Shown in pieces: positions 1-31,432 of a DNA stretch of 31,432 nucleotides; position 1 is the first letter of the stretch; every line of letters begins with the position of its first letter. The DNA comes from a virus. The translations under genes were made by a program, and so were the position numbers. A model generated the notes under the pieces. It had not been told where the DNA came from. It saw only the letters and a program-made list of their open reading frames with translations, and made no database searches. The stretch is from positions 1 through 31,432 of the IMG/VR virus record IMGVR_UViG_3300009176_000062; one strand, 5' to 3'.

Positions 1-690
1 GCGTGTGAGTCAGGAGATCTCCATACTGAGGTTGCTAAGGGCATTATGCCAGCTCTCGGATGGACAGGGGATCGTCATAAGGATCGAGACATCGCCGAGC
101 GGCCACATTATCGTCAGCACTCGCTCCGGTATATGGCAAAGCGTCTCGGACACGGCAGTAACTACATGGGACAGGCTTCAACGATGGCATTTCACTCCCA
201 GATGCCAGTCAAAGTTATCAAGGACTTCCAGGCGGCGTACTTCACGAAATTCATTGCGATCCAGAGGTGGCATCAGTGGGTCGAAGACGAACTCAAGATG
301 AAGGGTCAGCTGACGACGATGCTCGGTATGCGAAGATGGTTCTTTGGGAGGCGGAATGATCAGTCAACGCTCCGCGAAGCGGTCGCCTTCGAGCCTCAGT
401 CCGTGTCCGTCGAAATACTCAATCGAATTATGCTGAACATATGGCGCGCTAACAAAGTACAGTTGCTGTTGCAAGTCCATGATTCACTCTTATTTCAGTA
501 TCCTGAAAAAGATGAAGCAATCGTTATACCACAGATGATGAAGCTCTTTGAGTACCCTGTGAGGCTCCGTGGGGATCGCACTTTGATGATCCCTGCTGAG
601 GTAAAGACTGGATATAATTGGGCTCCGAAAACAAATGAAAACCCTCAAGGACTCGCAAAGTGGAAAATGGCCGTGGGAGATCGTGGATAG
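1..690 (+). CDS. DNA polymerase, family A, C-terminal part (partial)
   Basis: This is the 3' end of a replicative DNA polymerase of the PolA/T7 gp5 type; the reading frame is open to base 1, so the start lies outside the window. Visible from codon 1: a GDLHTEVAK stretch matching the GDIH segment after motif A, then the motif B (O-helix) region KRLGHGSNYMG near residues 47-57, and motif C as LLQVHDSLLF, with the HDS triad near residues 160-162 carrying a catalytic aspartate. The C-terminus ends in the TGYNW-type segment usual for phage PolA proteins. The 3'-5' exonuclease domain and motif A cannot be assessed. The next gene starts inside its last codons, so the two are probably co-translated as a replication module. 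Confidence 0.93.
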   Translation, partial: ACESGDLHTEVAKGIMPALGWTGDRHKDRDIAERPHYRQHSLRYMAKRLGHGSNYMGQASTMAFHSQMPVKVIKDFQAAYFTKFIAIQRWHQWVEDELKMKGQLTTMLGMRRWFFGRRNDQSTLREAVAFEPQSVSVEILNRIMLNIWRANKVQLLLQVHDSLLFQYPEKDEAIVIPQMMKLFEYPVRLRGDRTLMIPAEVKTGYNWAPKTNENPQGLAKWKMAVGDRG

Positions 691-1853
691 AGTTATTTGT
701 TGAACAGACCGCTGAAACAGCCTCACCAGACATTTTTAGGAAGTGGGCTGGAATAGCAGCGATCGCAGGAGCGATGGAAAGAAAGATATGGGTAGTCTCT
801 AGGGGAACACCTTTATTCCCAAACCTTTACGTCATGCTGATCGGGCCACCAGGAGTGGGCAAGTCAATCATACTTGCTCGCATTAACCAGCTGTGGGGTT
901 TTCTCCAAGAGCATCACAAGGGCTCGTCTTCGTTAACTCGAGCCTCATTTATTGATGAGCTTGATGGAGCAAAGCGTAAACAACTGTTTGGACCTGGACC
1001 CTATGAAGACTACAACTCACTCACAGCAGCAATCAGCGAGATGGGCGTTCTCCTCCCAGCTTACGAGCACGCCTTTATGTCCACTCTCACCGACATCTAT
1101 GACGGAACTCCATATAGCGAGAAACGACGCACAAAGGAGCTGTCAATCACAATCGCCAAGCCTTTTTTTAATCTGGTGTGTGGCTCTACCCCTTCTTACC
1201 TCGGAAAATTCATGCCAGAGGGTGCTTGGGATCAGGGTTTTATCTCCAGAAACATCATGGTCTACTGTGGAATCAGTGAGCCTCGCAATCCCTTCGAGTC
1301 ACCAGCCAAGATCGAGTTGACTGGACTCATAAAAGACCTGCGCTTGATTGGCGACCAGCGAGGTGAACTAGTCTTCTCAAAAGAGGCTTCCACCGCCTTG
1401 GTAGCTTGGGTACTCAGTGGTGGTCCCCCCACTCCCGACCATCCCCGTCTGGCCTCCTACATCCCCAGAAGAACTGCCCACCTCCTGAAGTTGTGCATGG
1501 TGTGCGCGGTAGCCTGGGGTGCTTCGCAGGTGATAGAAATCCAGCATTATCAAGAGGCTCTCGGATGGTTGCTCGAGGCTGAGGCTTTGATGCCCGACAT
1601 CTTTAGGGCCATGCTCAAGGGTGGGGATTCTCAAGCGCTCCAAGACTGTTGGCACTTTATTTGGAAGATGAATGGGCGGACGGGTCAACCAGTTATGGAG
1701 AGTGTGGTAGCCCTCTTTTTGAGCGAGCGCGTCCCTGCTCATAACGTCGAGAAGCTTATGCAGCTCATGGTCCGAACTGGTCATGTCGAGCACATCCTCA
1801 CTCCTAGTGGACACAGAGCATTCAAGCCCTTGCCCAAACCACAGGACTTCTAA
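660..1853 (+). CDS. P-loop ATPase, helicase-like replication protein
   Basis: 397 residues from a GTG start overlapping the polymerase by 31 bases; AAGGA at 647-651, 8 bases upstream, supports this start. A Walker A motif, GPPGVGKS, lies at residues 62-69, after a segment (RKWAGIAAIAGAMERKIWV) typical of phage primase/helicase-like and DUF3987-type ATPases. The acidic pair in FIDELDG may contribute to nucleotide binding. No zinc-binding or TOPRIM primase domain precedes it, so it looks like a helicase or loader half working with a separate primase or none. The family is inferred from motif and layout; the exact role (replicative helicase versus other DNA ATPase) is not established. Its stop codon overlaps that of the convergent tail gene by 4 bases. 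Confidence 0.72.
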   Translation: MENGRGRSWIELFVEQTAETASPDIFRKWAGIAAIAGAMERKIWVVSRGTPLFPNLYVMLIGPPGVGKSIILARINQLWGFLQEHHKGSSSLTRASFIDELDGAKRKQLFGPGPYEDYNSLTAAISEMGVLLPAYEHAFMSTLTDIYDGTPYSEKRRTKELSITIAKPFFNLVCGSTPSYLGKFMPEGAWDQGFISRNIMVYCGISEPRNPFESPAKIELTGLIKDLRLIGDQRGELVFSKEASTALVAWVLSGGPPTPDHPRLASYIPRRTAHLLKLCMVCAVAWGASQVIEIQHYQEALGWLLEAEALMPDIFRAMLKGGDSQALQDCWHFIWKMNGRTGQPVMESVVALFLSERVPAHNVEKLMQLMVRTGHVEHILTPSGHRAFKPLPKPQDF

Positions 1854-2251
1854 ACCCACTTATCGTTCGCTTCGAGATCAATGAGCCTCTGTGTCATCTG
1901 CTGATCAATGAAGCGACCGTAGTCAGCCGCCGCTTCAATAACCTCTGGATAAAACGCTTCTTGATTGATGATCTCAACTGGTTGAACAAGGGGGACTACG
2001 CGCTGAACGCGGACTCGCCAGCCGGGAGGAACCGGGTTGCCCGAAAGGGGATAGACGACGTAGCCACCAGTCGGAGAGCCTATCCCCACCACCTGATAAT
2101 CAGCAGGCGCGATGTTGTTCAGCGCTCCGGTTGCGTCTTTGGTCTTGAGTTGAAGATGACTCAAGTCCATTATCGGAAAGTCGAACGCCCACTGAGTTGT
2201 CGCGCCATTCCCTAAGTAGGTGGCGGCTGATGCTTGAGTGGCAAGGGTCAT
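1850..2251 (-). CDS. Stand-alone tail-fibre N-terminal (T7-tail-like) domain protein
   Basis: 133 residues; last gene of the late block. The sequence follows the head/tail-binding N-terminal domain of T7 gp17-like fibres: an early NGATTQWAFDFP segment, a GGYVVYP strand, a GWRVRVQRVVP strand, then an EAFYPEVIEAAADYGRF helix ending in QQMTQRL. In T7 this domain continues into a long fibre shaft; here the protein stops after LEANDKWV. It may be an adaptor that docks a separately encoded fibre to the tail, or the stub of a shortened fibre. AGAGG lies 7 bases before the ATG. The other fibre genes are more than 20 kb away. A 31-bp repeat lies just upstream (2263-2293). Confidence 0.8.
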   Translation of the reverse strand: MTLATQASAATYLGNGATTQWAFDFPIMDLSHLQLKTKDATGALNNIAPADYQVVGIGSPTGGYVVYPLSGNPVPPGWRVRVQRVVPLVQPVEIINQEAFYPEVIEAAADYGRFIDQQMTQRLIDLEANDKWV

Positions 2252-2262
2252 TTTTCTACCTC

Positions 2263-2293
2263 TGGTATGGCTGGATAAATGGTTTATCCAACC
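2263..2293 (-). repeat. 31-bp dyad element, copy A
   Basis: Read on the minus strand this matches the plus-strand copies at 17680-17710 and 31221-31251 across 31 bases, varying at only four aligned columns. Its core is an inverted repeat with 11-bp arms (one mismatch) around a 3-bp centre, followed by a conserved CCATACCA on one side only. It begins 7 bases after the stop of the giant ejection gene and ends 12 bases before the start of the next gene. No T run follows, so it is not an ordinary intrinsic terminator. Operator, phage promoter and RNA-hairpin roles remain possible. Confidence 0.8.
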
Positions 2294-2299
2294 CTCTCT

Positions 2300-5200
2300 T
2301 TACCTGTAACGCATTTCATCTGCTGTCAGCGGCCGCGTCCCACTTGTACTCCGCCTCGAGCCAATCGGTGTCGAGCGACCATAAACAATCAACCTTCTCC
2401 ACTCCGTGAAGTTCCTCGGAGGTGGCACTTCCCCTCTTTGTATCCGCTGCGCCTCTTCAGCCCATCGACCCATCTGCTTCGACGTCAGCTTAACTCCAGC
2501 AAACACTCCGAGAAGCTCGAACGATGTTTGGAGTGGTGGTATCCAAGTTTCCATCTTACTTGCATCAATCTTCGTCGCGTACTTCTTCACATCCCGCATC
2601 CATCTTCTCGGAACATCAAGTGCCGCCGTCAGTGGAATACTTGCTCTGGCGTACTCTCCATGAAGCAAAGCATAGGAAGCCTCTTTAACGAATGGAACGA
2701 AAGTTGTTCCTAACCCTGCCAACTCCTTAACGGCCGTCACTCCCCAAGGATCATCCTTATGTGGCTCACCTCTAATCAAAGAGTGGATAAAAGCAAGCGC
2801 TCCTACATAAAACACCCCTGCCGAAAATGCAGTGAAACCTGCTCCTCCCATTGACTTTCCCATCTCAGAGAAGGTTTGCATTGTCTCTTTCGCAGCTCGA
2901 TCAGCAAACGCTTGTTTAACATCTCTTACATCTTCCGCAACCTTGAAGCCTTTGACATGGAGCTGGTTGACGACGTGGTTGAAGAAGCCATAGAACTGAG
3001 CGAACGGTCGGAGGGACTTGTCGATGTTGAACTGTGATTTGTCCATCAAATTCGACGAGTTATGAGCTAGACGAACGAGCTTATCTCCATAAAGCGCCGC
3101 ATCAGTATGACTCATTCCTTCCCGTTCACCCTTTAAGTAACCGGCCCACCAAGCAACTGTCGCCGTCATATAATCTGTGTAAGCGATCTGCAGTTGTCCT
3201 GCATACTCGCTGTTGTGTTGGAATGACTCCCAATTCGACCACTGCCCAAGCGAGTAAGCAATGTCCCTTTTCTTGTCCTTCATACGAGTCGATAGCTCAG
3301 CTGAGTTCTCAAGCGCAAAGCCCGTCATCTGATCCCAATTACTCTTCGACCTCGAGATCGTTCCCCAGGCATCCATTAGCTGAGAGTCACCAACTGCCAG
3401 TCTAATAGCCTTAAATGTGTCAAGCCCTGCTTCGCCGATAGTGTTCATCATCGCAGTTGGACTGTGAACAAGCATAGTTCCCGGATTAAAGCCAATCACA
3501 TTCGAGATTGTGTTTGACTGTAGCTTCCCCATCCACCAGCGGAAAGCGTTCGCTTGGACAAGATCTGCTCTCCCTCCATCGCTCGCCATTCCAGCAAGCC
3601 AAGGCTTGAAGAGATCAGCTTGACCCTTGCCAAAAGCCTTAAACACAGTATCATAAAAGTTCTTATCATTGATTATCTTCGCTGCATTCTGTACCGCCTC
3701 CCTATGCGTCAGCTCGTGAATGTCTTCCTTAATCCTGTTCGGAAGCTCATCAAAATTCAGCGTCAGCAAAATGTTCTTGCCTTCTCGCTGTTCTTTGGCA
3801 GTTTGCCTGTGTGAGTTGGCTGGCAGTGGATCAAAAACCCTGTTGTCAATCAAGCCACCAACTTCACTCGACTTCAGCCCTTCAATCCCTTCTTCTCTCA
3901 GCTTCAGTATCGGGAAGTAACCGCCCTTTCGATTAACTCCATGCGCGTCAATGAAGCCGACTGGTTCAGGATACTCCATCCCGAACCCTCGAGTCCGCTG
4001 ATACACCCCATCTCTAATTGGGTTCAGTTTCTTCTCATACATATCCCAGATGTTTTGAACGAAGTCCCAATTCTCCTTCGTCATATTCTTCGCAAGCCAA
4101 GAGCCTATCGTCGTCTTATCAGAGTTTAGTGAGTTCGCCATCATATCTTGATTGTGGGCGTTCCCCCAATTAAGCGCCACCATAAGCATTTCATCTCGTC
4201 TAAACTCCCTTGGCTTTCCATTCGGAGCTATGATCGAGTCATTCGGGACTGTTCGCTTCAGTGTATCTACTCTCGCCCCCTTAACTCCAGCCCACTCTCC
4301 ATGATCCACTGTCTTCAGATACTTCGCGACATCAGCCGTTACCTCATTTTTCCACTTTTGAGCAAGCTTGAGTGGCTTAATCAAAACTCTGTTCATAATC
4401 CCGTCAGGGTCAAGTCGATCAATCTTCATCGTGACCGTCTCAACTCTTAACAGGTTGGCGATCGACCCGCGCCACTTTGCAGCGATCCCTCTTTCTGGCT
4501 GGATGGGATCACCATACTTCTCATAACCGCGTGCTTCAGCCAAGTCAGCCACTTGTGCCTTTACTGTATCAAGCACTTGATCAAGCTCTAACTGTTGTCC
4601 CTTCTCGCCAACGAGCTTTTCATTCTTTCCAACGAACTCCATCGCCCGCAGCGTGTCATTGAACTCTTTGAAGTTCCCAACATTCATCTTGCTTAGATCA
4701 TCAAGTCGTTCAACCTTTTGTCCTAAGTAAGTCGGCGTTGGGATTGTATCTGCATTGTTAAGCTCATTTCGATCCTGAATCCACTTCCCAAGATCAGGCT
4801 CCTTAAGCGAGGCAATATCCTTCTCGAGAACTCGCAAACCACGAGCGCCTGGATTAAGGCCTGACATCGCGATTAGCTGGAGCATCCGCGTGTTAGTGTC
4901 AGGATCAAAGTCCTTAGCTCTCGCAATGTTCGTCACCTTGTTAACCAGACGTTGACTAAGCAATACTTCTCTCTTATGCTCTTGTCCCCACTTCGCCATC
5001 ATCGCAGACTGCATCTGGAGTCTTTTCTCGTTGAGGGCCGTCAGCAAGTCTCCCGCATCCTTAGCCTCTTTCGACAAGCGTCCATGCCGTCCAGCATTCT
5101 GTTGGAAGGTCTTTGTATCGGTCGCTTGAGCATTCGTCATCTCCCTCATACTCGAGTCGACGATCTTCTTCATATCAGGTAGTTGAATTAAGTCTGAGCC

Positions 5201-8200
5201 GGTCATCGTCGACAAAGAGTCAAGTTCATTCTTGAGCACCCGCTCTTGAGCGATGTTCCAGGCGGCTCCAATAACTTGATTGTCAATGATGGTTTGGAGA
5301 TTACCATGCTCGTCCATCATCCGTTGATTAAGCTCTTCTTCAACCAGCCGATTGAAATGTTGCTCGTGCGTTTCCTTGTTCTTCTTGAGATCGGCCCGAT
5401 ACCTCATCAAATCGAGTATCATATCAGTGCCAGTCGAGTAACCAAAAGCCTCCGCGAACATATCAGACGAACCGACATTAGGCGAGTCTTCTTTCGCCCA
5501 TCTCATCCCTTGCATCAGCACACTCTTACTCAAGTACTTGGTCTTGATCCCCATCGCCTCCAGTTCTTCGGCGGTGAAGATCGAGTCTACATCCCGCCTC
5601 GTCATCTGGAGATCAGTCACTTCATCGCCGAGCGCTCGTGAACGGCCGGTCCTAAAGTACTCATCCGCGATGATCACTGGAGTATTGGCAACCGCTTCTT
5701 CAGCCTCCGGCCTCATCTTCGCTTTTTGATCCGCCCAGCGTTTCGTCTCCTTCATCTCCGTCACTTCACGAGCGGCCTCAAAAACCGCCTCGCTCATTGC
5801 TGCCTGAACATCTTGAATATGCTGTTCATACGCAGCTCTACCTGCGGGAGTCATGCCTTCTCCATTCTCAAACAATGGAGTGAAGGCCATCACATAACGA
5901 GACTCATCAAGCGCCCGAGCCGTTGCTCTTGCTGCCAGCTGTGCATCCTTGTCCGACAGTCCATTAACAACCGCCGCAGTGTTCTCCTTAATCAGACGCG
6001 TCCCGAGCGCCGCCAGCGCTGCATCAGCCTGTGCTTTAATAGCTTCAATAGCTTTCGAGTCAGTAATATTCGTGATCTTCGCTTCTTCGTCAATGAAGTT
6101 GTGCAACTCCGCTTTGTTACCTGGCGATCGGGAGAGGGCTCGACCAAGAATGGCCTCCTCTATGTTGTCAGGAAGCTCTGAGTCCATCAAAGTCCGGAGA
6201 TGGTCGATCAGTGTCTTCGACTCGGCCTTGCCAATCTCCACAGTAAGATTGACTTCACTGTCCGCCTTCGGCGACGGCTGGATTGTTGAAGCATCTTGTG
6301 TCTGTGGTCGACCACTCGTATCTTCTGAGATCTTCTTCGCGTCTACAGAAAGCGCCTCCGGCGTCGGCGACACTTGCGCCTCTTGTAAGGGCTTCCGCTT
6401 AATCATCAACAAGTTCTTAAGATTTTCTCTTTGGACCCAAACATCAAACTGTTCCGCAGTCGGCAACTGTCTTCGACCAAGGAAGCGGTCGATCAAGCTT
6501 TGTGCTTTCTCAGCAGCCGCTGGAGGGATGTTGAGCTGTTCTGTAGCGTCCGTAACAGCTTGCTTGACCGCAGGCTCTACTTCCTTCGAGTCGATTCCAA
6601 AGATCTCCCTAATTAAGTCTCGATCAGGAATATTCTCCTTTGGTGGAATGGGCTTAGGCTCAATAACGACTTCAGTCCTCTTCCCCTTTTCAGCTGCAAG
6701 CAAAGGTATGATGCCCCATCTCTGCCCTTGTGCATCAGCCATCATTCCTTCTTTAATACTCGTAATTGGTATCTCTTTATCACCAAGCCAATAAGTAACC
6801 TTCCTCCCCTCTTGCAATGCTGTTTGCACTCTTGTAGTCACGTCAGTGGCAACAGCCTCCGTATCAATTCCGCTTGGTCCTGCTTCTCGGATATACTGTT
6901 CTCCTGTCAGTACTTCTGGTTCATTCGCAGCCTTTATCGCAGCTGCTTTCTCCATTTCCTTCTGTTGTCGCGCCACTTCAGCTTGTTGAACCTTAAGCGC
7001 CTCCGCTGGATTCAACTCAGACGAACCGAAGCGGATTCCATCTCTAATCTGTGGATAAAGCGTTGGATCAAGATGAGCAACAAGCTTGCTTTGGTTGATC
7101 TGTATCTCTGTTCCAAGATGCTGTGCATTAGCTATCTGCACCTCGAGATTAGGAATGAAGCCGAACTTGTCTTTGAATTGTACAACTATTGATGGGTCAA
7201 GGAAGAGAACTGGATCTGGGCTTTGTCGTGCAAGCACGTTCTCGAATTGCTCTGGTGACCGTTCCTTAGTCAAGCTCGCCTGAGCGTTCGTCATCAAGTC
7301 ATCAAGCCGTTGTTGATTGCCTTGTGCTCGAGTGGCCGCAATTTGATCGCCGGTCCTTGATCCTCTTGCATGAAGGGCAGCAGACGGCCCTGAAAGAATG
7401 CTTGTTAACACGAGGCCGTCAATGAAGCTTTGTGCGACCTCTCCAGCGAACTTCATCCGCTCGCCGTTGTCATTCAAGATAGTCTTCAGATCACGAGTCC
7501 CAGCAACCTTCGCAATCTGTTCACCAAGCTGTTCAGCGACCGTTTGCATAGCATTGATGCCGCCTCCCAGAGCAGTATCTTTCGCAAACTCACCTAAGAG
7601 TTGCTTAATCCCCGCCTTACCAATCTCATTGGCAGTGACATTCTTGACAATTTGCATAGTCAAGTCTTGAACAAGCGCCCCTCCCGCCGCCTCAAGTACA
7701 CCAACAGCCAATCCTGCACCACCAGCAATCACTTGTTTCTGTGTTTTTGACAGTCCTTCAATCTCTTCGATAGCAAGATAAACATTACCCGCTGACGTTT
7801 GGGCAGAAAGCGTCGCAAAGCCCTGGGCAAGTCCAGCGGCAAATCCGATCCCCATACCTGTACCGGCTCCGACGGGGCCTCCGATCGCACCAAAAGTCCC
7901 CATCATCACCGAGCCAGCGGTCGCTTGCGTCGCAAGGTGCTCCTTCCCCTCCCACATCTGACCAGCAAAGCCGCCGATCAAGTTCTTTAGATAATTGACC
8001 ACTCCATTCGACTCAGGCCTATTCATCAACTCCTTTTGGAGTGCTTGAATTTGTGGCCTTAAGACAGCTTCTTCCTCTGGGCTTGCTCCCTGTAGCTTAG
8101 CTCCGAGCAAACCAAGCCTCGTCGCAATCATTCCATAGTGTGCTGCTGACGACCAGTCAACATCATGACTGTCAGGAAGGCTTGGCTTGAGTGGAGGGCT

Positions 8201-8662
8201 TGCCGGTCCAAAAGTAGGCTCCGCTCCTTCTGCTTTCGCCGTCGAGATAGGATTAAGATTGTCCCCTGCCCAAGCCCAAGCGTTCGCGATCCCCTTCGTG
8301 ATCTTATCAAGCGTCCCCAAATCATCATGACTTACTCGGGCCGCCATCGGATCTGAGTTGATGTAATCTCGAACCGCCTTATTCGAGTTAACGATATTGA
8401 TATTCTCGCCAATCTTGAGATCACTCTCCCAAGAGGGGTAATCAACATCAACAAGCGCTGGATCGACCTTATACTTTTTTGCAAGCTGAAACGATTTTCC
8501 TGCCGCTTCTGGATCGGCGTCGGCATTTCCTAAGAGTGCTCTTGCCCCACGCTTTTTCTTATCTTGTTCACTTTCCTCAAACGGATTTTCCTCAAGAGGT
8601 TCACTCTTGGCTGGCTCCGTTCCAGTCTCCGTCAGATCAAATATGTCAGTTACGGCTGCCAT
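2300..8662 (-). CDS. Giant ejection (internal virion) protein, gp16-like position
   Basis: 2120 residues, the largest gene here. Its place after gp13-, gp14- and gp15-type genes and its build match the giant internal virion proteins that podoviruses send into the cell ahead of the DNA (T7 gp16 is 1318 residues). Visible features: an acidic, charged N-terminus; a Gly/Ala-rich hydrophobic block at about 247-290 and another at about 311-331; a long, charged, mostly helical middle; a Trp/Tyr/His-rich segment (SLGQWSNWESFQHNSEY and after); and a hydrophobic stretch at about 1941-1963 near the C-terminus. The hydrophobic blocks could form the envelope channel. No transglycosylase motif was found here, unlike T7 gp16; that activity sits in the upstream gene, which it overlaps by 13 bases. 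Function is inferred from context. Confidence 0.82.
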   Translation of the reverse strand: MAAVTDIFDLTETGTEPAKSEPLEENPFEESEQDKKKRGARALLGNADADPEAAGKSFQLAKKYKVDPALVDVDYPSWESDLKIGENINIVNSNKAVRDYINSDPMAARVSHDDLGTLDKITKGIANAWAWAGDNLNPISTAKAEGAEPTFGPASPPLKPSLPDSHDVDWSSAAHYGMIATRLGLLGAKLQGASPEEEAVLRPQIQALQKELMNRPESNGVVNYLKNLIGGFAGQMWEGKEHLATQATAGSVMMGTFGAIGGPVGAGTGMGIGFAAGLAQGFATLSAQTSAGNVYLAIEEIEGLSKTQKQVIAGGAGLAVGVLEAAGGALVQDLTMQIVKNVTANEIGKAGIKQLLGEFAKDTALGGGINAMQTVAEQLGEQIAKVAGTRDLKTILNDNGERMKFAGEVAQSFIDGLVLTSILSGPSAALHARGSRTGDQIAATRAQGNQQRLDDLMTNAQASLTKERSPEQFENVLARQSPDPVLFLDPSIVVQFKDKFGFIPNLEVQIANAQHLGTEIQINQSKLVAHLDPTLYPQIRDGIRFGSSELNPAEALKVQQAEVARQQKEMEKAAAIKAANEPEVLTGEQYIREAGPSGIDTEAVATDVTTRVQTALQEGRKVTYWLGDKEIPITSIKEGMMADAQGQRWGIIPLLAAEKGKRTEVVIEPKPIPPKENIPDRDLIREIFGIDSKEVEPAVKQAVTDATEQLNIPPAAAEKAQSLIDRFLGRRQLPTAEQFDVWVQRENLKNLLMIKRKPLQEAQVSPTPEALSVDAKKISEDTSGRPQTQDASTIQPSPKADSEVNLTVEIGKAESKTLIDHLRTLMDSELPDNIEEAILGRALSRSPGNKAELHNFIDEEAKITNITDSKAIEAIKAQADAALAALGTRLIKENTAAVVNGLSDKDAQLAARATARALDESRYVMAFTPLFENGEGMTPAGRAAYEQHIQDVQAAMSEAVFEAAREVTEMKETKRWADQKAKMRPEAEEAVANTPVIIADEYFRTGRSRALGDEVTDLQMTRRDVDSIFTAEELEAMGIKTKYLSKSVLMQGMRWAKEDSPNVGSSDMFAEAFGYSTGTDMILDLMRYRADLKKNKETHEQHFNRLVEEELNQRMMDEHGNLQTIIDNQVIGAAWNIAQERVLKNELDSLSTMTGSDLIQLPDMKKIVDSSMREMTNAQATDTKTFQQNAGRHGRLSKEAKDAGDLLTALNEKRLQMQSAMMAKWGQEHKREVLLSQRLVNKVTNIARAKDFDPDTNTRMLQLIAMSGLNPGARGLRVLEKDIASLKEPDLGKWIQDRNELNNADTIPTPTYLGQKVERLDDLSKMNVGNFKEFNDTLRAMEFVGKNEKLVGEKGQQLELDQVLDTVKAQVADLAEARGYEKYGDPIQPERGIAAKWRGSIANLLRVETVTMKIDRLDPDGIMNRVLIKPLKLAQKWKNEVTADVAKYLKTVDHGEWAGVKGARVDTLKRTVPNDSIIAPNGKPREFRRDEMLMVALNWGNAHNQDMMANSLNSDKTTIGSWLAKNMTKENWDFVQNIWDMYEKKLNPIRDGVYQRTRGFGMEYPEPVGFIDAHGVNRKGGYFPILKLREEGIEGLKSSEVGGLIDNRVFDPLPANSHRQTAKEQREGKNILLTLNFDELPNRIKEDIHELTHREAVQNAAKIINDKNFYDTVFKAFGKGQADLFKPWLAGMASDGGRADLVQANAFRWWMGKLQSNTISNVIGFNPGTMLVHSPTAMMNTIGEAGLDTFKAIRLAVGDSQLMDAWGTISRSKSNWDQMTGFALENSAELSTRMKDKKRDIAYSLGQWSNWESFQHNSEYAGQLQIAYTDYMTATVAWWAGYLKGEREGMSHTDAALYGDKLVRLAHNSSNLMDKSQFNIDKSLRPFAQFYGFFNHVVNQLHVKGFKVAEDVRDVKQAFADRAAKETMQTFSEMGKSMGGAGFTAFSAGVFYVGALAFIHSLIRGEPHKDDPWGVTAVKELAGLGTTFVPFVKEASYALLHGEYARASIPLTAALDVPRRWMRDVKKYATKIDASKMETWIPPLQTSFELLGVFAGVKLTSKQMGRWAEEAQRIQRGEVPPPRNFTEWRRLIVYGRSTPIGSRRSTSGTRPLTADEMRYR

Positions 8663-11600
8663 GATCCCGATCTCTTGTTAACAGAGTTCCGCCAATGCCA
8701 AATCGCTTCAGGTGGAATGTCATCAACTGTCGCAGCTGGCCTACTCGGGTTCCGCTCGTTCCACTGATTAACAACTTGATTAGACTCTTGAACCGACAGC
8801 GGTGTTTTGAAGAATGGCCTTGATGGAACTTCTCTCTTACCACCGTACCAAGTTTTTTCAGGTGGTTGATCTATCTTCCTAATCAAACTATTCACCATCA
8901 AGTTAATATCCTCCTGCTTCGGCCCTCCTTTTCCTGGGTTCGACTCTTGCCAATAACGCAGTTGGCCAGTAAACTTGGCTCTGAACTCTTTATAATCAGG
9001 CCCTTCAACATCTTTCCCCTTTTCATTCTTCTCGAAGAGTCCGGCTCGTTTAAGCTGCCACTCAACATCAGGACTTGAGAGGATTTTATCAACTCGTTGA
9101 GCCTCCATCGTACTCGCTCCACCTCCCTTCAGCACATCTTCCCTAAGCTTCATCACCCTCGCCCTCAGCTGTGGATGAATCTTGCTCATATCAATGTTCT
9201 CGAGCATCGAGGGATCGTGTGGAGCGTTCGCAACGAGATTGTCCCAATTATCAAGCTGTTCTGAAGAAACAGGCCCCCACGCTTCAGTTGCATTCTTCTG
9301 AATGTGCGCCCGCATTGTAGCCTGTTCCGGTCCAGACAAGCGTTGGAACTTTTCGAGCTTTTTTGGATCGTCCGTTATCGCTGAGAAGTCTTTAATCCCC
9401 TCTTCTTTCCCATCTCCATAAACAAGCCGTCCCATCTCATCTTTCGCGTTCTTATCCAGCTCATTTTCAGTCCGCTTCATCGTCGCAAACTGAGATCGGG
9501 CTTGTGCAGCGATGTTCTCTCCATAAGAATCGTCGTGACCGAGTGCCCTTGCCTCATCTTTCATGTTCTTGATCCGAGCTTCGAGATCGGCGTCGGTCGA
9601 CTTAGCTGTAAGTGGCCCATCCAACTGTGGAGTGCGTGGGGCGTTGACTGTTGCTTGTGCAAAGCGTGTTCCAGCTGTCGCTTCAGGTGGTGGAGCGTCA
9701 CTCATCGTCGCTCCGCTGTGATAAGCGGCCAAACGAACAGGTCCAGACCCGTCTATCCGATCACTTCCACCGCCACGAGCAATCGAAGGCGTTATTCCGG
9801 CCTCTTTAAGTCCTTCTTCAACTGCTGCTAACTCTTTTGCAGTCGATTGCCTCGAATAAACACCAAGTCCTTGTCCAATCTCCCCCGAAGCTCCAGTGAT
9901 CCCCACATGGACCTTCAAATTATCACTCATATAACCAGTGCCGGTCCCTCCAGCGCCTCTCTTCGCCGCCTCTTTCAGAAATGCCAGTCGCCGCGGATCA
10001 TTTCGATCAGTTATATTCCGCCCATTCTCATCTAATATGTCCACATCAGCTGCTCTTCCATCATCATGTCTGTGCGAACCAGTCCAACCACCAGGCTGAT
10101 CTTTTCTTGATGGGTTACGGTCAGATGTTTGACCTCCAGATGTTACACGAATGAACACTCCTGACGCCGCCGCAGCATCTTCAAGCGCACTATTCAACTT
10201 AGGATGAAGATCCAAGCCTCTTATCCGTCCCTTTTGAGCAAGAATGAGTCTTGATCCTTCCTTAGGCTTGACAGTTAAATCTCCTGTCTGTTGTGCCTTC
10301 GAGTAAGCTATCACTGAACGGTCTTTAAGTGGGATTGGCTTGTCAGATTCCTCTTCAAAATCAACAGGATCTTCATGGTGAATGTCCTCTCCAACCTTAA
10401 CAGGTCGAGCATCATTCGCCACACCTTGATAACCAGTGATCCCAACCGCTTTCGCCCCATTCCAAGGCTTCCAGCCAAGCTCAATCACCTTATTCAGTGC
10501 ATAATCAACTGTCGCTTGCCAGTTCTTCGGATCACTCGGATCAAGCCCTGTCTCTTTTTGGAACTCATTACCTAGCCCACCTCCGGTATACAGCTGAAAC
10601 GGCCCCCAAGAGTTCTCACCAGGAATTGAGGACTTATAACCAGCTGAACCCTCGCTGTGATAAACCCGCAACGCTGTTCCAGGATCAATTCCTCTCGCTC
10701 TCGCCGCATTCACGACATAGTGCTCAACCTCCGCGCTCCCTGCTGTATAACCAGGGATCGCGTGGTTTGGAGTCCCTGTCGGCCCAACAGCATACGTCCG
10801 CCTTGCCGCACTTATCTCCGTCTCTTCAGGCGGGTACTCACGCTCCGTAACCTTGTGTCGATCAGGCGCTACAGGTGGCTTAGCTCCTGGTTTCGTCTCA
10901 GGCTTCGTCTCCGGCTTTGTCTCTGCTCCAGGTCCATACTTTTGTTCTTGACGCTTGTGAAGCGCCTCTGCATAAGCATTCGCATTCTCTGGGGTATCAA
11001 ACTTGCCTAGATGCTCTCCAGTTTTTTTGAAGTGTTTAACAGCCTCCTCTTGTGAAACCTCTTTCCCGTTAATAATAGTCGGAAGCAAAACCTCTTTCCC
11101 GTCAATGTTAGTTGAGAAAGATTTTTCAGTGCTGAACGAGCCATCAGCGTTCTTCAGCACTTTCCGCTTATCAATATCAATGTTCCCCTTCTCAGCCAAG
11201 CCAGCCGGTTTCTTCAGCGGCTCCTCTAAATCAGCTGCCGCGACTTTCTTCTCCTCTTTGGGAGCTTCCGTCTTCGGTCCTGTCGCTGGAAGCGGGACAC
11301 GAAGCTTAAGCGGCCCTGTCGGATCAGGCGGCCTCGGAGGAATCGGCCTCCGCTCCTCTAATTTTGGCTTTGTACCATTGATTAAGTCAGATCCTTTACT
11401 GGCAGTATCCTTCCCCGCAAAGCCCTTCGAGATCGCGTCTTCCGCTGCTTTGAAAGCGCCTGGATGTAGCTTCAGCACTTCTTGATTTTGGTCAAAATAC
11501 TTCTGTGCCACATCTGGATAGTGCTTCGCTACGTTTCCAATGAAGGCCGAGGCAGTCTGTGCTCGTCGATCATTCGCAAAGACTTCAGTCTGCTCAGGAG

Positions 11601-12210
11601 ACCATCCACCCCGTCTCGCCTTTTCCGCTGACTCTCCATCAATGACCGCGAAAGCGTTAGTCAAATCATCTGGGTTCATCGAGGTCGCCGCCTTACTCGA
11701 GGCCGCATCTATTCGAGCGTCACTCACCTTATCTCCATACTTAAGAATCTCCCCTTCCTTATGCTTCCACGAAGCACCAAACGAGCTGCGGATATGACTT
11801 TCAGCACTTGCGCCAACCATTCGCTCAATGCGCTTATTCCCGCCCGCTGCCTTCAGTGCATTCGCCTTGATCTCCTCTCTTCTCTTCTCGTTATCATCCC
11901 AGCCATTAACAGCATCTTCCCCGCCCTTCAGCCGATACTCAGTATCTAACTTAGTAAACTCCTTATACATATTAGTGTCGATCTCACGAGCCTTCGTTTG
12001 TTCCAGCTCATGTTTATTCTTCTCTTCAATCGCCCCGAAGGTCGCTCCAAGCTGCTCAAGCGTCCCACCAAAGTTCTTGAGCGCGGCCCCGACTTGGGAG
12101 CCAAACTGTTCATCACTTACCTTAATGTTTTGCCATGCTGTTGGAGGCGCGTTCGACTCAACAGTCGGCACCCCCGTATAAGGTACATTCAATAAAGATG
12201 CTCTTGGCAT
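8650..12210 (-). CDS. Ejection protein with lytic transglycosylase-like and M15-peptidase-like domains
   Basis: 1186 residues. A helical N-terminal third leads into a Pro-rich linker (about 281-330), then a module common in phage virion proteins (about 353-425: STNIDGKEVLLPTIING, TGEHLG, ALHKRQEQKY), then a KPET repeat (432-445). Residues about 493-600 look like a lysozyme/SLT fold: candidate catalytic Glu520 in YHSEGSAGY, then SWGPFQLY. Residues about 667-775 look like an M15/VanY-type zinc peptidase: HxxGxAxD at 715-722 (His715, Asp722) and a third ligand, His768, in KVHVG. The C-terminal 400 residues are charged and helical. The likely role is to cut both glycan and peptide bonds locally during DNA ejection. 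Domain calls rest on motifs; activity is inferred. Gene position matches T7 gp15. Confidence 0.83.
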   Translation of the reverse strand: MPRASLLNVPYTGVPTVESNAPPTAWQNIKVSDEQFGSQVGAALKNFGGTLEQLGATFGAIEEKNKHELEQTKAREIDTNMYKEFTKLDTEYRLKGGEDAVNGWDDNEKRREEIKANALKAAGGNKRIERMVGASAESHIRSSFGASWKHKEGEILKYGDKVSDARIDAASSKAATSMNPDDLTNAFAVIDGESAEKARRGGWSPEQTEVFANDRRAQTASAFIGNVAKHYPDVAQKYFDQNQEVLKLHPGAFKAAEDAISKGFAGKDTASKGSDLINGTKPKLEERRPIPPRPPDPTGPLKLRVPLPATGPKTEAPKEEKKVAAADLEEPLKKPAGLAEKGNIDIDKRKVLKNADGSFSTEKSFSTNIDGKEVLLPTIINGKEVSQEEAVKHFKKTGEHLGKFDTPENANAYAEALHKRQEQKYGPGAETKPETKPETKPGAKPPVAPDRHKVTEREYPPEETEISAARRTYAVGPTGTPNHAIPGYTAGSAEVEHYVVNAARARGIDPGTALRVYHSEGSAGYKSSIPGENSWGPFQLYTGGGLGNEFQKETGLDPSDPKNWQATVDYALNKVIELGWKPWNGAKAVGITGYQGVANDARPVKVGEDIHHEDPVDFEEESDKPIPLKDRSVIAYSKAQQTGDLTVKPKEGSRLILAQKGRIRGLDLHPKLNSALEDAAAASGVFIRVTSGGQTSDRNPSRKDQPGGWTGSHRHDDGRAADVDILDENGRNITDRNDPRRLAFLKEAAKRGAGGTGTGYMSDNLKVHVGITGASGEIGQGLGVYSRQSTAKELAAVEEGLKEAGITPSIARGGGSDRIDGSGPVRLAAYHSGATMSDAPPPEATAGTRFAQATVNAPRTPQLDGPLTAKSTDADLEARIKNMKDEARALGHDDSYGENIAAQARSQFATMKRTENELDKNAKDEMGRLVYGDGKEEGIKDFSAITDDPKKLEKFQRLSGPEQATMRAHIQKNATEAWGPVSSEQLDNWDNLVANAPHDPSMLENIDMSKIHPQLRARVMKLREDVLKGGGASTMEAQRVDKILSSPDVEWQLKRAGLFEKNEKGKDVEGPDYKEFRAKFTGQLRYWQESNPGKGGPKQEDINLMVNSLIRKIDQPPEKTWYGGKREVPSRPFFKTPLSVQESNQVVNQWNERNPSRPAATVDDIPPEAIWHWRNSVNKRSGSWQP

Positions 12211-12219
12211 TTACGTCTC

Positions 12220-12735
12220 CTAGGAGAGCAAGCTCCCACCACCCGAGTCACTACCCCACTTCCCAGCAACCTTTCCGAAGCCACCAAGCAACGAAGAAAA
12301 AGCGTTCAGCATCCCCGCTTCTTTCGCGTGTTGGGCCTGCATTTTATAGAGTCCTGATTGGGCTTTTTGGTTCGTCGCTTCAACATCAAAGCCCCACGCC
12401 TTTCTTTCAGCGTTCGATTGTACAGTAAGAGCATCCAATCGCGCCAGTTCATTTTGACTCGCTATCACTTCTCTCGAGGACCCACTTTCAATATCAACTC
12501 CAGAGGCTCCCAAAACCGCCTTTTGCGTCCCAAGCGTCTGCGCTGCCTTCAAGTCTTGTTGCATCGCCTTAGTCGCACCATCTTGTCTCGACAGGTTCGC
12601 CTGTTGCAGTGCAATAATCTCGTTGTTCCGCGCGACCTGCGCTTGATAGTTCGCAGCGTCCGCTTGTGCTTGGCCTTGTTTCATAGCGCCAATGGCGCTA
12701 ACAACTCCGCCTATGATGCCAATAGCGGCTGCCAT
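12220..12735 (-). CDS. Internal virion protein, gp14-like
   Basis: 171 residues (T7 gp14 is 196). It opens with a hydrophobic segment (AAAIGIIGGVVSAIGAM) followed by a QGQAQADAANYQAQVARNNEIIALQQAN stretch and long Ala/Gln-rich amphipathic helices, the typical pattern of the podovirus core protein that forms an outer-membrane pore during ejection. The Gly/Ser-rich end (WGSDSGGGSLLS) is also common in the group. It lies between the gp13-like gene, which it overlaps by 25 bases, and the two large ejection proteins, as in T7. Confidence 0.83.
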   Translation of the reverse strand: MAAAIGIIGGVVSAIGAMKQGQAQADAANYQAQVARNNEIIALQQANLSRQDGATKAMQQDLKAAQTLGTQKAVLGASGVDIESGSSREVIASQNELARLDALTVQSNAERKAWGFDVEATNQKAQSGLYKMQAQHAKEAGMLNAFSSLLGGFGKVAGKWGSDSGGGSLLS

Positions 12736-13232
12736 CCGTCATCTCCTCTCAACCAAGTAAGCTTTTCGTTCGAAAGCGCCTCTTTCGTTAACTCATAAGT
12801 CTTAAACTTTATTCCATACATCCTCGTCACACCAGTCTGCTTAAACCCAATATACTGAAGCCACCTTTGGCTTATATCACTCCGAAGCGGGGCAATAACG
12901 CTTAGTCGATCGTACTGTCCGAGCAATTCCTCGAGAAACAAAGCACTTACTCGAACGAAGGTGACCCAATGCTTCTCAACTAGCTCCGTCGTCAGCATCC
13001 AAATGTAAGCGTGATTGCTGACAATGCTGACCATCCGCACTCCATACATCACACCCAGCTGTCCGTCTGCGTAGCCACACCAAACATCTCTCGAGCCCTC
13101 GACAGCCTGCTTGAGTCCTTGCCCCTCCATATCAGCAACGATCATAAGCTCGTTTCGTGAGAACTTCCTGAGGTTCTTGAGAATCAACTCAATGTCCTCA
13201 GGCGTCGCTTTTCTTCTCTCATAAACAGTCAT
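12711..13232 (-). CDS. gp13-like internal virion protein with GNAT-like fold
   Basis: 173 residues, starting at an ATG that overlaps the stop of the tail tube B gene. The pattern (MTVYERRKATPEDIELIL start, then a GYADGQLGVMYGV strand pair, and WLQYIGFKQTG near the end) matches the acetyltransferase-like proteins that occupy the T7 gp13 slot. In T7, gp13 is needed for assembly of the inner core and is not known as an enzyme, so catalysis should not be assumed. No clear acetyl-CoA pyrophosphate loop (Q/RxxGxG/A) is visible. The C-terminal EKLTWLRGDDGWQPLLAS tail is a likely partner-binding end. Confidence 0.75.
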   Translation of the reverse strand: MTVYERRKATPEDIELILKNLRKFSRNELMIVADMEGQGLKQAVEGSRDVWCGYADGQLGVMYGVRMVSIVSNHAYIWMLTTELVEKHWVTFVRVSALFLEELLGQYDRLSVIAPLRSDISQRWLQYIGFKQTGVTRMYGIKFKTYELTKEALSNEKLTWLRGDDGWQPLLAS

Positions 13233-15835
13233 CAGTCATCCCCAATCGTGGCCTCGGGAATAACAGCAACTATGTTCGCGGGCAATCCAGCTTTTGATCG
13301 AACGCAGATCTGCCCATCGGCCTCCCACAGTGGGTCCATGATGATCCGAAGATCACCTGAATAGAGTGAGGGTGTCTCGCCTGAGAGCACCGACGGTTTT
13401 AATTCCTTTATCTCCGTCAGCGTATTAAAAGTCATCCCCGCCGACAAGCCCCTTGAATCAGCTACTCTCACCGTCAGCGCCGGTATCTTCTTTCGTCGGC
13501 CCTGGATTGTCGGTTGGGACTCAAGTCGAAGCGTCTGGAGATCAGCTTGATAGCCAAGCCCAATAATCACACTTGATCCCGGTGCATCCAGTGTCACCTT
13601 CCCAGCAACAACCTTCTTATCCGTCTGTAGCTTCCCATCAACAACCACAGTAACTGTCATTCCTTCAAGATGGCCAAGGCCGCTGACTGAACTTACAGGA
13701 TACGAGGCTTTCCAAGTCCCGGCCGCTTGCTTAGCCATATGCCGATCACCAGACTCTTCAACGACAAAAGTGTCTGTTGGTGGGACAAGCATTGTTGTCA
13801 TTATTGAAGAAGCGTTGTAAACAGTGTGGACGCGGAACTTGCCTCCACCAGCACGAATCTCATAGCCAATCCAATTTTGGTTAAAGATCGCTCCACCAGA
13901 AGTGTATAGATAGACGTTGTTCTTGTCTGAGAGTGATGAGCTATCTAATGAATCACCTCCAAGATACATTGGGAGTGACAAGGCACAATCAAGAAACCAA
14001 GAGTCTTCAATCGCCCGTTGAAAGCGTGGTTGGAACTGCTCAATAGTCAGCATCCGTTCGCCAGTCGGCAGTACACGCTCGACCGCAGCATACACTACAT
14101 CTCTTATCCCCTCTCTAACACAGCCGACAGCCCTGTACGATCCTTGGGTGCTATGCACGGCCCAACCAGCCACTTCCTGATCCTTCAGAAAGGTTAAACT
14201 CAGCAACACTCCATCATCCCTTACAACCCAAATAACTTTATCCGGCTCCTCTGCATAGCACCAGCTTTTGATTGTGTGGTTTGAGAACAAGTGGCTCGAG
14301 AGCACAGTCACATCTGCGCCTGTGTAGATGTTTGCGAAGAAGTTGTAGCTGAGATTTCTGACAATGGAACCGTTCACTTGGATGAACAAGATCTCATAGC
14401 CAATAACTATCGGGGGAAGGTCAGCACAACCGTTAAAGGCCTGAGGTGTCGCCATCACTTGTGTCGGAGTGACTGGTGCGAACTGTTGCGTACCACTGAG
14501 TTGCCATGCGCCGCCAGAAGTGAGCATCACCAAGCCACCTGGCATTGGGATCATGTACTTGATGGCATTCATCTGCTGTGAGGCAAGGGTGAACTCAAAT
14601 GAGTCGCCGTCGTTGATTGGAGTGCTTATGTCAAAGTTGTGGTAAGCACCTGGCTTCGATCCCCACACTGTCGAGGGATCGTTTGTTGTAGCTGCAAACA
14701 AAAGGCGTTGCTGAAAGTAGGCAACAGCCCCTGGATAAGTCCCTGTCTGCGCGCCAGTCTCTGCTACTGCGGCAGCCCCTTGTCCAACCCCATAGTCAGC
14801 AAAGTTAACGGTAGGTGAGCTATAATAACCACCTCCAGCGTCAATGTTGACGCCCATAACAGCGCCGTAAGTAATCATTGGAGTAATAACAGCACCACCA
14901 CCTGTCGCATCAGTTATCCAGCACTGTGTATAGTTGTCGTAGCCGGAGCCATTCGCCGTTACAGTAACTTTAACGATTTGAAGTGGTGTAAAAGGGTCTC
15001 TGTGTTGTGGAGGTGACCTCGTGAAGTTAGGTAAGATATTCGTATCAGTATAGACTTGGGCTCGAGTGCTCCCAACAAAGCCCATCCTCATTCCATTAGT
15101 TATCTGTGCATTGGCACCTGAAGTCGCTTTGTAGACGTTGTAATAATCAGCGCCAGGAACAGTTCCCCAAGTGATATTTATCGTCACTCTGTGTGCCGAC
15201 ATATCAAGCGTATTGTCCATTCGGGCGATCGGACTTAGCAATCCTTCAGTACCATCCTTTCCAACAGCTGTTATCGCATATCCATAGTTAACATAAGCGG
15301 CCGCAGCCGGATCAATGTATCCAGTCGCCGACGCTGAAAGTCCGCAGCCACCCGACACACCAACCTCAGAACCAATATTAAAACCTCGACCACGCCAATC
15401 AGTGTGACCATAACGGACTATCTCTATTATCTGATAGTTTGGATGCACAATAGTCAGCGTGTCACCGCTTTGAGTCCACTTCAGCTTTGGCAGATCATAC
15501 CAGTTCCAATATCCAGTAATCTGGTAAATGTTGTTACCTCCATCAACAACATAACCGCCTCGTGTTATAAAGCGGATGTAACCATGACCCACCTCAAGCA
15601 AATAAGTCTGATCATTGTTGAAGACGAAAGGGATGAAGATAACGTCTAAATTCCAGTAAGGTGCCCTTCCTACAAATCTTGTTCCTCCCCGCTTACTCGC
15701 ACCCCCTCTAAAATCAACGAGGAAGTTGTGCATCTTAGCTGCGCCGATCTTATACTTGTTAAGATCGACTCGACCAAACATAAGCGGAGAAAGTTCACCC
15801 GCCGAAAATGACGACTGGATGACAGGAGCTGCCAT
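13232..15835 (-). CDS. Tail tubular protein B / nozzle protein, gp12-like
   Basis: 867 residues (T7 gp12 is 794). The N-terminus IQSSFSAGELSPLMFGRVDL, followed by a GGASKRGGTRFVG segment, is the hallmark of podovirus tail nozzle proteins (SAGE-L-SP, then a GG--RRPGT-F motif). The rest is beta-rich and Gly/Tyr-rich, with repeated fibronectin-like strands at about 175-290 (VNYGYAITAVGKDGTEG, then YYNVYKATSG), as expected for a nozzle with insertion domains. It follows the gp11-like gene with a TAATG stop-start overlap, so the two tube proteins are probably made in a coupled manner. Confidence 0.9.
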   Translation of the reverse strand: MAAPVIQSSFSAGELSPLMFGRVDLNKYKIGAAKMHNFLVDFRGGASKRGGTRFVGRAPYWNLDVIFIPFVFNNDQTYLLEVGHGYIRFITRGGYVVDGGNNIYQITGYWNWYDLPKLKWTQSGDTLTIVHPNYQIIEIVRYGHTDWRGRGFNIGSEVGVSGGCGLSASATGYIDPAAAAYVNYGYAITAVGKDGTEGLLSPIARMDNTLDMSAHRVTINITWGTVPGADYYNVYKATSGANAQITNGMRMGFVGSTRAQVYTDTNILPNFTRSPPQHRDPFTPLQIVKVTVTANGSGYDNYTQCWITDATGGGAVITPMITYGAVMGVNIDAGGGYYSSPTVNFADYGVGQGAAAVAETGAQTGTYPGAVAYFQQRLLFAATTNDPSTVWGSKPGAYHNFDISTPINDGDSFEFTLASQQMNAIKYMIPMPGGLVMLTSGGAWQLSGTQQFAPVTPTQVMATPQAFNGCADLPPIVIGYEILFIQVNGSIVRNLSYNFFANIYTGADVTVLSSHLFSNHTIKSWCYAEEPDKVIWVVRDDGVLLSLTFLKDQEVAGWAVHSTQGSYRAVGCVREGIRDVVYAAVERVLPTGERMLTIEQFQPRFQRAIEDSWFLDCALSLPMYLGGDSLDSSSLSDKNNVYLYTSGGAIFNQNWIGYEIRAGGGKFRVHTVYNASSIMTTMLVPPTDTFVVEESGDRHMAKQAAGTWKASYPVSSVSGLGHLEGMTVTVVVDGKLQTDKKVVAGKVTLDAPGSSVIIGLGYQADLQTLRLESQPTIQGRRKKIPALTVRVADSRGLSAGMTFNTLTEIKELKPSVLSGETPSLYSGDLRIIMDPLWEADGQICVRSKAGLPANIVAVIPEATIGDD

Positions 15836-16635
15836 TAGATAGAGCCTCCAAAGAGTGGACCGTACTCAGGTATCCAGGGACCAGTACCCATCGAGGGTCC
15901 AACCCCTCTCACCGCCAACCAATCAGGTACATGATCCATCACATTCAAGCCTTCATTCGCGTTCTTCACTCTCGCATCCAAGATATGCGTATTCGCAAGC
16001 TTCGTCAGCGCGTCGAGCATCTTCAGATCGCCCGTCAACGAAGTGACCGTCATTGCGGCGAGGGCTTGAACAAAGGCTCGACTGAACGACTCGTCAAAAA
16101 GCGCTGTGTCAGTGATGTCCTTCGTGTAACACATAACAGCTTGTGATACGTTTGTGAGCACTACATTCTTTGGAGCAGGGTTCAACGGAATTGTGCTTGA
16201 TGCAATCTCGAACTTTGGCATTGGCCCTTGTGAGGACGTATCGGCGAATAGCTTTGGGTCTGCTCCAGTAAATGGAACAGCTGGCTGACTATTAGCCAGA
16301 TTTGGTAAGACGTAACGGACGAGCAAAACGTCTGCTGGAATGCCGTAAGCATAAAGCCAAGGAGGGGGTGGTTCATAAGTTGAGTTCCATCCATTCACTG
16401 GTGAGCCAAGCGCCGGATCAGCCTCAGGCGTTCCAAAGCGCGCTCGAATAAGAGGGAACCTTGCATAGGCGCGAGCAAAGCCCCAATGCGCTGCACGAAG
16501 CAACTGTTTCCGTGTTGGCTCGAAGCTAAGTAAGCACGCTCGTGCTTCGTTACTCTCCTCTGAAATAGTGGAGATGCTCGAACGGGTGCCGACCACTGCA
16601 AGCGCTTGATTACAGAGTGATGTAACGTCCGCCAT
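15835..16635 (-). CDS. Tail tubular protein A / head-tail adaptor, gp11-like
   Basis: 266 residues (T7 gp11 is 196). The N-terminus, LCNQALAVVGTRSSISTISEESNEARAC followed by an RKQLLRAAHWGFARAYARF helix, is the standard start of the adaptor ring that joins the portal to the nozzle. The extra length lies in the middle, around the Pro-rich segment near residues 75-100 (STYEPPPPWLYAYGIPADVL). GAGGTGATAG upstream of the ATG supplies the ribosome site, just after a strong hairpin at 16655-16677. Confidence 0.88.
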   Translation of the reverse strand: MADVTSLCNQALAVVGTRSSISTISEESNEARACLLSFEPTRKQLLRAAHWGFARAYARFPLIRARFGTPEADPALGSPVNGWNSTYEPPPPWLYAYGIPADVLLVRYVLPNLANSQPAVPFTGADPKLFADTSSQGPMPKFEIASSTIPLNPAPKNVVLTNVSQAVMCYTKDITDTALFDESFSRAFVQALAAMTVTSLTGDLKMLDALTKLANTHILDARVKNANEGLNVMDHVPDWLAVRGVGPSMGTGPWIPEYGPLFGGSI

Positions 16636-16654
16636 CTATCACCTCATGGAAGTT

Positions 16655-16677
16655 GTGGGGGAGAACGCCTCCCCCAC
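16655..16677 (-). terminator. Strong intergenic hairpin before tail tube A
   Basis: A perfect 9-bp stem, GTGGGGGAG and CTCCCCCAC, around a 5-base loop. It lies between the 56-residue basic protein gene and the tail tube A gene. In the direction of transcription (minus) no T run follows; the next bases are AACTTCC and the ribosome site. It is better seen as an mRNA-stability or partial-termination hairpin than a complete terminator. Confidence 0.45.
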
Positions 16678-16682
16678 TTTAC

Positions 16683-16853
16683 TTAGAAGCCGCCACCATA
16701 CATAGCGTTTGCTGGCGGAGGGCGCTTGCCCTTTTTCTTCTTCATCTTCCCTTTCACAGCAACAACCTTGCCTTTCGGAGCTGGTGGCATCTGCATTGGC
16801 TTAGCCGCCGCTCCTGTGACAACCCGCTGTGACGTGCCACTCTTCAGAGGCAT
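16683..16853 (-). CDS. Small basic protein, 56 residues, function unknown
   Basis: Begins MPLKSGTSQRVVTGAAA, contains a lysine cluster (KGKMKKKKGKRPPP), and ends NAMYGGGF before TAA. The ATG lies one base after the stop of the upstream 105-residue gene, so it fills most of the gap before the tail tube A gene. Short basic proteins starting MPLKxG are common beside podovirus head-tail genes. The lysine cluster suggests nucleic-acid or capsid contact. The function is not known; the tight packing is the main reason to call it a gene. Confidence 0.7.
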   Translation of the reverse strand: MPLKSGTSQRVVTGAAAKPMQMPPAPKGKVVAVKGKMKKKKGKRPPPANAMYGGGF

Positions 16854-16854
16854 G

Positions 16855-17172
16855 TTACTTCACCCTTGCTGGCTCAACCTTCGCCTGAGTGCCTACTCCG
16901 GCTCCAGCTTGAGCTTTCGCCATCGCGAGCAGTGCCGTCTGCACCTCAGGCTCGAGGAACAGCAGACCAAGCGGGGAGGCGGTGTTCAGTGGCTTCGTCA
17001 AATTCTCCACCACTTTCTTTACCGCCGCCTTCCCTTCATCATCGAGCCCCTCCATCTCTGGAGTGACCCCACCTTCAGGGATCGGAAACGAAGTTTCGTC
17101 TCCAACAATCGTCCCCTCATCGAGGAGGCGGTCGTTCATGTAGTGCTTCGCAAGAAGCCGATACTTAGGCAT
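16855..17172 (-). CDS. Conserved-type small structural-region protein, function unknown
   Basis: 105 residues. Starts MPKYRLLAKHYMNDRLLDEGTIVGD, an SH3-like beta-strand pattern seen in small phage proteins near capsid genes. The middle is an acidic helix (GLDDEGKAAVKKVVENL), and the C-terminus is Ala-, Gly- and Lys-rich. AAGGA lies 9 bases before the ATG. Its position between the Bbp16-like cement protein and the adaptor suggests a head-completion or minor capsid role. This is inference only. Confidence 0.68.
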   Translation of the reverse strand: MPKYRLLAKHYMNDRLLDEGTIVGDETSFPIPEGGVTPEMEGLDDEGKAAVKKVVENLTKPLNTASPLGLLFLEPEVQTALLAMAKAQAGAGVGTQAKVEPARVK

Positions 17173-17205
17173 CTGCGTTCGTCCTTTCTGGCTGGTGCTC
17201 AGCCC

Positions 17206-17646
17206 TTAGTTTGTGACCACGATACCAGGCCGGTACGCAATGTTCTGCTGACGATCGAGAATGATGCCAGCGGTGAGCTTCCCCGCGGTCATCGGGCCAG
17301 TACCAACGAGGTAGTTGAGCCGAAGATAACGGGGGAGAGGATCGTTCGGGTTCGGGCTTGGCACATCAATCTGGAACGGGTTTTTGCCCGCCTGAAGCTG
17401 TGCCAGTGTCAACACGGCCGACTCAGCGTAGGTCGTGAAGGTAGAGTTATCGGCCGAACCCTGGAACTGTACCTGAAGCGTACCAGCACCAGTCGCGGTG
17501 AAGTTCTCAGTCGGTTGCACGAGGACTTCCAGCGGGTAGCCGGGTCCCATGTCTCTCGCGTTCAGAAGGTCGAGCACGTTGGCGCTAACGCCAGATGCTG
17601 TGATTGCGCTGTTGTTGTCAAACAGCAGAAGTCCGTCCAAGATCAT
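17206..17646 (-). CDS. Bbp16-like capsid decoration/cement protein
   Basis: 146 residues, directly after the major capsid gene. The pattern matches the Bbp16 family of BPP-1: an early hydrophobic LDGLLLFD segment, LNARDMGPGYPLEVLV, a GSADNSTF turn, then PRYLRLNYLVGTGPMTAGKLTAGIIL near the end. In BPP-1 this protein decorates and stabilises the capsid shell. GGAG lies 8 bases before the ATG. Copy B of the 31-bp element sits in the 68-base gap between this gene and the capsid gene. Confidence 0.78.
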   Translation of the reverse strand: MILDGLLLFDNNSAITASGVSANVLDLLNARDMGPGYPLEVLVQPTENFTATGAGTLQVQFQGSADNSTFTTYAESAVLTLAQLQAGKNPFQIDVPSPNPNDPLPRYLRLNYLVGTGPMTAGKLTAGIILDRQQNIAYRPGIVVTN

Positions 17647-17679
17647 CTTTCGTCTCCATTCGGGTCAAGTGTTAGGTGT

Positions 17680-17710
17680 GGTTAGATAAACCGTTTATCC
17701 AACCATACCA
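17680..17710 (+). repeat. 31-bp dyad element, copy B
   Basis: Plus-strand orientation, so opposite to local transcription. It begins 5 bases after the stop codon of the major capsid gene. The same 31-base pattern as copies A and C, with GGTTAGATAAA and TTTATCCAACC arms around CCG, then ATACCA. T7-like phages often have a terminator after the capsid gene, but no T run follows here on the minus strand. Confidence 0.8.
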
Positions 17711-17714
17711 GCTA

Positions 17715-18758
17715 CTAGACGACCCTCGCTTCGTTGTTGAGGATGGCGTCACAGGTCTTGATCGGTATTCCCCTGAACGTCGTGCAAACCTTCCCATCGT
17801 ACTCAGCAATGTCCAACAGGACATTCTTCTTATTCACGGCCTGGATGTCGAGCCAAGTCCGCAGCGTCCGGTTGCAGTAGATTGCAGTCCGACCCATCGA
17901 GTCACTCACCGACGGCGAGTCACTCTTCTGAACCGCCTGTGCCCTCGCCGAAGCGACCGGCAGCTTGTACAAGCCGCGGATCAGTCCAGTCAACAGATCA
18001 GGGGGTGTTGCTCCACTCAGTGTCGTCACGTCGATGTTGCACAGTCGAACGGCGAAACGCCAGTCACGAACCGTCAGCCCACACTCCCACTTAAAGTGGT
18101 CACGATAGGCTTGATAAGTGTTGCCGTTCACGTCGTTCACTGGCCACTCGCCCATGTCCTTGTGTTGCAGCCCCGACATCTTGCCTTTCGGGAAGATACC
18201 GTGGATGGTCTCTGCACCCCAAGTCACGATCCACATCGAAGTGTTCGTGCCGCCGACTCCAGTCATGTCAATGACGTTCGCTGCGGTCTGGGCGTTGGCG
18301 ATGTTGACAGTGTTGTAACGTGGGGCCAGTCCCATGAACCTTTCCGGGTTCACTGAGGTGTTCCCATAGAACACTGTCGCCGACACCTGTTGGTTCATGC
18401 CTTCAAGAAAGGCCTTCACCTCACTGAATCGGAACTCAGGAGTATTACCGTTAAGATCAGCAATATCCTTGTCAACCACGCTGTACGTTTCGAGGTTGCC
18501 ACATGAGTCAGTGATCTGTGCCGTTGTGCTCTTCCCATTTGGGACACCATAGTTGAGCAAGCGCCACGTAGCTGCCGGCAAGCCAGTTCGAACAGTCGTT
18601 CGATGACCTGTCGGCAGGTTGCCTTGGACAAAAAGCATATCGTCCAAGATCTCATTCGTCTGTGACAACAACTCAATGATCGTAGCGATCTTGTAGTTGT
18701 CGTCGACTCGCTTGGCCCAATCAGCAAGGGTCAAGGCAGTTGCGCCGATAACTGGCAT
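17715..18758 (-). CDS. Major capsid protein (BPP-1 Bbp17-like)
   Basis: 347 residues, close to T7 gp10A (345). It lies between the scaffold and cement genes. The N-terminus MPVIGATALTLADWAKRVD, the ILDDMLFVQGNLPTGHRTTVRTGLP segment and the SVVDKDIADLNGN stretch are typical of the BPP-1-type HK97-fold capsid family; the middle FMGLAPRYNTVN and a GLTVRDWRFAVRLCNID segment also fit. A good ribosome site (GAGGAGAATAAACA) precedes the ATG, as expected for the most abundant structural protein. No separate protease gene was seen, so maturation may proceed without cleavage. Confidence 0.92.
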   Translation of the reverse strand: MPVIGATALTLADWAKRVDDNYKIATIIELLSQTNEILDDMLFVQGNLPTGHRTTVRTGLPAATWRLLNYGVPNGKSTTAQITDSCGNLETYSVVDKDIADLNGNTPEFRFSEVKAFLEGMNQQVSATVFYGNTSVNPERFMGLAPRYNTVNIANAQTAANVIDMTGVGGTNTSMWIVTWGAETIHGIFPKGKMSGLQHKDMGEWPVNDVNGNTYQAYRDHFKWECGLTVRDWRFAVRLCNIDVTTLSGATPPDLLTGLIRGLYKLPVASARAQAVQKSDSPSVSDSMGRTAIYCNRTLRTWLDIQAVNKKNVLLDIAEYDGKVCTTFRGIPIKTCDAILNNEARVV

Positions 18759-18761
18759 TGT

Positions 18762-19457
18762 TTATTCTCCTCGGTTTGGTACCAGATGTGGATACAGTGC
18801 AGCGCCTGGACTGTCAGGTTTCACTGATCTCGGGGGCTCCGCTCTCACCGGCCCTGGCTCCGCCAATGCTTTTGACATACGGAACAAGGTTCGGATGATT
18901 GCAGGGTTGTTCCCCGCACCAGTAAAGTCAAGTGCAGTCCTAACTCCAGGGTCGCCGTATTCACTCAAAGCACTTCCAATAACACGCCTCACTTCGTCGA
19001 AGTTTTTGCCACCCATCTCTGAGTCAGCCATAACTTCGTCTTGCCAACCCTTTTGCGTGTCTCGCCACATCTGGTACGGCCGGTCAGCCGCCTCCTTGAC
19101 GGTCTTAGCATACAGGTCGATATATTCCTGAGCCACCTCCTGCTTCACCCCACTCTTCTTGGAGATCTCAGTAAACTCGTTAAACGCTGGGTTCTTCTTG
19201 TCGATCTGCGGGTCGAGCTTAAGCTGCGTCGGATCGAACGCTCCAGGGATAACTGAAGTTGGTTCGGTCTTGTCATCGACTGTCCGCTCACTCGTCTCAT
19301 CGTTCAGATCAACTGTTTCATCGTTGAGCAGTGAAGGCTTTTGATTAGCCTTCTCCAGTTGTTCTTGGGCCGCCTTAGCTGTTCCTGGCCCCGTCGCCTC
19401 TCCAACAGGCTTAGGTTCCGCTGGAGGTGTCGTCTGTGTAGCTGTCAGATCCGTCAT
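18762..19457 (-). CDS. Capsid scaffolding protein
   Basis: 231 residues, immediately upstream of the capsid gene. Low-complexity, charged and helical: a Thr/Pro/Glu-rich N-terminus, an acidic middle (NDETVDLNDETSERTVDD), a Lys/Glu-rich helix around residues 85-115, and a C-terminal region with Pro/Arg residues. No enzyme motif is visible. Length, composition and position fit a scaffold that directs shell assembly and is then lost. The gene starts inside the Bbp19-like gene (47-base overlap); GGGAGAAGG stands before its ATG. Confidence 0.78.
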   Translation of the reverse strand: MTDLTATQTTPPAEPKPVGEATGPGTAKAAQEQLEKANQKPSLLNDETVDLNDETSERTVDDKTEPTSVIPGAFDPTQLKLDPQIDKKNPAFNEFTEISKKSGVKQEVAQEYIDLYAKTVKEAADRPYQMWRDTQKGWQDEVMADSEMGGKNFDEVRRVIGSALSEYGDPGVRTALDFTGAGNNPAIIRTLFRMSKALAEPGPVRAEPPRSVKPDSPGAALYPHLVPNRGE

Positions 19458-19791
19458 TGCCTTCTCCCGTTTGCTTTATCGACTTCTCAAGATCACCTAG
19501 TTCTCGAGCCTCTTGTACCATCTCGATATACCGCGCTGGACACGCCCGCATAAGATCAGCCAACAGACGAAGCCCCATGTTCCTTTCCCCCTCGGCAAAA
19601 CCCATTGCAAGTGCCTCGACTGAGAAAGAACTTCTCCAGATATGTGCGCTCTCGAGTATCTCGAAGAACCAGGATCGACCTTCACGAGTCTCCATGATCC
19701 GCCGGAGTAAGTCATCCTTTATGTTCTCCTGAACCCTAAGCTGTTTGATCCGATCTTTAACTTGTTTCGGATCACTCGCATCATAACTCAC
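19411..19791 (-). CDS. Bbp19-like small structural-region protein
   Basis: 126 residues between portal and scaffold, the position of Bbp19 in BPP-1. The core pattern matches that family: RRIMETREGRSWFFEILESAHIW, then a Phe-containing stretch, then MGFAEGERNMGLRLLADLMRACP and YIEMVQEAR. The C-terminus is acidic and Ser/Asp-rich and is read in the region that overlaps the scaffold start. The biochemical role is not known to me; position implies head assembly. The start overlaps the portal gene's last codon. Confidence 0.75.
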   Translation of the reverse strand: MSYDASDPKQVKDRIKQLRVQENIKDDLLRRIMETREGRSWFFEILESAHIWRSSFSVEALAMGFAEGERNMGLRLLADLMRACPARYIEMVQEARELGDLEKSIKQTGEGNDGSDSYTDDTSSGT

Positions 19792-21482
19792 TGTTGAACC
19801 TCAGTCCCTGACTGTGGCCCACCAAGTCCCATCATGGCGGCCAAAGCATTCTGGCCACCGCCCACGTCCGTCTTGGAAAGTACTTGCGCGCCCTTAACCG
19901 CCGCGTCAGTCTGACCAAGCAACGCCGCCTGCTCCTGTTGCTTCTGCTTTTGCTCTCGGAGAGCTGCCACTTCATCGCGCGACCTCAGTATCTTCGGTGG
20001 GACACCCATCAAGTCCGCATACTCCACCATAAACTCATCCACGTTGATGTTGTCAAGCACGCTAGGATCGGCCGCCGCTATGTTACCAGCCAAGCCCATC
20101 ACCCGTTCCATCCCCGAGGCCGATACAGCTCGCTGTGCTTCAGCAAGCATCGAAACGTACTGAACATTCAGCCCTTGACCATCTTTGATCAGGCCCTCTG
20201 GTGCAGGCGGCAACAAACCAGCCCTCATCATGATCCCAAAGATCCGCTCGATCACTGGATCAAGCGCCTCTTGTTCAAACCGCTCGAGCACGGGGCCAAG
20301 CATGATAAGCTTCTCCTCGCGCCTCGCATCTATCTCCGTCGCGGTCCTCACTGTATCTAGCTGAGAGATCATCATGAAGAGGTCGTTGAAAAAGATCACC
20401 TTAATCCGCTCTTGAATCTCTTTGATGTCTTCCTTCAAGTCGTTGATCGGCGGGTTGACTGTGAACACGGGCTTGTAGCCCACGTTTTGCAATCCACTGA
20501 CATAAGTGACGCCTCCCGGCATTAATGAGGCCGGTTGGTTCCTCAGCTGAACATCAGCAAGCATCGGCGGATTAACCATCTTGTCAATCGCCTGTCCCTT
20601 CCTCTTTGTCTCCTGTTGCAGCTGTTTGATGTCCCCAAGAGCATCCATAGCAGGTGATCTGCCATAAACATCGTTCGAGACGAGGTCCCAGCGAGGAGCA
20701 ATGACAGGCCACTCATTGTATCCGCTCCACCTAAGCGGCCCCTCCGCAGTGTTGCCTCTCTCCCAGTAAAGCTCCATGTACTTCCATTTTTGCCTTTCAC
20801 TGCCATCATTCGGCTCAATCAGATGACAAACAACAATCTCTTGAGTCCGACCCCCTGGTTGCGCGTAAGCTTTCTTCGTCGACTCCGAACAATTCTCAAG
20901 CCCAAACTCTTGTACAACTTGCTTAACAGTCATCGTGAACTCTCTTGCGAGCGTATCCACTTCATAAGTCGGACCCGCCTCAAGATAATACTCGCCCGCA
21001 CAAGGGTTGTAAAAGCGGACCACGTTCTCGTAGTCCTCGTAGCAAATCGAAACACCTGTGCCGAACACAACAAGATCAAGATACAAAGTAGCCATAGCAT
21101 TGTAGAAGTTTGACTCCGCGAACACTTTAAGCAATCGTTTCTCGCACTCAGCAAGCCACAGTGACGCTGGGTTCGACGAGTCGTTCAGTTGCAGTCCCTC
21201 GATCCCCAGACGGAACCAGGGCCTCGTAGGTGAGGTGATTCCGCTCATCATACCAGCCGCACACACCCGAGCGGCAATTGTACCTGTAGAGTCGATAATA
21301 CCTGTGTTCAGTTGCGTTCCGCGACTCATCTCGTTCGGTGTTATCAGCCACTTGTATCTCCTCGGCAAGAGGAAGTTAGCCAGCTCCCTCCAGTGAACCC
21401 ACCAAGAGTAGCGCGGAGTTCTCATCGCGATCAAGCGTTGATCCGCCCATTCCGCTCTCTCCTGGCGAGTTTTCTTGTTCAT
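19788..21482 (-). CDS. Portal protein (head-to-tail connecting protein family)
   Basis: 564 residues (T7 gp8 is 536). N-terminal WVHWRELANFLLPRRYKWL and the TGTIAARVCAAGMMSGITSPTRPWFRL segment are classic for podovirus portals, as is GRSPAMDALGDIKQLQQ near residue 280. The C-terminal part (about 520-564) is Gln-rich and flexible. It forms the dodecameric ring through which the terminase pumps DNA and to which the gp11-like adaptor binds. The ATG overlaps no gene but follows the stop of the upstream proline-rich gene directly. Confidence 0.93.
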   Translation of the reverse strand: MNKKTRQERAEWADQRLIAMRTPRYSWWVHWRELANFLLPRRYKWLITPNEMSRGTQLNTGIIDSTGTIAARVCAAGMMSGITSPTRPWFRLGIEGLQLNDSSNPASLWLAECEKRLLKVFAESNFYNAMATLYLDLVVFGTGVSICYEDYENVVRFYNPCAGEYYLEAGPTYEVDTLAREFTMTVKQVVQEFGLENCSESTKKAYAQPGGRTQEIVVCHLIEPNDGSERQKWKYMELYWERGNTAEGPLRWSGYNEWPVIAPRWDLVSNDVYGRSPAMDALGDIKQLQQETKRKGQAIDKMVNPPMLADVQLRNQPASLMPGGVTYVSGLQNVGYKPVFTVNPPINDLKEDIKEIQERIKVIFFNDLFMMISQLDTVRTATEIDARREEKLIMLGPVLERFEQEALDPVIERIFGIMMRAGLLPPAPEGLIKDGQGLNVQYVSMLAEAQRAVSASGMERVMGLAGNIAAADPSVLDNINVDEFMVEYADLMGVPPKILRSRDEVAALREQKQKQQEQAALLGQTDAAVKGAQVLSKTDVGGGQNALAAMMGLGGPQSGTEVQQ

Positions 21483-21692
21483 CTAGCGCCCCAACAAAGA
21501 CTTGTTAGAGTCTTCTTGATCTTGAGAGGGTGTTGCCAGTGACCCTGGCTTCGCTTGGTTCGCCTCGAGCTGACCCGCAATCTTCTGCGGATCAGTACCT
21601 GGTTGTGACGGCGCTGCCGTCGGCATTGGAGTCGTTGCCTGTTGGATCGGAGCTGATGGTGGAGTCGGCTGTTGGTCGTTTCCGCCAAACAT
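21483..21692 (-). CDS. Small proline-rich protein, paralogue 1
   Basis: 69 residues, next to the portal gene. Begins MFGGNDQQP and ends NKSLLGR, the same frame (MFGG start, KSLLG end) as its 69-residue neighbour. The middle is Pro-, Gln- and Ser-rich and probably disordered. Small proteins ending in a SLLG motif beside the portal are common in podovirus-like phages; their job is unknown to me. The start ATG is close behind the stop of paralogue 2. Confidence 0.68.
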   Translation of the reverse strand: MFGGNDQQPTPPSAPIQQATTPMPTAAPSQPGTDPQKIAGQLEANQAKPGSLATPSQDQEDSNKSLLGR

Positions 21693-21693
21693 C

Positions 21694-21903
21694 TTAATCC
21701 CCTAACAATGACTTAGAACCAGTATTAGCTGGTGTCGTGAGACCCCCGCTACCAGTTGCTATGGTTGCACCCACGCCAGCCTTCGAGGCCGACCGAACCT
21801 TTTGCCCAGCTTCGACAACGCTTGTGTCAGCTGGAGTAGGAGCCGGTGGCGGCACTGGAGGTGGCGTGGGTGGTGGAGGTGTTTTTCCGCCGCCGCCAAA
21901 CAT
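21694..21903 (-). CDS. Small proline-rich protein, paralogue 2
   Basis: 69 residues. MFGGGGKTPPPPTPPP start, a polyproline run, then a GVGATIATGSGGLTTPANT segment and a SKSLLGD end. The GATIATGxxGLTxPANT-xKSLLG ending is the form usually seen in single-copy portal-adjacent proteins, so this is likely the ancestral copy and the neighbour a diverged duplicate. Its ATG overlaps the last base of the upstream gene's stop. Confidence 0.72.
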   Translation of the reverse strand: MFGGGGKTPPPPTPPPVPPPAPTPADTSVVEAGQKVRSASKAGVGATIATGSGGLTTPANTGSKSLLGD

Positions 21904-22232
21904 TATGGCCTCCGTTCGGTTTTGTCAGGCTTGTCAGGCGAGAACATCGGCTTGCTTCGGCCTTCAGCACTCCGTGTGATCGGCGGCGCTTCAGGATGTG
22001 CCCCCTCAACAAAGCTTCCAATGATCGGATCATCTACGATCCCAATCCCTCGAATAGAGAAGTCCTCTTGTTGATCAGGGAACACACGCAAGCTCACGAG
22101 CGCCCCATCAGCACTGACTCCCGTAACCAAGGCAGCACTTTCCGTCCCCGGTCCTACTCGCGCGAGCACCCGCGGATCAGCGGCTGCCATATCGGTTGGG
22201 GCCTTATAGACTCCAGTAACACCTATCGCCAT
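21903..22232 (-). CDS. Small late protein, function unknown (beta-rich)
   Basis: 109 residues from the ATG of MAIGVTGVYKAP; AAAGGAGG five bases upstream makes this start better than one 48 bases further out. A beta-strand pattern (ALVTGVSADGALVSLRVFP) is followed by a Pro-rich, charged C-terminus with SPDKPDKTERRP. It lies between the membrane proteins and the portal module. No family recognised. Confidence 0.68.
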   Translation of the reverse strand: MAIGVTGVYKAPTDMAAADPRVLARVGPGTESAALVTGVSADGALVSLRVFPDQQEDFSIRGIGIVDDPIIGSFVEGAHPEAPPITRSAEGRSKPMFSPDKPDKTERRP

Positions 22233-22246
22233 CACGTCCTCCTTTG

Positions 22247-22417
22247 TTAAGCGTGAATCACGAAGCCAAACGAGTGCCATCCAAGCAGAAACAGCAGGAT
22301 GAAGAATAGCAGCTCACTCGCGTAGAGATAAGGTCCGGTGAGTCCTCCCCACCTCGTCCCGATCCACGAGAAGAACCACAAGATCATGAGCACCCAAAAC
22401 AACAGACCTATAGACAT
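22247..22417 (-). CDS. Small membrane protein, 56 residues (holin candidate)
   Basis: Starts MSIGLLFWVLMILWFFSWIG and ends SFGFVIHA before TAA. Two hydrophobic helices are visible, about 3-20 and 34-52, joined by a TRWGGLTGPYLY loop. It ends 14 bases before the start of the 109-residue gene and begins 4 bases after the stop of the single-helix coiled-coil protein, so it fits the packed gene order exactly. A two-helix small protein in this place may be a holin or a membrane helper for lysis, but no endolysin lies next to it. The role is inferred. Confidence 0.72.
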   Translation of the reverse strand: MSIGLLFWVLMILWFFSWIGTRWGGLTGPYLYASELLFFILLFLLGWHSFGFVIHA

Positions 22418-22421
22418 GACG

Positions 22422-22703
22422 TCACCTCGCAGGTGAGATGTGCAGCTCTTTAGTCATGATATTGATAACATTGTCCAGTCGTCGCTTGTTCTCGTTGGAT
22501 GTACTCTCCAACACCGTTAAGCGGTTGTCGATCACAGCTAAGTGTGGCGAGCCCCTTGTCTCCAGCGTCTGAACCCTTGCCTCCAACTTCACCATATACG
22601 CGGTCATGCTCAACACGGCAGCCCCAATCCCAACAGCTTGGGCCAACAAGAAGTAGACCAGCGTGGAATTGTCTTTGAGCCATGTCTTTGCTTGCTCAAC
22701 CAT
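22422..22703 (-). CDS. Single-pass membrane protein with C-terminal coiled coil
   Basis: 93 residues. One hydrophobic helix at about 14-38 (STLVYFLLAQAVGIGAAVLS), then a coiled-coil stretch with VKLEARVQTLETRGSPHLAV, then NRLTVLEST and NENKRRLDNVI. The TRGSP-HLAxIDNRLTVLE stretch recurs in many small phage membrane proteins. The layout resembles inner-membrane spanin or holin partners, but no matching outer-membrane lipoprotein was seen. It overlaps the upstream chaperone-like gene by 8 bases. Confidence 0.68.
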   Translation of the reverse strand: MVEQAKTWLKDNSTLVYFLLAQAVGIGAAVLSMTAYMVKLEARVQTLETRGSPHLAVIDNRLTVLESTSNENKRRLDNVINIMTKELHISPAR

Positions 22704-22992
22704 CTTTCGGTTCCGGCATCTTTAAGAGCTTCGGCGGCACTGGAGGTTTTTGTGACTCCGCTACTTCCCAAGCATCAATCACAGGCTTGAAGCGTTCGAT
22801 GTCTTCGATCGGCTCATTGAGCTTGTAGTTGAATTGAGTTGAGAGATCGTTGATGAACTCGATGTGACCGACTGTGCCATTCCACTGAACCGCATGAACG
22901 CCCTCAAGCTCCGGGTACTTGCTACAGTCAACTATTCGTGGCTCTTTGTCAACGAGAACCATGTTGTCACTTGTGACGATAGTCAAGCGCAT
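22696..22992 (-). CDS. Tail-fibre chaperone-like small protein
   Basis: 98 residues from the ATG of MRLTIVTSDNMVLVD; GGAGGG five to six bases upstream favours it over a codon 12 bases earlier. The pattern MRLTI---DN--VDxxP, then PELEGVHAVQWNGTVGHIEF, is typical of small phage proteins placed after tail-fibre genes, which are often thought to help fibre assembly. The C-terminus is Pro- and Lys-rich. The chaperone role follows from position and resemblance, not from a direct test. Confidence 0.62.
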   Translation of the reverse strand: MRLTIVTSDNMVLVDKEPRIVDCSKYPELEGVHAVQWNGTVGHIEFINDLSTQFNYKLNEPIEDIERFKPVIDAWEVAESQKPPVPPKLLKMPEPKDG

Positions 22993-23290
22993 TTTGCCCT
23001 CCATTCACAAGTGCTTCCCACTGCGACCGCTGTACTTGACTGGTGCTCACCACTTCATTCCTGAAGCTTTCGACCGCGGCTCCGGTCGCCCTCTGTTGTT
23101 GTGAGTTCTCGATCATCAGCATCGGCATCCAAGCAAGCGCGCAATTCCAGTGATCGACAAGCTCTTCACTTTGTGGATGCTTTCCTCTCACATGGACCCA
23201 CAACGCACAAGTGTGGCAAACAAGCTTCATCGGCTTTTGCCATAGCGGACACTTCAACGTGCCAGACGCTCTTGGTTTCTCAGTATCCAT
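22967..23290 (-). CDS. Cys-rich conserved phage protein, possible zinc ribbon
   Basis: 107 residues. The ATG overlaps the stop of the tail-fibre gene (TGATG). Four cysteines are arranged CPLW (Cys14), CHTC (Cys25 and Cys28) and Cys50, a plausible zinc site. The stretch LVDHWNCALAWMPMLMIEN, then QQQRATGAAVESFRNEVV, is a recurrent signature in phage proteins of this type near fibre genes. The role is unknown. A histidine in WHVRGKH could also contribute to metal binding. Confidence 0.7.
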   Translation of the reverse strand: MDTEKPRASGTLKCPLWQKPMKLVCHTCALWVHVRGKHPQSEELVDHWNCALAWMPMLMIENSQQQRATGAAVESFRNEVVSTSQVQRSQWEALVNGGQNALDYRHK

Positions 23291-24150
23291 CAATTCTTAC
23301 TCGCAATGATGAGATCGACGTACAGAACACTGAGGTTGAGGCCGTGAGCGTGTGCTCCACCAGCGCCCGCAGAAACGTCATAGACAGCACCGTAAGCGTT
23401 GAGGCCGTTGCCATCAGAAGGTTCGTGGTGGAAGCCACCAGGACCACCGCCGGGGTTCAAGGTGTAGCCGTAAGTTTGATGGGCATGAGCTGCCATCGTG
23501 TTGCCATCAAGCGTAGCACCCTGCGTCGAGACCGCAGCAAACATAGACGAAAACGTGTATGTACCACCTGATGCCGCCGTCCCTGAGACAACCCTCAGCG
23601 CCTTATCATTGTGAGTCGTCTGCTTCGTCCAGCCTGTAGGTGCGGCCGACTGTTGAAACAGCATCAAGGTTCCAACTGGGAAAGAGCTGACCGCAGCATC
23701 GACATACTGCTTAGTGGCAGCATGAAGTGGTCCAGTTGGATTGCCCTTCAGAATAACGAGCCCGTCAGCACGACTGATTCCAAGTGCTTGACCAACATAA
23801 GTCCCAGCATCATTGAAGTAATGGATACCAAAGTTTGATCCAACATTGCCACCACTTTCCGGTGCGGTGTCACCAATAGCTACGTCCCAACGAGGCAAAG
23901 CCCCTATCATAGAGGTGACACTAGCTAACTCTCCTACTGCTGTTCTCTGTAATATAAGGTGTGGGCTGACATAGTTAATTATAAGTTGGCCAGTCATAGT
24001 GTCGCCGGCCTTCAAGACATAAGTCGGCGCATTCGCTACCGCCTGAGCAATCCAGGCCGTCCCATCCCACCTATACTGTGGCACGCCCACTTGTGCTGGA
24101 GTCGGATACAAATCACCGACTGTAGGTGAAGATGGGAAGTTGAGTGCCAT
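23290..24150 (-). CDS. Tail-fibre / receptor-binding tip protein
   Basis: 286 residues from the ATG at 24150, which overlaps the stop of the upstream fibre gene (TAATG) and has GGAG eight bases upstream. N-terminal FPSSPTVGDLYP and YRWDGTAWIAQ resemble fibre attachment strands; a KAGDTMTGQL motif and an AATKQYVDAAV motif are shared with the larger fibre protein. The C-terminus has PVGTLMLFQQSAAPTGWTKQ, a Gly/His-rich beta region, and ends LYVDLIIASKN, the usual end of many fibre tips. It probably contacts the host surface. No C-type-lectin or variable-repeat pattern was seen. Confidence 0.78.
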   Translation of the reverse strand: MALNFPSSPTVGDLYPTPAQVGVPQYRWDGTAWIAQAVANAPTYVLKAGDTMTGQLIINYVSPHLILQRTAVGELASVTSMIGALPRWDVAIGDTAPESGGNVGSNFGIHYFNDAGTYVGQALGISRADGLVILKGNPTGPLHAATKQYVDAAVSSFPVGTLMLFQQSAAPTGWTKQTTHNDKALRVVSGTAASGGTYTFSSMFAAVSTQGATLDGNTMAAHAHQTYGYTLNPGGGPGGFHHEPSDGNGLNAYGAVYDVSAGAGGAHAHGLNLSVLYVDLIIASKN

Positions 24151-26168
24151 TACAGCCACTCCACAATGAGAACACTGTTAGTATCGAAGAGGGTGCCGCC
24201 ATACAGCAGAAAACGAATAGCTAAGACACTAAGACCGGAACCCGGCTGAGTTCGGTTATTGAAAGTAAATGTCCCGTGCCCGCTTGTATTGTTATAACCT
24301 CTCGATATAAAATCACCTGAAAAGAAATGTCCTGTTGTTTTTCTCTTCACCTGCATAAACCCATCCCAGGTAAAAGGAAGTTGACTATTATCTTGGGTTT
24401 GTAGAAGAAAGAAACCAGGAAGAGTAGCATTAACATTATAATAGACCCAAGTTGCGGGATTGGAAGTAAACTGATTCCCACTAAAAGCATAATTACCTGC
24501 TGCATTCAGAAACACTCCAGCTGAAACACTCAGCTGTATCAGAGGATACGTCCCGGCTCCCGTAAAATAAGCTGAACCACTTAATTTCGCTGCAACAGCA
24601 TTCGCGGGAACTGGGATGTCAACTAAGTTAAGTCCATCCAAAGTGAAGCGTTGTCTGTTCGATGTCTTGACATCGACGTATTGCTTGGTAGCGATGCCAA
24701 GCGCTGCTGTCGGATCAGCGTTAACATCGACTAATGCAGTATTCGGATCAATGTGGAATCCATACTTTGATGCTGTAACACCATAAATGAAAAAGCTATC
24801 ATCGGTTTGTTTACCAACTTGCCACTTAACAGCACCACCTTGATGGAAGTCAACTTTTACTTGTTGTGCGGCTTGCTGTGCAACCAATGAAAGAGTTGAT
24901 GAACCAAGGGCAGGAGCAATTGATAAGTTGCCCGACATCGTATCACCGGCCTTCTTGACAAGGGCCGACGTATCAAGCACTGGTGTCGCAACCGCCTGAA
25001 CCCACTGTGCTCCAGTCCCATCATTGTAGCGGACGTAAAGCGTTCCTGTGTCGCTTTCCCACCAAAGCATGTTGTCGAGTGGAGCCGGTGGAGGAGTGTC
25101 GCTTACGATGATCGAGGCCTTGCTATCAACGTAATCCTTCGTCGCGGCCTGAAGCGGAGCGGTTGGTGGGCCACTAAGAGTTAAGGCTCCTGTCATAGTG
25201 TCGCCAACAGTATCAACGAACTTAGCGTCCGCCTCCGCTTTCGTATAGCTCGGAGATGTTCCTAGCGCCGCATACCAGACACCGCGAACAGATGACCACT
25301 TCCAGATCGCCCCCGCATACGCAGTGAAGGCTTGATCGTTAACTGGTGCGACGGGGAAGACTATCTTTGTGTAAGCCGCTGGCTGCGCAGGGATGTAGGG
25401 AAGAGGCTCGATCCACTGATGGCCTCCTCCATCGTTGTAGTAGATGTAGGTGATGCCTGTCGCCGAGTCGAGCCACATCGTATTGTCAGCTGGTGCAACG
25501 GGCTTGGTCTCACTAACGAGGATCGAGGCTCCACCACCGCCTCCACCAGACGAGTTAATCGTTACATCCACTTCCTCATTAACAGCATCATCCGCCACAG
25601 CCAGTGTAACATTCAGGCCCTCGATAAAGTTGATCGCCCGTCTGATCCCCATCGAGACGCCAGCAAGCTTAACCTTAACTCGGGCGTTGTCATCAGGCCC
25701 AATGGCCCCAATCACATTCCTCGCATCTTGAGCTGTGGGCGAGCGGACGAGTTGCTGGCCAACGCTTGAGCTGTCGCTGATCTGGGCGACGGGGTGGGAG
25801 TGAGCAGAGGGCGGGAACTCGCTCGGCTTGTTCTCGATCTGGTTCCAATCGGTCTCGTTGAGTGGAGGCAGCTGGCTCGTTGGAACGAGGCCATTTCCAT
25901 CCAGCGAGGCGTAACCGTTCGGGAACCCTCTCGCACTCGAGTCCTGCTTTAGATCCAAACCCGCTTGCAATCCAGTGACATCCGCTATGATGTGTGAGTG
26001 GGCGGACGGCGGGAATGTAGCTGGCTTCCCTCCGATCTCACTCCAGCTTGCGGCCGAGCGAAGCACTCTCCAGGCGTGCCGTCCAGAGTCGTACTGCCAC
26101 GTCAGCGGAATACCAGCAGGGGTGTACTGTTGGCCTTGCTGCGGGTTGATTGGAAACTGGATTGCCAT
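24150..26168 (-). CDS. Large tail-fibre protein with repeated modules
   Basis: 672 residues. FPPSAHSH occurs twice (52-59, 118-125). A 35-residue module of the form VS-T-P-AP-DN--W--S-TG--Y--YNDG-G-QW occurs at about 218-252 and 354-389. GDTMTG/GDTMSG motifs occur at about 322-327 and 408-413, and AATKDYVD/IATKQYVD follow them. A poly-Gly stretch near 207-213 may be a hinge. The C-terminal 150 residues are aromatic and beta-rich, as in a receptor-binding end. The gene is one of three neighbouring fibre genes that share these modules. Confidence 0.83.
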   Translation of the reverse strand: MAIQFPINPQQGQQYTPAGIPLTWQYDSGRHAWRVLRSAASWSEIGGKPATFPPSAHSHIIADVTGLQAGLDLKQDSSARGFPNGYASLDGNGLVPTSQLPPLNETDWNQIENKPSEFPPSAHSHPVAQISDSSSVGQQLVRSPTAQDARNVIGAIGPDDNARVKVKLAGVSMGIRRAINFIEGLNVTLAVADDAVNEEVDVTINSSGGGGGGASILVSETKPVAPADNTMWLDSATGITYIYYNDGGGHQWIEPLPYIPAQPAAYTKIVFPVAPVNDQAFTAYAGAIWKWSSVRGVWYAALGTSPSYTKAEADAKFVDTVGDTMTGALTLSGPPTAPLQAATKDYVDSKASIIVSDTPPPAPLDNMLWWESDTGTLYVRYNDGTGAQWVQAVATPVLDTSALVKKAGDTMSGNLSIAPALGSSTLSLVAQQAAQQVKVDFHQGGAVKWQVGKQTDDSFFIYGVTASKYGFHIDPNTALVDVNADPTAALGIATKQYVDVKTSNRQRFTLDGLNLVDIPVPANAVAAKLSGSAYFTGAGTYPLIQLSVSAGVFLNAAGNYAFSGNQFTSNPATWVYYNVNATLPGFFLLQTQDNSQLPFTWDGFMQVKRKTTGHFFSGDFISRGYNNTSGHGTFTFNNRTQPGSGLSVLAIRFLLYGGTLFDTNSVLIVEWL

Positions 26169-26177
26169 CTCAGTGTC

Positions 26178-26639
26178 CTACGGAACAGGGTTCAGGTGAG
26201 CGGGCTCGACCCAAACACCTTGTTGATAGATGAAGAAGTTGTTGATGGTGGTGTCCAGCCACGCCATTCCCTCGAGAGGCTGTGCAGGCACAGTATCGGA
26301 GATAACGATAGCAGAGACACCACCACCAGATCCACCAGTAATTACGGGCGTCCAAGCCTGATTCCGGCGGCCGTAGATCTGACCATCTGAAGGAGCCTCA
26401 GGGAGGGCAGACGTGTCACTGACCGAGGGCGTCCATGTGCGGGGCTTTGCTAGGGCATCGTCTCGACTGACACGCAGCTCGTAATAAGGTGGATACTCCC
26501 CAGCGGGCCAAACGATCAGTGAGGCCTCGCCACCAGTAATGCTCGTGACCATTCCCGAGAGGTATTGTCCCGGCCCCCACCTTTCTTCAAAGGCCGTGCC
26601 TGGTCTAAAGACAACCGGCTGTCCAAGCTGTATCGCCAT
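26178..26639 (-). CDS. Short tail-fibre-like protein sharing modules with its neighbour
   Basis: 153 residues from the ATG of MAIQLGQPVVF, which overlaps the stop of the 28-residue gene (TAATG). The first 65 residues (WGPGQYLSGMVTSITGGEASLIVWP) form a compact beta domain. Residues about 80-105 carry a TPSVSDTSALPEAPSDGQIYGR segment, and the last 40 residues (IVISDTVPAQPLEGMAWLD, then IYQQGVWVEP) are the same module found twice in the 672-residue fibre. It may form the fibre base or a connector. Confidence 0.7.
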   Translation of the reverse strand: MAIQLGQPVVFRPGTAFEERWGPGQYLSGMVTSITGGEASLIVWPAGEYPPYYELRVSRDDALAKPRTWTPSVSDTSALPEAPSDGQIYGRRNQAWTPVITGGSGGGVSAIVISDTVPAQPLEGMAWLDTTINNFFIYQQGVWVEPAHLNPVP

Positions 26640-26725
26640 TATTTTGACACTCCGCAAACGACGAGCAAAAGTATCAGGATCAAGACCGTCCCCACCAAAA
26701 ACTTATCAGCTTCGATGTGCCTCAC
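26639..26725 (-). CDS. 28-residue single-helix membrane peptide
   Basis: A GTG start overlaps the terminase stop (GTGA) and the TAA stop overlaps the next ATG (TAATG), so the frame exactly spans the gap between two solid genes. The peptide begins MRHIEADKF, then a 15-residue hydrophobic stretch (LVGTVLILILLLVVC), and ends GVSK. One transmembrane helix is predicted by eye; the cysteine could be modified, but the residue before it is a valine, unlike a normal lipobox. No clear separate ribosome site is visible, so it probably depends on coupling. Its function is unknown. Confidence 0.6.
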   Translation of the reverse strand: MRHIEADKFLVGTVLILILLLVVCGVSK

Positions 26726-28263
26726 GCGCTGATTCCAATCGCCCTGTTCGTGAAGGGGTCGTAGTCAACACCTTCAGCCATTGGCTGCTTCGACCGGAAC
26801 TGTGCGTGCTCGCCCCCAGCATAAATGCTCGGCATCACAGGATAAGAGAAGGTAAGGGCAAGGGCGTCGCTCAAGTCCGGCGAAGCGTAGCCCCGTCGCT
26901 TCATATCCTCTTTGCGTTCCAGCTGAATTTCATCTCGGATGTTGAAGCCGTACTCAGGACCAGGCAATTCCTCTCTGTATTGTTGCATGAACTGACCTTC
27001 GTTCGGTAAGCAGCCGATCTCAAGCCACTTCTTCATTGAGTGCCATATCTCGGATCGTTTGTTAGCACTTCTTGCACCCTCCTCAAGATCTGTTCGGTCG
27101 CTCTTCCCTCCGAATTGGATGTCGAAGACAGGGACATGCAACTGGCGAAGACGGTCAACAACACCACCTCCCACTCCGCCGCCGTCCACGAATACTGCGT
27201 CCGCCTTATACTGCGCAAAGACATCAGCGACCCTCCCTGAGAGTTGCATCGTATCGACGTTCCTCAGAATGATAGGCTCAACTGTTCGAGCGTCTCTTCC
27301 CTTTCTGAACGCGATACAGCTGGCGTCGTCACCGAAGCGAGCAACGTCAACTCCAATAATAAACGGCTCGAATGGCGAGGCTCTTGACGGTAACTCTCTC
27401 TGAGTGGCAGCTTCAACTGTGTCAAGCCCGATGAACTGCATCGAGCCGCTTCGTGGAAACACTCCGCGGACGCGAACTCGAACGAAGTCGCTATCTTCGC
27501 CATAGTCCCTCACCCATCGTTTGAATTGCTCTTTGTTCGTTATGCTGACTGTTCTGGAGTCGACCTCGAACGTCTTCCAGCGGTAGCGGAAGCGGCCGAA
27601 GCACTCTCTAAACCGGCCGGAGTTACGAGTTGGGTTCCCGCAGACCATCCACACTATCTGTGTATCACTGTCCGTCAACGCGCCTTCAGTCGTCTCCCAG
27701 ATCACATCTGGAATAGCCGAGGCCTCGTCAAAGATCACCAGAATCCGCTTGCCCTTGTTATGGAGTCCAGCGAACGCTTCTGTGCTCCGCTCCGACCAAG
27801 CGATCAAGTCAATCCTCCAGCTTCGCTCTCGGTCAGGGCCAGTGTTATAGATCGCAGTGGCTGTCATCTTGAAGTGTTCACGGCCCATAAACAGCCGGTG
27901 CCACTTCGTCAGCTCGGCCCACGTCTTTGTCTTCAGCTGCGTCTCGGTGTTAGCTGTGACGACCCCGCGACAATCCTCGAAGGTGGTTAAAGACCAAAGA
28001 ATGATCCACGCGACCAACGCACTCTTCCCGACGCCGTGACCGGAAGCAATAGCCAGCTGGATAGCTTGGTTCGCTGTGAGCAAGCCATCCCGAATCCCCT
28101 CAAGGACCGTCAGCTGCCATTGTTCCGGCCCTTTAAACCGTTCCAACTCCGTCTCCGGCGCTTCCCAAGGAAAAGCCCAAGCGACGAAACCAACTGGATC
28201 GTTGGTGTAGCGAGCAAGAGCGTCGGCCATCTCTTTCTGAGGGTCTTCGATCTTAGCTAACAA
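26722..28263 (-). CDS. terL: Terminase large subunit (ATPase and nuclease)
   Basis: 513 residues. ATPase domain: Walker A GHGVGKS at 75-81 and Walker B ILVIFDEAS with Asp179/Glu180. Nuclease domain, RNase H-like: GVDVARFGDDAS with Asp306, FVDGGGVGGGVVD with Asp360, and SPDLSDALALTF with Asp466. It cuts concatemers and drives DNA into the prohead through the portal. The start is taken as TTG at 28263, because GGAG stands 7-8 bases upstream and no better ATG with a ribosome site is close; an ATG 33 bases downstream is an alternative. The stop overlaps the 28-residue gene. Confidence 0.94.
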   Translation of the reverse strand: MLAKIEDPQKEMADALARYTNDPVGFVAWAFPWEAPETELERFKGPEQWQLTVLEGIRDGLLTANQAIQLAIASGHGVGKSALVAWIILWSLTTFEDCRGVVTANTETQLKTKTWAELTKWHRLFMGREHFKMTATAIYNTGPDRERSWRIDLIAWSERSTEAFAGLHNKGKRILVIFDEASAIPDVIWETTEGALTDSDTQIVWMVCGNPTRNSGRFRECFGRFRYRWKTFEVDSRTVSITNKEQFKRWVRDYGEDSDFVRVRVRGVFPRSGSMQFIGLDTVEAATQRELPSRASPFEPFIIGVDVARFGDDASCIAFRKGRDARTVEPIILRNVDTMQLSGRVADVFAQYKADAVFVDGGGVGGGVVDRLRQLHVPVFDIQFGGKSDRTDLEEGARSANKRSEIWHSMKKWLEIGCLPNEGQFMQQYREELPGPEYGFNIRDEIQLERKEDMKRRGYASPDLSDALALTFSYPVMPSIYAGGEHAQFRSKQPMAEGVDYDPFTNRAIGISA

Positions 28264-28291
28264 TGCTTAACTCCACTTGGCCTAACAGCCG

Positions 28292-28510
28292 CTATTTCGG
28301 TATCGTGACGGCCTTGACCGCCCACATCGCTGCATCTTCGTAGTGTGTCATTGCCAAGGACAACAGCCGACCCTTCTCCGGATCATCGTGCTTGTCGTTC
28401 TCGGCGTTACAGAGGTCAATCAAGTCCGCGGTGTAACGCTTAATCTTATCAACGAGATTATCGTTGGATGGATTGAAGCCTTCACGAACTCGATCGGAGC
28501 CTAAGCTCAT
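28292..28510 (-). CDS. Acb2/Tad1-hairpin-like small protein (candidate anti-CBASS cyclic-nucleotide sponge)
   Basis: 72 residues. N-terminal DRVREGFNPSNDNLVDKIKRYTADLIDL, a loop with DDPEKGR, then LAMTHYEDAAMWAVKAVT: two helices in a hairpin with a conserved AAMWAVKA end. This pattern matches phage proteins of the Acb2/Tad1 hairpin family as I know it. Characterised Acb2 proteins bind and hide cyclic di- and trinucleotides that activate host CBASS effectors. Here the family match is by eye, and the activity is inference. AGGAG lies 5 bases before the ATG. The gene sits just behind an intrinsic terminator, between the two terminase genes, like an accessory insert. Confidence 0.62.
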   Translation of the reverse strand: MSLGSDRVREGFNPSNDNLVDKIKRYTADLIDLCNAENDKHDDPEKGRLLSLAMTHYEDAAMWAVKAVTIPK

Positions 28511-28523
28511 CTTAACTCCTGTT

Positions 28524-28553
28524 AAAAAGAGAGGGCGTTATGCGGACGCCCTC
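28524..28553 (-). terminator. Intrinsic terminator between terminase small subunit and Acb2-like gene
   Basis: On the minus strand, GAGGGCGT and ACGCCCTC form a perfect 8-bp stem around a 7-base loop, followed by TCTTTTT. It ends only a few bases before the ribosome site of the Acb2-like gene. It should cut transcript levels into the large terminase and fibre genes unless it is read through or antiterminated. Confidence 0.75.
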
Positions 28554-28607
28554 GAGTTACCAAGGCCGGCTCGCGAACAACCTTGGAGGGGGTAGTGTGC
28601 CGGAGAA

Positions 28608-29225
28608 TCATTTCTGATCCTCCGGCTCGCGGCCAAGCAGGCTGCTGTCGGTAGGAGCGGGGACTTGCTTGACCTCGATTGTTAAGGCTTGATTGTGCTG
28701 GGGCCGCTCAGCGCGTTTTCGGGCGGCCTGGAGCTTATCCGCGAATGAGTTCAAGTCCACATTCATGTTCAAGCTTTTGGTGGTGGGCGCGAAGCCCGTT
28801 CTGTCCGCCAGCGTTTTAACCATTTCAAGAAGCGCTCCCGGCGTGAACTCTTCAGGGTGGTCATCAAGTCTCTCACGGAGTTCCTCAAGGGCGTCCATAC
28901 TGAGAGTAGCCATTCGGTCGTGGAGGTTCGCATAAGCGGTGTCCTGATGGCCTCGGTAAAACTCGAGCAACTCCTTGAAGCTAGGATCGCCCTGGAGGAC
29001 GCTTATTCGGCTGAGACTGTAGCCAGTGATCAGCGACGCTTCGCCAGGCTTCATACCGGCTGAGAGCGCTCGAGCGAGGGCGTGATGGCTGTCCCGAAGC
29101 TTCGCGATTGGCCTTGACTGGACTCCGCGTGGGGCGTCGAGCAGCACTAGATCCGCCTCGTTCAACTCGCGAACGAAGTCCGTCTCCACTTCGGGTGCTG
29201 ACGGCCTCCCCAAGATTCGTGTCAT
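28608..29225 (-). CDS. terS: Terminase small subunit-like DNA-binding protein
   Basis: 205 residues from the ATG of MTRILGRPS; GGAGG five bases upstream decides this start over a GTG 12 bases earlier. A helix-turn-helix is likely at about 46-80: LRDSHHALARALSAGMKPGEASLITGYSLSRISVLQGDPSF, a pattern typical of phage small terminases. After it come a helical region (SMDALEELRERLDDHPEEF) suited to oligomer formation and a charged C-terminus for contact with the large subunit. It recognises the packaging site. The start overlaps the phosphatase stop (ATGA). Confidence 0.72.
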   Translation of the reverse strand: MTRILGRPSAPEVETDFVRELNEADLVLLDAPRGVQSRPIAKLRDSHHALARALSAGMKPGEASLITGYSLSRISVLQGDPSFKELLEFYRGHQDTAYANLHDRMATLSMDALEELRERLDDHPEEFTPGALLEMVKTLADRTGFAPTTKSLNMNVDLNSFADKLQAARKRAERPQHNQALTIEVKQVPAPTDSSLLGREPEDQK

Positions 29226-29704
29226 GGCCGCCTCCACTCAACTCTGATAAACTCTCTAATCCCCTCCGACGGATTGTAGCTAGGGTAGTGTTGCTTGAAC
29301 TCGTATTCGCCATCGCTGAAGACCTTACCTTTTCCGAAGCCTCGTTTCTTCCAGAGGAAGTAGAAGGCCATTCCTGGGGCTCGAGAGTGGCCTTGGTTGC
29401 AGTGGATCAAGACGTTCCGGCCTTTCTCCAGTTCGGCCTCGATGAACTCCACTCCGGCGTTCATCATCTCCGGATTGAAGTAGGCGGCATTGATAGCATC
29501 AACCATATTAAGGATCAACTGATCACCCCGCCGAGCCATGAGATACTCTGGATGTTCCCTCGGAGCACCTCGCCCTGTATACCCGAGCGCTTGACGATGC
29601 CACGGCTCCTTCGCACAGGTAAGAAAAGACCAGCCCGCCTCATCACGACAAGCTTCATAATCGGCCTCGTCCCCGACGAAGAGGTGTGGATGAATCTCCC
29701 TCAT
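29222..29704 (-). CDS. Dual-specificity phosphatase-like protein
   Basis: 160 residues. The signature loop HCNQGHSRAP at 101-110 gives the nucleophile Cys102 and phosphate-binding Arg108 of the HCxxGxxR phosphatase superfamily; Asp69 in LNMVDA is the likely general acid. The N-terminus IHPHLFVGDEADYE and the Trp-rich fold around it are typical of small phage phosphatases of this class. The substrate (protein, RNA 5' end, or nucleotide) cannot be read from sequence. Overlaps by 4 bases on both sides couple it to the kinase gene upstream and the small terminase downstream, so the three are made together. Confidence 0.85.
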   Translation of the reverse strand: MREIHPHLFVGDEADYEACRDEAGWSFLTCAKEPWHRQALGYTGRGAPREHPEYLMARRGDQLILNMVDAINAAYFNPEMMNAGVEFIEAELEKGRNVLIHCNQGHSRAPGMAFYFLWKKRGFGKGKVFSDGEYEFKQHYPSYNPSEGIREFIRVEWRRP

Positions 29705-30153
29705 CGGCCCTCCAACTCGAACCAGTTCCTAACCGCGAGCACTTGCTCCGAGCGCACTCGACTCCGCTCGGGATCGGCCTTTATGCGCTCGAACAGCTCT
29801 TCTCTCGTAGCCGTGAGCACAATCAAATCACTGGACTTGACTCCGAGCGCCCTCACCCAGTGCTCCCGTTGCTCTCGAAGCGGAGCGCCCATCACAACCC
29901 AAGCAACGTCCGATGGACTCAGCTGAGCGAGGGCCTTCATTCGGCTTGCCCACTCTCGCATGACGAGGGCGAAGTGAGTGCTTGGCCACCCTCGCTTAAG
30001 CCCGAACGACTGAGCAATGACGTCGAGGTCGATCACAGTGTCACCTGTCTTCGCGTGGACTCGGACGTAAGTCGATTTACCTGAAGCCGGAGGCCCGCAC
30101 ACAAGTATCACACGACAAATAGGACGCTCGATCGAAGGCCGAACAAGACTCAC
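29701..30153 (-). CDS. P-loop kinase (zeta/polynucleotide-kinase-like)
   Basis: 150 residues from GTG at 30153, with GGGAGGG about six bases upstream. Walker A GPPASGKST at 20-28, then a VIDLDVIAQ segment with Asp42 and Asp44 in the substrate-acid position, and a C-terminal arginine-containing lid (ADPERSRVRSEQVL). These features fit small kinases of the polynucleotide-kinase or zeta-toxin group. It is the first gene of the late block, 14 bases after the likely transcription start, and is followed directly by the phosphatase. It may act on nucleic-acid ends or nucleotides; the substrate is not known. Confidence 0.78.
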   Translation of the reverse strand: MSLVRPSIERPICRVILVCGPPASGKSTYVRVHAKTGDTVIDLDVIAQSFGLKRGWPSTHFALVMREWASRMKALAQLSPSDVAWVVMGAPLREQREHWVRALGVKSSDLIVLTATREELFERIKADPERSRVRSEQVLAVRNWFELEGR

Positions 30154-30173
30154 GAAGCCCTCCCATTGTTCGC

Positions 30174-30202
30174 AGTTTACGCCTCTCTCCGAGGCGTGTC
30201 AA
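30174..30202 (-). promoter_or_regulatory. Sigma70-type promoter for the late block
   Basis: Minus strand: TTGACA (30202-30197), 17 bases, TAAACT (30179-30174). The -35 matches the consensus at all six positions and the -10 at four of six. Transcription should start near 30167, leaving a short leader of about 14 bases to the GTG of the kinase gene. It is the clearest host-type promoter seen in the window and could drive the whole minus-strand block. Confidence 0.72.
30179..30197. promoter_or_regulatory. Dyad operator between -35 and -10 of the late promoter
   Basis: Perfect inverted repeat ACGCCTC, TCTCC, GAGGCGT (7-bp arms, 5-base centre), filling the 17-base spacer of the promoter and touching both boxes. 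A dimeric regulator bound here would block RNA polymerase. No repressor gene is in the window, so the protein is unknown. Confidence 0.55.
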
Positions 30203-30350
30203 GCCCCTTGGATCTTTTTTAGTGTACCTCTCAGTTGCTGGACAGTAAGGCAGTGATAGTGAGGTATGTCAGAAAACACTCGAGCGATATTCTGAAGGCT
30301 TGCAAAAACTGTGCCAAGTTGCTTCGTCGGGGCACCCCTACCCTGAGTTG

Positions 30351-30503
30351 TAGGAATGCAGTCTCATAGGACTCGAGTCATAGGTATGCTCGTGGCGCAT
30401 AGCTATCACCAACTCCCAGTTGCAGAGACTGCAGTCCTAGGGATGCAGGCCTAGGACTAAAAGCATATGGGCCTGTAGTCCTACGTCCGAGACTGTTGTC
30501 CTA
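30351..30503. repeat. Array of TAGGACT/AGTCCTA half-sites
   Basis: Seven related half-sites: TAGGA at 30351, TAGGACT at 30367, TAGG at 30381, AGTCCTA at 30433, TAGGACT at 30452, AGTCCTA at 30477 and GTCCTA at 30498. Two of them form a perfect dyad with 9-bp arms, AGTCCTAGG and CCTAGGACT, at 30433-30458. GAGACTGCAGTCCTA (30425-30439) and GAGACTGTTGTCCTA (30489-30503) are 13/15 identical. This looks like a multi-site protein-binding array: regulator or replication initiator. Confidence 0.65.
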
Positions 30504-30521
30504 TTCGAGCAATTAAATTAC

Positions 30522-30578
30522 AAAACTCGACCGACCAACGAACTTTAGTTGCTAAAACTCATCAAACAACGAACTTTA
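30522..30578 (+). repeat. Tandem near-repeat with CAACGAACTTTA
   Basis: AAAACTC followed by about 7 bases and CAACGAACTTTA occurs twice: 12-base exact cores at 30536-30547 and 30567-30578, 31 bases apart, each with AAAACTC upstream. They lie about 90-130 bases before the plus-strand gene. Regulator sites or paired phage-type promoters are both possible. Confidence 0.6.
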
Positions 30579-30623
30579 CATTCCCGTGGGATCGAGTACT
30601 GTGTGTATACCGGAGATGGGACG

Positions 30624-30638
30624 GGGTTCGACGAACCC
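30624..30638 (+). promoter_or_regulatory. Dyad in the leader of the 128-residue gene
   Basis: GGGTTCG, A, CGAACCC: perfect 7-bp arms around one base, 30 bases before the start codon. In RNA it would form a short hairpin just ahead of the ribosome site; in DNA it could be an operator. Confidence 0.5.
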
Positions 30639-30667
30639 GCCAAGTCCGGGTTATGAAGGAGACTACA

Positions 30668-31054
30668 ATGGTTACTCTTCAACTTGGTAAGGCGATCGCG
30701 CGTTCTGTTGACTTGGCCGATTTCGGCTTCGGGGAATTGTCCCCAGTCGCACAGCACATCGCGATCAAGGGACTCGAGAACGTGGTCAAGGACACCCATG
30801 CCGGGATCACGAAGAAGGACAATCCCAACGACTATCAGGAATTGTCCGAGGCCGCAGTCGACAAGAAGCTGGCGGCACTGCGCGCCGGTGACTTGCGGAC
30901 CATCGCGACTCGGATCGACGTTGCGGCCGCAGTCAAGTCCGCCATCACGAAGCTGACCTTCGAGGAGTTCATGGCCTCGAAGACCCCAGACGAGCAGGCA
31001 GCGTTCATGGCCCAGATGGCCGCGATGAGCGAGCCGAAGAAGAAGAAGGCCTAA
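30668..31054 (+). CDS. Small plus-strand protein of unknown function
   Basis: 128 residues from the ATG of MVTLQLGKAIARSVDLA; AAGGAG six bases upstream makes this start better than an ATG 15 bases earlier. Mostly helical and charged: QHIAIKGLENVVKDTHAG, then ELSEAAVDKKLAALRAGDLRTIATR, then a helix ending EPKKKKA. The GL--VV-D--AG pattern followed by a LRAGDLR segment recalls small proteins seen in many phages without a known job. It is alone, with its own control region and a strong terminator, so it may be an abundant early or regulatory product. Codon choice is notably C/G-rich at third positions compared with the late genes. Confidence 0.8.
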   Translation: MVTLQLGKAIARSVDLADFGFGELSPVAQHIAIKGLENVVKDTHAGITKKDNPNDYQELSEAAVDKKLAALRAGDLRTIATRIDVAAAVKSAITKLTFEEFMASKTPDEQAAFMAQMAAMSEPKKKKA

Positions 31055-31060
31055 CGAGAG

Positions 31061-31096
31061 TGGGGGGCGCAAGCCCCCCATTTTTTTCTCTTTTTT
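31061..31096 (+). terminator. Strong intrinsic terminator after the 128-residue gene
   Basis: TGGGGGGC, GCAA loop, GCCCCCCA, then TTTTTTTCTCTTTTTT. A perfect 8-bp GC-rich stem with a GNRA-type tetraloop and a T run makes this the clearest terminator in the window; it starts 7 bases after the stop codon. Confidence 0.93.
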
Positions 31097-31119
31097 ATTT
31101 ACTCAGAGTTTTTTATTTT

Positions 31120-31139
31120 GCTCTCAGCTGACTGAGAGC
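31120..31139. repeat. Inverted repeat, 8-bp arms
   Basis: GCTCTCAG, CTGA, CTGAGAGC: perfect 8-bp arms with a 4-base loop. No T run follows on either strand, so a binding site or RNA hairpin is more likely than a terminator. Confidence 0.65.
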
Positions 31140-31146
31140 TGGCAGT

Positions 31147-31197
31147 TCAGAGAGGCTGCGCTGCTTAGCTTGCTCCTGGGTACTCAGAGAGGCTGCG
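31147..31197 (+). repeat. 14-bp direct repeat
   Basis: TCAGAGAGGCTGCG occurs at 31147-31160 and 31184-31197, 37 bases apart start to start. Both lie just before the 31-bp element copy C. Confidence 0.75.
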
Positions 31198-31220
31198 GTG
31201 ATTGTCGGAGTCTTAGAGAT

Positions 31221-31251
31221 GGTTACATAAACCGTTTATCCAGCCATACCA
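31221..31251 (+). repeat. 31-bp dyad element, copy C
   Basis: Same 31-base pattern as copies A and B: GGTTACATAAA, CCG, TTTATCCAGCC, then ATACCA. It lies in non-coding DNA 125 bases past the terminator of the plus-strand gene, with further dyads on both sides. Confidence 0.8.
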
Positions 31252-31353
31252 CAGACTCGAACCCATTCCCCACCTCTTGAGAGGTATCAGCTAATGAGAC
31301 TCATTTTCGATGTTTGATTTGACAGATATACCCCATCCCCCTCACTATTTGAG

Positions 31354-31422
<69 letters not shown>

Positions 31423-31432
31423 CATATCATAC

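Follow-up and report, generated by a model that had tools for sequence, protein, structure and literature searches.

Introduction

Phage P1 carries many C1 operators, asymmetric 17-mers that are dispersed through its genome and controlled by one repressor. The KorB operator of RK2 is an odd-centred inverted repeat with a central G/C and a 6-1-6 layout, and ParB-type helix-turn-helix (HTH) domains read about 16 bp. KorB itself acts as a CTP clamp and represses promoters at distances of up to 1.5 kb (PMC11790492). Phage N15 possesses four inverted-repeat centromere sites, IR1-4 (PMC7205306), and the stoperators of the cluster A mycobacteriophage L5 are asymmetric 13-bp sites that are bound by a monomer, number more than 20 per genome and are oriented with transcription (PMC9283540).

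Here we analysed a linear virus contig of 31.4 kb (31,432 nucleotides; the window), which is incomplete and starts within a DNA polymerase gene. Protein comparison revealed that its head and tail proteins resemble those of the phiV10/BPP-1 group, with a capsid identity of 55% to Salmonella phage 66FD. The window and its longer relatives carry a symmetric element at five sites, A to E. These are dispersed over short intergenic gaps near gene ends and promoters, as are the L5 stoperators, and sites B, D and E abut the stop codon of the preceding gene; unlike stoperators, they are five symmetric 35-bp sites without consistent orientation. The P1 operators are similar in that many operators of one phage repressor are spread through a genome, but differ in their asymmetry. 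The KorB operators share the odd-centred inverted repeat with a central G/C and occur in several dispersed copies under one regulator, and a ParB-family protein is encoded here too; they span about 13 bp, whereas the half-site here extends to 17-24 bp and its binder is putative. N15 IR1-4 are likewise few near-perfect inverted repeats in a phage genome, but are about 16-18 bp long and serve SopA/SopB partition, whereas no ParA was found among the proteins scanned here. The KorB operators and N15 repeats thus appear closer than stoperators in symmetry, although they are shorter.

Results

An earlier note had described a 31-bp, partly palindromic element repeated three times across the window. 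We found copies at 2263-2293 on the minus strand (GGTTGGATAAACCATTTATCCAGCCATACCA) and at 17680-17710 (GGTTAGATAAACCGTTTATCCAACCATACCA) and 31221-31251 (GGTTACATAAACCGTTTATCCAGCCATACCA) on the plus strand, all written in the orientation of that note, and their 31-base alignment has exactly four columns that vary. When the 25-base core was searched with up to 3 mismatches, the window was matched at these three places only (one of them on both strands), and 100 dinucleotide shuffles gave 0 matches (chance expectation 0). The number three is nevertheless an undercount, because the window contig is incomplete and five copies are present in each of two longer relatives. One of these, G001, is a 47.3 kb contig that is near-identical to the window; the other, G002, is a 47.7 kb contig that is more diverged (capsid 91%), and both supply the missing early region. 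Since G002 continues through the break point of G001, the two ends of G001 adjoin.

Exactly five sites were present in G001, centred on 1481, 7555, 18557, 33695 and 47233. G002 had five sites at the same five gene junctions, with successive inter-site distances that agreed once G002 was reversed. Combined half-site scores were 39-49 for the G001 sites (shuffled genome maximum 6) and, with the same matrix, 13-31 for the G002 sites (shuffled maximum 8), the latter being lower because the G002 consensus differs in its outer part. The full set of dyads is known from these two near-complete genomes only; the other element-bearing contigs are fragments. Scans of the viral collection with both versions of the element, together with protein-guided loci, yielded 22 distinct aligned sites, all of which (22/22) fall within one clade. 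The element-bearing viruses are a group of uncultured podoviruses.

DNA similarity search gave no match to the site among phage isolates or plasmids, and the bacterial genomes gave a single A+T-rich match that had no outer arm of the dyad and was at about chance level. Capsid relatives at about 70% identity had nothing at the capsid junction and no such dyad set elsewhere, de novo dyad searches in relatives G003-G011 and G013 returned no comparable repeated set, and in Caulobacter phage Kuura, a relative by DNA polymerase, the search gave its terminal repeats only. One relative, G012 (74% capsid identity), has two dyads with the core ATGGACSGTCCAT and matching outer arms, the same layout in a different sequence. 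They are located at G012 9628 and 30535 (L140 9628 and L141 10535), one of them inside a coding linker within the ParB-methyltransferase gene, and as a counterpart of the element they are only suggestive. By sequence comparison, the element is found in this clade only among the viral contigs, isolates, plasmids and bacterial genomes searched.

The sites in the window and the features next to them are as follows.

31216..31250, plus strand: site A, 35-bp dyad with centre 31233, within the noncoding control region that precedes the early operon; syntenic copies in G001, G002, L023 and L019
31056..31085, plus strand: intrinsic-terminator-like site after the rightmost plus-strand gene, upstream of and separate from site A
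2264..2298, minus strand: site D, 35-bp dyad with centre 2281, between the giant gene stop and the tail-fibre gene start; syntenic copies in G001, G002, G014 and L148
2300..8662, minus strand: gene on the upstream side of site D, for a giant 2120-aa protein that has an LPD22-like stretch close to the N-terminus
1850..2251, minus strand: gene on the downstream side of site D, for a 133-aa protein that resembles the N-termini of tail fibres
17675..17709, minus strand: site E, 35-bp dyad with centre 17692, between the major capsid gene and the Bbp16 cement gene; syntenic copies in L007, L009, L012 and L028-L031
17715..18758, minus strand: major capsid protein (phrog_212), gene upstream of site E
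17206..17646, minus strand: Bbp16-like cement protein (PF21190, 6.6e-26), gene downstream of site E

All sites are at gene ends or intergenic, and noncoding positions able to hold a 35-mer make up about 5% of the window. The earlier note had placed two copies 5-7 bases after the stop codons of the giant and capsid genes; the copies do follow these genes, but the measured gaps are 6 nt (giant gene stop codon beginning at 2300 on the plus scale) and 4 nt (capsid gene end at 17715). At site D, the ribosome-binding site of the 133-aa tail-fibre-like gene comes directly after the dyad. The order in the control region is terminator-like site, site A, a T21-27 tract and the first early promoter. The first early operon ends within or right next to site B, and the TTGACA-17 promoter downstream of this site stands at a variable spacing (10, 22 and 29 nt). 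Site C follows a conserved TTGACA promoter, whose -10 box and the dyad are separated by exactly 14 nt; as counted on contig sequences, the TTGACA and the 14-nt spacing were invariant in 5/5 contigs with the site (G001, G002, L146, L148 and L149). Through these five junction placements the sites thus separate the first-early, early, replication, tail/ejection and head blocks.

Promoter calls throughout are consensus matches. The early promoters are sigma70-like, and no RNA polymerase family was detected among the early and late proteins scanned in G001 and the window, a scan that a very diverged polymerase could escape; the idea that the element marks promoters of a phage RNA polymerase, also raised in the earlier note, was therefore not upheld. 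No dyad accompanies the exact TTGACA-17-TATAAT at G001 4600, which indicates that promoters in general do not include one, and a promoter-like sequence on the minus strand at window 30202 lacks it as well.

Three further observations were made in this part of the window. T runs of 23 and 27 occur at 31354-31376 and 31391-31417, about 100 bp after site A, and runs of 21-25 T are present at the equivalent place in G002, L023, L019 and L162, indicating that the tract is conserved and that it probably breaks assemblies there. Short imperfect repeats of the type GAGACTGCAGTCCTA cluster at 30351-30504, upstream of the minus-strand genes; they occur in both orientations and are possibly a second operator or iteron set. 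A dual-specificity-phosphatase-like protein (29222-29704) is encoded beside an AAA_33 kinase-like protein (29701-30153), which also matches a PHROG labelled small terminase.

We then describe the architecture of the element. It is an odd-centred dyad of 35 bp, with weak symmetry to 49 bp and a single central C or G, and folding of the 44 copies gave the half-site consensus RTTTATNNRRCMATAYC. Positions 2-6 of the half-site are invariant (44/44 half-sites of the 22 distinct sites); information content showed that positions 7-8 are almost free, 11-17 conserved and 18-22 nearly free, and positions 23-24 (CT) are weakly conserved. The dyad core is ATAAAC-S-GTTTAT, and the outer block is CCATAYC in G001 and CAATAYC in G002. 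L023 has one site of each outer-block type, suggesting that a single protein may recognise either. Within a half-site, the centres of the two conserved blocks are about 10 bp apart, which is one helical turn, as for a protein contacting one face of the DNA helix. This spacing, together with symmetry that reaches the single central base, a feature dispensable for a hairpin loop, points to DNA recognition.

The earlier note had read a direction from CCATACCA on one side of the dyad. We found that the same sequence is present on the other side too, often in degenerate form, so that it gives no reliable direction. The comparison with stoperators made there extends to placement only: the sites are symmetric, there are only five, and the better arm is downstream at A and D and upstream at C and E and so does not follow transcription, leaving the asymmetry and orientation that define the L5 sites without a counterpart.

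Alternatively, the elements could act as RNA, in the form of conserved transcript hairpins with a role in processing, in halting transcription or in stabilising message ends. RNA folding of the three window sites gave z values of -3.3 to -3.8 (A, -3.3; D and E, about -3.7), and sites B, D and E are located at message junctions. Arms within one site match slightly more than arms across sites (283 vs 266 expected, p 0.02), driven mostly by position 12, which changes jointly in both arms; such agreement would be expected from a hairpin or a homodimer site alike. However, at sites B and C of G001 the hairpin is not formed in the lowest-energy structure (z -0.8 and -1.8) despite conservation of their DNA motif, stem positions 2-6 are fixed in all sites, with no exchange for alternative base pairs, and a C.C mismatch recurs at position 7 in G001 sites A-C. 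Furthermore, there was no U-tract after any site, no terminator call at any site and no Rfam match. Because two sites of one genome do not fold, and U-runs and terminator calls are absent, DNA is favoured over RNA and we consider the hairpin explanation rather improbable; the mRNA-processing hairpin of the earlier note fails at the same two sites, even though D and E fold well. An intrinsic terminator likewise found no support, as the regions scanned gave no terminator-like call, with its G+C-rich stem and T-run, at dyads A-E.

Three proteins are candidate binders, two from the first early operon and one from the replication operon. The early proteins, of 146 and 235 aa, are encoded in every element-bearing contig that covers the region and only in element-bearing relatives. 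Searches of other virus contigs, of phage isolates and of bacterial genomes did not detect the 146-aa protein, but this restricted range follows clade membership. Their structure models were weak (mean pLDDT 71 and 60), and the best fold matches were in the chance range: RNA-binding KhpB/R3H-like for the first (Z 5.0, 3.0 A over 64 residues) and Stn1 for the N-terminal part of the second (Z 6.6, 3.5 A over 67 residues). The first candidate had been a Cro/C1-like HTH protein (G001 3873-4151), with 64-69% conservation in G002. L148 lacks it yet carries sites B, C and D, so it is an improbable shared binder.

A reasonable third candidate is encoded at G001 (L105) 12061-13311, where a ParB_N and a ParB-like HTH region are joined to an N6/N4 DNA methyltransferase; it is 81-84% conserved in G002 and L148. 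The dyads might then be loading sites, similar to parS or the KorB operator, from which this protein would slide or spread along the DNA and thereby silence genes, target DNA for methylation or hold genomes apart. The core does share the odd-centred 6-1-6 layout of the RK2 KorB operator, and KorB sets a precedent for a clamp that represses distant promoters. Homologues at 41-49% are nevertheless encoded in G003, G009, G011 and G012, all without this dyad set, the search for ParA gave only a CbiA match (E 0.075) inside an AAA_24 protein, and the length read by ParB-type HTHs falls short of the 35-49 bp seen. We regard such loading sites as unlikely, and as less likely again that the phage uses a partition-type CTP clamp, the ParB-methyltransferase loaded at the five dyads, as a genome-wide transcription insulator or for targeting DNA methylation.

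The location of the sites at module borders would also suit short shared homology or recombinase sites that promote the exchange of gene blocks. Between G014 and G001 (L112 around 6504 against L105 around 18557), the identity of the 150-bp flanks shifts from 61% to 97% across site D and the dyad is identical; the two differ strongly as far as the dyad edge, a recombination join at this site. In most other pairs, however, both flanks are similarly conserved, no integrase, resolvase or recombinase family was found among the proteins scanned, and phages commonly show mosaic joins at module borders in any case, which makes this explanation very improbable. A role in replication, packaging or segregation, as an origin, pac site or centromere, would be consistent with sites spread round the genome, with site A lying beside the conserved T21-27 tract and with the precedent of the N15 centromere sites. 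Without a ParA/SopA gene among the proteins scanned, and with five gene-border sites of which one is locked to a promoter, transcription fits better, and we give such a role very little credence.

Discussion

From the dyads and their architecture, the five syntenic sites and the fixed 14-nt spacing to a sigma70-like promoter at site C, all read directly from the genomes, we infer binding by a protein. We favour, with moderate confidence, the explanation that the element is recognised, as double-stranded DNA, by a putative DNA-binding protein that is symmetric, multimeric and probably encoded by the phage, at five fixed places that separate transcription modules. The dimer operator envisaged in the earlier note fits the symmetry, the invariant core, the blocks one turn apart, the gene-end or intergenic placement and the positions kept in relatives; observations that count against an operator include that not every promoter carries a site and that the spacing from site B to its promoter is variable. 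At site C, the bound protein would cover about +8 to +42 and repress the replication operon. At sites B, D and E, it could serve as a roadblock or insulator and so fix the relative levels of the blocks, for example of capsid versus cement and tail genes; at site A it may act within the control region that precedes the first early operon. The element would then be a variant of the dispersed operators known from other phages.

Collectively, these data point to a control circuit that spans the genome in a clade of uncultured podoviruses and has exactly five symmetric sites, located at module borders. To our knowledge, phage control inside a structural operon is little known outside the mycobacteriophage stoperators, and the circuit includes sites inside the structural operon, between the capsid and cement genes. 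The result is a short list of sites and candidate regulators that is directly testable.
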